A program made the translations under genes and the position numbers. DNA of 62,615 bases. It comes from Bacteroidota bacterium (GTDB taxonomy: Bacteria > Bacteroidota > Bacteroidia > NS11-12g > UBA955). Within the stretch, counting starts at the first letter, position 1. Each line of letters begins with the position of its first letter. Positions 1 to 62,615 of the stretch are shown here, piece after piece. A model generated the notes under the pieces. The model worked only from the letters and a program-made list of their open reading frames with translations. It made no database searches and had not been told where the DNA came from. The stretch is taken from contig JAIXYV010000011.1 in assembly GCA_027490055.1 (NCBI GenBank), positions 1 through 62,615 on the forward strand, given 5' to 3'.

Positions 1-434
1 CCTTCAATATGATCGTATTCGTGCTGAATGATACGCGCGGCCATACCGTCAAAGGTCTTAGTGTGCTCTACAAAGTCCTCATCCAGAAAACGCACTTTCA
101 CCACTGGTTTTCTCGAAACATTCTCATGGATCTTCGGAATACTCAAACAACCTTCCTCGTATTTCCATTCTTCGCCTGTCTCCTCCAGAATCTGTGCATT
201 GATAAAGGTTTGCTTAAAGCCCTCTGGTTGAATGCCATCAATATGACTGCCATCAATCACAAACAAACGAATTGATAATCCAATTTGTGGCGCTGCCAAA
301 CCTATGCCATCACTTTCGTACATGGTGGTATACATATTGGCAATTAAGTTCTTTAAGTCGGGATAAGTGGCGTCGATATCAAGGGCTTTTTTTCTTAAAA
401 CCGGACTGCCGTAGGCGTAAATTGGTAAAATCAT
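1..434 (-). CDS. def: Peptide deformylase, C-terminus truncated by window edge
   Basis: Manual reverse-strand translation from CAT at 432-434: [20 protein letters not shown]...[10 protein letters not shown]...EEGCLSIP...[11 protein letters not shown]; the three PDF motifs (GxGLAAPQ, EGCLS, HEYDH) are present. Absent from the ORF track because it has no stop in the window. Start overlaps the ruvX stop (ATGA). Confidence 0.96.
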
Positions 435-841
435 TGTGTTTCTAAATACGATTGCAAAATTAAGGCAGCAGCCACTGTATCTACAAGTTTTTTATTTCGT
501 CTGTCAGATTTCTTGTATCCGGCATCAATTAAAGTCTGCTTCGCCATTCTGCTGGTAAGGCGTTCATCGATGTTAACTACAGGTATTCCGGGGAAGAGTT
601 CGTGCAGCTTTTTCTGAAACTCACGCACCGATTCACTCGAATCTGTGTCGCCACCAGCCAGTGATTTAGGCTCGCCCAATACAAATAATTCGACTGTCTC
701 GCGAGCGACATAGGCTTTTAAATAATCGAAGATCTTATTGTTGTCTATCGTCTCGAGCGGCTGAGCAAACATCTTCAACGGATCTGTCACTGCAATTCCA
801 ACCCTTCTGCTCCCATAATCTATCGCTAAAATTCTGCCCAT
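431..841 (-). CDS. ruvX: Holliday junction resolvase-like / pre-16S rRNA nuclease YqgF/RuvX
   Basis: [21 protein letters not shown]..., ...[11 protein letters not shown]...[12 protein letters not shown] family motifs. Confidence 0.93.
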
Positions 842-884
842 TTTTTATTCCGCAATTTCAGTATTTTTAATCACTAAAAAAAAG

Positions 885-892
885 TAATTTCG
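885..892 (+). promoter_or_regulatory. Candidate -7 box TAATTTCG upstream of lysA
   Basis: Matches TAnnTTCG variant of the Bacteroidota -7 element, 7 nt before ATG at 900. Confidence 0.5.
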
Positions 893-899
893 CGCAATC

Positions 900-2132
900 A
901 TGGAATTAATAAATGGCAGATACCACATTGATGGTGTGGATGTTTTGAAAATTGTTGAAGAATTTGATTCGCCTGTGTATGTATACAGTGCCGAAACAAT
1001 GAAAAATCAGTTCGAAAAGTTGAATAATGCTTTCCCTGGTGTGAAGCTGGGCTTGCATTATGCTTGTAAGGCGCTTTCTAACATTACCATTCTTAAATAC
1101 ATGAAACAATTAGGCACTGGCTTAGATGCGGTGTCTATTCAGGAAGTGCATCTGGGACTAAAAGCTGGCTACGAGCCTGATCAAATACTTTACACGCCGA
1201 ATGGGGTTAGTATGGAAGAAATTGATATGGCCGTAAAACTGGGCGTTAAAATCAATATCGATAATATCTCTATTCTCGAGCAATTTGGCGCTAAATACGC
1301 CAATAGCGTGCCGGTTTGTATTCGCGTGAATCCGCATATCCTGGCAGGTGGTAACCACAAAATTTCTACCGGTCACATCGACTCTAAATTTGGTATTTCA
1401 TACTACCAGCTGCGCCACGTGGCCAGAGTGGTGAAACTCTACCGCATTAACGTTGAAGGTCTGCACATGCACACCGGTAGCGATATCCTCGATGCAGAAG
1501 TGTTTATCAGAGGCGCTGAATTGTTATTTGATGCGGCTCAGGATTTTGAAGATTTAAAGTACATGGACTTCGGCTCAGGCTTCAAAGTGGCCTACAAAGA
1601 AGCAGATATCACTACCGATATCAATGATATCGGCGGTAAAATCGCCAGCAGATTCAAAGAATTCTGTCAGCAATACGGTCGCGAACTCGAGCTGTGGTTC
1701 GAGCCCGGAAAATTCCTGGTCAGCGAATCTGGCTATTTCCTCGTTAAGACCAATGTGGTAAAACAAACCACCAGTACCATGTTTGCCGGTGTAGATAGCG
1801 GACTGAATCATTTAATTCGTCCGATGCTCTACGATGCCTACGATAAAATTACGAATGGCAGCAATCCAACAGGCACCGAAAGGATTTATGCCGTGGTAGG
1901 ATATATCTGCGAAACCGACACTTTCGGTTGGGACAGAAAACTGAACGAGGTACGCGAAGGCGATATTCTTGCATTCCACAATGCAGGCGCCTACGGCTTC
2001 AGCATGGCAAGCAATTACAACTCGCGTTTCCGCCCTGCCGAAGTCTTCATCTACAACGGCAAAGCCCACCTCATCCGCCAACGCGAAACCCTCGATGACT
2101 TGCTCCGCAATCAGGTGGAGATTGATCTTTAG
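900..2132 (+). CDS. lysA: Diaminopimelate decarboxylase
   Basis: PLP group IV decarboxylase pattern: YACKALSN, HMHTGSDI, FEPGKFLV, GAYGFSMASNYNSRFRPAEV. Confidence 0.93.
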   Translation: MELINGRYHIDGVDVLKIVEEFDSPVYVYSAETMKNQFEKLNNAFPGVKLGLHYACKALSNITILKYMKQLGTGLDAVSIQEVHLGLKAGYEPDQILYTPNGVSMEEIDMAVKLGVKINIDNISILEQFGAKYANSVPVCIRVNPHILAGGNHKISTGHIDSKFGISYYQLRHVARVVKLYRINVEGLHMHTGSDILDAEVFIRGAELLFDAAQDFEDLKYMDFGSGFKVAYKEADITTDINDIGGKIASRFKEFCQQYGRELELWFEPGKFLVSESGYFLVKTNVVKQTTSTMFAGVDSGLNHLIRPMLYDAYDKITNGSNPTGTERIYAVVGYICETDTFGWDRKLNEVREGDILAFHNAGAYGFSMASNYNSRFRPAEVFIYNGKAHLIRQRETLDDLLRNQVEIDL

Positions 2133-2139
2133 GGAAGGA

Positions 2140-2331
2140 TCTTCGATGCGTCAGCGACGCTGCAATATCATTGATATATAACGAAAGGTATTATCAGGTA
2201 AACCGGTGCCAGCGGTGCCGGTGTATCTTGCCCTCAAGAACAGTCTTCGATGCGTCAGCGACGCTGCTATATCATTAATGTGTAACGAAAGGTATTATCG
2301 GGTAAACCGGTGCCAGCGGTGCCGGTGTATC
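2140..2331 (+). repeat. Two tandem copies of an 88-bp intergenic repeat (2140-2227 and 2244-2331, period 104)
   Basis: Near-identical copies TCTTCGATGCGTCAGCGACGCTG...AACGAAAGGTATTATC[A/G]GGTAAACCGGTGCCAGCGGTGCCGGTGTATC. Confidence 0.95.
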
Positions 2332-2362
2332 ATGTAATCCCCGATTATATGCACCATACCCG

Positions 2363-3346
2363 TTAACGACCGCGTCTTCCGCCCGACTTCGGCCTACCAC
2401 CGCCACCGCCAGTTCTTTTCGGGCCGACAGACTTGCCCGCGCCGCCAGGCTTGCGGTGACTATTACTTGAATGACCGCCACTATGCCCACCTTTGAATCC
2501 CTTACCCGAATCAGACTTGCCATGATGCGCCGATTTGCCCTTGGCTTTCGCGCCCGAACCATCTGCCTTTTTATATTCAGGTTTTCTGTTCTCAGGTTTC
2601 TTTTCACTGGGTTTTTTAAAGGATTCTTTATGCGAATGCTCTACCATTTTGTGGAGCTCTGCCATTTCTTTATCTGTCAGATCCCGCCAGTCGCCCGGAG
2701 GTAATCCCTTTAAAGAAATATTCATAATCCTTACTCGCTCTAGTTTTATTACGTCATAGCCAAAATGCTCGCACATTCTGCGAATCTGTCTGTTAAGGCC
2801 CTGTATTAATGTAATCCTAAATGTTGTCGGCGATTCCATTACAACCTTACATTTCTTGGTCATAATTCCTAACATCGGTACGCCTAAAGACATGCCTAAA
2901 ATAACGGCATCTGTCAATGGTTTGTTAACGGTAACGACATATTCTTTTTCGTGCTGATTGCCGGCTCTCAGAATTTTATTGACCATGTCCCCATCGTTGG
3001 TCATGAAGATCAGTCCCTGCGAGTCTTTATCCAGTCGGCCAATCGGAAATATTCGCTTACTGTGCTTGACGAAATCAACAATATTATCTCTGATTTTTTC
3101 GGTGGTCGATACAATACCAACTGGCTTATTCAGTGCAATAAAAATAATGTCTTCTCCTTCTCTTGGTTCCAACTCATTGCCATTCACCCTAACTCTGTCG
3201 CCCACTTTCACCTGGTCGCCAATTCCGGCCTTTTTACCATTGATGAACACATTGCCACTGGCGATGTATTTATCGGCTTCGCGTCGCGAACACAAGCCGC
3301 TTTCGCTGATGAATTTATTGAGTCTTATAGAACCTGATTCTGACAT
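2363..3346 (-). CDS. rluF: 23S rRNA pseudouridine synthase RluF-like (S4 + RsuA family) with basic low-complexity C-terminal tail
   Basis: [23 protein letters not shown] (S4), [44 protein letters not shown]. Confidence 0.9.
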
Positions 3347-3732
3347 TATTTTTTTATTTTTTTAAGGGAAGCTTTTTCGGCTATGCGCATTTGTCTGTAC
3401 TTAACCAATTGTTTTATGAGAGCAACCGGAACGGGAGCATCCATCGGAATTTTTATTGTGCCTTTTGATGTTTCAAAATCTTTGAGCTCTTTGGCAAAGA
3501 ACTCAATGGGTTCGGCCCCCGGAAACAAACTGTAATGTTTGCTAAAAGCGGCAAAATGAATCAGAATACCGCCTTCTTTAAAAGTGGGCATTTGATAACT
3601 GATCACTTCTTCGGCTTTAGGCGCCACAGATAAAACGGTTTCTCTGATGGTCTGAAGCTTTGCTTGAATGGCTTCTGGCCATTGAACGATGTAGTCATCT
3701 ATCGTGTTAAATGGTTTCAGTTTGCTGTCCAT
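3346..3732 (-). CDS. DUF1801 family protein
   Basis: [43 protein letters not shown]...; TAATG overlap with rluF. Confidence 0.8.
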
Positions 3733-5311
3733 TGTTGCTGGTTTTTTTGAAACGCTTTACAATAACAAATATAAGTAAGCCTATTGATATCAATGATAGT
3801 TTTCCAATCAAATTGCCATATCTGACATAAAAGGTAAGGTCAGAATACGGATTCACTGAGCAGGCAAAGGCTGTGCGCTCTTTGTATTTAGTGGCATTAG
3901 AAATTTTTCCGTAGCGATCTATGCTGGCTGAAATACCAGTATTGGCGCTTCTTACCATATCTCGTCTGGTTTCAATGCATCTAACAGAACCGAATAGTAA
4001 ATGCTGCTTGTAGCCCGGGGTGTTTCCCCACCAGCCGTCATTGGTTACTACCGCCAGTACGTTGGCGCCATCTCTGACATACTCGCAGGCATAATCGCCA
4101 AACACAGATTCGTAACAAATCAAAGGCGCTACTTTATAACCATTGTTTAATGTAAAGTTGATAGCTCTGTCGCTGGTGCCCAAACTGCCTGAAGTGCCTC
4201 CAAGGTTTATGCTCAGCTGCTCAAGAAATTCAAATGGCATCTTCTCAACACCAGGTACTAGTTTTGATTTGTGATAAAGCTCTGCTACTTTTCCCTTGCG
4301 AACATTCACAGCGGTATTGTAAAAATCAAACCACTTGTTAATGGCTGAATCGTAACGCGCCGTTAATGTTGGTCTTTCTTTTTCCTTGTGAACCATAAAA
4401 GATTCGGCTCCGGTGATGACACAGAGTTGTGTGCTATCGCTCAGCTTGCGCAATGGTTCAAATAAGAAGTTATTGTTTAGATCTGATTCGTCGTTATAAC
4501 CTGTTACAGCTGTTTCAGGGAGTAATAATAAATCTGTCTCGTCGTCTATAAATGGCTCTGCCGGCTCTAAAGCGTAGTCTAACTGAATCTCTGGATAGAG
4601 GTAGTTCATGCCATCGCCAAACTTCTCTTCATACGGATCGATATTGGGCTGCGATACTACACAGTTAATTCGGTCTCTTTTGTCTGAAGTAAATTTAGAT
4701 TGATCTATAAAAGCAATCAAATAGGAGAGTGCTCCAAAACCAAGCAAAATACCTGCAGGCATTATTAGTCGCTTGTAACGCTGTTGTATGACAATAGAGG
4801 CAATGAGTACATTGATGCTGACTATCAAAGCCGTTCCGCCCATCTCGCCTGTAAACTCGTACCACTGAATGAACCAGGGCATGGTCGATAAACCCTTGCC
4901 AAAGGTTAACCATGGCCAGGAGGCACTCCAGTTAAAATGCCAGTATTCGGTCGCCAGATAATAAAAGACAAAAGCAGGGAATGCTAATTTAGGTAATACC
5001 TGACGGGTGTGTGAAAACATCAGGAAGGGCAAACTCATGATCAATGAGTTGAGGAATAACATCATGATGCTGCCGCTCGGACTGGCATTCCAGACCCACC
5101 AGGTGGTGCCGGTATTAAATATGAAAAGCGCCAGATAGGTAAATGCCCAGAATTTTAAATGTTGTCTTTTCTGATTACTCAGTCGCTCTCTTATGATGAA
5201 CAAAGGCACCAATGCCACAAACAAAATAAAGGCTGTTGGCAATGGTGGCCAGGCCAGCATTAATAAGACGCCTGAGATCAGGCTTAATAGGATGAGGGGT
5301 AATCTATTCAT
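3707..5311 (-). CDS. lnt: Apolipoprotein N-acyltransferase
   Basis: N-terminal multi-TM region followed by nitrilase-like domain: LLLPETAVTG, VAPLICYESVFGDYACEYVRDGANVLAVVTNDGWWGNTPG. Confidence 0.93.
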   Translation of the reverse strand: MNRLPLILLSLISGVLLMLAWPPLPTAFILFVALVPLFIIRERLSNQKRQHLKFWAFTYLALFIFNTGTTWWVWNASPSGSIMMLFLNSLIMSLPFLMFSHTRQVLPKLAFPAFVFYYLATEYWHFNWSASWPWLTFGKGLSTMPWFIQWYEFTGEMGGTALIVSINVLIASIVIQQRYKRLIMPAGILLGFGALSYLIAFIDQSKFTSDKRDRINCVVSQPNIDPYEEKFGDGMNYLYPEIQLDYALEPAEPFIDDETDLLLLPETAVTGYNDESDLNNNFLFEPLRKLSDSTQLCVITGAESFMVHKEKERPTLTARYDSAINKWFDFYNTAVNVRKGKVAELYHKSKLVPGVEKMPFEFLEQLSINLGGTSGSLGTSDRAINFTLNNGYKVAPLICYESVFGDYACEYVRDGANVLAVVTNDGWWGNTPGYKQHLLFGSVRCIETRRDMVRSANTGISASIDRYGKISNATKYKERTAFACSVNPYSDLTFYVRYGNLIGKLSLISIGLLIFVIVKRFKKTSNNGQQTETI

Positions 5312-5984
5312 CGTTTTTACCTTCTAGTATAATGACAAACTCGCCTTTAGGGGCTTTGTGTTTAAAATGGGTGAGGACTTCTGCTAAAGTACCGTTAATG
5401 GTTTCTTCGAATAACTTACTAATTTCTCTGGAGACTGATACTAAGCGCTCAGAACCCATCGTTTCGCCAAGGTCTTCGAGGGTGGTAAGTAGTTTATACG
5501 GACTTTCGTAGAGGATCATGGTACGGGTTTCGTTTTTAAGGAAATCCAATCTGGTTCTGCGACCTTTTTTAACGGGCAGAAAACCTTCGAAGACAAATTT
5601 ATCGCAGGGTAAACCGCTTTTAACTAATGCCGGTACAAAGGCCGTAGCACCTGGAAGACATTCTATAGAGATGCCCGCTTTGTTGCATTCGCGAACAATT
5701 AAGAAACCCGGATCGCTAATACCTGGTGTGCCTGCATCGGTCACTAAGCACATGGTTTTGCCTGCTTCTAACTGGTGAATGACATCTTTGTACTTGTCGT
5801 GTTCGTTGTGCGCATGGTAGCTCTGTAGTGGCTTGTCGATCTCGTAGTGCTTGAGCAAAATACCAGTGTTGCGGGTGTCTTCAGCCAGTATGATATCACA
5901 TGAGCCAAGCAGCTCAAGTGCCCTTAAAGTAATGTCTTTTAAATTGCCAACCGGTGTTGGTACCAGATATAATTTTCCCTGCAT
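5304..5984 (-). CDS. rsmI: 16S rRNA (cytidine1402-2'-O)-methyltransferase
   Basis: LYLVPTPVGNLKDITLRALELL, EDTRNTGILLKHY, LVTDAGTPGISDPG, KGEFVIILEG. Confidence 0.95.
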   Translation of the reverse strand: MQGKLYLVPTPVGNLKDITLRALELLGSCDIILAEDTRNTGILLKHYEIDKPLQSYHAHNEHDKYKDVIHQLEAGKTMCLVTDAGTPGISDPGFLIVRECNKAGISIECLPGATAFVPALVKSGLPCDKFVFEGFLPVKKGRRTRLDFLKNETRTMILYESPYKLLTTLEDLGETMGSERLVSVSREISKLFEETINGTLAEVLTHFKHKAPKGEFVIILEGKNDE

Positions 5985-6428
5985 TTAAATGGTTTTCGCA
6001 ATATTAATATGAAATAGTCCTTTTATACCAAACAATAAAATGCTCCAGCCCAAAACCGATAATAACTGATAACGGATGATCTTGCCTTTGTCGTGTTCGA
6101 AAGAAGCACTGATGATGCAGCCAACGGGGATACTGATAATAACCGGACTAAGAATGGCGATGCCAATCAGGCCATAGCTGTTTTTCATTTTAACAAAACC
6201 ACGCAGTTTCTTGTATTTGAATTTGAAGAGATGAAATTTTGAAAGGTATTTAGATAAAACTGCACCCAAAAATGTGAAAACGAAAACACCTAAAGTGCCA
6301 CCTGAAGATACAATCAGCATGTCCCAGTACCATTCTCTCTGAGAGTTGGCCAAAAGAGGGAGGACGGCAAACAGATATTTGACGCCTGATAATAGAAACC
6401 AAATGGCTATCTCAAAAAAATCATTCAT
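5985..6428 (-). CDS. Small integral membrane protein, function unknown
   Basis: Several hydrophobic segments; stop adjacent to rsmI start (TAAATG). Confidence 0.6.
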   Translation of the reverse strand: MNDFFEIAIWFLLSGVKYLFAVLPLLANSQREWYWDMLIVSSGGTLGVFVFTFLGAVLSKYLSKFHLFKFKYKKLRGFVKMKNSYGLIGIAILSPVIISIPVGCIISASFEHDKGKIIRYQLLSVLGWSILLFGIKGLFHINIAKTI

Positions 6429-6493
6429 TGTTTCCTGCGAAGTTACTTATAAGTTTCTTATTTCAATATCATTAATCGTTTAATTTAAAGCAT

Positions 6494-6530
6494 AAAAAAA
6501 AGCGTCACTTTTTGGGTGACGCTTTTTTTT
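6494..6530 (-). terminator. Intrinsic terminator, A/T flanked on both sides
   Basis: AGCGTCAC-TTTTTGG-GTGACGCT hairpin with poly-A left and poly-T right; lies 3' of the S46 peptidase gene. Confidence 0.85.
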
Positions 6531-6546
6531 ATAAAAGGTGTTATAA

Positions 6547-8763
6547 TTATTCAACCAATGTCATTTCATTGACAATATGTGATGCACCACCTAGTTTTTC
6601 AATCAGCCATAATACATAGCGAATGTCAACGTTGATGGTTCTTTTGTATTTCTCGTCAAAGTGGATATTGCCACTCATCGCTTCCCAGTTACCATCGAAG
6701 GCTAAACCAATCAGGTTACCGTTGCCATCCATAACCGGACTGCCGCTATTACCACCTGTGATGTCATTGTCTGTTAAGAAAGCAACAGGTAGTTTACCGT
6801 TTGCTAAAGCATATTTACCAAAATCTTTGTTTTTGTATAGTTCAATCATTTTGGCAGGTAAGTCGAATTCGTAGTCGCCAGCAATGTATTTCTCCATTAC
6901 ACCATCCATGGTGGTGATGTAATCGTAGTGTACCGCATCTTTCGGATTGTATGATTTAACGGTACCATAGGTAAGACGCTGACTTGAGTTAGCATCTGGA
7001 TAGAACATTCTGTTAGGCTGCATTTCCATCAAACCTTTGATGTATTTTCTGCCAAGTGCCAGTGACTGGGCTTGGAATTCAGTAACTTTAGATTTGAAGT
7101 TTGTATTGTAATTGTCGAAATGCGCTTTTAAATACGCGTAAGCTGGATCGCTTAATAGTTTTTTCAGGTTTGGTTTTTCAAAGAATTTAGCGGCTTTCTC
7201 TTTAGAAGCAAATACGCTCTTTGCAAATACCATCTCGGTGTATTTTCCAAATACTTCGTCAGCATTGCCGTTTTTGATTTTACCAGCCAGTTCTTTAAAG
7301 AATGTAGGCCACTGATCTGATGGGATGTTTTTGTAGTACATTTTCAACATGCCAGCGAAGATTTTTTTGTCAGCTGCAATGATTCTGTCATTGTAAGCTA
7401 CGTTTTTAAGATCTTCAATAAACTCTTTAGATAAAGCGCTGATGGCTTCGTCGATTTTAGCAATTTCTTTTGCTTTGTCTTCTTTTGATTTGGTTTTGTC
7501 TGCTGCAATGCTCGCTTTTTTGCTGTACATCGCTTCTAAACTCATACCAATCATACTCATTTGAATGATGGTTGGAGCAGTGATACATTCGCGCATGTAT
7601 GTGCTTTGTAAAGCATATGGTTTGTATAAAGTATAAACCTGATCTATGTCGTAAAGCAATGATTTGTATTCATCTTTGTTAGAAGCCCACTGACTGAAAG
7701 TTTTTTCTTCAGCAGATTTCTTTTCAAACACTTTGTTGTGTTTTAATTGTTCAGCTTCACCGTCGAAGAATTTCCAGTAGTTAGCAATCGAAGCATAGTC
7801 GCTGGACAGCAATAATCTTGTTGCTTCGTCCTGAACCATTTGTTCTTTCCAGGCTTTCAATCTGATGTCTCTTAAGTTAACGATATTAGGATCAACGATG
7901 TCTGTAGCAAGCGCAACACCTTGAGAAAATTCATAACGGTTAGTTCTGCCAGGGAAACCGATGATCATGGCGAAGTCACCTTCTTTGATACCTTTAGTAG
8001 ATACTGGCAGGTAGTGTAATGGTTTGTATGGTTTGTTTTGAGCATCGTATTTAGCAGGTTTGTTTTCTGTGTTAGCGTATACTCTGAACATACTGAAATC
8101 GCCAGTATGTCTTGGCCACATCCAGTTGTCAGTTTCGCCACCAAATTTACCAACGTTTTGTGGAGGTGTACCAACCAAACGGATATCGGTAAATTTCTCC
8201 ATTACGAAAAGGTAGTAGGCATTGCCTTTGAACATTTCTCTGCAGGTAGCTTCGAAATGAGTACCCTCAGTAGCTGTTTTAATTAACTCTTTGTATAGTT
8301 CCTGAATTTTGGCAGCTCTGTCTTTTTCAGCTACACCATTCAGTTTTTCCAGCATTTTGTCGGTGATATCATCCACTCTTACAACGCGGGTAATAGACAT
8401 TGGGTTTTTAGGAACACGCTCAGATGCTTTGTCTTTAGCCCAGAAACCGTTGTCAAGGATATTGTCAGCAGGTGTGCTAAGGTCGGCGATTGCATCGTAA
8501 CCGCAGTGGTGATTGGTTAAAATTAAACCTTCAGAAGAGATTAATTCACCAGTACAACCACCATTAAACCAGATACAGGCATCTTTTAAAGATGAGTGGT
8601 TAACACTGTAAAGTTGTTCAGGCGTCAGTCTAAGGCCTTTGGCTTCCATGTCTTTGTAGTTCATTTTGTCTAACAAAGACAAGAGCCACATACCTTCGTC
8701 AGCTTTAGCCAGGTTGCTTGTCAGCATCAGGGCCAGCGTAAGTAATGCGTAGATTCTTTTCAT
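6547..8763 (-). CDS. S46 family dipeptidyl-peptidase (DPP7/DPP11-like), secreted
   Basis: Signal peptide; DEGMWLLSLL, ISSEGLILTNHHCGYDAI (His), TGGNSGSPVMDGNGNLIGLAFDGN (Ser). Confidence 0.93.
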   Translation of the reverse strand: MKRIYALLTLALMLTSNLAKADEGMWLLSLLDKMNYKDMEAKGLRLTPEQLYSVNHSSLKDACIWFNGGCTGELISSEGLILTNHHCGYDAIADLSTPADNILDNGFWAKDKASERVPKNPMSITRVVRVDDITDKMLEKLNGVAEKDRAAKIQELYKELIKTATEGTHFEATCREMFKGNAYYLFVMEKFTDIRLVGTPPQNVGKFGGETDNWMWPRHTGDFSMFRVYANTENKPAKYDAQNKPYKPLHYLPVSTKGIKEGDFAMIIGFPGRTNRYEFSQGVALATDIVDPNIVNLRDIRLKAWKEQMVQDEATRLLLSSDYASIANYWKFFDGEAEQLKHNKVFEKKSAEEKTFSQWASNKDEYKSLLYDIDQVYTLYKPYALQSTYMRECITAPTIIQMSMIGMSLEAMYSKKASIAADKTKSKEDKAKEIAKIDEAISALSKEFIEDLKNVAYNDRIIAADKKIFAGMLKMYYKNIPSDQWPTFFKELAGKIKNGNADEVFGKYTEMVFAKSVFASKEKAAKFFEKPNLKKLLSDPAYAYLKAHFDNYNTNFKSKVTEFQAQSLALGRKYIKGLMEMQPNRMFYPDANSSQRLTYGTVKSYNPKDAVHYDYITTMDGVMEKYIAGDYEFDLPAKMIELYKNKDFGKYALANGKLPVAFLTDNDITGGNSGSPVMDGNGNLIGLAFDGNWEAMSGNIHFDEKYKRTINVDIRYVLWLIEKLGGASHIVNEMTLVE

Positions 8764-8917
8764 ATCAGAATGGAGTTATTTTTTTGTGTCGCGAATTACC
8801 GACTTTTAAATTGTAATAACAAACCTGATTCGTCTAAACGGCAGCATTTTATCGCCGAATGTCTTAATAAGTGGAGGTCTGATAGCTTACTTTGCTCTTT
8901 GCTAGTTTTTAATCTCC

Positions 8918-8925
8918 TATCTTTG
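8918..8925 (+). promoter_or_regulatory. -7 box TATCTTTG of rnpB
   Basis: Exact TAnnTTTG match 4 nt before the inferred RNA 5' end. Confidence 0.7.
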
Positions 8926-8929
8926 CAAC

Positions 8930-9282
8930 GGACAATCGGCTTGTCGCGTCTGGCAACAGATGAGGAAAGTCCGGGCAACACAGGGTGCCAAACCACTTGA
9001 AAGGGTGGGCGGTGTGAAGCAATGAGCACCGACAGAAAGGGTCGCAGAAAATAACCGCCGATCAGCAATGAACGGTAAGGGTGAAAATGTGAGGTAAGAG
9101 CTCACATCTCTGTGCAGTAATGTATAGAGGGGATAAACCTTTTGGGTTGTAAGGCCAAATATACCGGGGATTGAGGGTTACCCGCCCTACTGAGATTCGT
9201 CTCTGCCCCGGAGGGTAGGCTGCATTAGATAAATGACAAGCATTCGCTCAGGCGAATACAGAACCCGGCTTATAGATTGTCC
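8930..9282 (+). ncRNA. rnpB: RNase P RNA (bacterial class A)
   Basis: Conserved GAGGAAAGUCCGGGC and ACAGAACCCGGCUUAUA; terminal pairing GGACAAUC/GAUUGUCC (P1). Confidence 0.96.
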
Positions 9283-9295
9283 ATTTTTTTAACTT

Positions 9296-9329
9296 CAAAA
9301 AAAAGGCGCTTATTAAAGCGCCTTTTTTG
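9296..9329. terminator. Bidirectional intrinsic terminator between rnpB and the M61 peptidase gene
   Basis: AAAAAGGCGCTT-ATTA-AAGCGCCTTTTTT. Confidence 0.85.
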
Positions 9330-11072
9330 TTATTTCTTCAACCATGCTTTTAATATCACATCGTCGCCATTGTCGACGCTCAGTTGCAGGTCGTATTTCG
9401 GACTCTTTTGAGTCTCCAATGTAATCGTTCTGATTAAGCCTGCTCTGCTTATTAAAATGCTGTAAGGTGATGTGCTGTTTTTTAATACTTCATCTAAACT
9501 GATTTTTACTCTAATGTCATTCACTGCCAGTATCTCGTCGCCGGCTTGTAGGCCCGATTTCCAGGCTGGCGAATTTAGCTCTACCCAGCGAACCAGCATC
9601 TTATCACCTTTCTGCTCAGTGGTAATGCCTGTGAAATGCATGTTGCTCTGCTCGCGATTCGATAAAGTACACGCCGCTTTCTTCATCACTTCTGTGAGTT
9701 TTCCGAGGGTATTGACTTCGTTTAAGCCTGTTGCCCAGTCTTTAAAGTTGAGCGACTTCCCGGCAATCTTATCAATGGCAGCATAGAACTCATCATCGCT
9801 AAAGCCTCTTTGCTTTCCTATGTAGAACTCCTGATACAAATACTGCATCAATTGATCTAATCCTTTCTCTCCCTTAGTGGCTGATAATAATTCTATATCC
9901 AGTAAAGCTGCCAATGCTGATCCTTTAAGATAATAGGAGATGTTATTATTGGTGCTGTTTTCGGTTGGACGGTATTCTTTGATCCAGGCATCAAATGAGG
10001 CGTCGTGCATGCTCTGAACTTCGCCGCCCTTGCGATTAAGGGTTGCCGTAAAGGTAGAGGCTAATGTTTTGCGATAGTCACTCTCGCTCATAAAACCCGC
10101 TCTGTACATTGCAAGTTCATCGTAATAACTGGTGATGCCTTCGGCTACCCACAATAGATTGGTGTAGTTTTCTTTGCTGTAATCAAACGGTCCGAGTGCT
10201 GCCGGACGAATGCGTTTAACATTCCATAAATGGAAATATTCATGCGCACACAAGCCTAAAAAGGCTTTGTATCTATCGGCATTGCTGTAGTTGAAACGAG
10301 GCATCTGCACTACACTGCTGTTGGCATGCTCTAGTCCGCCTCCGCCTTCTTCCACGTGGTGAACAATGAACAGGTAGGATTTACACGGATGCGCTCCTAT
10401 AATATTGTACATGGTCTGACACACTTTGGTAAGGTCGCGCACAAATGTCTCTGTATTGCAATTGTTTCTGCCTACCATGGCGACTTTATGTGGCACTCCT
10501 GCAACTTCAAATGTCAGTTCGCTGTGATTGCCAATTTCTATTGGCGAATCTACCAACTCGTCGTAATTGTTAAATTTATAAGTGTTGTTGCCTGCACTCT
10601 CTAGGGTTGTCGATACCTTTGTCCATGCTGCCGGAAAGTTAAGCGTGAGCTGACCGCCGTTTTTGTATCCTTCTGCATACATCAGACAACTCGTTAATAA
10701 TAAAAACGCGTGGTCGTTGTCAATATAAGAGGTACGAACAGATTGCTCGAAGCAATAAATCGGGTAGGAGATGGTGACGCTGGTCTCACCCATTAAATCT
10801 ACTACCCAGGTACTTTTGTCTTTCTTGCTGATTTTTCCTTTACCTGATTTTACTGTAACTCGGTCTATATTCTTCTCAAACTCTCTCACCATATAACTGC
10901 CAGGGGTCCACACAGGCATTTTAAATTCTGCCGTTTTTGTTTTAATGCCCGTCAGGGTAATGTCTACCTGAGCATAATGTGAGTTCGGATTGTCAATGCT
11001 GATCTTGTAAGAAAGTTCTGCCTGTAATTCTGATACCATAAATAATACAATTGCTGAAATAATAAATCTCAT
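9330..11072 (-). CDS. M61 family glycyl aminopeptidase-like protein with PDZ domain
   Basis: LCAHEYFHLWNVKRIRPAAL, LLWVAEGITSYYDEL, C-terminal PDZ (SPAWKSGLQAGDEILAVNDI). Start re-assigned to 11072 (MRFIISAIVLFMVSELQA signal peptide) rather than ORF-track 11135. Confidence 0.92.
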   Translation of the reverse strand: MRFIISAIVLFMVSELQAELSYKISIDNPNSHYAQVDITLTGIKTKTAEFKMPVWTPGSYMVREFEKNIDRVTVKSGKGKISKKDKSTWVVDLMGETSVTISYPIYCFEQSVRTSYIDNDHAFLLLTSCLMYAEGYKNGGQLTLNFPAAWTKVSTTLESAGNNTYKFNNYDELVDSPIEIGNHSELTFEVAGVPHKVAMVGRNNCNTETFVRDLTKVCQTMYNIIGAHPCKSYLFIVHHVEEGGGGLEHANSSVVQMPRFNYSNADRYKAFLGLCAHEYFHLWNVKRIRPAALGPFDYSKENYTNLLWVAEGITSYYDELAMYRAGFMSESDYRKTLASTFTATLNRKGGEVQSMHDASFDAWIKEYRPTENSTNNNISYYLKGSALAALLDIELLSATKGEKGLDQLMQYLYQEFYIGKQRGFSDDEFYAAIDKIAGKSLNFKDWATGLNEVNTLGKLTEVMKKAACTLSNREQSNMHFTGITTEQKGDKMLVRWVELNSPAWKSGLQAGDEILAVNDIRVKISLDEVLKNSTSPYSILISRAGLIRTITLETQKSPKYDLQLSVDNGDDVILKAWLKK

Positions 11073-11119
11073 TCTGCAAATATGCTGTAATAACTCAGCT
11101 TTAACAAGCAAATTAAGGG

Positions 11120-11186
11120 CATAAAAATAGCCCACATTAAGTGGGCTATCAACTCTAGATTTTGTGTATTTGTATTTGTGTGTGTC
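11120..11186 (-). terminator. 3'UTR element and intrinsic terminator of the 11200-11409 gene
   Basis: Minus strand GACACACACAAATAC...ACACAAAAT...ATAGCCCAC-TTAAT-GTGGGCTATTTTTAT. Confidence 0.8.
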
Positions 11187-11199
11187 GTGTTGGGGTTTC

Positions 11200-11409
11200 C
11201 TAGGTGTTTAAGCCAATTAGAAACAAGGCGCTAAATAATGATACAATAGCAATGGTCTTAGTAATACGGTCTGCCATAACAGCACTGATTAAATAAGGCT
11301 TCTCAATTTCTTCTTGTGTGTTGTACAATTCATACGGTAGTCCGGTAAAGCGACTCGCTTGATGAACTTCTAATCCACTGTAGGTGCTGAAATTGGTTTG
11401 ACGTTGCAT
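11200..11409 (-). CDS. Small single-TM protein (69 aa), unknown
   Basis: C-terminal hydrophobic segment ITKTIAIVSLFSALFLIGL; flanked by its own promoter-like motif and terminator. Confidence 0.65.
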   Translation of the reverse strand: MQRQTNFSTYSGLEVHQASRFTGLPYELYNTQEEIEKPYLISAVMADRITKTIAIVSLFSALFLIGLNT

Positions 11410-11496
11410 AATTATTATAAGGTTTTTAGCAGGCTTTTTGATAGGTTTAAATACTCAAAATGTATTAATACTTAAATTTTTCAAATGGCCTATACC

Positions 11497-11504
11497 CAAA
11501 TATA
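11497..11504 (-). promoter_or_regulatory. Candidate -7 box (TATATTTG) within shared motif TATATTTGGGTATAGG
   Basis: Exact TAnnTTTG; extended motif 11489-11504 identical to 11938-11953 on the other strand. Confidence 0.65.
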
Positions 11505-11937
11505 GACAACAAGTAATTCATGAATAAGTTTTTCTTAAAATTTCTATAAATATATTGTAAGTACTTGAAATTAAGTAGTATAATTTTTAATTGAGATCTG
11601 GTTTGTTATTGTTTTTTCAGGTTTTAGTTCTGAGCCTGAACTTAAAATGCGCCATTTTCTTCTTAAAGCTTTTTTTAAAAACCTTTTAAATTTAACGATT
11701 GATTTATTATTAAAATATATTAATGTTTTACCTGTTTGGGCTGATGTTAAAATATATGTATGATTTCTAAGTTTGATTTCGACTTAGTACCCTGGTTTTT
11801 AAAAATGAAACTGTATTTTTATCCTTGAATGGGCAAACTTTACGCTTGGAATAAAAAATTTTCAATTTGAATATCAGGTGTTTATGATCTAAATCAAAGT
11901 TTTTTTTCGATCTTGTTAAAATCATCAGATGGTTTTT

Positions 11938-11945
11938 TATATTTG
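11938..11945 (+). promoter_or_regulatory. Candidate -7 box (TATATTTG) within shared motif TATATTTGGGTATAGG
   Basis: Exact TAnnTTTG; extended motif 11938-11953. Confidence 0.65.
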
Positions 11946-12027
11946 GGTATAGGGTATTAAAACAATGTGAGTTTTATTACTTATTAAGTAGAAAATCCTA
12001 ACAAAAAACAAAAAATAAAATACTAAT

Positions 12028-12228
12028 ATGAACAACTCTGCAACACTAAAAAACAACAGTAAAAAAGGTTTTTACTTCACCGAAATCTTAATGCTTAAAT
12101 CTATTATAGCATTATTAATCCTGACTTTCTTTTTATTAAACGAGATGCAGGCATCTAACCACGAATCAAATACCATGAATGATCATAAAGGCTACAAGGT
12201 TTGCGAATCAAATCCTGAAAGCCACTAA
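12028..12228 (+). CDS. Small single-TM/secreted protein (66 aa), unknown
   Basis: Hydrophobic segment SIIALLILTFFLLNEMQAS; own promoter-like motif and terminator. Confidence 0.65.
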   Translation: MNNSATLKNNSKKGFYFTEILMLKSIIALLILTFFLLNEMQASNHESNTMNDHKGYKVCESNPESH

Positions 12229-12245
12229 ATCTTTCATTATAAAAA

Positions 12246-12311
12246 GACACACACACAAATACACAAAATACCTCTAAAGACTATAGCCCACTTCGGTGGG
12301 CTATTTTTATT
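12246..12311 (+). terminator. 3'UTR element and intrinsic terminator of the 12028-12228 gene
   Basis: GACACACACACAAATACACAAAAT...ATAGCCCAC-TTCG-GTGGGCTATTTTTAT (UUCG loop). Confidence 0.85.
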
Positions 12312-12410
12312 TCCATTAGATTTTTCTTTTATAGCTTTTCGATAAAGAAATGTCTTCAATTCTTAGATATCAGCTTGCATTCTTTATCTTTGTGTCACTA
12401 AACACTATCA

Positions 12411-13106
12411 ATGAACACCGTTTTGCCGCCATTTGTACCACTCTCAATGGTACTCTCTCTTTTCCTCTGCGTATTTTGTTTCTATAAAGCTTCTGGGAAT
12501 GCCACCAGGGTGCTTTCAGTTATTTTAGCTTTTGCTGCTGTTCAGGGATTAGCAGCCTTTCTTGGTTTCTACTCGCAGTTCGATGCAGTGCCTCCCAGAT
12601 TGCCACTTTTAGTCCTGCCGTCTTTTGCTCTAATTGCGCTCTTATTTGCTTTTCCAATGAGCAGAGCGTTTCTCGATGCTATCGATCCTTCGTGGCTTAC
12701 TTTTTTGCACATTGTCAGATTTCCAATTGAATTAGTCTTGTATTGGCTTTTCTTGTTTGATCTGGTGCCAGAGCTCATGACCTTCGAAGGTCGCAACTAC
12801 GATATACTCTCAGGCATCACAGCGCCTTTTATTGCCTATTGGGCTTACATCAAAAAGTCTATGAACCCGAAATGGTTGCTGGTATGGAATTTTATCTGTC
12901 TGGCTTTGTTACTGAATATCGTTATTCAGGCTATCCTGAGTGCACCCGGACCCTTTCAGCAATTATCTTTTGAACTGCCTAATACGGGTGTATTCTATTT
13001 CCCATATGTTTGGCTGCCATCTATTATCGTGCCTCTGGTGTTTCTGTCGCATGTCATCTGTATCCGACAATTGATTAGAACCTTGTCGCTTAAGCACGGT
13101 GCTTAA
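12411..13106 (+). CDS. Multi-pass integral membrane protein, unknown
   Basis: 231 aa, many hydrophobic segments; -7 box TATCTTTG upstream. Confidence 0.7.
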   Translation: MNTVLPPFVPLSMVLSLFLCVFCFYKASGNATRVLSVILAFAAVQGLAAFLGFYSQFDAVPPRLPLLVLPSFALIALLFAFPMSRAFLDAIDPSWLTFLHIVRFPIELVLYWLFLFDLVPELMTFEGRNYDILSGITAPFIAYWAYIKKSMNPKWLLVWNFICLALLLNIVIQAILSAPGPFQQLSFELPNTGVFYFPYVWLPSIIVPLVFLSHVICIRQLIRTLSLKHGA

Positions 13107-14202
13107 TGGCACGCTGTGTGATAAGTTTCGCAGCCCGCTCACTGGCTCCCGGTTCCCCGACTTTTATTTTTAATGCAGCATAAGAATTTAGCATGGCTTG
13201 TCTGCCTTCGCCGTCCAGTATGAGGTTGAGTTCTTTCTTAATCTGATTTTTGGTAAAGTCGACCTGTATTAACTCGCTCACGACTTTTCTGTCCATGATC
13301 AAATTAACCAGAGAAATAAACTTGACTTTAATTACCAGCTTGCCGATTTCGTAACTGATCTTACTGAATTTATAACACACTACCTGCGGGCAGTTAAGTA
13401 AGGCTGTTTCTAATGTGGCAGTGCCACTGCATACCAAAGCGGCATGGGCGTTGACTAATACATCGTAAGTTTTACCTTTGATTAAGCGGACATTCTTGCC
13501 TTCTGTATAAGTATTGTAAACCTCGTCGTCTATATGTGCTGCGCCAGCGAGTATGAATTCATATTCCGGATACTCGTCGCAAACTGTTAACATCGTTGGT
13601 AAGACATGTTTCAATTCGCTCATTCTGCTACCTGGTAAAAGGGCAATGATAGGTTTGCTGATTTGGTGATTAGCTTTGAAATTCGGATCAAAAGGATACT
13701 GTGCAATGGCATCGCAAAGGGGATTGCCGATGTAATCAGGAACAACTTTGTAGGTCTTGAAAAATTCTTTTTCAAATGGCAGGATCGAATACAGATAGTC
13801 GACATAGGCCTTGATTTTTTTAGCCCTTTTAACATTCCAAGCCCAAACCTTTGGCGAGATATAGTAATGCGTCTGAATACCGTTTTCTTTACCAAACTTC
13901 GCCATTTTCAGATTAAATCCGGGATAGTCAATTAGTATCAAGGCATCTGGCTGATAACTTAAGATGTCCTGTTTACAGAATTTTAAAAATCCAAGAATTT
14001 TAACGATATTCAATAGCACATCTGTTAAGCCCATAAAGGCTGTCTCTCTGTAATGTTTTACTCTGGTTCCGCCTTCTGCCGACATCAGATCGCCACCCCA
14101 GAATCTGAATTCTGCTTCAGAATCGTTTGCACGGATGTGTTTCATTAGGTTCGCTCCGTGTAAATCTCCGCTTGCTTCTCCAGCTATGAGGTAGTATTTC
14201 AT
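13090..14202 (-). CDS. lpxB: Lipid-A-disaccharide synthase
   Basis: MKYYLIAGEASGDLHGANLMK, ISPKVWAWNVKRAKKIK, ALLPGSRMSELK, CSGTATLETAL. Confidence 0.95.
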   Translation of the reverse strand: MKYYLIAGEASGDLHGANLMKHIRANDSEAEFRFWGGDLMSAEGGTRVKHYRETAFMGLTDVLLNIVKILGFLKFCKQDILSYQPDALILIDYPGFNLKMAKFGKENGIQTHYYISPKVWAWNVKRAKKIKAYVDYLYSILPFEKEFFKTYKVVPDYIGNPLCDAIAQYPFDPNFKANHQISKPIIALLPGSRMSELKHVLPTMLTVCDEYPEYEFILAGAAHIDDEVYNTYTEGKNVRLIKGKTYDVLVNAHAALVCSGTATLETALLNCPQVVCYKFSKISYEIGKLVIKVKFISLVNLIMDRKVVSELIQVDFTKNQIKKELNLILDGEGRQAMLNSYAALKIKVGEPGASERAAKLITQRAIKHRA

Positions 14203-14281
14203 TCGTTGTGCAAATTAAACTCAAAATTTACACAATTCGTTGCTAAAAATGCCTTAATTTCGCGCAAATTTTATTAAAGAA

Positions 14282-15460
14282 ATGAAAGAAGTATATATCG
14301 TTTCCGCCGTTAGGACAGCAATGGGTAGCTTTATGGGCGCTCTGTCTTCTGTACCTGCTACTAAACTTGGTGCAGCTGCCATCAAAGGTGCTATCGAGAA
14401 AATCGGTTTAAACCCTGAAGAAGTTCAGGAAGTATATTTTGGTAGTGTTCTGCAAGCTGGTCTTGGTCAGGCCCCTGCCAGACAAGCCGCAAAATTTGCA
14501 GGTTTGCCAAACACGGTTCAATGTACTACAGTTAATAAAGTTTGTGCCAGTGGTATGAAATCTATCAGTCTTGGTGCTCAGCAAATTATGCTGGGTATGG
14601 CAGATGTGGTTATCGCCGGTGGTATGGAAAGCATGAGCAATGTGCCGCATTATATGATGGGCAGCAGAACTGGCTATAAATATGGTAATGTTAACATGAT
14701 CGATGGTCTGGCCAACGACGGCTTACAAGATGCCTATAACCATCAAATGATGGGCTGGTGCGCTGATCTTTGTGCTAAAGAATACAGCTTCAGCAGAGAA
14801 ACTCAAGACGAATTTGCTATCAACTCGTACAAAAAAGCGGCTCAGGCCTGGGCTGATGGTAAATTTAACGACGAAATCGTGCCAGTTGAAATGACCGATA
14901 GAAAAGGTAATGTGACTCAATTCGTTCACGACGAGGAATACAAAAATGTGTTCTTTGATAAAATCCCTGGTTTGAAACCTGCTTTCAGCAAAGAGGGTAC
15001 CGTTACTGCTGCTAACGCCAGTACGATGAATGATGGTGCTGCTGCTTTAGTATTGATGAGCAAAGAGAAAATGGAAGCTCTTGGTCTTACACCAATCGCC
15101 AAATTAAGAGGTTTTGCAGATGCTGAACACGAACCAGAATGGTTTACAACCGCTCCAAGTAAAGCAATGCCTAAAGCTGCTGCTCACGCTGGTGTGGCTA
15201 TGTCAGATATCGAATATTTCGAATTCAATGAGGCTTTCTCAGTAGTTGGTTTAGTTAACACTCAACTGATGAACCTTGATGCTGCTCGTATCAATGTAAA
15301 CGGTGGTGCTGTTGCTCTTGGTCACCCGCTCGGAGCCAGTGGCGCAAGAATTATCGTTACACTTATCAATGTTCTGAAACAAAATAACGCTAAAATTGGC
15401 GGTGCTGCAATCTGTAATGGTGGCGGTGGTGCAAGCGCTATGGTGATCGAACTTGTTTAA
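14282..15460 (+). CDS. atoB: Acetyl-CoA C-acyltransferase (thiolase)
   Basis: VCASGMKSISLGAQQI, GGMESMSNVP, FNEAFSVVGL, NVNGGAVALGHPLGASGARI, CNGGGGASAMVIE. Confidence 0.95.
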   Translation: MKEVYIVSAVRTAMGSFMGALSSVPATKLGAAAIKGAIEKIGLNPEEVQEVYFGSVLQAGLGQAPARQAAKFAGLPNTVQCTTVNKVCASGMKSISLGAQQIMLGMADVVIAGGMESMSNVPHYMMGSRTGYKYGNVNMIDGLANDGLQDAYNHQMMGWCADLCAKEYSFSRETQDEFAINSYKKAAQAWADGKFNDEIVPVEMTDRKGNVTQFVHDEEYKNVFFDKIPGLKPAFSKEGTVTAANASTMNDGAAALVLMSKEKMEALGLTPIAKLRGFADAEHEPEWFTTAPSKAMPKAAAHAGVAMSDIEYFEFNEAFSVVGLVNTQLMNLDAARINVNGGAVALGHPLGASGARIIVTLINVLKQNNAKIGGAAICNGGGGASAMVIELV

Positions 15461-15504
15461 TCCACTCTGCACAATATTTAGTGCCTTTTTGTATTAAGTA
15501 TAAT

Positions 15505-16344
15505 ATGCGTGCTCTGTTATCGGCCTCCGTCTTTCTTATTTTCTTTTGCTCGGTTCAGCTGAAAGCAGACTACAATCCTTTGCTTAAAAAATACTCTGAT
15601 AGCCTGCGCTATCATCGTAATGCGGATGTTCGTCTGCTCTATAACGATTCGTTTACTAAACTCATTCGCGATCTTGCTGATGAAGACAATGGCTTCAATG
15701 AATCTCTCGATTCTATCATGTCTACCATCTCGGTTCTGAATTCTGAAGATGGTAAACTCAGAGTCATCTCCTGGTTAGTCATTAACGATAAAGAGGAATT
15801 CTTTAACTATTGCCTGGTGATGTACCGCGCTAAAGAAAATAAACCTCATAAAACTTTCTGGCTGCGCGATAAAATAGAATCCAAATCGGATTCGATTTAC
15901 GAGGATTTTACTGCCGATTTCTGGCCAGGTGCCCTCTATTATCAAATGTACCAGTTCAAAAAGAAAGGTCGTAACCACTATTGTGTTCTGGGTATGAATG
16001 GTAAAAATAGTTTTTGCAACCAGAAAATAATCGATGTGCTGTGGTTTGATAAAGAAGAGGAACTCCATATCGGTGCTCCTGTTTTCTATGCCTTCGAAAA
16101 AGATTATACGCCACAATACAGGGTGTTTTTTGAATATGCCGATCAGTCGACCATGCTGCTGCGCTTCGAAAAAGAACAGAAAATGATTACCTATTCTAAC
16201 CTGGTGCCCAGCAATCCTGAAAAGATTGGCATGAAACAGTATTATATTCCAGATGGTAGAATCGATTTTTATGTCCTCAAAAAGAAAGGAAAATGGATCC
16301 GCTACGATGGCCTGAAAGATTTTGATTTTCTTGGCAACGAATAA
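15505..16344 (+). CDS. Secreted hypothetical protein
   Basis: Signal peptide MRALLSASVFLIFFCSVQLKA; start chosen over ORF-track GTG at 15481. Confidence 0.65.
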   Translation: MRALLSASVFLIFFCSVQLKADYNPLLKKYSDSLRYHRNADVRLLYNDSFTKLIRDLADEDNGFNESLDSIMSTISVLNSEDGKLRVISWLVINDKEEFFNYCLVMYRAKENKPHKTFWLRDKIESKSDSIYEDFTADFWPGALYYQMYQFKKKGRNHYCVLGMNGKNSFCNQKIIDVLWFDKEEELHIGAPVFYAFEKDYTPQYRVFFEYADQSTMLLRFEKEQKMITYSNLVPSNPEKIGMKQYYIPDGRIDFYVLKKKGKWIRYDGLKDFDFLGNE

Positions 16345-16384
16345 ATTTCATTATCTCAGTGTTTCTTATTAAAATTGTAATCCA

Positions 16385-17035
16385 ATGTTTCGTCTCTCTC
16401 TAATCGCAGTTTTTTTGATATGTGCCTCTGGTAGCGCCGACTATGGTTTTAAAGTGGCGAAGGTAAAATACAAGGGGGGCGGCGACTGGTATGCCAACAA
16501 AACGGCATTGCCCAATCTTGTCAAATTCTGTAACGACAACCTTAAAACCAATATCAATCCCGCTGACGCCACTGTTGAAGTGGGTTCTCCGGAAATATTT
16601 AATTACCCTTGGATTTACCTCACTGGTCACGGTAATGTGGTCTTCACTGATGCCGAAGTTGTTAATCTGAAAAAGTACCTCATGGCTGGTGGTTTCCTCC
16701 ACATCGACGATAACTACGGACTTAAACCCTTTATCGTGCCACAAATGAAAAGGGTTTTTCCAGAACTGGACTTTGTTGAATTGCCATTTACCCACCCAAT
16801 TTATAACCAGAAATATACCTTTAAAAATGGCTTGCCTAAAGTACACGAACATGATGGTAAACCACCACAAGGTTTTGGACTTATACACGAAGGTAAACTG
16901 GTGTGCTTTTTTACCTATGAGTGCGACTTGGGCAATGGCTGGGAAGATCAGTCTGTTTACAACGATCCGGAAGAAAAACGTCAGGAAGCCCTTAAAATGG
17001 GTGCCAATATTATTCAACTGGCCTTTAATAAATAA
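16385..17035 (+). CDS. DUF4159 family protein, secreted
   Basis: KYKGGGDWYANKTALPNLVKF..., PWIYLTGHGNVVFT, GGFLHIDDNYG. Confidence 0.85.
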   Translation: MFRLSLIAVFLICASGSADYGFKVAKVKYKGGGDWYANKTALPNLVKFCNDNLKTNINPADATVEVGSPEIFNYPWIYLTGHGNVVFTDAEVVNLKKYLMAGGFLHIDDNYGLKPFIVPQMKRVFPELDFVELPFTHPIYNQKYTFKNGLPKVHEHDGKPPQGFGLIHEGKLVCFFTYECDLGNGWEDQSVYNDPEEKRQEALKMGANIIQLAFNK

Positions 17036-17041
17036 TTCAGC

Positions 17042-17917
17042 GTGAAGAAACTGGTGGTCATCTATAATCCCTTTTCCGGCAGGAAAAAGATCAAAGATTT
17101 ACCGCAGCTCATCGACCGACATATTAATCACCTGCTCTTCGAAACCCATATCTGGCCTACCGAAAAAGCCGATGATGTGATTCTGCTAACTGAAAAAGCT
17201 ATTCGTGAAAAAGCCGATATCATTATGGGGGCTGGTGGTGATGGAACTATCAATCAAATTGCCTCCCGATTAGTCAATACCGGAATCGCTCTGGGTGTTA
17301 TTCCACTGGGTTCTGGAAATGGCTTCGCCAGACATTTTAAAATCCCCCTTAATACCGCTCAGGCTATTTCTAAAATATCTGATTATTCTGTTAAAGATAT
17401 TGATACTGTATGGTTTAATCGCCATTGTATGATAAATATAGGCGGAATAGGTTTTGATGCTCATATCAGCTCGGCTTTCGCCAATACCAAAAAACGTGGA
17501 TTGCAGGGATACGTTAAAACCATTGTTCGCGAACTGAATTATAAAAGTCAGTTTTATAGTATCTATAACAAGGGCGAAAGGGTATGGGAAGGCAATGCTT
17601 TTATGATTGGTATCGCCAATGCCACGCAATGGGGTAACAATGTTGTTTTACATCCAGGCGCCAAACCTGATGATGGCTTGTTTAATCTGGTTGTACTCAA
17701 GAAATTTTCTCCAATCGATTTTGTTGTTATCCTTAAAAATCTGATGGAAGGTAAACTCCATAGCAACAAAAATAGTGTGGTCTTTACTGGCACCGACTTT
17801 ATGATAAGACGAGAAAAAGAAGGACCTATCCATGTCGATGGCGAACCTATCTGGCTGGGTAAAGAAATAAATATTAATATTGAACCTTTAAGCTTAAAGA
17901 TTTTGTGTCATGTCTAA
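17042..17917 (+). CDS. Diacylglycerol/lipid kinase family (YegS/BmrU-like)
   Basis: IYNPFSGRKK, GAGGDGTINQIASRL, PLGSGNGFARHF. Confidence 0.92.
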   Translation: MKKLVVIYNPFSGRKKIKDLPQLIDRHINHLLFETHIWPTEKADDVILLTEKAIREKADIIMGAGGDGTINQIASRLVNTGIALGVIPLGSGNGFARHFKIPLNTAQAISKISDYSVKDIDTVWFNRHCMINIGGIGFDAHISSAFANTKKRGLQGYVKTIVRELNYKSQFYSIYNKGERVWEGNAFMIGIANATQWGNNVVLHPGAKPDDGLFNLVVLKKFSPIDFVVILKNLMEGKLHSNKNSVVFTGTDFMIRREKEGPIHVDGEPIWLGKEININIEPLSLKILCHV

Positions 17918-18248
17918 AAAAGTAAAACGCAATTTTGATGGAATGGTCTATAGCACCGACTCCGATTTCGATTATCAGGAGGAGAGTGAGGATATTGAAA
18001 CGCCTGAACCCAAACATCAAAAACTCATTATCCGTCTCGAAACCAAACAACGCGGTGGTAAAAAAGCTACTATGATTGCAGGCTTCGTTGGCAAGTCCGA
18101 GGATCTTGAAACACTCGCTAAACAATTGAAAAATCACTGTGGTACCGGTGGAAGTGTTATTGATGGCGAAATACTTATTCAAGGCGAACAAATTAAAAAG
18201 GTGAAGGAATTTCTTCAGGCTAAAGGCTACAAAACCAATAATATCTAA
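17910..18248 (+). CDS. SUI1/YciH family translation factor-like protein
   Basis: LETKQRGGKKATMIAGF...LAKQLKNHCGTGGSVIDGEILIQGEQ. Confidence 0.9.
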   Translation: MSKKVKRNFDGMVYSTDSDFDYQEESEDIETPEPKHQKLIIRLETKQRGGKKATMIAGFVGKSEDLETLAKQLKNHCGTGGSVIDGEILIQGEQIKKVKEFLQAKGYKTNNI

Positions 18249-18254
18249 GACATC

Positions 18255-19661
18255 TTGAGTGCGTTCGCCAAAGGTATATTGTCTAACCTGTTCTCTAAAA
18301 CGGCTGTCGCCGGAATAGGTCTGCTGACTGTTATCGTGGTATCGCGATTTCTTGGTGCCGAAGGTAGGGGAGAAATTGGCTTGTTTATGTCGACTGTAGC
18401 CCTGGTGCAATTGATATGTGATTTTGGTAATAGCACAGCAATCATCAATCTATCGTACAAACACAATAACAAAAACCTTTGGCTCAGTAGTCTCATTTGG
18501 ATCGCTCTGATCTGTCTCTTAACCTTTCCTGTTTTATTACTGTTTAGTCACCTGCCTTTTGTATGGCTCATTCCGCCCGCTGCTTTCCTGTATTCTATAA
18601 TTAATCTGAACCATTTAATTTTAATGGGCAATCAGAAAGTACATTTGAGAAATACTAGCCTTTTGGTTTTTCCAGTGGTCTTACTAATTCTGTTTTTCGT
18701 GCTCTCTAATTTAATCGGATTTAAACAATCAAATTATATTATTGCTTTATTTGTAGCGCTTATTGTGTCGGTCATTGTATCGTACTCAATGTGCAGTAAA
18801 CACTTAAAATCTGAACAGCCTTTTGCTTTCGAGCGCGAAATTCTCAACAAGGGTTTCTGGGCTCAGAGTGCACAAGCAGTGCAGTTTTTTAATTACCGTC
18901 TAAACTTCTTTTTACTGGCGTTTTTTATTCTCGATGCTGCATTGGCTAACTACGCCATAGGTGTATATAATAATGCCATAATTCTCTCTGAGTCGGTTTG
19001 GATTCTGGGGCATAGCATCGCACAAATGCAACACATGAAGATGCTCAATACCGAGAGTTTGGAACTAAATTTTAAACTGACCAATCAAATGGCTTATCTC
19101 AATTTCTTTGGAACGCTATTGCTAATGCTGGTTCTTATGCTGATTCCAGAAACTTTCTGGGGCAATTTGTTTAGCGCCGACTTTATTCAAATCCGCCAGT
19201 TGTTCATGATCACGGTTCTGGGTGTTATCTCATTTGGCTTATCCAATATTTTGAATCATGCTTTACATGCGGCTTCCAGATTCAAAGCAATTTTATTTTG
19301 TAACCTTATAGGCTTATTCGCTGGTGCCTACACGGCCTTGGTGTTTATTCCCAATTATCAGTTGATGGGCGCTGCTGCAGCGTGGAGCATCGGTCTCTTT
19401 GTCTCAATGCTCAGCTATATTCTGGTGTATTTATACCATCATGTAAAGTTTGTTGCTATCAATACTTTATTCGTGCAGGCCATATTGTCGATGCTTGTTT
19501 TTCTTGCGAGTATCAGCATGTTTAGATATCTGAATCTTTGTTCTGAATTACATTTTATTCAGCGTTTCTGTATCTCTCTCAGTGCAGCACTCTCAATAAG
19601 TGTCGTTTTAAATTTGATAGCCACTAAATTAATGTATGGAATTAAGCGGCATAATTCTTAA
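18255..19661 (+). CDS. Oligosaccharide flippase family membrane protein
   Basis: Polytopic; TVIVVSRFLGAEGRGEIGLFMS N-terminal Wzx/MVF-like pattern; TTG start. Confidence 0.8.
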   Translation: MSAFAKGILSNLFSKTAVAGIGLLTVIVVSRFLGAEGRGEIGLFMSTVALVQLICDFGNSTAIINLSYKHNNKNLWLSSLIWIALICLLTFPVLLLFSHLPFVWLIPPAAFLYSIINLNHLILMGNQKVHLRNTSLLVFPVVLLILFFVLSNLIGFKQSNYIIALFVALIVSVIVSYSMCSKHLKSEQPFAFEREILNKGFWAQSAQAVQFFNYRLNFFLLAFFILDAALANYAIGVYNNAIILSESVWILGHSIAQMQHMKMLNTESLELNFKLTNQMAYLNFFGTLLLMLVLMLIPETFWGNLFSADFIQIRQLFMITVLGVISFGLSNILNHALHAASRFKAILFCNLIGLFAGAYTALVFIPNYQLMGAAAAWSIGLFVSMLSYILVYLYHHVKFVAINTLFVQAILSMLVFLASISMFRYLNLCSELHFIQRFCISLSAALSISVVLNLIATKLMYGIKRHNS

Positions 19662-19671
19662 GTTTGCGTTT

Positions 19672-21972
19672 ATGTTTTTTCGTTTTTCCTTATTGTTTTT
19701 ACTAACAGGATCTGTTTTCTCTCTCTCTGCTCAGAATGGTGGTGTTAAGGGTTATGTCAAAGATTCAAAAACTGGTGTTGAAATAGATAATGCTCAGGTG
19801 TCTGTCAAAGGTACCGATGTGCAGGTGTCTACTAACTCCGAGGGCTATTACATCATCAATGGATTGGCTCCAGGTGTTCATACCATCATTGCCACTATTC
19901 CCAATTACAAACCTGATTCATTTACCCTAACAGTTAAACCGGAAGTAATCAACGTCCATAATTTTTTCCTGGTGCCAGAAATCCAAACCATCGGCTCTGG
20001 TAAAATTGTCAACGTCAAAAAGAGAAGGAGAGAGGATGTCGATATTGGAGCGACTAAAATTAAGCCTTCTCAATTGTTTAAAATTCCAACAATCGGCGGT
20101 ACGCCAGATTTAGTGCAATATCTTCAAATCCTTCCAGGTGTTGTCTTTAGCGGCGACCAGGGGGGGCAGCTCTATATCCGCGGTGGTAGTCCGGTGATGA
20201 ATAAAATTACATTAGATGGCATGACCATTTATAACCCCTTTCACTCAATAGGTTTGTTCTCTATTTTTGATGTCGATCTGATGAAATCTGCTGATGTATA
20301 CTCGGCTGGTTTCGGAGTCGAATACGGTGGTAGAGTGTCAGCCATTGTTGATGTAAAAACCAGAGATGGTAATAAAAACAAACTGGCTGGTAATTTTTCT
20401 GCTAGTCCGTTTCTTGGTAAACTCTCTTTAGAGGGACCACTGAGAAAGTTTATTCCCGGTCGCGGTAGTAGTAGCTTTATTGTTTCCCTTAAAAACTCTT
20501 ACCTCGATCGCAGTTCTAAACTGTTTTATCAATATGCCGATCCATCTAAATTGCCTTATAATTTCAATGATTTGTATACCAAGTTTACTTTCAACTCGTC
20601 AAATGGTAGCAGCATTAAATTGTTCGGATTTAACTTCAGAGATAATGTCAATTTCCCTGGATCTACCAGCTATGGCTGGAAACAAAGTGGTTTAGGTAGC
20701 AGATTTACTCTTATACCAGAAGGTAAGCAATCTAAAATCGATGGCTTTATCACGTATTCTGATTATCAAATCGAACAAAAAGAACTCGATAACAAACCGC
20801 GTTCAAGCTCTATCAGTGGCTTAAACATGGGTGTTGTAGCTAATTCTTATAACAAGAAGGATGAAATCAAATACGGTTTTGAAGTGAATGCTTTTAGTAC
20901 CGATTTTTCCATTTTTAATGCCAATAACAGACAAATCTCACAGCAAGAATTCACCACAGAGTTATGCGGATTTGGTTTGTACAAATGGGTGCGCCAGAGA
21001 TTTACGCTCGAAGCAGGTACCCGTGTTCAATACTATGCCTCATTAGGAAATACCTCGTTGGAACCAAGAGTGAGCGGTAAATACTTATTGACTAAAAAAT
21101 TAATTTTTAAAGCAGCTGTAGGTAAATACTCTCAGAACTTATTGTCGGCTTTTAGTGATAGAGACGTTGTCAATTTGTTTTATGGTTTCTTATCGGGACC
21201 AGACAATCTTCAAAAGAAATTTAATGGCGAAGAGGTTAAGTCGCGCCTGCAATTGGCTCGTCATGCTGTTGCCGGATTCGATTACGACATCAACAAATAC
21301 AGTGAAATTGGCGTTGAAGGTTTTTACAAAAGCTTCGACCAGATTACCAATATCAACCGTGAGAAATTGTTTGATGACGATGGTAACTATTCTGTCTATT
21401 CAGAGAGATTGAAAAAAGACTATATCGTAGAAAGTGGTAATGCCTATGGTGCAGATATCAGATACAAATTCGACAATGTGAAGAGAGTGTATATCTGGGC
21501 TGTTTACTCTTTAACGTATGTCAATCGTTTTGATGGCCTCAATTCATACAGTCCGCATTGGGACAGAAGGCATAACGCCAACTTTGTCATGGACTATGTG
21601 CTTGACAAAAACAACCGCTGGTCGGCTAACCTTAGATGGAACTTTGGATCAGGCTTTCCTTTCACGCAAACACAAGGGTTTTATGAGAAGTTTGATTTCC
21701 AAAACGGACCAAGTACCAACTACGCCCAAACCAATGGTCAGCTGGGTATTTTATATGCCGGTTTCAACGAAGGAAGACTGCCAACCTACCACAGACTGGA
21801 TGGTTCTGTTCGATACAATTTCAAACCAAAGAATAACTTCAAAAGTTATATCGTGTTTTCTGTAACGAATATCTACAACCGCCAAAACATCTTCTATTTC
21901 GACAGAGTCAATTATACCCGTGTTAACCAATTGCCTGTACTACCTGCTATCAGCTACAGCGCTTCCTTCTGA
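19672..21972 (+). CDS. TonB-dependent outer-membrane receptor with carboxypeptidase-like regulatory domain
   Basis: Signal peptide; GVKGYVKDSKTGVEIDNAQVSVKGT...; plug VQYLQILPGVVFSGDQGGQLYIRGGSP; start moved from 19636. Confidence 0.9.
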   Translation: MFFRFSLLFLLTGSVFSLSAQNGGVKGYVKDSKTGVEIDNAQVSVKGTDVQVSTNSEGYYIINGLAPGVHTIIATIPNYKPDSFTLTVKPEVINVHNFFLVPEIQTIGSGKIVNVKKRRREDVDIGATKIKPSQLFKIPTIGGTPDLVQYLQILPGVVFSGDQGGQLYIRGGSPVMNKITLDGMTIYNPFHSIGLFSIFDVDLMKSADVYSAGFGVEYGGRVSAIVDVKTRDGNKNKLAGNFSASPFLGKLSLEGPLRKFIPGRGSSSFIVSLKNSYLDRSSKLFYQYADPSKLPYNFNDLYTKFTFNSSNGSSIKLFGFNFRDNVNFPGSTSYGWKQSGLGSRFTLIPEGKQSKIDGFITYSDYQIEQKELDNKPRSSSISGLNMGVVANSYNKKDEIKYGFEVNAFSTDFSIFNANNRQISQQEFTTELCGFGLYKWVRQRFTLEAGTRVQYYASLGNTSLEPRVSGKYLLTKKLIFKAAVGKYSQNLLSAFSDRDVVNLFYGFLSGPDNLQKKFNGEEVKSRLQLARHAVAGFDYDINKYSEIGVEGFYKSFDQITNINREKLFDDDGNYSVYSERLKKDYIVESGNAYGADIRYKFDNVKRVYIWAVYSLTYVNRFDGLNSYSPHWDRRHNANFVMDYVLDKNNRWSANLRWNFGSGFPFTQTQGFYEKFDFQNGPSTNYAQTNGQLGILYAGFNEGRLPTYHRLDGSVRYNFKPKNNFKSYIVFSVTNIYNRQNIFYFDRVNYTRVNQLPVLPAISYSASF

Positions 21973-22054
21973 TAATTGCTCATAAAAAAGGACAGTTCGG
22001 TATCAGTGTCTTGCACATTTTTTAGTACTTTTGCAGTCTATATCTGATATATAC

Positions 22055-23470
22055 ATGCAAGACTCAGTTTATCAACCTCAACACAAAGTAAGAATCGTTA
22101 CTGCTGCCTCTCTGTTCGATGGACACGATGCTGCCATCAATGTGATGCGCCGTATTATTCAGGCAACTGGATGCGAAGTGATTCACCTCGGTCACGACCG
22201 CAGTGCCGAAGAAGTAGTTGATACCGCCATTCAGGAAGATGCTAACGCTATTGCAATGACTAGCTATCAAGGTGGTCATAACGAGTATTTCAAATATATG
22301 CGCGATCTCCTTCAGCAAAAAGGTGCTGGCCATATCCGCATTTTCGGCGGTGGTGGTGGTACCATTCTCCCTGAAGAAATTAAAGATCTAGAAGATTACG
22401 GTATCACTAAACTGTATCACCCTGACGACGGACGTGCTCTGGGGCTTCAAGGGATGATCAACGACCTGGTGCAGAAGTCTGACTTCGCAACTGGTCATAA
22501 CATCAACTTCAATCTCGAACAAATCGTCGCTAAAAATCCTACCACTATTGCGCAAACCATCTCTTGTGCTGAAAACTACCCGGAGGATTTTGCCGCCTAT
22601 AGAACCTTATTGCAAGAACATATCGCCAAAATGGATAAAACTGCTCCCGTGCTTGGTATCACTGGTACCGGTGGCGCTGGTAAAAGTTCATTGGTTGACG
22701 AGTTTGTAAGACGTTTCTTATTCGATCTTAAAGATAAAAATATCGCTATCATTTCGGTAGATCCAAGTAAACGTAAAACTGGTGGCGCCCTTTTAGGGGA
22801 TAGAATCAGAATGAATAGCATCAAAAACTCAAGAGTCTACATGCGCTCTCTGGCTACCCGTCAGAGTAATCTGGCTCTAAGTAAACATGTCGATGATGCA
22901 GTGCTGATTCTGAAAGCTGCTGGCTTCGATTTAATCATTCTTGAAACCAGTGGTATCGGTCAGAGCGACACAGAAATTACCGAACACAGCAACGTCGCCA
23001 TGTATGTGATGACACCTGAATACGGTGCCGCTACTCAACTCGAAAAAATTGATATGCTGGATTTTGCCGATATCATCGCTGTCAATAAATTTGATAAAAA
23101 AGGTGCTGCAGATGCGCTGAAAGATGTTAAAAAACAATTCCAACGCAACCATAAACTGTTTGATCAGGATCCTGAAACAATGCCTGTCTATGGTACTATT
23201 GCCTCTCAGTTCAATGATCCGGGCATGAATACGCTTTACAGAAATCTGCTCGATCTGATTGATGAGAAAACAGGATCAACTTTTAAATCCGATTTTCATG
23301 CTTCTGATGAAATGAGCGAAAAGATATTTATTATACCACCTTCAAGAAACCGCTACCTCAGCGAAATCAGTGAAACGGTTCGTAAATACAATTCATGGAC
23401 AGAAGAACAAGCAGAAATTGCTGAACAGTTATACCAATTGAAGGGTACTAAAGATATACTTTCTAAGTAA
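22055..23470 (+). CDS. Cobalamin-binding domain + MeaI/MeaB-type P-loop GTPase (IcmF N-terminal half)
   Basis: [23 protein letters not shown] (IcmF-type B12 domain), [21 protein letters not shown] (Walker A), [34 protein letters not shown]; no mutase barrel follows. Confidence 0.9.
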
Positions 23471-23500
23471 TCCCCATCTCATTAATCGATTCAACGACTC

Positions 23501-24868
23501 ATGTCTTTTTACAATAACATCCTCGAAACCATCGGTAATACGCCAATGGTAAAACTAAACCAGATTGTCGCCGACCTGCCTTGCACCGTTCTGGCTAAAA
23601 TAGAAACGACCAATCCTGGTAACAGTATCAAAGACCGTATGGCGCTTAAGATGATTGAGGATGCCGAAAAATCGGGTGCCCTTAAACCTGGTGGTACCAT
23701 CATCGAAGGTACAAGTGGAAATACTGGTATGGGTTTAGCGATTGCAGCAGTGATTAAAGGCTACAAATGTATCTTTACCACTACCGATAAACAAAGTAAG
23801 GAAAAGGTTGATGCGCTTAAAGCTTTTGGCGCCGAGGTCATCGTTTGTCCTACAGATGTGGATCCTGAGGATCCTCGTTCATACTACTCTGTGTCTTCAC
23901 GCCTGGTTAGCGAAGTGCCTAATAGCTGGAAACCGAATCAATACGATAATCCAAGTAATGCTTTGGCGCATTATGAGTCTACCGGACCAGAAATATGGGA
24001 GCAGACAGAAGGTAAAATTACCCATCTGGTTGTTGGTGTTGGTACTGGCGGAACCATCTGCGGTACTGGCAAATACTTAAAAGAAAAGAATCCTAATATT
24101 AAAGTTTTGGGTATCGATACCTATGGCTCTGTGTTCAAGAAATACAAAGAGACCGGTATCTTCGATAAGAACGAAATCTATCCTTATATCACCGAAGGAA
24201 TTGGAGAGGATTTTCTGCCGGCTAACGTCGACTTCAGTATCATCGACCATTTTGAAAAGGTGACCGATAAGGATGCTGCCGTGTATACGAGATTAATTCC
24301 AAGAACCGAAGGTATCTTTGTTGGAAACAGCGCTGGTTCTGCCATTGCTGGTATGTTGCAGATGAAACACATGTTCAAAAAGGACGATGTGGTAGTGGTG
24401 ATTTTCCACGATCACGGCACGCGTTACCTGGGCAAAATGTATAACGAAGACTGGATGAGAGACCGCGGATTTATTGAGTCTAAGAAACCAGCAACGGCCA
24501 TCGACCTGATCCAAAAACACAAAAATCTGAAACTGTTGACGGTTAAAGATACTCAGGCTGTAAGAGAAGCGTATGACATCATGAAAAAATACGATGTGTC
24601 TCAGATTCCTGTAGTAGATAACAGCGGCGCCTTTGTTGGCAGCTTAAGCGATACCGAATTGTTCGAAACATTGATTGAGCAACCTGAACTGAAATCAGCC
24701 GAAATCAAACAAGTGATGCAAGCGCCTTTCCCTATGGTGAAAGCCAATACCAGTATCGAACAAGTATCTAAACTGATTAACAAAAACAATCAGGCTGTGC
24801 TTATGGTCGATTTAGGCGGTAACACCCACATCATTACTAAGTATGATGTGATCGATAGCGTGGCTTGA
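23501..24868 (+). CDS. cbs: Cystathionine beta-synthase (PLP domain + tandem CBS domains)
   Basis: ETIGNTPMVKLN, NPGNSIKDRMALKMIEDAE (PLP Lys), EGTSGNTGMGLA, C-terminal CBS pair. Confidence 0.92.
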   Translation: MSFYNNILETIGNTPMVKLNQIVADLPCTVLAKIETTNPGNSIKDRMALKMIEDAEKSGALKPGGTIIEGTSGNTGMGLAIAAVIKGYKCIFTTTDKQSKEKVDALKAFGAEVIVCPTDVDPEDPRSYYSVSSRLVSEVPNSWKPNQYDNPSNALAHYESTGPEIWEQTEGKITHLVVGVGTGGTICGTGKYLKEKNPNIKVLGIDTYGSVFKKYKETGIFDKNEIYPYITEGIGEDFLPANVDFSIIDHFEKVTDKDAAVYTRLIPRTEGIFVGNSAGSAIAGMLQMKHMFKKDDVVVVIFHDHGTRYLGKMYNEDWMRDRGFIESKKPATAIDLIQKHKNLKLLTVKDTQAVREAYDIMKKYDVSQIPVVDNSGAFVGSLSDTELFETLIEQPELKSAEIKQVMQAPFPMVKANTSIEQVSKLINKNNQAVLMVDLGGNTHIITKYDVIDSVA

Positions 24869-24870
24869 TT

Positions 24871-27078
24871 TTAAAGCTTGCTTACTAACTCAGCACTATT
24901 TTCTCTCTTTTCTGCCTTATTCACCTGAATAGATGGTTTGTCTTCGGTTGGTGGATTTTCCTTGAGGACTTTTCCTTTACAGGTGTATACGTCTCCAGAT
25001 TTATCAATAACAAGAATCCCACTGGTGTTTTCTAAACTCATGGTAAACTGATAGGCAGGAAAAGTGTATGTGCCATTCGCAGATCTGTCTACAACATAAA
25101 CCGTCGTTATGTTTTCGATTTTTTTGCCTTCATAAATAAAATCTGCCTGGGTAATTACTAAAGGATTTTTGATTCTGTATATCTGATCACAGTTAAAAAA
25201 GCCCAAAACTTTGATATCTATCTTGTATTCATTGTTGTAACCATTGATTTCTGTCTTGCTTGTACTATATATGTCATCGCTATACCTACCTGAGCTCATT
25301 TGTATTTTATTAATTTCTAAATTAAAATATCGGGCTTTTATATTCAGCAAACGCTGATACTTACGAAACTGTCGTATAAAACTGATGTTTTTTACCATTG
25401 TACCCTTGGCATTGGTGCGATAAGTTTTAAATCGTAATTCAGTAAATCCGGTACTTGATTTTAACTCGATAATGCCATAATTGTCGCCTGGCTCATAATA
25501 GATTCTGATATCATTGTATACCTTGTTTTTCTTGTAAAGTTCTCTGAATTTAGTACTCTTCATATACTCCTCTAACTCAAATTCAAAATTATCAAATGCT
25601 CGAAGTTCTGGAAAGCAGTATTCCATTAAGCTTTTGGTTTGATTCGTTCTGCTTAAGTTAAAACTGATAAATAATTTTGGATTGTCTTTATCTGTAAGTT
25701 CTGCTCTTGTCAGAATTTTTACGAGGTTTCTATTCGCTCTAATTTTGTCTTTTTGAGCCTTAGCGTTCTTACGCATTTTCATTCTGATATAGTTCCTTTT
25801 ACTAGTGCTCAGATCCCATTCTACTGTGCCATTGCTTATTTTTTCAGGTAAAACATTGACACATTTTAAGTTGTTGTACCGATCTTCAAAGCTGGTTTTA
25901 TCCAGATATTCACTATAAGACATTGTTCTCTGAGAAAGTCGCAATATCCTGTTAATACTGGTCCACTTGCCTGTTTGATCATTAATCTGATACAAATTGT
26001 AGTTTGTGGAATCGGATCTGGTTGGAAAGTTTAAACTAAGCGATGTGCCATTCTTAATCTGCAATTCTTCATTGCCGGCATAGGCTCTGATCTCGAACAT
26101 GCCATTGGTTTTAAAGAGATTCTTCTGTCCGCCTGAATCAAAATCCATAGGGATGCCACTGCTTAAAATTTCTTCAGGGGTACGTATACTGCGATAGGCA
26201 ATAGTGATGTCTTCAGTTACTGTTTTACCATTCTTGTCAATAAAGGCTCCTGATGGAATGCTTAAAACAGACTGATCGTTAAAAGCCAAATAGGTAGTTG
26301 TGTTCGGGTCTATTAATACAGATTGTTCATTGCTTGTCACTGGTCGCAATGGCTTAAATCCATTCGGCGTTTTAAAAATGTTTTCAGATCTTACAGTTTG
26401 TACACCGCCTCTTCTAAATGTGCTTCTCTGATAGGTGCTTGCTCCTGGAATATTAGTCATAACAACTGCCTTCATCGAGTCGGTACTCAAATCACAATCG
26501 GAACAATATGATGAGATATAGATTCTTTTGTTTCTGTTGTTGCTGTCGTTATAACCCAAAACAATCTCAGTTGCACCCAGTGTTTGCATCGGTTCGCAAA
26601 GCAGTTCTGTTTCGTTGTAACTCACTTTACTAAAAAGACTGAGCGGAATTTCATGAATGCTTAAATTGGTAAAGCCTGCACATTCCAGATGGGGTAAGAG
26701 ATTAAGTGATGAGAGGTCCTGATAGGTTTTGTTCTGATTAAATAAACGAATTGTTTTGATTGTCTGGAGGTACTTTAACTCCGAAAGTTTCAATGAATCG
26801 CCGTTGAAATATAACTCCAGAGTTTCCAGCTGTGGCAGTTTGCCAAGCAGACTCAGGCATTCTGTATTTTGAGAAATGCTGTTGGATGTTATGTTCATCT
26901 TTACACCCGTAATTGGATATTTACTCTGAATCAATTTATAGAGTTTTTTCATATCACCCGGCATAGTTAACTGTATGTTTTCAGTAGTCTTGCCTGCTTT
27001 GCTGACAGGGGTGTAAATCTCCTGTGCACTAACTTTGATACAGCAAAATAATAAAAGAAGTAGTGTGTATGATTTCAT
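24871..27078 (-). CDS. Large secreted protein, unknown; short LRR-like stretch and ZU5-like segment
   Basis: Signal peptide; LPQLETLELYFNGDSLKLSELKYLQTIKTIRLF; LSIPSGAFIDKNGKTVTEDITIAYR. Confidence 0.65.
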   Translation of the reverse strand: MKSYTLLLLLFCCIKVSAQEIYTPVSKAGKTTENIQLTMPGDMKKLYKLIQSKYPITGVKMNITSNSISQNTECLSLLGKLPQLETLELYFNGDSLKLSELKYLQTIKTIRLFNQNKTYQDLSSLNLLPHLECAGFTNLSIHEIPLSLFSKVSYNETELLCEPMQTLGATEIVLGYNDSNNRNKRIYISSYCSDCDLSTDSMKAVVMTNIPGASTYQRSTFRRGGVQTVRSENIFKTPNGFKPLRPVTSNEQSVLIDPNTTTYLAFNDQSVLSIPSGAFIDKNGKTVTEDITIAYRSIRTPEEILSSGIPMDFDSGGQKNLFKTNGMFEIRAYAGNEELQIKNGTSLSLNFPTRSDSTNYNLYQINDQTGKWTSINRILRLSQRTMSYSEYLDKTSFEDRYNNLKCVNVLPEKISNGTVEWDLSTSKRNYIRMKMRKNAKAQKDKIRANRNLVKILTRAELTDKDNPKLFISFNLSRTNQTKSLMEYCFPELRAFDNFEFELEEYMKSTKFRELYKKNKVYNDIRIYYEPGDNYGIIELKSSTGFTELRFKTYRTNAKGTMVKNISFIRQFRKYQRLLNIKARYFNLEINKIQMSSGRYSDDIYSTSKTEINGYNNEYKIDIKVLGFFNCDQIYRIKNPLVITQADFIYEGKKIENITTVYVVDRSANGTYTFPAYQFTMSLENTSGILVIDKSGDVYTCKGKVLKENPPTEDKPSIQVNKAEKRENSAELVSKL

Positions 27079-27104
27079 AATTTTATAACGACGAACTTAA
27101 CTAA

Positions 27105-27141
27105 AAAATTACAGGCCTTTCAAAGAAATTTGAAAGGCCTG
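27105..27141 (-). terminator. Hairpin terminator candidate 3' of the deoxyhypusine synthase-like gene
   Basis: CAGGCCTTTCAAA-GAAA-TTTGAAAGGCCTG (13-bp stem) followed on minus strand by TAATTTTTTAG. Confidence 0.6.
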
Positions 27142-27167
27142 CTTTAATATTGTTGAAGGAGTATGAA

Positions 27168-28142
27168 TTACCAGCCTAAAATCCATGCGAACATCAGCGG
27201 TGCCACGATGGTAGCATCACTTTCTACAATGAATTTTGGTGTGTGAATATCTAATTTACCCCAGGTGATTTTCTCGTTTGGAACGGCACCTGAGTATGAT
27301 CCGTAGCTGGTAGTAGAGTCAGAGATCTGACAGAAATAACTCCAGAAAGGCACATCATGCCACTCTAGATCCTGATACATCATCGGTACAACACAGATAG
27401 GGAAATCGCCGGCAATACCGCCACCAATCTGGAAGAAGCCTACGCCTTTACCTGAACTGTTGGCTCGGTACCATTCGGTTAACCATACCATATACTCGAT
27501 ACCACTCTTCATGGTAGAAGCTTTGATTTCGTTTTTGATGACGTATGAAGCGAAGATATTACCCATGGTACTGTCTTCCCATCCTGGAACAACGATTGGT
27601 ATATTCATCTGCGCAGCCGCTAACATCCAACTGTCTTTTGGATCGATTTCATAGTATTGCTCTAATTCGCCACTCAATAAAATCTTGTACATGTATTCGT
27701 GCGGAAAATAACGCTCGCCTTTATCGTCGGCGTCTTTCCAAACTTTATGGATATGCTTTTGCAGTCTTCTGAAAGCTTCTTCTTCAGGAATACAAGTGTC
27801 GGTAACACGGTTGTAGTGGTTTTCCAGAAGATCCCATTCCTCTTGCGGACTTAAGTCGCGGTAGTTGGGAACTCTCTTGTAGTGCGAATGCGCTACCAGG
27901 TTCATGATATCTTCTTCGAGGTTGGCACCCGTACAGCTGATGATGTCTACTTTACCTTGTCTGATCATCTCAGCCAGTGATAAGCCGAGTTCTGCGGTAC
28001 TCATAGCACCCGCTAGGGTTATCATCATTTTACCACCTTCGGTAAGATGGGTTTCGTATCCTTTGGCGGCATCCATCAATGCTGCAGCATTGAAATGTCT
28101 GTAATGATGCTCGATGTAATTTGAAATTGGACCTTTACTCAT
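27168..28142 (-). CDS. Deoxyhypusine synthase-like protein (bacterial DHS family, possible homospermidine-type synthase)
   Basis: MITLAGAMSTAELG, SCTGANLEEDIMN, FFQIGGGIAGDFPICVVPM, EKITWGKLD (aligns with active-site Lys of DHS). Confidence 0.9.
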   Translation of the reverse strand: MSKGPISNYIEHHYRHFNAAALMDAAKGYETHLTEGGKMMITLAGAMSTAELGLSLAEMIRQGKVDIISCTGANLEEDIMNLVAHSHYKRVPNYRDLSPQEEWDLLENHYNRVTDTCIPEEEAFRRLQKHIHKVWKDADDKGERYFPHEYMYKILLSGELEQYYEIDPKDSWMLAAAQMNIPIVVPGWEDSTMGNIFASYVIKNEIKASTMKSGIEYMVWLTEWYRANSSGKGVGFFQIGGGIAGDFPICVVPMMYQDLEWHDVPFWSYFCQISDSTTSYGSYSGAVPNEKITWGKLDIHTPKFIVESDATIVAPLMFAWILGW

Positions 28143-28240
28143 GTCGATTTATTTGCCGCAAAAATAGACAAAAAAGTGTAAACTCTTTGTTAAGATTGTG
28201 ATGCGTGGATAATATGGAGGGCTTTAGAAAAACGCGGTCT

Positions 28241-28978
28241 TTATTTGGTAACAATAAAGGCTGCCTGGTAGTAATTGTTCACTGCACCAATTAGCTTGAA
28301 CTCGCGGTAGAAGGTCTTCTGGAAAATTGATAAAGCGTAATATTCGTGGTTTGGAACATTAAATTCGTCAAACAAAACAATGTCGCCAGGTTTTAAATAG
28401 TTAGATAAACTGCTGAGGGCATATAGTGTAGATGAGAACAAATCGGCATCTAAGTGCACCACTTTGCGCTTGCCCGTATCCATTGGGTGTGTCTTGATAA
28501 AATCAGGTAATGTGTCCTGGAATAAGCCTTTGAAGAAATGCACTCTGTTGTCGTCGATGTCCGGAATATTGGCACTCATGGCCCCTTTTTTAAAGGCTGT
28601 TCCCCAGTCTTCAGGTAAACCTTCGAAGGTGTCAAAACCGTAAAAAGCAGTGTCGGTATTTTTGTTTTGCTCAACCCACCATTTCATAGAAGCACCTCTG
28701 CAAACACCAAATTCTAAGTAATCGAAGGCGCTGTCTTTTAAACCTTGCTTTTCCATTACATCCTGGTATAGGTTGTAACGTCTGCTATGGTCGCGCTTCC
28801 AGGTGAAATAATCATTAAGGATGGTTTTATCTTTCTGTGCGGCAATAAATTTTGTTAAGCCAAGGACATTGTGAAAAAACAGGGTAGGGTGACTTAAAAA
28901 GCCGAGCCATGTGCCCGGACGGGCCATTAATACAAGGCCTTTAGCAGTTACATTAAGGGTTTTGAGTAGATTGCTCAT
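28241..28978 (-). CDS. Class I SAM-dependent methyltransferase, TylF/macrocin O-methyltransferase-like
   Basis: FDYLEFGVCRGASMKWW, FYGFDTFEGLPEDWG, VHLDADLFSSTLYAL. Confidence 0.8.
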   Translation of the reverse strand: MSNLLKTLNVTAKGLVLMARPGTWLGFLSHPTLFFHNVLGLTKFIAAQKDKTILNDYFTWKRDHSRRYNLYQDVMEKQGLKDSAFDYLEFGVCRGASMKWWVEQNKNTDTAFYGFDTFEGLPEDWGTAFKKGAMSANIPDIDDNRVHFFKGLFQDTLPDFIKTHPMDTGKRKVVHLDADLFSSTLYALSSLSNYLKPGDIVLFDEFNVPNHEYYALSIFQKTFYREFKLIGAVNNYYQAAFIVTK

Positions 28979-29061
28979 GGTTAAATGAATCGCAAAAGTA
29001 AGTTTTTAATTGATAAAAACCATTCTTAAAACAAGGCGAATTTGGAGCTGATGCGAACAAC

Positions 29062-29817
29062 TTAACTGCTCATCACACTGCCGCAGTTGATGTCCATGAC
29101 TTGTCCGGTTATGGCACTTTGAGAAAGTATATAATAGACTAGGTCGGCAATCTCTTCAGGTTCAGCCATTCTTCCCAAAGGAACGCTCTGCATGGCGATT
29201 TTATAGAAATCATCATAACTCATGCCTAAACCTTTGGCGATACCATCCATGCCTTCGCGCGCCATGTTGGTGTTAACCCAACCTGGACTGATGGCATTGA
29301 CCATGATTTTCTGTTCGGCAAGTTCCATCGCCCACGAGCGCATTAGTCCTAGCAAGCCAGCTTTTGAAGCGCAATAGGCTGTGTAGTTCTTTACGCCCAA
29401 ACGCGCCAGAACACTGGAGGTTAAAAGAACATGCTTCTGAGGGGCATTGCTTGATTTTAACTGTTCAAGAAATGAATTGACAAAATAGTATGTGCCAGAT
29501 AGGTTGGTGTCTATGATCTCATTCCAGCGATCATCTTCTCCGTAATAATTCTCGCCGCCTACACCAGCATTGGCAATGATGCCATCAAGATGGGTGCCGT
29601 TCAGAATTTCAGAAACCTCTTCACAGTTTTTCTTCAGTCTGATATCTGTCGAAATAATGAGGTGATTGCCCTTTGGTAAAAGCTTTAAAGTTTCTTCTAG
29701 TTTTTCTAAATTTCTACCAGCTAAGATGATGCCTGCGCCTTCGCTTGCCAGTTTTATCGCTATTGCTCTACCGATGCCACTTCCGGCACCGCTGATGATG
29801 TATCTTCTGTCTTTCAT
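29062..29817 (-). CDS. SDR family oxidoreductase
   Basis: YIISGAGSGIGRAIA, NAGVGG, SSVLARLGVKNYTAYCASKAGL (YxxxK), ISPGWVNT. Confidence 0.93.
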   Translation of the reverse strand: MKDRRYIISGAGSGIGRAIAIKLASEGAGIILAGRNLEKLEETLKLLPKGNHLIISTDIRLKKNCEEVSEILNGTHLDGIIANAGVGGENYYGEDDRWNEIIDTNLSGTYYFVNSFLEQLKSSNAPQKHVLLTSSVLARLGVKNYTAYCASKAGLLGLMRSWAMELAEQKIMVNAISPGWVNTNMAREGMDGIAKGLGMSYDDFYKIAMQSVPLGRMAEPEEIADLVYYILSQSAITGQVMDINCGSVMSS

Positions 29818-30197
29818 TTAAGAATTATGCGTGCAATATAATCGAATTTTATTACAAAAAAAGTGAGAGTCTGTTAAGGTGCAAATAATTCATATTAAAA
29901 TAATTTAAAACTTTATGGAAGCTCAGATTTGTGTGTTCAGAAAACTAAAAATTACTTAAGTACTATTCGTTCAGTTTTAGTAAGAATCGTTTTTAAAATG
30001 GATGGTTAATTTCTAAAAAGTCTGTTATTTGATATTTTCAGTTAAGTCGATATTTTTAAGTGATTGAAAATCTGCCAGTAAACGCTTCTTAATTTGCGAT
30101 TATTTTTAATAGATTGATTCATAGCGATTTGCAAATCTCCATTTGGGTGTTTTTTGTTTGAAAGTAGCTTTTAGGCTAATAAACGGCATTTTTAGTT

Positions 30198-30232
30198 CTG
30201 CACCTTCCAGGTCTAAGACCTGGAAGGTGCAG
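30198..30232. repeat. 35-bp near-perfect palindrome
   Basis: CTGCACCTTCCAGGTCT-A-AGACCTGGAAGGTGCAG, 17-bp arms with 1-nt centre. Confidence 0.97.
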
Positions 30233-30275
30233 GAGTCAATCCAACTAACAATTTATTTTTTATATCTTTGCCCCC

Positions 30276-31391
30276 GTGAATTTTGAATTAGTTAAAGTCG
30301 ATACCCCAAGCCAGGCCCGTCAGTTTGTTGAGTTCCCTAAATCACTCTACAAAAAAGATGAGAACTATATCATGCCCCTGGATGTCGATATCGAAAATGT
30401 CTTTAATCAAGATTACAATGCTGCCTTCAAAACGGGCGATTGTCAGAGATGGCTGCTTCTCCAAAATGGCGCTGTAGTTGGTCGAATTGCCGCTTTCTAT
30501 AACGATGTCGAAAAAACTAAAATCAGAACAGGTGCTTGTGGCTTCTTCGAATGTATTAACAATCAAGATGCTGCTAATCTGCTCTTCGATACCGCTAAAG
30601 ACTGGCTAAAATCTAATAACTGCTCCTTTATGGATGGTCCCATTAACTTCGGCGACCGAGATAGCTTCTGGGGCTTAATGGTGGGCGGCTTCGCTAGTCC
30701 GAGTTACCGCGAAAACTACAATTTTCCATATTACCAGCAACTCTTCGAAAACTATGGCTTTCAGTTCGAAATTGGTCAGACAACTTCTCTTATCAACGAA
30801 AAACACTTCAACTTCGAACGCTTCAGTAAACTGGCATCCCGTGTGATGTCTAATCCTGCCTATACTTTCGAGTTTTTCAAATTGTCGAAAATTGAAAAAT
30901 ATGCCGAGGACTTCGTTACTATCTACAATAAAGCCTGGGCATTTCACGAGAATTTTGTACCGATGACCAAAGAAAAAATCCTCATCCGTATGAAGGAAAT
31001 GAAGCCTATCGTGGTCGAAGAATTAAATATTTTTGCCTACCACAATGGCAAACCTGTGGGCTTCTATCTGACTGTCCTCGATGTTAACCAGATCTTCAAA
31101 TACGTCAACGGCAAAATGAATCTGATAGGTAAACTCAAATTCTTATACTACAAAAGATTTGTTAAACGTATCCGTGGTATTGTCTTTGGCGTGGTGCCTG
31201 AATTACATAACCTGGGTATCGAAGTGGCGCTGATTATGAAGTTCAGAGAGTCTATGATAAAGAATGGTAGATACGAGGAAAATGAACTGGCTTGGATCGG
31301 CGACTTTAATCCGAAAATGCTAAGTATGTTCGAGTCTATGGGCGCCAATCCTATTAAAAGACATATTACCTACAGATATAACTTTAACTAA
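30276..31391 (+). CDS. GNAT-like acetyltransferase family protein
   Basis: DENYIMPL..., GRIAAFYN, GPINFGDRDSFWGLMVGGF, YNFPYYQQLFENYGF; GTG start. Confidence 0.7.
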   Translation: MNFELVKVDTPSQARQFVEFPKSLYKKDENYIMPLDVDIENVFNQDYNAAFKTGDCQRWLLLQNGAVVGRIAAFYNDVEKTKIRTGACGFFECINNQDAANLLFDTAKDWLKSNNCSFMDGPINFGDRDSFWGLMVGGFASPSYRENYNFPYYQQLFENYGFQFEIGQTTSLINEKHFNFERFSKLASRVMSNPAYTFEFFKLSKIEKYAEDFVTIYNKAWAFHENFVPMTKEKILIRMKEMKPIVVEELNIFAYHNGKPVGFYLTVLDVNQIFKYVNGKMNLIGKLKFLYYKRFVKRIRGIVFGVVPELHNLGIEVALIMKFRESMIKNGRYEENELAWIGDFNPKMLSMFESMGANPIKRHITYRYNFN

Positions 31392-31396
31392 TCCTT

Positions 31397-32581
31397 TTGA
31401 AAATTCTATTCATAGCCAACCGTTTCCCTTATCCGCCTTTTCGCGGTGATAAACTAAAGATTTATAATCTTGCTAAACGTCTGGCTAAGAAACACGAATT
31501 ACATCTCATTACCTTTACCGAGCAACGCTCAGATACGCAATATCTGCCCGAGCTGGAACCTATCTTTTCAAAAATAGAAATTGTTCATCTGCCAAAATTG
31601 CAAAGCGTTTTTAATGTTGGATGGGGGATGTTGGGTAGCGCTCCCCTGCAAGTAAATTATTTCAAATCTACTGCGTTTAAAAACACATTGCAAGAGCTCA
31701 TGGCAGCTAATCAATACGATGCCATCCACGTGCAACATTTGAGAATGGCTCAATACGCTATTTCATATCAAGATCGTTTTAGAATACTCGATCTGCCAGA
31801 TGCTTTCTCACTCTACTGGCAACGCCGTAAGTCTGTGCCTCGTAGTTTTCTTACACGCATTCTCGATAATATCGAATCTAGAAGGGTAATGAAATATGAA
31901 AAGTACATCCTTAGTCAGTTTAATCTTAATCTGGTTTGCTCTAACGAAGATCTCAAGTTTTTAGAAGAGAAACACCATATCAATACCATTCGTCTCCTTC
32001 CTAATGGCGTCGATACGGATAAGTTTAAACCTATGGGGCATGATTATTCGCATGCCCATACCTTGTTATTTACCGGTAACATGGACTACGACCCGAATGT
32101 CGATGCGGTTTTGTACTTCGCCAATGAGGTCTTTCCCAAAATAAAACAGGATTTTCCAAATGTGAAATTTGTTATCGCCGGTCAGCGCCCTATCGATAAA
32201 GTTAAAGCACTCGATAATCAGAATGATATTCAAGTCACCGGTTTTATTCCAGAATTATCTGAAATGTACAATACAGCCTCTGTTGTAGTAGCGCCTCTGA
32301 GATTTGGTGCAGGCACACAAAACAAAGTGCTCGAAGCCATGGCCATGGGCATTCCTGTCGTATGTTCAAATATAGGTTTCGAAGGTTTAGGGATTCAGGA
32401 TGGCGAAGGTGCCTACATGAGGACAGATGCTAAAAGCTTTGCTGCCCAGGTAGTAGAACTTTTAAAAGATGCTCAACTGCGAGAATCTGTCGGTAAAAAA
32501 GGGGTGGAGGTTATCCAGAAAAACTTTAGTTGGGATACCGTCTCAGATACCCTGGAACAGTATTTAAAACAACAATTCTAA
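31397..32581 (+). CDS. Glycosyltransferase group 1 (GT4-like)
   Basis: ANRFPYPPFRGDKLKIYNLA, LLFTGNMDYDPNVDAVLYF, APLRFGAGTQNKVLEAMAMGIPVV. Confidence 0.9.
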   Translation: MKILFIANRFPYPPFRGDKLKIYNLAKRLAKKHELHLITFTEQRSDTQYLPELEPIFSKIEIVHLPKLQSVFNVGWGMLGSAPLQVNYFKSTAFKNTLQELMAANQYDAIHVQHLRMAQYAISYQDRFRILDLPDAFSLYWQRRKSVPRSFLTRILDNIESRRVMKYEKYILSQFNLNLVCSNEDLKFLEEKHHINTIRLLPNGVDTDKFKPMGHDYSHAHTLLFTGNMDYDPNVDAVLYFANEVFPKIKQDFPNVKFVIAGQRPIDKVKALDNQNDIQVTGFIPELSEMYNTASVVVAPLRFGAGTQNKVLEAMAMGIPVVCSNIGFEGLGIQDGEGAYMRTDAKSFAAQVVELLKDAQLRESVGKKGVEVIQKNFSWDTVSDTLEQYLKQQF

Positions 32582-32596
32582 TTTATCGTGTTTTAA

Positions 32597-33862
32597 CTAT
32601 TGAGTGAATTCAATAGGAGGTTTATTGTCGTTTAATTTTCTTTCTTTTCTCAATTTAGAGTAAATAAAAGCAACAATTATAAAGGATATCAAAATGAGAA
32701 ATGCGCCGAGCAGCATGGGTGCTCCTGGTAGTTCTATAATCGCTTTCTCACCTGAACATACTTTAAAAAGATTGTTCATCATGGGGGGACCGAAGATGGA
32801 GGTTAAACTCATTATGCTGGTCATGCCCCCCGATAACTCTCCCTGAGCATTGGCTGGAACTGCAAGGGACATTTCACTTTGCAGAGCTGGACCCGCAATA
32901 CCGCCTAAACAATAGACCGTAGTGAAGGCATACATCATCCAGGTAGTATTAGCCAGGGCAAATAACAGCATACCAGCAAAGTATAAAAAGAAACCGAGTT
33001 GAATAGATCGCTCGTTGCCAAGTTTTGGAACTATTACTCTGATTAATCCACCCTGCACAATGGAAACCATAACACCTACTACACCGAGTGAAAGTCCAAT
33101 CATTTTAGCATCCCACTTAAATTTATAGGCAGTGTAATAAGGCCAGTTCGATTGAACGGCATGCGATGCCAGATACAATAAAAATAATGGTACCATCAGT
33201 TTTAGAACCAATGGGTATTGTTTTAATTGAAACAGTGTTCCTATAGGATTCGCACGTTTCCAACTGAATTCACGGCGATTCGATTTATCCAGACTCTCTG
33301 GTAACATCAATAAACACAATAAAGCATTGGCAAACGAAAGACCTGCGGCAATCCAAAAAGGTGCACGTACATGCCAATCGCCGGCTATACCGCCAATAAT
33401 GGGACCGAGAATGAAGCCTAAGCCAAAAGCCACGCCAATCAACCCAAAATTCTGTGCGCGTTTTTCTGGTGAACTGATATCTGCAATGTATGAACTTGCA
33501 GTGGTGAAACTGGCACCACAAATTCCAGCTAAAATTCGCCCTACAAATAATATGGCAATACTAGGCGCCAATGCATGAACAATGAAATCAATACCCAATC
33601 CCAGTAATGCAATAATTAAGACCGGTCTTCTGCCATATTTATCACTTAATCCGCCCATGATAGGAGAGAAGATAAACTGCGGTAAGGCAAAAGCCACTAC
33701 CATCCACCCACCCATAGCCGCAGCTTCAGAAATAGTATAATTACCAAGTGTTTTAAGTAGTTTCGGAATGATGGGAATAATAATGCCAATTCCAATAACA
33801 TCTACAAGAAGTGTAATGAAAATTAAAGTAAGTGAGCGTTTATAAACGGCAGGAGATTGCAT
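32597..33862 (-). CDS. MFS transporter, TetA/TCR-like
   Basis: GGLSDKYGRRPVL motif A, 12-TM pattern; start re-assigned to 33862 (MQSPAVYKRSL) 4 nt after a TATATTCG box. Confidence 0.88.
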   Translation of the reverse strand: MQSPAVYKRSLTLIFITLLVDVIGIGIIIPIIPKLLKTLGNYTISEAAAMGGWMVVAFALPQFIFSPIMGGLSDKYGRRPVLIIALLGLGIDFIVHALAPSIAILFVGRILAGICGASFTTASSYIADISSPEKRAQNFGLIGVAFGLGFILGPIIGGIAGDWHVRAPFWIAAGLSFANALLCLLMLPESLDKSNRREFSWKRANPIGTLFQLKQYPLVLKLMVPLFLLYLASHAVQSNWPYYTAYKFKWDAKMIGLSLGVVGVMVSIVQGGLIRVIVPKLGNERSIQLGFFLYFAGMLLFALANTTWMMYAFTTVYCLGGIAGPALQSEMSLAVPANAQGELSGGMTSIMSLTSIFGPPMMNNLFKVCSGEKAIIELPGAPMLLGAFLILISFIIVAFIYSKLRKERKLNDNKPPIEFTQ

Positions 33863-33942
33863 ATGGCGAATATACATTCTCCTGTTTAAATTGAAGAATT
33901 AAATTTATAAATTGAGCTTTTGACTATAAGTACGATATTTGT

Positions 33943-34731
33943 GTGGTGAAACACATCTTCTTGTTTTTTGTAATTGTATTTTCTGCTCTGTCTGTCGGCG
34001 CTGAATCACACAAAGATAGTATATGGATAAATGGTGTGGTGCGACCAGATAATACAAGGTATCCCTTTAAAGTTTTGAAACATGTTGCCATCAGTTTGCT
34101 GAAAAATGATTCTGTTATATCTAAAACCTTTTCGGATGATTCAGGGCAATTTCAACTAAAATGTGCGTATAAAGATGTAAATACTTTTCAACTGCTGGCC
34201 GAAGCGCGCTCAGGGCAGCCAGTGCTAACATTCGATTCTGTTTGTCCATATTGGGTGGCCAAATCTCCTTCGGGTTATGCTGATCAATATGCAAGCATTT
34301 ATAAAAATAAAATTATTAGCGATACTTTTAAAACAGTGATACTGATGAAAACACCATTTTATTGTCTCTTTGGAATAGCGCGTTTTGATTATATCATGGG
34401 AACCAATCGTTTTCAAAATCGGTATGGACAGGACTTCGATACTTTGTGTTTGTGTTTAGACAATAATTTTAAGCGATACCAGTTTTTTAATGGTCGTAGA
34501 AAGTTTCATCTGAAAAGTTTTTATTCAGATTCTATTGAATTAGCCAAAGAAAGAGCAGATGGGTTAAAAGAGCATCTATGTTTGACCTATAGTTTTAATA
34601 GAGATGATGTAGATATCGAATGTATCCAATCGACAGAAAGTAATTGTAACAATGAGGGTAAAGCCATTGGAAATTGTGATTTTATAATTGTTTCTGTAAC
34701 GATTGATTTTAAGCCTGAAAAAGGTCACTAA
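33943..34731 (+). CDS. Secreted hypothetical protein (262 aa)
   Basis: Signal peptide-like N-terminus; GTG start. Confidence 0.6.
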   Translation: MVKHIFLFFVIVFSALSVGAESHKDSIWINGVVRPDNTRYPFKVLKHVAISLLKNDSVISKTFSDDSGQFQLKCAYKDVNTFQLLAEARSGQPVLTFDSVCPYWVAKSPSGYADQYASIYKNKIISDTFKTVILMKTPFYCLFGIARFDYIMGTNRFQNRYGQDFDTLCLCLDNNFKRYQFFNGRRKFHLKSFYSDSIELAKERADGLKEHLCLTYSFNRDDVDIECIQSTESNCNNEGKAIGNCDFIIVSVTIDFKPEKGH

Positions 34732-34783
34732 TTTTGGTTTTTATCCGTATTGATATTTTATTATCTTTGCACCCTTAAACATT

Positions 34784-36121
34784 ATGGCTCAAGTCGAATT
34801 AATCATGCCTAAAATGGGCGAAAGTATTGCTGAAGCAACCATTACCAAATGGTTGAAAAACGAAGGTGATACTATTAAAATGGACGAAGCGGTTGTAGAA
34901 ATCGCTACCGATAAAGTGGATTCTGAAGTGCCTTCTACCGCAGAAGGAATACTAATTAAGAAGCTTTGGAATGAAGGAGATGTTGTGCCTGTTGGTGCTG
35001 CCATCGCTATCATCGGTTCTGATGCCTCTGCAGCTGTTTCTAATGCTGCTCCAGCGCCTGCTGCCAAAAAAGAGCAACCTGATGAAACTGTCATCCACGC
35101 TGCTAAAATGGCTCAGCAAGCTCTGAGTACTTCTGCGGTGTCTGCGCCATCCAACGGTGAAGCTGGAAGATTCTATTCGCCTTTGGTGCTTAATATCGCC
35201 AAAACTGAAGGTATCTCTATGTCTGAACTGGAAGCGATTCCTGGAACTGGAAAAGAAAATCGTGTCACTAAAGGTGATATTTTAAAATACATCGAAAACG
35301 GTCGTCAGTCACAATCTTCTGCACCTGCTGCTCCTGCAGTTAGTGCTCCGGTTGCTGCTTCTGCGCCTGCTGCTAAACCTGCAACTACTGGTAGTAAAAT
35401 TACCATGATGCCTGGTGACGAGATTATTGAAATGGACCGTATGCGTAAACTAATCGCCGATCATATGGTGATGAGCAAAGCAACCAGTCCGCATGTTACT
35501 TCTTTCGTTGAAGTAGACGTTACCAATCTGGTTCAATGGAGAGACAAAATCAAAGCGAAGTTTGAAAAGAAAGAAGGCGAGAAGATTACCTTCACACCAA
35601 TCTTCGTTGAAGCAGTTGTTAAAGCGATTAAAGATTTCCCAATGATCAATATCTCTCTGGATGGTAATAACATCGTTAAGAGAAAAAACATTAATATCGG
35701 TATGGCTGCTGCACTTCCAAGTGGTAACCTGATAGTGCCTGTTATCAAAAATGCAGATACTAAAAACTTGCTGGGCTTAGTGAAAGATGTTAATGATTTA
35801 GCAAAACGCTCAAGAGAAAACAAATTGCAGCCTGACGAAATTCAGGGTGGTACATACACCATCACCAATGTCGGAACTTTCGGCAACGTTATGGGAACGC
35901 CAATCATCAATCAGCCTCAGGTTGCCATCATGGCCATCGGTGCTATTCGCAAAAAGCCAGCGGTGCTTGAAACTGAATATGGTGATGTTATCGCTATCAG
36001 ACATATGATGTTCTTGTCGCACTCATACGACCACAGAGTGGTGGATGGTGCATTGGGTGGAGCCTTCGTAAGAAGGGTAGCCGACTACCTGGAGCAATGG
36101 GATGTCAACAGAGAAATTTAA
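34784..36121 (+). CDS. 2-oxo acid dehydrogenase E2 component (dihydrolipoamide acyltransferase)
   Basis: Lipoyl motif VEIATDKVDSEVPS, E3-binding segment FYSPLVLNIAKTEGI, catalytic SYDHRVVDGA. Confidence 0.95.
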   Translation: MAQVELIMPKMGESIAEATITKWLKNEGDTIKMDEAVVEIATDKVDSEVPSTAEGILIKKLWNEGDVVPVGAAIAIIGSDASAAVSNAAPAPAAKKEQPDETVIHAAKMAQQALSTSAVSAPSNGEAGRFYSPLVLNIAKTEGISMSELEAIPGTGKENRVTKGDILKYIENGRQSQSSAPAAPAVSAPVAASAPAAKPATTGSKITMMPGDEIIEMDRMRKLIADHMVMSKATSPHVTSFVEVDVTNLVQWRDKIKAKFEKKEGEKITFTPIFVEAVVKAIKDFPMINISLDGNNIVKRKNINIGMAAALPSGNLIVPVIKNADTKNLLGLVKDVNDLAKRSRENKLQPDEIQGGTYTITNVGTFGNVMGTPIINQPQVAIMAIGAIRKKPAVLETEYGDVIAIRHMMFLSHSYDHRVVDGALGGAFVRRVADYLEQWDVNREI

Positions 36122-36125
36122 TCTA

Positions 36126-36160
36126 CATAAAAAAAGCCTCGATTATTCGGGGCTTTTTTA
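36126..36160 (+). terminator. Intrinsic terminator after E2 gene
   Basis: AAAAAAAGCCTCGATTATTCGGGGCTTTTTTA. Confidence 0.75.
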
Positions 36161-36177
36161 TTGGTGATATAATTTAT

Positions 36178-36819
36178 TTAATCCAATTCAAATGTAATCG
36201 GTATTCTACATCTCTGACCCAGTGACATTGGTACCCAATACCCATCTGTTTTATTGATGACTCTATAAGCTTCTCTTATTAATTCGGGATCAATATTGGA
36301 ATCACTTTTAATAGAAGAGATGACACCTTCTCTTGAAATATCAAATAACACAAATACAACGCCGGTTTTGTTTTTCTTTTTAGCCTTTTCTGGGTAAACA
36401 AGGTTCTCTTCGAGGAAGTTATTTAAACTATTGCCTTCGCCAATAAAATGCGCATGATTGGTATAGAGGTATTCCTTAATGTTTGTAATAGTGTCTTCTG
36501 GTGTTTTATATGACTTAAAAACGGTGTCTGCATAAGCTTTGTATATCTTAAAAACACTGTCACTGAAATATGCTTTTGATATATTAATCTGTGTGGCAGA
36601 TTCTATATTAACATCATAAGATGATAATTTCATCTGCCTATAATAATAGGTCTTCTTTTTCATGACACCATTTACATATTGATACTCTGCAAACAAGCCG
36701 TTTTTTAAGGTTTTATTGATTGTCGTGTCCGAACTTCCAATTCCTATTAAAATATTGTTGGCATTAGCAGATTTAGATAAATACAATAAGCCAATGATAA
36801 GTAATTGTAGTTTTGTCAT
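36178..36819 (-). CDS. Periplasmic protein with TonB C-terminal-like domain
   Basis: Signal peptide; FLEENLVYPEKAKKKNKTGVVFVLFDISREGVISSIKSDSNIDPELIREAYRVI. Confidence 0.75.
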   Translation of the reverse strand: MTKLQLLIIGLLYLSKSANANNILIGIGSSDTTINKTLKNGLFAEYQYVNGVMKKKTYYYRQMKLSSYDVNIESATQINISKAYFSDSVFKIYKAYADTVFKSYKTPEDTITNIKEYLYTNHAHFIGEGNSLNNFLEENLVYPEKAKKKNKTGVVFVLFDISREGVISSIKSDSNIDPELIREAYRVINKTDGYWVPMSLGQRCRIPITFELD

Positions 36820-37111
36820 ATTTATGATGCAAATATATCATTTCAAAATTTTTTTAAACAACTAAAATAGAGTAGATGTGGTGCCTATTATTTGTCATCA
36901 CTCCGTCAAATCAATAATAGTTTTATCATAATGAGAAAATGTTTAATGATTTCAATCGTGCCTTTTTTAGTCAATGCCATTGCAAGTCTGTTTGATAATT
37001 AATCGTTTATCCAAATAAAAAGTTGTTTTTAGAATTAGCCGCTTTATAAAGGAATGCGTTTTGTGACCATGCTCATTTAAATTACCATTTAAATTAATTA
37101 ATATTGTAAAT

Positions 37112-37786
37112 ATGTTGAAACAAATATTCAGCTTTAGTCTCATCGCAACTTCCATAATTGTTTTCACGTCATGCGAACACCAACCACCCGTGAAAATTTC
37201 GATTACACCAGTAGACACTACCGGTAATGGAGGTAACACTGGTCGTAAATGCAGTCCTGATACTGTTTACTTTAACGAAATTTTACCAATTATTGTTAGC
37301 AACTGTGCAGGCGCTGGTTGCCATGATGCCGCCACAAAAGCAGATGGTGTGCAGTTAACAGATTATGCCACTATTCGTTCACGTGTCAATAATGGTTTAA
37401 ATTCTAAATTGTTCAGAGAAATTAACAGTGGTTCTATGCCTCCAACTGGCAGACTGTCCCAGGATATCATCGATAAAATTAAAAAGTGGATTACTCAGGG
37501 TGCTAAAAACAACTATTGCAGCTCTGTTTGCGATTCAACTAAATATACTTACTCAGCAGATATCTCTAAAATCATTGCTACAAACTGTATCTCTTGCCAC
37601 AATAGCGGAACAGTACTTTTAAATTCTCATAGCAATGTTCAAACCTTCGCACTTAATGGTCGACTCATGGGAGCATTAAAACACCTTCCAGGTTATCAAC
37701 CAATGCCGAATTCTACCAATTTCTTATCGGATTGTGAACTGAAAAAAATACAAAAGTGGATTGATAATGGCGCACCAAATAATTAA
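37112..37786 (+). CDS. Multi-haem c-type cytochrome lipoprotein (one CX4CH, one CXXCH)
   Basis: Lipobox TSCE; NCAGAGCH and NCISCH motifs; MPP/MPN candidate distal Met. Confidence 0.8.
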   Translation: MLKQIFSFSLIATSIIVFTSCEHQPPVKISITPVDTTGNGGNTGRKCSPDTVYFNEILPIIVSNCAGAGCHDAATKADGVQLTDYATIRSRVNNGLNSKLFREINSGSMPPTGRLSQDIIDKIKKWITQGAKNNYCSSVCDSTKYTYSADISKIIATNCISCHNSGTVLLNSHSNVQTFALNGRLMGALKHLPGYQPMPNSTNFLSDCELKKIQKWIDNGAPNN

Positions 37787-38156
37787 TAAACTCATACTCT
37801 CTGGAATTTTTGCCCTGAGCTTGTCTGCTTGCTACTACGATAAAGCAGATAAGATTTACCCTGCAGATCCTAACCAGGTTTGTGATACAGCCAATACTAA
37901 ATATACCCTTACAATTGCACCAATCTTAAAAACCAATTGCACAGACAAGGGCTGTCACACAACGGCTAAACAAGATGCCAATATTGTTCTGGATAATTAT
38001 GCTGGCACTAAAGCCTGTGTAGATGGTGGTCGATTAATCGGATCACTTAAAGGAAGTGTTGGCTATTCTGCCATGCCTAAAGGCTATCCACTTATTAGCA
38101 CTTGCGATGTTGCCAAAATTCAAAACTGGATCAACAAAGGTGCACCAAACAATTAA
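37761..38156 (+). CDS. Mono-haem c-type cytochrome lipoprotein (CX4CH)
   Basis: Lipobox LSAC; NCTDKGCH; C-terminus NWINKGAPNN parallels upstream protein KWIDNGAPNN. Confidence 0.78.
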   Translation: MIMAHQIINKLILSGIFALSLSACYYDKADKIYPADPNQVCDTANTKYTLTIAPILKTNCTDKGCHTTAKQDANIVLDNYAGTKACVDGGRLIGSLKGSVGYSAMPKGYPLISTCDVAKIQNWINKGAPNN

Positions 38157-38161
38157 TCATT

Positions 38162-38584
38162 ATGAAAAAAACAATTATATGGCTCTTTATTATCGGAATT
38201 ATAGCCGCCGGTATCGTTATCTTCTATTTTAAAGTAATTGCTGCTAAACACAAAGATCCTGCAGATGCTGTGAAAATTTCATTAACTGCACCAGAACTTT
38301 ATCGCATGTTCTCGAATTTCGAGGATAGCGCTAATAAAATGTATACAGTGCGCGATATGGCTATTAAAGTGTCTGGACGGGTTCAAAGTATCGAACAAAA
38401 TGGTAGCAGATATACTATTTTTCTCAATAGCAACGATATGATGGGTGCTGTAGCCTGCGAAATGGATTCTCTCGAAAATTCGTCAGTTAAAATGCTGAAA
38501 GAACAAGATAGTACCAATATCGTTGGATTCTGCACTGGCTATTTAATGGATGTTCAACTCTTCAGATGTAAATTGGCAAAATAA
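38162..38584 (+). CDS. OB-fold (tRNA_anti-like) membrane-anchored protein
   Basis: N-terminal TM; VRDMAIKVSGRVQSIEQNGSRYTIFLNSNDMMGAVACEM; start corrected from 38102. Confidence 0.65.
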   Translation: MKKTIIWLFIIGIIAAGIVIFYFKVIAAKHKDPADAVKISLTAPELYRMFSNFEDSANKMYTVRDMAIKVSGRVQSIEQNGSRYTIFLNSNDMMGAVACEMDSLENSSVKMLKEQDSTNIVGFCTGYLMDVQLFRCKLAK

Positions 38585-38612
38585 TTGTATTAAGTAAACT
38601 AAATCATTTTTT

Positions 38613-39161
38613 ATGTTAAAATCATTCGCATTCGCCCTTATCGCATTCACCGGTCTTGCCCTGAGTGCTCAACAGTACATGACAAAAACAGGTACTATTA
38701 AATTTTTCTCTCACACAACTTTAGAAGATATAAAAGCTGAAAACCGCAAGGTTGTCAGTGCGCTCGATAGCAAAACAGGTGCAATGGAGTTTGCCTGTCT
38801 TATAAAGGGTTTCGACTTCACAAACGATGCCATGGAACTCCATTTCAATGAAAGCTATCTGGAAAGCGCTAAATACCCAAAAGCGTCTTTTAAAGGAACT
38901 GTTACCGATATCGCAAAAGTGGATTTTACTAAAGATGGTACTTATACCTCTGCATACACTGGTAAACTAACCATCAAAAATGTTACTAAAGATGTTACAG
39001 GTACCGCCACTTTCGTCGTTAAAGATGGTAAAGTGACCTCTACTTCTAAAATTAAAATCAAACCAAAAGATTATAACATTTCAATCCCTGCTACTGCTAC
39101 TGCCAAAATCGCTGAAGAAATTGACGTAGACATTATCATGGATTACACCAAAAAAGCATGA
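38613..39161 (+). CDS. YceI family protein
   Basis: GTIKFFSHTTLEDIKAENRKVVSALDSKTGAMEF...ESAKYPKASFKGTV...GKLTIKNVTKDVTGTATF. Confidence 0.88.
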   Translation: MLKSFAFALIAFTGLALSAQQYMTKTGTIKFFSHTTLEDIKAENRKVVSALDSKTGAMEFACLIKGFDFTNDAMELHFNESYLESAKYPKASFKGTVTDIAKVDFTKDGTYTSAYTGKLTIKNVTKDVTGTATFVVKDGKVTSTSKIKIKPKDYNISIPATATAKIAEEIDVDIIMDYTKKA

Positions 39162-40084
39162 GATTACTAAGCGCATTAATTATTTCGTCAGTTGCTTTCA
39201 GTGCAAACGCGCAAACTGATACCACCAAACAACCTTCTGCTGTCTCTGATATTCCAGGCATGGTTGGCGATACATCCAGTATGCTGGATGGTTTCGACAT
39301 GAATGAAGAACCGGATTTTGAACAAAATGTCTTCAAAGGCAACCGTGTCATCAACTCGCATAGCGTTGAAATGATTGGTAAGAAAAATCTTGACTACAGA
39401 ATCTGCCACCGTTTTGGTTATATCAATACCGGCCCTTATGAGATGTTTGGTCTGGATCAGGCCTATCAGAGAATGAGTTTCTCATACGGTATCTCCGATC
39501 TTGTCAATGTCGAAATTGCTCGTAGTTCAGTTAACAAAATGTATGATGGTTCACTGAAAGTAAAGTTTATGCGTCAGGCTAAAGGCGATAAAAAACGTCC
39601 ACTAAGTATTGTGTACGTCGCTAATATGGCCGTTCAAACACTAAAGCCTAATAGTTCTCAAACACCTTACTATTTTTCCAATCGTCTATACTACACCCAT
39701 CAATTACTGATCGCTAAGAAATTCAATGAGCATTTCTCTCTGCAAATTATGCCTACGCTCTTGCATAGAAACCTCATCGATTCTATGAAGTATAAAAATG
39801 ATGTTTTCTGTATCGGTATTGGTGGTAGAAATAAAATCACCAGAAAGACTGCGCTGACATATGAATACTTCTATGTATTGCCTGGTCAGATCAATCCGAT
39901 CTACAACAATTCTCTATCAATTGGTTTTGATATCGAAACTGGTGGTCACGTATTCCAATTGCACTTTACCAATAGTACCGGTATGAATGAAAAGGGTTTC
40001 CTTGCAGAAACCGACGGATCATGGGCTAAAGGTGATATCCATTTCGGATTTAACATCTCCAGAATTTTTTATATTGGCAGATAA
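39158..40084 (+). CDS. DUF5777-like outer-membrane beta-barrel protein
   Basis: VFKGNRVINSHSVEMIGKKNLDYRICHRFGYINTGPYEMFGLDQAYQRMSFSYGISD; signal peptide; aromatic C-terminus. Confidence 0.78.
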   Translation: MRLLSALIISSVAFSANAQTDTTKQPSAVSDIPGMVGDTSSMLDGFDMNEEPDFEQNVFKGNRVINSHSVEMIGKKNLDYRICHRFGYINTGPYEMFGLDQAYQRMSFSYGISDLVNVEIARSSVNKMYDGSLKVKFMRQAKGDKKRPLSIVYVANMAVQTLKPNSSQTPYYFSNRLYYTHQLLIAKKFNEHFSLQIMPTLLHRNLIDSMKYKNDVFCIGIGGRNKITRKTALTYEYFYVLPGQINPIYNNSLSIGFDIETGGHVFQLHFTNSTGMNEKGFLAETDGSWAKGDIHFGFNISRIFYIGR

Positions 40085-40104
40085 TTTCTGCTCCTGATAC
40101 TTTC

Positions 40105-40134
40105 TTTAAAGCCAGAGTTTCTCTGGCTTTTTTT
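40105..40134 (+). terminator. Intrinsic terminator of cytochrome/YceI cluster
   Basis: AAAGCCAGAGTTTCTCTGGCTTTTTTT. Confidence 0.85.
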
Positions 40135-40248
40135 ATGGCCTCTTGGGCGCAACTGTTTTAAATAGTTGACACTGCTTTTGTGTTGTTTACAAGTCAGAAT
40201 GTCTCTCGTCGCTCTTATAACTAAATTTGAATATTAATCTAGTACACA

Positions 40249-41244
40249 ATGAGACCATCAATTAAATATATAGCGATACCGGCGCTGCTGCTCTCTGCAT
40301 GCGTGCCTCAGCGTAAGCTCGACGATTTACAAGCGAAATTCGATGATTGCCAGAAATCAAAATCTGAATGCAATACTCAGCTCTCTCAGGCTCAGTCTGA
40401 TTTAACTAACTGTAACGAATCGGTTAAATCTATTAACGCTCACCTTAAAAGTCTGCAGGCCGATTCTTTGGAATGCTTCACAGAACTAGAACGCACCAAA
40501 AAACTCTACGAACAATCTGAGCAAACGTCTCAGAAAATCATAGATAACAACCGTTACGAAAATGATAAACTTTCCAGAGAACTCAATGCTAAAAATGAAG
40601 CATTGAAAAATAAAGAACGCGAACTCAACGAGAAGGAAGCGTCTTTAATCATGTCGCAAAATAAAAACCGCGATCTCTCAGCATCTCTATTAACTGCCGA
40701 AGAAAGTCTGAAACTCAGAGAAAAGCGTGTGGCTGAACTCGAATCGGTTCTCAGAGCTAAAGACAGTGCCGTTAATGCCCTTAAAGCCTCTATTCAGAAA
40801 GCTTTGTTGGGTTTCAAGAACCAGGGACTCACAGTCGAAGTCAGAAATGGAAAAGTGTATGTTAGTATGGAAGAAAAATTGCTCTTTAAATCTGGAAGCA
40901 TAGAAGTGGATCCTAAAGGTCAGCAAGCCCTTCTGGAACTGGCTAAAGCGCTTAACCAGAATAAAGAAGTGAGTATCCTCGTCGAAGGTCATACCGATAA
41001 TGTGCCAATGAAGTCGCCTACTATTAAAGATAACCTCGACTTAAGTGTACTGAGAGCAACTTCTATATCTCGCATTCTTACAAGCAAAGGTGCTGTTGAT
41101 CCAAAACGTGTTATGTCTGCTGGTAGAGGCGAACATTTCCCTATCGATCCAGCCGATACCCCTGAAGCCAGAGCAAAGAACAGAAGAACTGAAATTATCC
41201 TGACGCCTAAACTGGATGAATTACTCTCTATCCTCGGAAATTAA
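40249..41244 (+). CDS. OmpA family lipoprotein with coiled coil
   Basis: Lipobox LSAC; NKEVSILVEGHTDNVPM...LSVLRATSISRIL...AKNRRTEIILTP. Confidence 0.92.
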   Translation: MRPSIKYIAIPALLLSACVPQRKLDDLQAKFDDCQKSKSECNTQLSQAQSDLTNCNESVKSINAHLKSLQADSLECFTELERTKKLYEQSEQTSQKIIDNNRYENDKLSRELNAKNEALKNKERELNEKEASLIMSQNKNRDLSASLLTAEESLKLREKRVAELESVLRAKDSAVNALKASIQKALLGFKNQGLTVEVRNGKVYVSMEEKLLFKSGSIEVDPKGQQALLELAKALNQNKEVSILVEGHTDNVPMKSPTIKDNLDLSVLRATSISRILTSKGAVDPKRVMSAGRGEHFPIDPADTPEARAKNRRTEIILTPKLDELLSILGN

Positions 41245-41267
41245 TAATTAAATAAATATACAATAAC

Positions 41268-41302
41268 GACCGTGCACGGAAATCTTCCTGCACGGTCTTT
41301 TT
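41268..41302 (+). terminator. Intrinsic terminator after OmpA lipoprotein gene
   Basis: GACCGTGCAcGGAA-atc-TTCCTGCACGGTCTTTTT. Confidence 0.8.
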
Positions 41303-41313
41303 GTAAAATCTTT

Positions 41314-41781
41314 ATGCTGCACATCACCATTCTCTCTATCGGTAAAACCAACGAATCTTATGTCAAAGAGGGATTGGATAAATACATAAAACTGCTGAGT
41401 AAATACTGCAAACCTGAATGTATAGAATTGCCTGATGTGAAAAATGGCAATAAAATGTCGCCCGACAAATTAAAAGATGCCGAGGCAGAACTTCTTTTAA
41501 ATCACCTGCCCGATAAAGCTGCTATTCTCTTTCTGGATGAAACAGGTAAAACCTTTAGCTCAGAAAAGTTTGCTGAATACTTTAATAAAAAATCGCTCGA
41601 TGCTTCTAAAATTATTTTCGTAATAGGTGGCTCTTACGGCTTGTCTGAAAAAAAAAAAAAAAAAGGGGAGAGCATTAGCCTATCGGCCATGACCTTCAAC
41701 CATCAAATGGTGAGGGTTATTCTAGCCGAACAAATCTTCAGAGCCTTTACCATTATTAAAGGTACCGGTTACCACCACTGA
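41314..41781 (+). CDS. rlmH: 23S rRNA (pseudouridine1915-N3)-methyltransferase
   Basis: MLHITILSIGKT..., FLDETGKTFSSEKFA, FVIGGSYGLS, ISLSAMTFNHQMVRVILAEQIFRAFTIIKGTGYHH; start corrected from 41272. Confidence 0.93.
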   Translation: MLHITILSIGKTNESYVKEGLDKYIKLLSKYCKPECIELPDVKNGNKMSPDKLKDAEAELLLNHLPDKAAILFLDETGKTFSSEKFAEYFNKKSLDASKIIFVIGGSYGLSEKKKKKGESISLSAMTFNHQMVRVILAEQIFRAFTIIKGTGYHH

Positions 41782-41794
41782 TGTTTTTCATTTA

Positions 41795-44413
41795 TTATAC
41801 TAACTGACGAGCTGCTTGTTCCGCCGCTGCCAGTCCTTCGCTCAACTTTCCACCTGCTGTCGCAAAGAAAGGCTGACCGCCACCGCCGCCCTGAATATGC
41901 TTGGCTAAATCGCGTACTACCTGACTGCAATTTATACTTTCCATCAAATCGTCGGTAGCAAATACTGTTATCATTGGCTTGTCATCTGTTTTGCTCAATA
42001 ATACGCCAAACAGTTTCTCCTGTTCGTTTCTTAACTGAAAACAAATGGTCTTAATAGCATCTGCATTCAAACCATTGACATGCTCTATTATAAAGTTAAA
42101 CTTACTGCCTTTCTGAATCTTGGATTGTAAGCTTTGTTTGACTTCGCCAGCCTTTGCCAGTTCGAATTGCTCAATTTTTTTAAGCAGTTCGCTGCGCTCC
42201 ATACTCATTTTCTGAATGGCTGCACGTACATCTTTAGGATCACCAAGTAAGTCGTTTATGTCTTTTAATTGTTGCTCAATGCCTTTATAATAGGCATCTG
42301 CACCAACACTGGTAATGGCTTCAATTCTTCTGACGCCGGCAGCTACCGAACTTTCTGAACGGATTTTAAATCGTCTGATTTGTCCTGTGCTCTTCACATG
42401 CGTTCCTCCGCACAATTCTACCGAATAGGCTTTGTCAAATGTGATCACTCGCACCAGGTCGCCATACTTTTCTCCAAACAATGCCGTTGCGCCAAGCTCT
42501 TCTACTGCTTGCTTTATCGGCACTAAACGTTTTTCATCTAAAGCAATATTATCCGAGATTTTCTGATTGACAATGCTCTCTATTTTCTCAATTTCTTCTT
42601 CACTCAGTTTACTAAAGTGACTGAAGTCGAATCTCAGATATTCATCATTCACCAAACTGCCTTTCTGTGCTACGTGATTGCCTAATACCTGTTTTAATGC
42701 AGCATGTAATAAGTGCGTTGCACTGTGATTATTAGCAGATAAGGCTCTTTTTTCAGCATCTACTTTTACTTCGAATGATTGTACATTATCGGTAGGAAGC
42801 TTATCTACGAAATGAATAATCAGATCATTTTCTTTCTGAGTATCAAGTATCTCTATGACTTCACCATTGGCAATACCAGTCATTGTTCCGGTATCTCCAA
42901 CCTGTCCGCCGCTTTCAGCGTAAAATGGCGTTATATTGAATACTAACTGGTATTGTAGCTTGTCTTTTACTTTAATAGTACGATGTCTGGCGATCTTTAC
43001 ATTGGCTTCCAAGAAGTCGTACCCAATAAACTCCTCATCGTCATCATCTATCAAATACTGCCAGTCGCCTGTCTCTTTCTTGGCGTCTTTCCGACTGCGC
43101 TCTTTCTGCTCATGCAGGCTTCTTTCAAATCCTTCAATATCAACTTCAAAACCATTTTCTGAAGCAATCAGTCTGGTCAGGTCAATCGGGAATCCAAATG
43201 TATCATATAATTCAAATGCAACACTACCTTCTATTGTTTTGTTGTCACTTTCAAGGTAGGTATTGATGCGCTCCAGTCCGTTAGATAAAGTCTTTAAAAA
43301 GGTATTGCCTTCTTCCTGAATTACTTTGGCAATAAAGTCTTTTTGCTGCTCTATTTCAGGGAACACATTGCCAAATTCTTTGCAAAGTACCGGAATCAAT
43401 CTGAACATAAATGGTTCTCTCATGCCCAAATAACTGTAACCATAACGCAAAGCTCTTCTCAGAATCCTTCTGATAACATAGCCTGCGCCTGTATTGCTGG
43501 GCAACTGACCGTCTGCAATGCAGAATGCCACTGCTCTAATATGGTCGGAGATCACTCTGAAGGCGATATCCTGTTTGCTATCGCTACCACTGTATTGTTT
43601 GCCTGAAATGTCTTCAAGGGCTTTAATCAGAGGCTGAAATATATCGGTATCGTAATTGGATTTTTTGTTTTGTAAAACGCGGGTTAAACGTTCGAAGCCC
43701 ATGCCGGTATCGACATGCTGAGCTGGCAATTTTTCGAGACTGCCATCGGCTTTGCGATTGAATTCCATGAACACATTGTTCCATATTTCAATTACTTCCG
43801 GATGGTCTTTGTTCACCAGTTGATCACCGCTTACTAAAGCTTTTTCGGCCTCATCGCGCATATCAACGTGTATTTCGGAGCAGGGACCGCAAGGACCGGT
43901 ATCGCCCATTTCCCAGAAATTATCTTTCTTGTTGCCTTTAAGAATGCGTGAAGGATCGATGAGCTTTGCCCAATAGTCGTATGCCTCCTGATCGAAAGCT
44001 AATCCTTCTTTAGCATCGCCTTCGAAGACGGTAACGTACAATTTGTTCTTGTCGATTTTATATACCTCGGTTAAAAGCTCCCAGCTCCAGGCTATGGCTT
44101 CTCTTTTAAAATAGTCGCCAAAGCTCCAGTTGCCCAGCATCTCGAACATGGTGTGGTGGTAATGGTCGACACCAACTTCTTCCAAATCGTTGTGCTTTCC
44201 ACTGACACGCAGACATTTCTGAGTGTCGGCAGCTCTGTTGTAAGGGGCTCTCTTATTGCCTAAGAAATAATCTTTAAACTGATTCATACCCGCATTGGTA
44301 AACATCAGAGTAGGGTCGTTCTTAACGACAATAGGCGCTGAAGGCACTATCGTGTGCTGTTTGTTCTGAAAGAATTCTAAAAAACTTAGTCGTATTTCCT
44401 TGGATGATATCAT
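41795..44413 (-). CDS. alaS: Alanyl-tRNA synthetase
   Basis: IRLSFLEFFQNKQHTIVPSAP, FTNAGMNQFKDYFLG, HHTMFEMLGNWSFGDYFK, NNHSATHLLHAAL; start moved from 44506 to 44413. Confidence 0.97.
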   Translation of the reverse strand: MISSKEIRLSFLEFFQNKQHTIVPSAPIVVKNDPTLMFTNAGMNQFKDYFLGNKRAPYNRAADTQKCLRVSGKHNDLEEVGVDHYHHTMFEMLGNWSFGDYFKREAIAWSWELLTEVYKIDKNKLYVTVFEGDAKEGLAFDQEAYDYWAKLIDPSRILKGNKKDNFWEMGDTGPCGPCSEIHVDMRDEAEKALVSGDQLVNKDHPEVIEIWNNVFMEFNRKADGSLEKLPAQHVDTGMGFERLTRVLQNKKSNYDTDIFQPLIKALEDISGKQYSGSDSKQDIAFRVISDHIRAVAFCIADGQLPSNTGAGYVIRRILRRALRYGYSYLGMREPFMFRLIPVLCKEFGNVFPEIEQQKDFIAKVIQEEGNTFLKTLSNGLERINTYLESDNKTIEGSVAFELYDTFGFPIDLTRLIASENGFEVDIEGFERSLHEQKERSRKDAKKETGDWQYLIDDDDEEFIGYDFLEANVKIARHRTIKVKDKLQYQLVFNITPFYAESGGQVGDTGTMTGIANGEVIEILDTQKENDLIIHFVDKLPTDNVQSFEVKVDAEKRALSANNHSATHLLHAALKQVLGNHVAQKGSLVNDEYLRFDFSHFSKLSEEEIEKIESIVNQKISDNIALDEKRLVPIKQAVEELGATALFGEKYGDLVRVITFDKAYSVELCGGTHVKSTGQIRRFKIRSESSVAAGVRRIEAITSVGADAYYKGIEQQLKDINDLLGDPKDVRAAIQKMSMERSELLKKIEQFELAKAGEVKQSLQSKIQKGSKFNFIIEHVNGLNADAIKTICFQLRNEQEKLFGVLLSKTDDKPMITVFATDDLMESINCSQVVRDLAKHIQGGGGGQPFFATAGGKLSEGLAAAEQAARQLV

Positions 44414-44492
44414 GAAATAAAAATAATCTATTATTTTTGAGCGTTCAAAAATTTGAATTCGCGAAAATACAAAATAGCTTAGGTAATTTAAC

Positions 44493-45464
44493 ATGGCAAA
44501 GACCAAATATTTCTTTAATCCAAAAACACTTAGTTACGAGAAGTACAAACTAAGTAGATGGATCCTCTTTCTCAGAGGCATTGGTGTCTTTTCTTTTTCC
44601 TTAATTCTGGGCTTTATTTTTTTCCTGATTTTTAATCGATTTGTCGATACGCCTACAGAAAAGAAAATGAAATCTGAAAATGTCGATTTCATTGCCGAGC
44701 TCGAACACCTCAATCAAAGGGTCCTGGCTATGAATGCAGAACTCGAAAAAATCAGAATTAAAGACAATACTGTTTATCGCGCTATCTATGAGAGCGCTCC
44801 TGTTGCCGGCAATACCTGGAAACAAAGCTTTCAGAATTCTGAGAAGTACGATGAACTAAGAAAATTGCCAAATGCCGAACTCTTATCTGAGTTGAATATG
44901 AACCTGGATAAACTGAGCCATGATTACAAAGTTCAAAGTGCCAGTTTCGATCAGTTGCTATCCATTGCCCAGAATAAAAAAGACTACCTATCCAGAATTC
45001 CAGCAATTCAACCGGTATCAAATCGCAAACTGGAAAGAATTGGTTCAGGCTTTGGTTATAGAACCGATCCATTTTACAGAACTCAGCGTTTCCATGCTGG
45101 TATCGATTTTACTGCACCAAGAGGGGTAGAGGTATATGCCACAGCCGATGGTACCGTAGAAGCGGTTAATACAGAAATATGGGGCTATGGTCAGCATATC
45201 ATCATCAACCATGGCAATGGCTTTACGACGCTGTATGGTCACTTAAGCAAATTTAAAGTAAAAAGAGGTCAGAAGGTAACCCGTGGCATGTTGATTGGGC
45301 TGGTAGGGTCTACAGGTAAATCCACTGCGCCACACTTACACTACGAAGTACATAAGAATGGCGAGAAACTCAATCCGGCGTTTTTCTTTTATAACGACTT
45401 AACTAACGAAGAATATCAGCAGATGCTAGAAAGGGCCTCTGCACCTAACCAATCATTTGACTAA
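44493..45464 (+). CDS. M23 family metallopeptidase (LytM domain)
   Basis: RFHAGIDFTAPRGVEVYATADGTV...GNGFTTLYGHLSKF...TGKSTAPHLHYEVHKNGEKLNP. Confidence 0.93.
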   Translation: MAKTKYFFNPKTLSYEKYKLSRWILFLRGIGVFSFSLILGFIFFLIFNRFVDTPTEKKMKSENVDFIAELEHLNQRVLAMNAELEKIRIKDNTVYRAIYESAPVAGNTWKQSFQNSEKYDELRKLPNAELLSELNMNLDKLSHDYKVQSASFDQLLSIAQNKKDYLSRIPAIQPVSNRKLERIGSGFGYRTDPFYRTQRFHAGIDFTAPRGVEVYATADGTVEAVNTEIWGYGQHIIINHGNGFTTLYGHLSKFKVKRGQKVTRGMLIGLVGSTGKSTAPHLHYEVHKNGEKLNPAFFFYNDLTNEEYQQMLERASAPNQSFD

Positions 45465-45808
45465 TGCCTAAACTGAAATCAGAATCAGATATCAAAAAAA
45501 TGTTCTATAAAATGGGAGAGGTGTCAGCTATTATTGGCGTGCCTCCTTCTATGCTCAGATTCTGGGAAAAGGAATTTGATTGCCTTAAAGACCTGCACAA
45601 AAACAGAAAGGGCGATAGATTATACACAGAGCAAAATATTGAAGACCTAAAAACCATACACTTCATTGTAAAAGAGAAGGGATACACGCTACAAGGGGCT
45701 AATGAGTATATGTTAGGCAATCGCAAAGTGTCAGATAAAAACAGCGAAATGCTAAAAAGTCTTGATAAAGTGAAGGCTTTTTTGCTTGAATTGAAACAAA
45801 ACCTTTAA
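45464..45808 (+). CDS. MerR family transcriptional regulator
   Basis: MGEVSAIIGVPPSMLRFWEKEFDCLKD...YTEQNIEDLKTIHFIVKEKGYTLQGA. Confidence 0.9.
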   Translation: MPKLKSESDIKKMFYKMGEVSAIIGVPPSMLRFWEKEFDCLKDLHKNRKGDRLYTEQNIEDLKTIHFIVKEKGYTLQGANEYMLGNRKVSDKNSEMLKSLDKVKAFLLELKQNL

Positions 45809-45868
45809 AAATTAAAAATCAATCAAAGGTTTTTTTATATAAATTTGTCATAAAATTGATTAGAAAAG

Positions 45869-46795
45869 ATGGAAATTCAACAAAACGAAAAAGACAAAAA
45901 GAGTAAAACCTACCTCATGATTCTTATCGGTGCTTTGTTAGCACTTAATATTGGTATCGGGGTTAATTTATTTTTAAGTAACAAGAAAAATAAAGAACAG
46001 GCGGTCAATATTGAAGGCTTAAGTAAAGATAAAGACAATCTGCAAAAAGAGGTTCAGGGTCTCGAAATCGAACTGGAATCACTCAGATCCGAAAATCAGG
46101 GTTTGAATGAACAACTCAATGAGAAAGATTTAGCGATTGAACAAAAAATCAAACAAATCAAAGTCCTTTTAAGTAAAGGTAAATTGTCTGATGCTGAATT
46201 CAAAAAAGCTAAAGCCGAAATTCTTAGCCTGAGAAGTCAGATCGAAGATTACAAACTGCGCGTCGCTGAACTTACCAAGCAAAACGAAGAACTAACCGTT
46301 CAAAACACCGACTTAACGCAGAACCTTACAGCTGAACAAATGCGTTCTGCTGAAAAAGACCGTGCCATCGAACAGAGAGATAAAAAGATCAATAAAGCCA
46401 AAATTTTGCATGCCAGTGGAATTGTTGTGGCTGGTGTGAGAGAAAGAAAATTATTTGGTAAAAAAGAAGTCAGCACAGACAAAGCTTCTAAAGTGGAAGA
46501 AATTAAAGTGAAATTTAGTCTCGACCAAAACGTTGTAGCGGATGCTGGTGATAAAGATATCTTTGTTAAAATCATCGGTCCTGATGGTGCACCTATCACC
46601 GGTAAAATGCAAACGACCAAAGTAGATGGTACTGAAACTCTGTATACTGAAAAGAAAACAGTGGATTACAAAAACGAAAAACTAGATGATGTCGTGTATT
46701 GTAAAAAGCAAGGTTCTTACACTAAAGGAGAATATACTGTAGAGATTTTCGCTGAAGGTTTCAGAATCGGCAGCGCTAAATTCACCTTGAAATAA
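45869..46795 (+). CDS. Membrane-anchored coiled-coil protein, unknown
   Basis: N-terminal TM then heptad-rich region and C-terminal beta-rich segment. Confidence 0.65.
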   Translation: MEIQQNEKDKKSKTYLMILIGALLALNIGIGVNLFLSNKKNKEQAVNIEGLSKDKDNLQKEVQGLEIELESLRSENQGLNEQLNEKDLAIEQKIKQIKVLLSKGKLSDAEFKKAKAEILSLRSQIEDYKLRVAELTKQNEELTVQNTDLTQNLTAEQMRSAEKDRAIEQRDKKINKAKILHASGIVVAGVRERKLFGKKEVSTDKASKVEEIKVKFSLDQNVVADAGDKDIFVKIIGPDGAPITGKMQTTKVDGTETLYTEKKTVDYKNEKLDDVVYCKKQGSYTKGEYTVEIFAEGFRIGSAKFTLK

Positions 46796-46812
46796 GTGAA
46801 TAAATAATATTG

Positions 46813-46842
46813 AAAAGCCGACAGAAATGTCGGCTTTTTTTT
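46813..46842 (+). terminator. Intrinsic terminator
   Basis: AAAAGCCGACA-GAAA-TGTCGGCTTTTTTTTT. Confidence 0.88.
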
Positions 46843-46856
46843 TACATTTGTATCAG

Positions 46857-47828
46857 ATGAAGAGAATAGGTGTAATGACTTCAGGTGGCGATGCGCCAGG
46901 GATGAATGCCTGCATCAGAGCAGTGGTTCGTTCTGCTGCTTTTCACAATGTGGAAGTAGTAGGTATCAGACGCGGTTTCCAGGGAATGATTGAAAATGAA
47001 ATGTCCCTGCTCAATGTCAACGAAGTTGGTAATATCATTCAGTATGGTGGTACCATCCTTAAATCAGCCCGTAGTAAAGAGTTCATGACAGTCGAAGGGC
47101 GCAGAAAAGCCTACGACAATCTTGTTGCAAATAATGTTGAAGGTATAGTTTGTATTGGTGGAAATGGTACCTACACAGGTGCTGGTGTTTTCTATAACGA
47201 ATACGGTATTCCTAGTGTAGGTGCTCCTGGTACAATTGACAACGATTTATATGGTACCGATTTTACGATAGGTTACGATACCGCTGTTAATACCGCTTTG
47301 GATGCAATCGACCGTATCAGAGATACCGCAGATTCTCATAACCGTATCTTTTTTATTGAAGTAATGGGACGAGATAGTGGGTTTATCGCACTTAATAGCG
47401 GACTGGCAGGAGGTGCCGAAGCGATTCTTTTACCAGAAATCATGAACGACTACGATGATTTAATTGCTAATTTTGAAGATAATACCAAACGTAAAAAAGC
47501 ATTTTCTATCATAGTGGTTGCCGAAGGCGAAACCAATGGTCACGCTTTCGAAATCGCCGAAAAGTTTAAAGCCCGTTTCTCTGAATTCGATATCCGTGTC
47601 TCTGTACTCGGTCACATTCAAAGAGGCGGAAAACCAAGTGCTAACGACCGTGTTTTGGCCTCTACATTAGGTAATGCTGCCGTTGAACAATTGCTCGCAG
47701 GTAATACCAATGTATGCGTGGGTGTCGTCAACCAGGAAGTGAAAGTTACTTCATACTCCGATGCTATCTCTAACAGAAAATCAATTAACCCTGTCCTCTG
47801 GAACTTGTCTAAAATACTAAGCTATTAA
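46857..47828 (+). CDS. pfkA: 6-phosphofructokinase
   Basis: MKRIGVMTSGGDAPGMNACIRA, GGNGTY, GTIDNDLYGTDFTIGYDTA, FIEVMGRDSGFIAL; start corrected from 46827. Confidence 0.95.
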   Translation: MKRIGVMTSGGDAPGMNACIRAVVRSAAFHNVEVVGIRRGFQGMIENEMSLLNVNEVGNIIQYGGTILKSARSKEFMTVEGRRKAYDNLVANNVEGIVCIGGNGTYTGAGVFYNEYGIPSVGAPGTIDNDLYGTDFTIGYDTAVNTALDAIDRIRDTADSHNRIFFIEVMGRDSGFIALNSGLAGGAEAILLPEIMNDYDDLIANFEDNTKRKKAFSIIVVAEGETNGHAFEIAEKFKARFSEFDIRVSVLGHIQRGGKPSANDRVLASTLGNAAVEQLLAGNTNVCVGVVNQEVKVTSYSDAISNRKSINPVLWNLSKILSY

Positions 47829-49483
47829 TGCTGCTCAAGTTAAGTGTCAATAATTTTGCTATCATCAAACAGGTGGTGTTTCAACCTTCTAAAGGATTGA
47901 ATATTATTACCGGTGAAACTGGTGCCGGTAAGTCAATTATTCTTGATGCACTTAACTTAATTCTTGGCTCAAGAGCCGATATTAAAACACAAAGCGAATG
48001 GTCTGAAAAAACAGTGGTAGAAGGGGAGTTCGCGCTTAACCACGATCAGTTTGGTGCTTTCTTTACTGATAATGATATCGACTTTGAGGAGACAACCATC
48101 ATAAGACGCGAAATAAACAGCAATGGGAAGTCGCGGACCTTCATTAATGACACACCTGTTAACCTTAATCAGTTAAAATCTCTTGGTGAGAAATTAATAA
48201 GTATTCATTCTCAACACGAAAATACCCACCTCAACGATCGTGTTTTTCAATTTAATTTAATTGATAACTTCGCCGGGATTGCCCCAAAAGTCAATAGCTT
48301 TAGAAAACAATTCAGAAATCTAAAGGAAAAGGAAACTAAGTTGACTAATCTGAAAGCTGAACAAGATAAACTGCTAAAAGAAAAAGACTATCTCGAATTT
48401 CTGATCAATGAGTTTGAAGCGCTCGCCCTCCAGGAAAACGAAGAATCCCTGATCGAAGCTGAATTGAATATCCTGAGCAATGCTGAACAAATTACCCAGA
48501 TTGCTGACTGGATTTCAACGGCTATAGCTGATTCCGAAAATGCCATCGCTGATGTGCTGACTCAGATTAGAAATAAAATTAGAACCATTGAAAATGTCAA
48601 TGATAAATCGCGCGAACTATCTGCCAGAATTAGCTCGGCTATTATCGAACTGAAAGATATTGCCAATGACGCTACCGAGTTAAAAGATTCAGTTCAGGCC
48701 GATGATAACCGGATGGAGCAATTGAATGAACGTTTAAATGCCATTCAACATCTGAAACGCAAACACAATGTAAGCGATTATGCTGAACTCTTAAAGGTAA
48801 GCGAGCAGATAGCGGATCAACTCATTAATATCGGGAATATAGATCGCGATATCGAACACCTTGAAAAAGAAGTGGAAGTTCTACTCAATCTCTTAAAAAC
48901 AGAAGCTAAGACGCTGCACCAGGATAGACAAAAATCGGTTGTTAAACTGAAGTCTGAACTGGAAACGAGATTGAAATCGCTTGAGATGCCTAATGCTAAA
49001 ATAGAATTTGATCTCTCTGAAAAAGAGCAACTGGACGACTTTGGTTGTACAGAGCTGTTAATTCGTTTTAATGCCAATCTGGGTATGACACCTCAAGCCC
49101 TCAATAAAGTAGCTTCTGGTGGTGAGTTAAGTCGGCTTGCTCTTTGCATTCGCTCAGTTGAAGCTTCTAATAAACAACTCAACACCCTCATCTTCGATGA
49201 AATTGATACGGGTGTCTCTGGCAGAGTAGCTGATACCATCGGTCAGATGTTTAAATCTATTTCTTCTCAACACCAGGTGATTGCCATTACACACCTGCCT
49301 CAAGTGGCAGGATATGGCGATGAGCATTTTATGGTTTGTAAAAAAGAAGAAGGGAACTCTACCGTTTCATATTTAAAACACCTCAATGATTCTGAACGCA
49401 TCGATGAACTGGCAAATATGCTTAGTGGTAATCAGGCGACTGAAATTGCGCGAGAAAATGCCAAAGAATTACTTAAAGCCTAA
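47828..49483 (+). CDS. recN: DNA repair protein RecN
   Basis: LKLSVNNFAIIKQ, NIITGETGAGKSIILDAL, ASGGELSRLALCIR, IFDEIDTGVSG. Confidence 0.95.
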   Translation: MLLKLSVNNFAIIKQVVFQPSKGLNIITGETGAGKSIILDALNLILGSRADIKTQSEWSEKTVVEGEFALNHDQFGAFFTDNDIDFEETTIIRREINSNGKSRTFINDTPVNLNQLKSLGEKLISIHSQHENTHLNDRVFQFNLIDNFAGIAPKVNSFRKQFRNLKEKETKLTNLKAEQDKLLKEKDYLEFLINEFEALALQENEESLIEAELNILSNAEQITQIADWISTAIADSENAIADVLTQIRNKIRTIENVNDKSRELSARISSAIIELKDIANDATELKDSVQADDNRMEQLNERLNAIQHLKRKHNVSDYAELLKVSEQIADQLINIGNIDRDIEHLEKEVEVLLNLLKTEAKTLHQDRQKSVVKLKSELETRLKSLEMPNAKIEFDLSEKEQLDDFGCTELLIRFNANLGMTPQALNKVASGGELSRLALCIRSVEASNKQLNTLIFDEIDTGVSGRVADTIGQMFKSISSQHQVIAITHLPQVAGYGDEHFMVCKKEEGNSTVSYLKHLNDSERIDELANMLSGNQATEIARENAKELLKA

Positions 49484-49647
49484 TGTCCGAAATACTAATA
49501 ATTATTTTCCTGATTGCTGTTCTCTTCGCTTACCGAAAAGATCTAAAAGATTACACCAGCAGATATTCTGATAAAACTCAAAAAGCTATTTATATCACAT
49601 TTATGGCCCTGGTAGCTTTGTATCTGCTAAAGCGGCTGTTCTTCTAA
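49483..49647 (+). CDS. Small membrane protein, 54 aa (below ORF-track cutoff)
   Basis: [59 protein letters not shown] overlap with recN; two hydrophobic segments. Confidence 0.6.
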
Positions 49648-49877
49648 TGCTTTTTGCGATCGGCTTTCTGCTTCTCGTAAATAAAGATGGTTTCAACTCT
49701 CTCTCTTGCCCATGGCGTTCTGCGTAAGAACTTCAAACTTGATGCAATGGTAGGATCCTTTAAAAAACAATTAATTCTAACCTGATCAGCCATATAATCC
49801 CAGCCCTTATTTTCTACCAGCCAGTTTAATATCTGCTCTAAAGTTATGCCGTGTAAAGGGTTGTTTTTTTGTTCCAT
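49644..49877 (-). CDS. VF530 family DNA-binding protein
   Basis: [58 protein letters not shown]. Confidence 0.9.
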
Positions 49878-50363
49878 TTATTGCTTTCTTTTAATCGGAA
49901 TGTAAATATACTCTTCTGATTCCGGATCATTGTTTTTGTACCGGTCACCCAATACCTCAAAATGCGGTCTGTTATCTAACTCAAATTCTGAAGCTGGTAA
50001 ATACTCGCCGTAAATATACTGGAAAATACTGGTGTCTGTAGATAAACCTTTGTAATGGAATACGGCATATAATCCGCCAGGTATCTCAAAAAGACTGTAT
50101 CTATCGTCAATGTTAGATGGATTGTTTTCCAGCTCTACTGCCGCCCATTTCTCAAAAGTTCTGTTTGGGTCGAACTGAATAAAATAGTCGGACTCGTACA
50201 CCTGAGCAGAGATAATTTCCTTGTTTTTGCGATCCCCAATACTGCCAATCTCTGGCATAAATGAACGCCATAATTCGCCAGTTCTATTATTCGCTAATGA
50301 CATGTTTAAACACTTGCCAAGGCAAATTTTAGGCGCTATCGTAAGAATATCCGGACTAAGCAT
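49878..50363 (-). CDS. GyrI-like/effector-binding domain protein
   Basis: NRTGELWRSFMPEIGSI..., EIPGGLYAVFHYKGLSTDTSIFQYIYGEYLPASEFELDNRPHFEVLG. Confidence 0.75.
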   Translation of the reverse strand: MLSPDILTIAPKICLGKCLNMSLANNRTGELWRSFMPEIGSIGDRKNKEIISAQVYESDYFIQFDPNRTFEKWAAVELENNPSNIDDRYSLFEIPGGLYAVFHYKGLSTDTSIFQYIYGEYLPASEFELDNRPHFEVLGDRYKNNDPESEEYIYIPIKRKQ

Positions 50364-50367
50364 CGAC

Positions 50368-52026
<1,659 letters not shown>

Positions 52027-52099
52027 TCAATCAATCGCAATAGTTTTTTGGCAATAACAGATGGAGCAGATAACCGGATGACAAAGGTAGATATTTTTC

Positions 52100-52855
52100 T
52101 TAAATCATGTGGGGGTTGATTTTCAAGAAATTGTCAACAGTGATTAAATCAGAAGGGCTGTCGATGGCGGGACTAACAAAATCGGTATCCTTGACGCTTA
52201 TTGTGAACCCGTTCTCGAGCCATCTTAACTGCTCTAAACTTTCTGTTTGTTCCAATACCCCAGGCTGCAATTCGCTTAACTTGGAACAGATTTCAGTTCT
52301 GAATGCATACATGCCTATATGTCGTCTGTATGGATAATTGTCTACCCAGGTGCTCTCCTCTAAACCTCTGTAATAGGGAATGGCCTGTCTCGAAAAATAA
52401 ATGGCTTTGCTATTGCCATCACTAATCACTTTGACAATATTGGGATTGAACAATTCTTCGCTGCTCTTTATAGGTTTCTGTAAAGTGGCAATGTCTGTGT
52501 GATGCTCCGAAAATTCTGAAGCCAGCAACTCTATCTGTGACGGCAATATAAATGGTTCATCGCCCTGTAAATTGATTAAGACATCAAAGCTGCCATTGAT
52601 TCGTGACATCACTTCAAAACATCTATCAGTTCCACTGACATGATCTGAGGCAGTCATCATACAATTGCCAAAAGCACTGACGTGGTCATAAATTCTCTGA
52701 TCGTCTGTGGCAACTACCACCTCTGCATCCAAATTGGTTTTTAAGGCCTGCTCGTATGTGCGTCTTACCAGCGATTTGCCTGCTATATCAACTAGTGGCT
52801 TGCCTTCAAATCGGGTCGACCCATATCTGGATGGTATTACAATCAGTACTTTCAT
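52100..52855 (-). CDS. kdsB: 3-deoxy-manno-octulosonate cytidylyltransferase
   Basis: VIPSRYGSTRFEGKPL, GTDRCFEV, NLQGDEPFI, HIGMYAFR. Confidence 0.95.
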   Translation of the reverse strand: MKVLIVIPSRYGSTRFEGKPLVDIAGKSLVRRTYEQALKTNLDAEVVVATDDQRIYDHVSAFGNCMMTASDHVSGTDRCFEVMSRINGSFDVLINLQGDEPFILPSQIELLASEFSEHHTDIATLQKPIKSSEELFNPNIVKVISDGNSKAIYFSRQAIPYYRGLEESTWVDNYPYRRHIGMYAFRTEICSKLSELQPGVLEQTESLEQLRWLENGFTISVKDTDFVSPAIDSPSDLITVDNFLKINPHMI

Positions 52856-52892
52856 CGTTGCGAATATAATTTAATTTTTATCTGTAGCGCTT

Positions 52893-55400
52893 TTAAAAAC
52901 TGACACTCAAGCCAACCTTTAAACCGAACCTCCTGTAGCCTACGCCGTTTAAATGGGTCAATCTGTGAACTGCCACTACCTGCAAAACTTTAAAAATGTT
53001 CTCTATGCCATAAGCTACTTCGATGTATGGCTCTTTGTTGAGGGCGTTAACAAGCGGACTTACTGCTATGCCATTGTAATCCTTCACTGGAATCAATGAT
53101 TTGTTTTTTTCACTTAAGCTACCCATCACGGCGCGACCTTCAGCAAATTCTCTCCATTTTAATTTCTTCATTAAGGGAATTCTGTTAATTATCGCTCCGT
53201 TAAAATGGTGCTCCATTTTGAAGAACAAACTCTGATCAGTAACAAATTCAAAAAAGTCCATTTGATTATAAGCAGAGGTGCTGTAAATATACGATTGGTT
53301 TCCTCTGTGAACCTCTAACAAAGGGTAGGGTAGTTGCTCGAAAATCTTAGTGCCCGACAAGGTGAAATCCGTTCTGCCCCAGTAGCCAAAACTCAATCCT
53401 TTTTCTATACTGGCCGTTACTCTGTTGTAATTAAATCTGCTGCCCAGTACACCTTTAAAACCTCGGGTATAATTGATGGCCAATGCCAGTCCCCCTGGCT
53501 TTGATTGTCTTACACGTTCATTATCGTTCTGTAAATAGTATTCTTTTGGTGCCCAACGCAAACTCACTGTAGCTGTACTATTAGTAAAATCACTACTAAT
53601 GCCGCTGTCTCCCTGGTTTAGGTTTTCGAAATAGGCAAAGTTGAATTTGTTGTTAACGGGCTCAAACTGATATTCTTTATGCATCAATACAAGTTTCGCA
53701 TTCCAGCCTTTGGTGAACTCGCTGTTAAACCAGAATTTAGATTCTTTGGTTCTGTTTAACTGACTGGCGGCAAACACCGATACAGCTGTAAATAAATTGC
53801 TGGATCCGTAATAATCATCTGTTACGCCGATTTGCTCTATGTCTTTTTTATAGGAGATACCTGTCATCGTCCAGTGTTTTCTGCTGATGACTTTCTCTGC
53901 CTGAAGTTTGTATTTCCATTGCATATCCTGGAAACCATAGGCGCCATAACCACTGAAGATGTATTTTTTGCTGAGTCCAAAATTGGTCTTTGCTCCCACA
54001 CGAATTCTATGTCCTTCTAATACGTTATAGCCGTATAATAAGGCATACGGACCGAAATCAAACTTGCCAATGGTTTTGTAACCATTAAATAAGATGTTGA
54101 TGAACTCGACATAGTTTTTGATGACCTTCACATTGGTAAGGGTATCGATTTTCATCAATGCTCTTTTCTCATCCGTACTTAAATTCTCATGTCTGGCAGT
54201 GTCCCAGAATTCGTCTGATTTTTGTGTGGCGTCTTCTAATAATGTTATAGGGTAGTCAAAAAACTTTGGTGATCGATCGGTGTTTACACTTATCTTCTCA
54301 TATGAATTGGTGAACAAAGCGATCATACCTGCAGAGTTTTTTGAAAGCTCGGCAATATCTATCAGGATCCTTGATTTAACAGGTACATAGGCCCCCGCAG
54401 CTGTCTTCTGCAATTCCTGTGTAATCTTTAATTTCTCTACAAAGTTTAAGTTGGCTTTATTGGTAATGCTTAATGTTAAACGCGTTAATGCAAAGGTGCT
54501 GTCTTCAATCCATATGTAGCCGGTGAATACTAAGTCCAGTGGATTTTTTGGTGTCACTTCTATCTGGAAAATCTTTCTGTTGGTGCCAGGTACAAAATCT
54601 GAACCTGCCATTTTGAAATTGTAATAGGTAAAGGATGACTTGGCAATTGGAGAAATAAAATTCTTCTGAAGTATCGGCAATATATTGTCGTTGAAATTGT
54701 ATTGCTGAAAAGTTGATCCTAATAACTGTGATAAGAATGAACCATCTTCAACGCCTATTCCTTTTACCCTTGATGCAATAATTACCTCTTTATTTAGGCG
54801 TGGATTTTTATTGTAATAGAAATTGCTCAGATTCTCTGAAATGAAAATTGGTAATACCTGTTTGCCTTTATCCTCACTCAGATATGACATGGTGTCAAAA
54901 ATGCCCTCAACACTTTTTAGTAGTTTCTTGTTCTTTAAATCTTCAGAAACATTATTAACTGCTATCTGAATTTTTGTAAAACTCTCGCACTCGAAGGAAT
55001 TCAATTGTTCAAAATTGTAAGTCTGTTTATTGTTCTGCGCGTTCTCAATAATTTTTAAAGCCCGGTTAACTTTACTGGATGCTTTTGCACCGGTAAAAAC
55101 AACATCTTTATTAACCATCTTAATATTTAGAGTTAAACTCGAGCCTCTTGCTATGTAGATGTTCTGAGTTTCATAACCCACATAAGTGATCACCAATGTA
55201 TCACTTTCCTTGCTGGTCTTTAAACTAAACTGACCTTCGAAATTTGTACTTGTAGCATCACCTGTGCCGGCAAAGTAAACACTGGCGCCAGTTATAGGCT
55301 CGCCTGTCTTTAAGTCTATAACTTTTCCCTTAACAGAACTTGTCTGAGCTAATACACACTGCCCTAAGCCAAATAACACAATCAGAAACAATAAGCGCAT
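52893..55400 (-). CDS. DUF5686/carboxypeptidase-like regulatory domain outer membrane protein
   Basis: Signal peptide; SSVKGKVIDLKTGEPITGASVYFAGTGDATSTNFEGQFSLK; long beta-barrel-like C-terminal part; start moved from TTG 55409 to ATG 55400. Confidence 0.82.
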   Translation of the reverse strand: MRLLFLIVLFGLGQCVLAQTSSVKGKVIDLKTGEPITGASVYFAGTGDATSTNFEGQFSLKTSKESDTLVITYVGYETQNIYIARGSSLTLNIKMVNKDVVFTGAKASSKVNRALKIIENAQNNKQTYNFEQLNSFECESFTKIQIAVNNVSEDLKNKKLLKSVEGIFDTMSYLSEDKGKQVLPIFISENLSNFYYNKNPRLNKEVIIASRVKGIGVEDGSFLSQLLGSTFQQYNFNDNILPILQKNFISPIAKSSFTYYNFKMAGSDFVPGTNRKIFQIEVTPKNPLDLVFTGYIWIEDSTFALTRLTLSITNKANLNFVEKLKITQELQKTAAGAYVPVKSRILIDIAELSKNSAGMIALFTNSYEKISVNTDRSPKFFDYPITLLEDATQKSDEFWDTARHENLSTDEKRALMKIDTLTNVKVIKNYVEFINILFNGYKTIGKFDFGPYALLYGYNVLEGHRIRVGAKTNFGLSKKYIFSGYGAYGFQDMQWKYKLQAEKVISRKHWTMTGISYKKDIEQIGVTDDYYGSSNLFTAVSVFAASQLNRTKESKFWFNSEFTKGWNAKLVLMHKEYQFEPVNNKFNFAYFENLNQGDSGISSDFTNSTATVSLRWAPKEYYLQNDNERVRQSKPGGLALAINYTRGFKGVLGSRFNYNRVTASIEKGLSFGYWGRTDFTLSGTKIFEQLPYPLLEVHRGNQSYIYSTSAYNQMDFFEFVTDQSLFFKMEHHFNGAIINRIPLMKKLKWREFAEGRAVMGSLSEKNKSLIPVKDYNGIAVSPLVNALNKEPYIEVAYGIENIFKVLQVVAVHRLTHLNGVGYRRFGLKVGLSVSF

Positions 55401-55615
55401 AATATGCAAATGTAATTAATGTAGTAGACTCTGTAACGGATGAAAGTCGTAATTTGTTAACGCGTTCCATATAAATGTACAATTAGTGTGTTCTCATTTT
55501 TGAAATAGTTATTTCACCATTTTCACACTTCCGTTTTAAAAATTCTGTCCTACAAAAATGTGATTAAAATGTTCACTCTATTTTCAACATTTTTTTGAAT
55601 TCTGTTTTTAACTCG

Positions 55616-55623
55616 TATATTTG
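55616..55623 (+). promoter_or_regulatory. -7 box TATATTTG of the B12 uptake operon
   Basis: Exact TAnnTTTG just upstream of riboswitch. Confidence 0.65.
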
Positions 55624-55627
55624 CAGT

Positions 55628-55885
55628 CGATAACGGTTCTGAAATTGAACGCTATTTTCAAATTCAGATTAAAAGGGAATCCGGTGTAATTCCGGAACAT
55701 TTCCCGATGCTGTAATCCTCTCGTATCTTGTTTTCAAGATACAGTTTTTCCGGGTTCTAATACCACTGTTCGCCCAATCAGCGAATGGGAAGGTCCGAAA
55801 AAATACAGGGGTGAGTCAGAAGACCTGCCATTGTCAACATAGGTTTTAAAGCTTTCGGAGAAAAGGCTTGGACTCAACAAAGGCA
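55628..55885 (+). promoter_or_regulatory. Cobalamin riboswitch (AdoCbl/B12 element)
   Basis: AAAGGGAATCCGGTGTAATTCCGGAACATTTCCCGATGCTGTAATCC and GTGAGTCAGAAGACCTGCCA, immediately 5' of a BtuB-like receptor; boundaries approximate. Confidence 0.92.
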
Positions 55886-55938
55886 CTGCTTCTGTTATCC
55901 ATTTTTTTTCATCGCTTTTCAGCCGCTAAATAAACATT

Positions 55939-57816
55939 ATGAAGTCTGCGGGACTGATATCGATTTTTTTCTTTAGTACACTGTGCTACGCTCAGTCTAA
56001 AGATACCACTGTGTGGAAGGCTTTCGAGCTCATTGCTCCTAAAGCTACCTCTAACACAGGGGCTGTGAAAATCAATATGCCCCTGTCTTCAGGCGGTAGT
56101 CTGGCTGATGTACTTTCTCAATACTCTGCTCTGTTCGTTAAATCCTACAGTCCGGGTAACCTCGCCTCTACCTCTATGCGCGGTATGGGAGCTCAGCACA
56201 CCGCTGTATTATGGAATGGTATTAACCTTCAGAGTTGCATGAATTCTAATATCGACCTGAATCTGTTGCCTGTGTTTTTCTTCGATCAGGCTGCTATTGA
56301 AACAGGTGCCAATGCCTCTGCTTCTGCTAATGGTGCCATTGCCGGGGCTATCTATCTAAGCAATGATGTTGCGCCTCTTAATATGACATCACTGGAAGCA
56401 CAACTCGGAAGTTTTCACCAGAAATCTCTGGCTTTTAGTCACCAACTCTCCGTCAAAAAATGGTCGGCCAATACCCGTATTCTACTTCGATCGGCAGATA
56501 ATGATTTCAAATATGTTAATTACTACCTGGCCGAAAAACCTACCGAGCGTCTTAAAAACAGCGAATTACAACAAGGTGGTTTTATGCAGGAAATTAAATA
56601 TACCCTGAATAAAAAACATCAGTTGTACCTTAACTACTGGTACCTCGAAACCAGTCGCAATCTCCCGAACGCTATGGGAATTACCTCTAATAACAACGAA
56701 CACCAGGATGATTTCAGTCACAAACTGATTGCTCAACACTCGGCTCAGCTAAATGCCAAAACCGAACTGGTCAACAAAGTTTCCTATATCAATGAGAAGA
56801 TCAATTACTTCAATGATCTTTTAAGTCCAGCGTTCAACACAGCTAACAATTACATCGCCGAATCTCAATGCAAATGGAAAATAACCCCTCAGTTTGAATT
56901 CGGTGCCTCTATCAATTATACCTACCAACAAGCTCATACCGATGGCTACCGCAATGGCAAAGAAAGACATTTGTTCTCTCTATGGTCTGGTATCGTTTGG
57001 TGGTCGAAAAACAAATTGTATAAACTAAGCTTCGGTAACCGTCAACTAATGGCCAACTCTGAAATGACGCCTTCTAGTCCCGATTTAGGTGCCGAAATTA
57101 AACTACACCCTAAACTAAAACTAAAAGCAAATCTTGCCGCTGGTTTCAGAATTCCTTCATTTAATGATTTGTTCTGGCAAGCTGGTGGTAATGCCGATCT
57201 TAAACCAGAAGTTTCCCGTAAATCTGAATTAACAACAGAATACAAAAACGCTGAGTTTAAACTCGCACTTACTGGATTCTATCACCATGTCAGCGACTGG
57301 ATTCTATGGACCCCAGATCCTGCTTCTCAAATCTGGAGAGCCTCTAATGCTAAAACGGTTACCTCACAAGGTGCTGAAATTGCTTCAGAGTACAAATGGA
57401 GTATCTCTAAATTTCATTTTGTGAAATTCTCTGGCAGATACCAGTTTGTGAGAAGTATCAATACCAGTGTTTATTTCAACGACTCTGCGGCCTTTATGAA
57501 GCAATTATTTTATACGCCGCTTCATACTGGTTTTGCTCAATTAAACTACCAGTACAAGTATCTTAACTTCTCTGTCGGAACTGTCTACACTGGCTCTGTC
57601 TTTACAACTGCTGATAACAGCAAGGATAATGCGCTGCCATCATACTGTCTTGTAAATAGTTCCCTGTCTTATCTCTTCAATGTTAAAAAACATCAGGCCC
57701 TCGTGTCTGTCTCAGCTTTCAACCTCGGGAATGCGACTTATCAGGTTATGCAAAACCGACCTATGCCACTGCGAAACTATCAAATATCAATAAAGTTCAA
57801 TATCAAACATGATTAA
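55939..57816 (+). CDS. TonB-dependent receptor, BtuB-like (vitamin B12)
   Basis: Plug SGGSLADVLSQYSALFVKSYSPGNLASTSMRGMGAQHTAVLWNGINLQ; riboswitch upstream. Confidence 0.88.
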   Translation: MKSAGLISIFFFSTLCYAQSKDTTVWKAFELIAPKATSNTGAVKINMPLSSGGSLADVLSQYSALFVKSYSPGNLASTSMRGMGAQHTAVLWNGINLQSCMNSNIDLNLLPVFFFDQAAIETGANASASANGAIAGAIYLSNDVAPLNMTSLEAQLGSFHQKSLAFSHQLSVKKWSANTRILLRSADNDFKYVNYYLAEKPTERLKNSELQQGGFMQEIKYTLNKKHQLYLNYWYLETSRNLPNAMGITSNNNEHQDDFSHKLIAQHSAQLNAKTELVNKVSYINEKINYFNDLLSPAFNTANNYIAESQCKWKITPQFEFGASINYTYQQAHTDGYRNGKERHLFSLWSGIVWWSKNKLYKLSFGNRQLMANSEMTPSSPDLGAEIKLHPKLKLKANLAAGFRIPSFNDLFWQAGGNADLKPEVSRKSELTTEYKNAEFKLALTGFYHHVSDWILWTPDPASQIWRASNAKTVTSQGAEIASEYKWSISKFHFVKFSGRYQFVRSINTSVYFNDSAAFMKQLFYTPLHTGFAQLNYQYKYLNFSVGTVYTGSVFTTADNSKDNALPSYCLVNSSLSYLFNVKKHQALVSVSAFNLGNATYQVMQNRPMPLRNYQISIKFNIKHD

Positions 57817-58846
57817 AATTAATTACACTAAATGGGTGTTCATTTCTATGTGTGCCTTAGCCTTCTCGTCTTGTAAAAAAGATGAAAACACTACTGTCAT
57901 TACCGAAAACTACAAAGGTTACCTAGTCGTTAATGAAGGTGGATTCAATAAATCTAATGGCTCTGTGGGTTTGTACAAACCCGGAAATAAAACATATTTG
58001 GATGCATTTAAATCTGCCAATAACCGTCCACTTGGCGATATTGTGCAGTCGATGTCTCTCATTGATGGTAAATATTATATCGCTGTCAATAACTCTAATA
58101 AAATAGAAATCGTCAACCAGGCTGACTTTAAATCGGTGGCTTCAGTAAATGTTAATTCCCCTAGATATATTCTTAAAGTTTCAGCCACTAAAGCCTATGT
58201 AAGCAATCTCTATAACAACGCTGTTCAGATTCTTGATCTGAATTCTAAAATGCTTTCTGGTTCTGTTAATATTAACCACTGGAGCGAAGCTATGGCCCTG
58301 ATGAATGGCAAAGCCTATATTAATGCGAATAACGATAAAATGATGATACTCGATGTTACTTCTGATGCATTGGTTGATTCTATTAGTATGTCGGCCGGAC
58401 TGAGTAAAGTGGTGAATGCAGGCACTGATAAACTTGGGGTGTTGTGCGCTGGGGCACTCGACTGGACCAATGGAAGTGTTCTGGCAGATGCCAAGTTTTT
58501 TATTCTAAGTAAAGATTCTAATAAAGTGTCTTTAACAGTACCTCTTACTGGTGCCGGTTACGGTGGCTCTCTGGTATACAGCGCTTCGGCAAATGCTTTC
58601 TATTTCTCTCTTGGAGGAAACGTTATTAAGAAGGTAACGATCGATGGTGTCGTAAGTGATTTTATCACGCTTGGTTCTGGTATCTCAGTTTATGGTCTTT
58701 CTATTAATTCAAATGGTGATCTGTTCGTTATGGATGCTGGCGATTTTAACTCTGCTGGTAAAGTTTATATTTACAACAGCACAGGTGTGAAACAATCTGA
58801 GTTTGCAGCTGGTATCGCTCCAAATGCTGTATTATTCAACGACTAA
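57809..58846 (+). CDS. YncE/DUF5074-type beta-propeller lipoprotein, BtuG-like
   Basis: Lipobox FSSCK; repeated blade-like units; position between BtuB-like and BtuF-like genes. Confidence 0.75.
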   Translation: MIKINYTKWVFISMCALAFSSCKKDENTTVITENYKGYLVVNEGGFNKSNGSVGLYKPGNKTYLDAFKSANNRPLGDIVQSMSLIDGKYYIAVNNSNKIEIVNQADFKSVASVNVNSPRYILKVSATKAYVSNLYNNAVQILDLNSKMLSGSVNINHWSEAMALMNGKAYINANNDKMMILDVTSDALVDSISMSAGLSKVVNAGTDKLGVLCAGALDWTNGSVLADAKFFILSKDSNKVSLTVPLTGAGYGGSLVYSASANAFYFSLGGNVIKKVTIDGVVSDFITLGSGISVYGLSINSNGDLFVMDAGDFNSAGKVYIYNSTGVKQSEFAAGIAPNAVLFND

Positions 58847-59919
58847 TGAAGTACTTCTTTTACCTCATCATACTTTTGTCTGCCTGTCAGAATAAATCTG
58901 CTGATGTAAAAGATACGATCTTATCATACGAGCCAATGCGCTATACTAAAATGTTTGGTATAGCGCATTTTTCTGATTATTCTCGTCTCTTTTTTGTTAA
59001 GGATGGCGATACTACATGGAGTATTTCTTCAAAGGAAACAGATACCTCAAATGCTAAAATGGTGGTTCTTTCTTCGGTTTTTGCAGCTTGCCTGGAAATT
59101 ATTAACGAACAAGATAAAATCATCGGTATCGATAAAATAACTTATTACAATGATTCTCTTCTCCTAAAAGCATTTAGTAAAGGGTTTATCACAGAAATAG
59201 GTGAGGAGGGGCAATTGAAAATGGAAAAATTACTTCAGCTAAAACCTGATTTTCTGTTCGCCAGTTCACACACTAGTTCTGATGTCGCTACAGTTAAACG
59301 ACTTGAAAGTGTCGGTACCAGAATTATACCATGTGATAATTTTCTGGAACAAGATCCTCTGGCTCGTGCCGAATGGATGAAACTCTTTGGGTTTATCTGC
59401 GGTAAATTGCCTCTGGCAAATCTGAAATTCAATCAAATTGATTCGAATTACCAAGTACTCAAATCTCAGGTAAGTAGCACCTCTAAACGCCCCTTGATTA
59501 TGACCGATGCCATGTACATGTCGGTGTGGAATGTGCCCGGTGCCGAAAGCTACACCGCAAAACTAATTCAGGATGCAGGTGGTCTATATGTGTTTAGTAA
59601 TAAAAAAGACCGTTTCTCTTTTCCTTTGAGTTTTGAAACTGTTTATACTGCAGCAGCTAATGCAGATGTGTGGATTCATGTCAATCAATATAAAACCATT
59701 AGCGAATTACTATCGGCTGAACCCAGATACCAATTGTTTAATCCAGTTGCCAAACAGCAAGTCTACAATTACAACAAAAAAGAAAATGTAACAGGTGGAA
59801 ACGATTTCTGGGAAACCGGTGTTGTCCGACCAGATCTGGTGCTGAAAGACCTGATTCAGATTTTCTCTATGGATAAAAATAATCAAACGGATTTGTATTT
59901 TTATAACAGACTTGATTAG
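58846..59919 (+). CDS. ABC-transporter substrate-binding protein, BtuF-like
   Basis: VVLSSVFAACLEIINEQDKIIGIDKITYYND, EKLLQLKPDFLFAS; lipobox LSAC; coupled to upstream B12 genes. Confidence 0.85.
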   Translation: MKYFFYLIILLSACQNKSADVKDTILSYEPMRYTKMFGIAHFSDYSRLFFVKDGDTTWSISSKETDTSNAKMVVLSSVFAACLEIINEQDKIIGIDKITYYNDSLLLKAFSKGFITEIGEEGQLKMEKLLQLKPDFLFASSHTSSDVATVKRLESVGTRIIPCDNFLEQDPLARAEWMKLFGFICGKLPLANLKFNQIDSNYQVLKSQVSSTSKRPLIMTDAMYMSVWNVPGAESYTAKLIQDAGGLYVFSNKKDRFSFPLSFETVYTAAANADVWIHVNQYKTISELLSAEPRYQLFNPVAKQQVYNYNKKENVTGGNDFWETGVVRPDLVLKDLIQIFSMDKNNQTDLYFYNRLD

Positions 59920-59939
59920 ATTTGCCTTTTATCTAAAAA

Positions 59940-61334
59940 GTGCTGTTCAATTCCTGGATATTCTTTCTCTTTTTACCCCTGGTTTTTGCCGGCTTTTTTA
60001 GTTTGCCCCACAAATGGCGATGGCTTTTTGCCCTCATCGCTTCTTATGTCTTCTATGGTTGGTGGAAATGGGAATTTCTTATTCTTATAGCTTTTTCTAC
60101 CATCTTCGACTATTTTACTGCTCTGAAAATTGAAGCCTCTGATGTGCCTTCCGTAAGAAAACGATGGCTTGCCTTAAGTCTGTTCATCAATTTAGGAATA
60201 CTTTTTTTCTTCAAATACTTTTACTTTTTTGTTGGAAATACTGAGCCTGTTCAAGCTCTGGCGCACGACCATCAATCTCTAAAAGACTTCATCGATTTCC
60301 TCGGTCGCTCTTTACCAGTCGGTATTTCTTTTTATACTTTTCAAACATTGAGCTATACATTAGATGTATACTACAAAAGAGCCTCTGCTGAAAAACATCT
60401 GGGACAGTTTGCTCTGTTTGTGTCGTATTTCCCGCAGCTGGTAGCCGGACCAATAGAACGATTCACACATCTTAATGATCAACTCAAACAAAAACAAAGT
60501 ATTCTGTACAGCAATCTGCAAGCTGGTTTCAGATTAATACTTTACGGGTTTTTTGTGAAAATGGTAATTGCCGATAACCTGTCTTATACCGTTAGCTCTG
60601 TGTTCGATCAACCAGGTAAATGGGTGTGGTACTGGAACCTTATTGGGGTGCTGGCTTTTGCATTTCAAATTTACGCCGACTTCTTTGGATACTCCCTGAT
60701 AGCCCAAGGTGTCGCTAAATTGTTTGGCGTTAACCTGATGGATAATTTCAATCGTCCCTATCTGGCTAATGGTATCAATGATTTCTGGCAAAGATGGCAT
60801 ATCTCTCTAAGTACCTGGTTCCGCGATTATGTCTATATCCCTTTGGGTGGTAATAGAGTAGGGCAGGCCAAATGGATATTTAATATTCTGGCAGTGTTTT
60901 TATTAAGCGGACTCTGGCACGGTGCCAACTATACCTTTATTATTTGGGGTGCTTTGCATGGTGGCTATTATTTGATAGAACGATTTACGCCTCTTAAAAT
61001 TAAAAACAGTCCGTTTAAAATTCTCATAACTTTTCTGGCTGTGGCTTTTGCCTGGATATTCTTTAGAGCAAATGATATGTCGCAAGCCCTGGATGTTATA
61101 AATGGTGTGATTGGTGTTAATGATGGCGATAGATTGCTGGATACTCAGCCATTTATTTTTATGCTCTTACTGATCTTCGGTGTCCTCGAACTGATGCGAA
61201 AAAACCAGCGCTTCGATGAGTATTGTAACACCTACTCGGCTGTTCAACGCTGGGCACTATACTGTTTTCTCTTGTTTTGTATCCTCACTTTAAGTGGCTC
61301 CGAATACCAGGCCTTTATCTATTTTAAATTCTGA
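59940..61334 (+). CDS. MBOAT family O-acyltransferase (AlgI/DltB-like)
   Basis: SYVFYGWWKWEF, PQLVAGPIERFTHL, NGINDFWQRWHISLSTWFRDYVYIPLGGNR, SGLWHGANYTFIIWGALHG; GTG start. Confidence 0.94.
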   Translation: MLFNSWIFFLFLPLVFAGFFSLPHKWRWLFALIASYVFYGWWKWEFLILIAFSTIFDYFTALKIEASDVPSVRKRWLALSLFINLGILFFFKYFYFFVGNTEPVQALAHDHQSLKDFIDFLGRSLPVGISFYTFQTLSYTLDVYYKRASAEKHLGQFALFVSYFPQLVAGPIERFTHLNDQLKQKQSILYSNLQAGFRLILYGFFVKMVIADNLSYTVSSVFDQPGKWVWYWNLIGVLAFAFQIYADFFGYSLIAQGVAKLFGVNLMDNFNRPYLANGINDFWQRWHISLSTWFRDYVYIPLGGNRVGQAKWIFNILAVFLLSGLWHGANYTFIIWGALHGGYYLIERFTPLKIKNSPFKILITFLAVAFAWIFFRANDMSQALDVINGVIGVNDGDRLLDTQPFIFMLLLIFGVLELMRKNQRFDEYCNTYSAVQRWALYCFLLFCILTLSGSEYQAFIYFKF

Positions 61335-62362
61335 TGCAATGGTCGTTTAAACATATCGCCCCTCGTGTTTTAGCCATTACGGTAACAGTTTTTGTGTCTT
61401 CATGGCTATATAATAAGGTGTTCTGGATACCTGAACTAAAAGATCAGGGACCAATGCTGTATAACTTGATAGAATACCAAAATCACAACGATGTGCTTTA
61501 TTTTGGTGAATCATCTAATTATTGGGTGGCGCCCGAAGATGCGGATAAACGCACCATCAGCGATATGATTAATGATAGTTTAATTGGTGCCCGTTTAAGC
61601 GGTATTCAAGTGCCTGCCTATCATGCAGGAATGTTCCTGCCTGTAATCAAACATATCAATCCCAATAGCAGAGTCAAACACATCGTGGTTACTATGAACC
61701 TGCGCTCTTTTGATAAGCCCTGGATCTTTTCAACTCAGGAAGGTGCTCTGCTAAGAACGCGCTGCTTTTATTATACCACACCTCCTCTCTATAACAGATT
61801 GTGCGCAACACTGGGTTATTACGAAAATCCTAGTGCCGAATTACAAGATGAAAAAATGCTGGAGGCTTTTGAAAAAGATAGTATAAAAGCTAATTTTCCA
61901 CTAGCCTACACCACCGTTAATGCCTGGAAAAATTCTATCGCTTACCTCAATCCCGATGGCTCTACTAACGAAGAAAAACAAGGTCTCGCTCACCATTATG
62001 TTAAAGCCTATGCTTTTTCTATCGATACGCTGAACAATCCTCGTATACGCGACTTCGACGAAATTGTTAATGTTTGTAAATCTAAAAACATCAAAGTGTA
62101 TTTTAATCTCTTATCTGAAAATACGCAATGGGCCGATTCTCTGGTTGGTAAAGAACTCTCAATGCTGATGAGATACAACAGAGATTTACTGGTTAATCGT
62201 TATACCAATCAAGGGGCTGTCGTTATTGATAACCTCGAAGCTGTGCCTGGTAAACACTTCGGTGAAAAAAATTGGACTACCGAACATTACGATCAAACAG
62301 GTAGAGCCATTATCGCCAAAAACGTCTGCAAAGCGCTGGCTTCTGTGCCGAGAAAAAAGTAA
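61334..62362 (+). CDS. MBOAT partner protein, SGNH/DltD-like (inferred)
   Basis: TGATG overlap with MBOAT; single N-terminal TM; DVLYFGESSNYWV nucleophile-like motif and C-terminal TEHYDQTGR. Confidence 0.65.
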   Translation: MQWSFKHIAPRVLAITVTVFVSSWLYNKVFWIPELKDQGPMLYNLIEYQNHNDVLYFGESSNYWVAPEDADKRTISDMINDSLIGARLSGIQVPAYHAGMFLPVIKHINPNSRVKHIVVTMNLRSFDKPWIFSTQEGALLRTRCFYYTTPPLYNRLCATLGYYENPSAELQDEKMLEAFEKDSIKANFPLAYTTVNAWKNSIAYLNPDGSTNEEKQGLAHHYVKAYAFSIDTLNNPRIRDFDEIVNVCKSKNIKVYFNLLSENTQWADSLVGKELSMLMRYNRDLLVNRYTNQGAVVIDNLEAVPGKHFGEKNWTTEHYDQTGRAIIAKNVCKALASVPRKK

Positions 62363-62522
62363 AATTGGTCCATTCTTCCTCGCAATTGACCAACATCATT
62401 AATCTTTATTTGTTATTTTTCTGTTAAATTAATCTGACTTACATCATGGTTGATATACGATTAAGTCAATTATTTCAATGCTTATTCCTTATAACAATGT
62501 CATTATAAGTTCCTTCTATTTT

Positions 62523-62541
62523 ATTTAGAATAATTCTAAAT
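62523..62541. promoter_or_regulatory. Fur-family-like operator, perfect 19-bp palindrome
   Basis: ATTTAGAAT-A-ATTCTAAAT; contains 7-1-7 core TTAGAAT-A-ATTCTAA. Confidence 0.65.
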
Positions 62542-62589
62542 TGATTTGGTCGAATAATTTGAATCCTCTAATATTGCAGCACAAAATTT

Positions 62590-62608
62590 ATTTAAAATGA
62601 TTCTAAAT
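62590..62608. promoter_or_regulatory. Second Fur-family-like operator, one mismatch
   Basis: ATTTAAAAT-G-ATTCTAAAT. Confidence 0.6.
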
Positions 62609-62615
62609 AATTGTA

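Follow-up and report, generated by a model that had tools for sequence, protein, structure and literature searches.

Two small membrane-protein mRNAs and a possible RNA-to-RNA control circuit for T9SS cargo in a genus of Bacteroidota

Several described RNAs resemble parts of the system that we consider here. In B. thetaiotaomicron, the FopS family comprises 14 short RNAs, one of them derived from a 3' UTR, in which a single-stranded seed is combined with a terminator and which pair with the start regions of SusC mRNAs; RbpB is described along with them (PMC11697453). In the icaR mRNA of Staphylococcus aureus, the 5' and 3' UTRs interact with each other (PMC3868564). Vcd from Vibrio cholerae is a dual-function RNA that has both a small protein and a base-pairing segment (PMC8672173), and among the E. 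coli 5' UTR and ORF-internal RNAs there are sponges, in which part of an mRNA titrates a small RNA (PMC7815308).

We analyzed a stretch of 62,615 nucleotides from a Bacteroidota bacterium (the window), and in particular two tiny genes, A and B, whose 3' UTRs contain a CA-rich element. The exact reverse complement of this element, which we call the GU module, occurs mostly at the ends of mRNAs for cargo of the type IX secretion system (T9SS). The GU modules share with FopS and GibS (PMC11697453) a multicopy design of seed plus terminator and a predicted pairing near the start codons of surface-protein mRNAs. Both the seed and the terminator are found in the aligned modules, and the complementarity to start regions is a computed one. 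Unlike in FopS, most of the copies here are located at the ends of T9SS cargo mRNAs, the seed is rich in G and U, the putative targets are T9SS cargo rather than SusC, and there are matching sites in the tails of A and B. As in icaR (PMC3868564), an element in the 3' UTR is complementary to the start region of its own mRNA (here in the cargo mRNAs G000:C29a, C29b, and C113b; G, C, and L numbers are our labels for genomes, contigs, and loci). However, the element here is multicopy, is possibly trans-acting, and is also matched by the A/B tails. A and B resemble Vcd (PMC8672173) in joining a small protein to a putative base-pairing segment, but here a DNA operator appears to be shared with cargo genes. 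The A/B tails resemble the E. coli sponges (PMC7815308), with an activity that is predicted. In contrast to both Vcd and the sponges, the conservation here is in Bacteroidota.

Genes A and B and their genomic setting

The source assembly has 3.0 Mb in 121 contigs, and its TAnnTTTG promoters and T9SS cargo fit an organism of the Bacteroidota. The two tiny open reading frames point outward, with the sizes and positions given in a preliminary description of this DNA. Gene A (12028..12228, + strand) encodes a 66-aa single-TM protein with the motif FYFTEILMLKSIIALLILTFFLLNEMQAS, and gene B (11200..11409, - strand) encodes a 69-aa protein that has a C-terminal TM segment and the motif KPxLISxxxADxIxKTIAVxSLFSALFxIGLNA. 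The preliminary description also pointed out likenesses between the flanks of the two genes, and these hold up. An identical 16-mer, TATATTTGGGTATAGG, is present at 11489-11504 (-) and 11938-11953 (+), 79 and 74 nt before the respective ATGs, with 433 bp between the two copies. The 3.0-Mb assembly contains no third copy, and a reversed version of the pattern, used as a control, does not occur in it. In searches against the organism's own genome, the 5' stretches of A and B are 75% identical over 76 nt (E = 1.6e-7), and the related stretches after the two stop codons are 80% identical over about 64 nt (E = 2.5e-8). Both genes end in an intrinsic terminator with a common 9-bp stem (ATAGCCCAC/GTGGGCTAT) and then TTTTTAT; the terminator of A (ATAGCCCAC-TTCG-GTGGGCTAT-TTTTTA) is at 12283..12310 (+), and that of B is at 11121..11149 (-). 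Since the paired pattern recurs in relatives, the similarity between A and B is well above chance.

Seven genomes of the genus have family A and five have family B, among MAGs that have gaps. Outside the genus, both families give weak single matches only, and a comparison of A and B to Pfam and NCBIfam found zero families above the curated cut-off. Third codon positions carry most of the nucleotide changes in both genes. For A, pN/pS is 0.17-0.48 overall and 0.22-0.36 relative to the window copy (the G014 copy was left out of these figures). For B, pN/pS is 0.16-0.52 within subclades, which are the close comparisons, and 0.59-0.81 between subclades; in the comparisons of either gene, synonymous sites are near saturation. 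These ratios indicate that both families are under purifying selection. The earlier view that the UTRs and not the proteins are conserved was wrong, because both proteins are conserved across genomes of the genus and third-position changes dominate.

Within the genus, the A/B site is a single syntenic place, with a gene for an M61 peptidase on one side and lpxB on the other. The divergent orientation that had been reported is variable: the synteny comparison shows that gene B is flipped in G010 and G011, which gives a tandem pair with A at the same place. At this location, G008 and G014 have no gene B. In G013, an ArsR-like gene and an SRPBCC-like gene (both named from their sequences) are inserted between A and B (L044:3435-4279). 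Elsewhere in the window, Rfam identifies RNase P RNA class A and a cobalamin riboswitch (8928-9288 and 55617-55846); besides these, the Rfam search of the window gave only chance-level matches near A/B. We propose that A and B would be co-regulated, genus-specific small membrane-protein genes that were inserted between the M61 peptidase gene and lpxB.

The promoter and the tandem dyad

A -7 promoter box, TATATTTG, is found at 11938..11945 (+) for gene A and at 11497..11504 (-) for gene B. It is a Bacteroidota-type -7 box (TAnnTTTG). In an alignment of 17 copies, the box is almost invariant and is followed by a spacer and then by TRAGTATWWATACTYAnTRRGTATWWATACTYA, or two imperfect dyads with a 17-nt period. 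The tandem dyad of gene A (TGAGTTTTATTACTTATTAAGTAGAAAATCCTA) lies at 11968..12000 (+) and was identified with models R1 and R3 and with the statistics of spacing and arms; that of gene B (TAAGTATTAATACATTTTGAGTATTTAAACCTA) lies at 11442..11474 (-) and was identified from model matches and arm statistics. In 42 of the 54 sites that we examined, the distance between the first base of the box and the start of the dyads is 29-30 nt. For several T9SS cargo genes, they start about 20-21 nt from the box, which is roughly one helical turn less.

An RNA hairpin would tolerate G opposite U but forbid A opposite C. At the mirrored arm positions, the non-pairing combination of A and C is the commonest one at the two most variable pairs (21/54 and 24/54), and the RNAalifold energy of the 5' element is about zero. 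These two results rule out a structured RNA. Because the arms are mirrored without RNA covariation, we read the tandem dyad as a DNA operator and not an RNA element, which we consider very likely. Given its place in the expected 5' UTR, the operator would most simply act by repression. A literature search with the operator sequence returned nothing relevant.

Model R3 matches 10 of the 13 genus genomes that are sufficiently complete, and none of 67 genomes from elsewhere in the order (E-values from these custom models are rough), and the operator regulon has about 6-15 sites per genome. Among the genomes searched, the regulon is restricted to one genus. The genes behind the operator encode DUF6089 outer-membrane proteins, T9SS cargo, several small hydrophobic proteins, and a lysine-rich H1-like protein. 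DUF6089-type genes with the operator are present in most genomes of the genus (L104, L109, L118, L119, L045, L052, L085, and L089). In G009 and G014 (L072 and L121), the operator precedes a gene for a lysine/alanine-rich histone H1-like protein. The preliminary description had explained the flanks of A and B as a duplicated cassette. Searching the genome and its relatives with both elements separates the two ends: the 3' part is specific to A/B, but the 5' part belongs to a broad regulon. Because the same promoter and operator stand at unrelated genes, the 5' similarity does not come from a duplicated UTR.

The operator is probably bound by a response regulator of the NarL/LuxR type. Its half-sites, TACYYA/TRRGTA, resemble the NarL heptamer, TACYYMT. 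Compared to NarL/FixJ (LuxR-type) operators, this one has two dyads with a 17-bp period and is downstream of the promoter. Eleven of the 13 operator genomes have an orthologue of one NarL-type response regulator (G000:C106), and in G006 no other GerE protein is convincing. Across the operator-bearing genomes that were compared, it is 81-98% identical (L163, L164, L165, L166, L173, L174, and L175). A 57%-identical orthologue is also present in G001 and G002, which are operator-free, so this regulator is a candidate only. In some genomes, a neighbouring gene encodes a 472-aa secreted beta-propeller-like protein.

The CA element and its exact complement

The CA element of A is a 19-nt sequence, ACACACACAAATACACAAA, in the 3' UTR (12249..12267, +). 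It is invariant in an alignment of the seven complete A transcripts, one from each of seven genomes, and is the longest invariant run in that alignment. The CA element in the 3' UTR of B is ATACAAATACACAAAA (11160..11175, -). A 13-mer, CACACAAATACAC, occurs once per A-bearing genome, in the 3' UTR of A, with one extra copy in G014; the reversed control of this 13-mer has zero occurrences. In the subclade in which the 3' UTR and terminator of B differ strongly, B nevertheless retains TACACAAATACACAAAA. The strong conservation makes it likely that the 3' element is functional as RNA, as had been suggested. A genome-wide type of terminator is ruled out, since a model of the 3' element recovers the ten A/B copies that were used to build it and otherwise finds weak matches only.

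The terminator stems of A and B stay paired in relatives by compensatory change. This observation, together with the robustness of the operator regulon, is what would be expected if the operator were the whole story, that is, if A and B were ordinary co-regulated surface-stress or envelope genes and their 3' likeness were a conserved terminator with a spacer. However, conservation is higher in the CA core than in the coding sequence, B retains the core even next to an unrelated terminator, and the exact complement of the core is confined to the 3' ends of T9SS genes and to candidate small RNAs. We consider this explanation improbable.

The complement was found with a 16-mer, ACACAAATACACAAAA, which has 21 exact occurrences in 17 genomes. 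Four of these belong to the 3' UTRs of A or B; the remaining 17 run in the opposite sense and are GU modules. (The A tail of G008, G010, G011, and G014 matches over 15, not 16, nt.) The GU modules are spread over seven genomes and lie just upstream of terminators; as they were gathered by exact match, their invariance is by construction. Thirteen of the 17 follow the stop codons of T9SS cargo genes, at about 25-105 nt downstream; T9SS type A sorting domains (TIGR04183/PF18962) were checked in four of the cargo proteins, and the remaining ones were classed as T9SS from their C-terminal sequence. The other four modules have no cargo gene directly upstream (G009:C208, G014:C231, G008:C29, and G010:C3) and look like stand-alone RNAs. 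In an alignment of 16 modules, the seed is followed by the stem GAGCGGACA..TGTTCGCTC or by another stem and then by a run of T. Some of the cargo genes with a GU module also carry the tandem-dyad operator. An Rfam search of the cargo loci, at the gathering score, found no match.

Across the 17 genomes, A and GU modules occur together in six, A only in one, GU modules only in one, and neither in nine; this co-occurrence also tracks phylogeny and is therefore not independent proof. A and B were found with no GU module in G003 (82% complete), and GU modules were found with no A in G009 (68% complete). A second subclade (G004, G006, G007, G012, and G015) has the operator and has neither A/B nor GU modules.

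One region, G000:C29 8000-19494 (L057), is an array of T9SS cargo paralogs in tandem, about 2.2 kb apart, several of which have the operator and a GU module. Over 106 nt near the 3' end, two copies in the array share 98% identity, which makes a recent exchange likely.

The preliminary description raised the possibility that an RNA-binding protein binds the 3' UTR. In this case, the CA element would be a site for an RRM/RbpB-like or Hfq-like protein with a role in the stability or localisation of the A/B mRNAs, and the complementarity to T9SS genes would be incidental or a second site. The element is a CA/A-rich and G-poor single strand before a terminator, it has the strongest conservation in the A transcript, and its likeness, on the sense strand, to T9SS start regions could reflect a common protein site. 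But a common site would share its orientation, yet the 17 exact copies are opposite, all of them before terminators; and the 13-mer CACACAAATACAC, with essentially one copy in each A-bearing genome, is too rare for a generic site. Binding by a protein is thus possible but, in our judgment, unlikely. Because the CA tail of A/B is exactly complementary to the 3' ends of cargo mRNAs, some of them co-regulated, we favour base pairing between RNAs.

Predicted pairing and a proposed circuit

We computed duplex energies for the GU consensus. It pairs with the 3' UTRs of A and B at -21.6 and -19.3 kcal/mol, respectively, versus a background of -9.0 +/- 2.1 kcal/mol for 50 3' UTRs from the window. The translation-start regions of cargo genes are CA-rich and complementary to the GU modules: for 14 T9SS cargo start regions, which are not independent since these genes are paralogs, the computed mean is -15.5 kcal/mol. 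Background start regions average -8.2 in the window and -7.8 +/- 2.4 across 261 genes of G006, a genome that has no GU modules; only 0.4% of those 261 genes are at or below -15. For most other regulon genes, the energy of the start region stays at the background level; A and B in the window, at about -7, are among these. At least three T9SS mRNAs (G000:C29a, C29b, and C113b) have both halves, with a CA-rich start region as well as a GU module. For example, G000:C29b has the start region ACACAAAATACA-ATG and the GU module ATTTTGTGTATTTGTGT on one mRNA. For A and B in the window, the 3' UTR is not complementary to the gene's own start region. From these sequence comparisons, we lean towards CA/GU pairing being functional in the cell.

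In the mechanism that we propose, A and B would each be transcribed from a TAnnTTTG promoter, and one transcription factor would control both by binding the tandem dyad just 3' of the start site. The A/B mRNAs would end in the CA-rich 3' element and a terminator. The CA element would pair with GU modules (UUUUGUGUAUUUGUGUAA plus a terminator), which end T9SS cargo mRNAs or would stand alone as small RNAs, and several of the cargo genes with such a pairing partner would be in the same operator regulon. Because the GU modules also fit the CA-rich start regions of cargo genes, we propose that they act, in cis or in trans, as multicopy anti-start-site RNAs that would lower cargo translation; G000:C29b might close its own start site. 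The A/B tails would titrate the GU modules as decoys, so that cargo translation would be raised when A/B mRNA is made. This direction is a tentative suggestion, and the opposite one is possible, with GU RNAs silencing or destabilising A/B. For the chain as a whole, with the GU modules as FopS-like anti-start-site RNAs and with decoy or target sites in the A/B mRNAs, we judge the chances to be about even. A more specific form would be a genus-restricted circuit in which each cargo mRNA can have its start site closed by its own GU module or by that of another cargo mRNA, while the two co-induced A/B mRNAs are decoys by virtue of their perfectly complementary tail and couple the membrane pair to surface display; we hold this to be conceivable, with considerable doubt.

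Small single-TM proteins with RNA pairing to the mRNA tail also call to mind type I toxin-antitoxin systems, with A and B as small hydrophobic toxins that are restrained by the GU RNAs. In the type I layout, an antisense RNA lies opposite the toxin gene or overlaps it, but the complementary sequences that we found lie at other loci. These pairing partners are mostly the ends of cargo mRNAs, and many members of the genus lack A/B yet keep the operator regulon. A toxin role is very improbable.

Other candidate RNAs turned up in the relatives. A second conserved short-RNA candidate, of about 60 nt, is present in five genomes (L105:5087 (+), L229:5400 (+), L240:705 (-), L230:1376 (+), and L252:2048 (-)). 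It has a -7 box of the TAAATTTG/TAGTTTTG type right before AGTGTTTTCATAGTTTTAGTTTTTAGA in G000, G011, and G013, and a terminator after the AGTGTTTTCATAGTTTTAGTTTTTAGA stretch in all five genomes. In its 5' half, this candidate is antisense to start regions that are rich in A (AAAACTAAAACT-ATG-AAAACAC), and it lies near T9SS cargo genes or GU modules. In a sister subclade (L067:1501, L068, L069, L070, and L071), the operator controls a gene for a 36-aa TM protein, the mRNA of which has a long G-poor 5' UTR with three to four copies of CTAAAACTAYNGAAAACACA; these repeats are start-site-like and could be decoys of the same sort as the A/B tails. Also in a sister subclade (L079, L081, L114, and L117), an operator-driven mRNA combines a 40-aa protein and a 28-aa TM peptide, MKNSILKYYYTAIILLVISMVQLMCMQA, with an inverted repeat (GGAATAAT.. 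/ ..ATTATTCC). The small mRNAs of the other subclade have A-rich, decoy-like repeats, and no RNA that matches them was found in the available parts of the genomes.

A limited literature search found no RNA-level control of T9SS cargo and no description of the operator regulon. The tandem-dyad operator is a handle for finding the transcription factor of this surface regulon. Overall, the mRNAs for two small membrane proteins suggest an unrecognised RNA-to-RNA control circuit in the genus. If the pairing is real, then a few exact sequences give a testable network, including who titrates whom, and it becomes testable whether small-protein mRNAs of Bacteroidota are dual-function.
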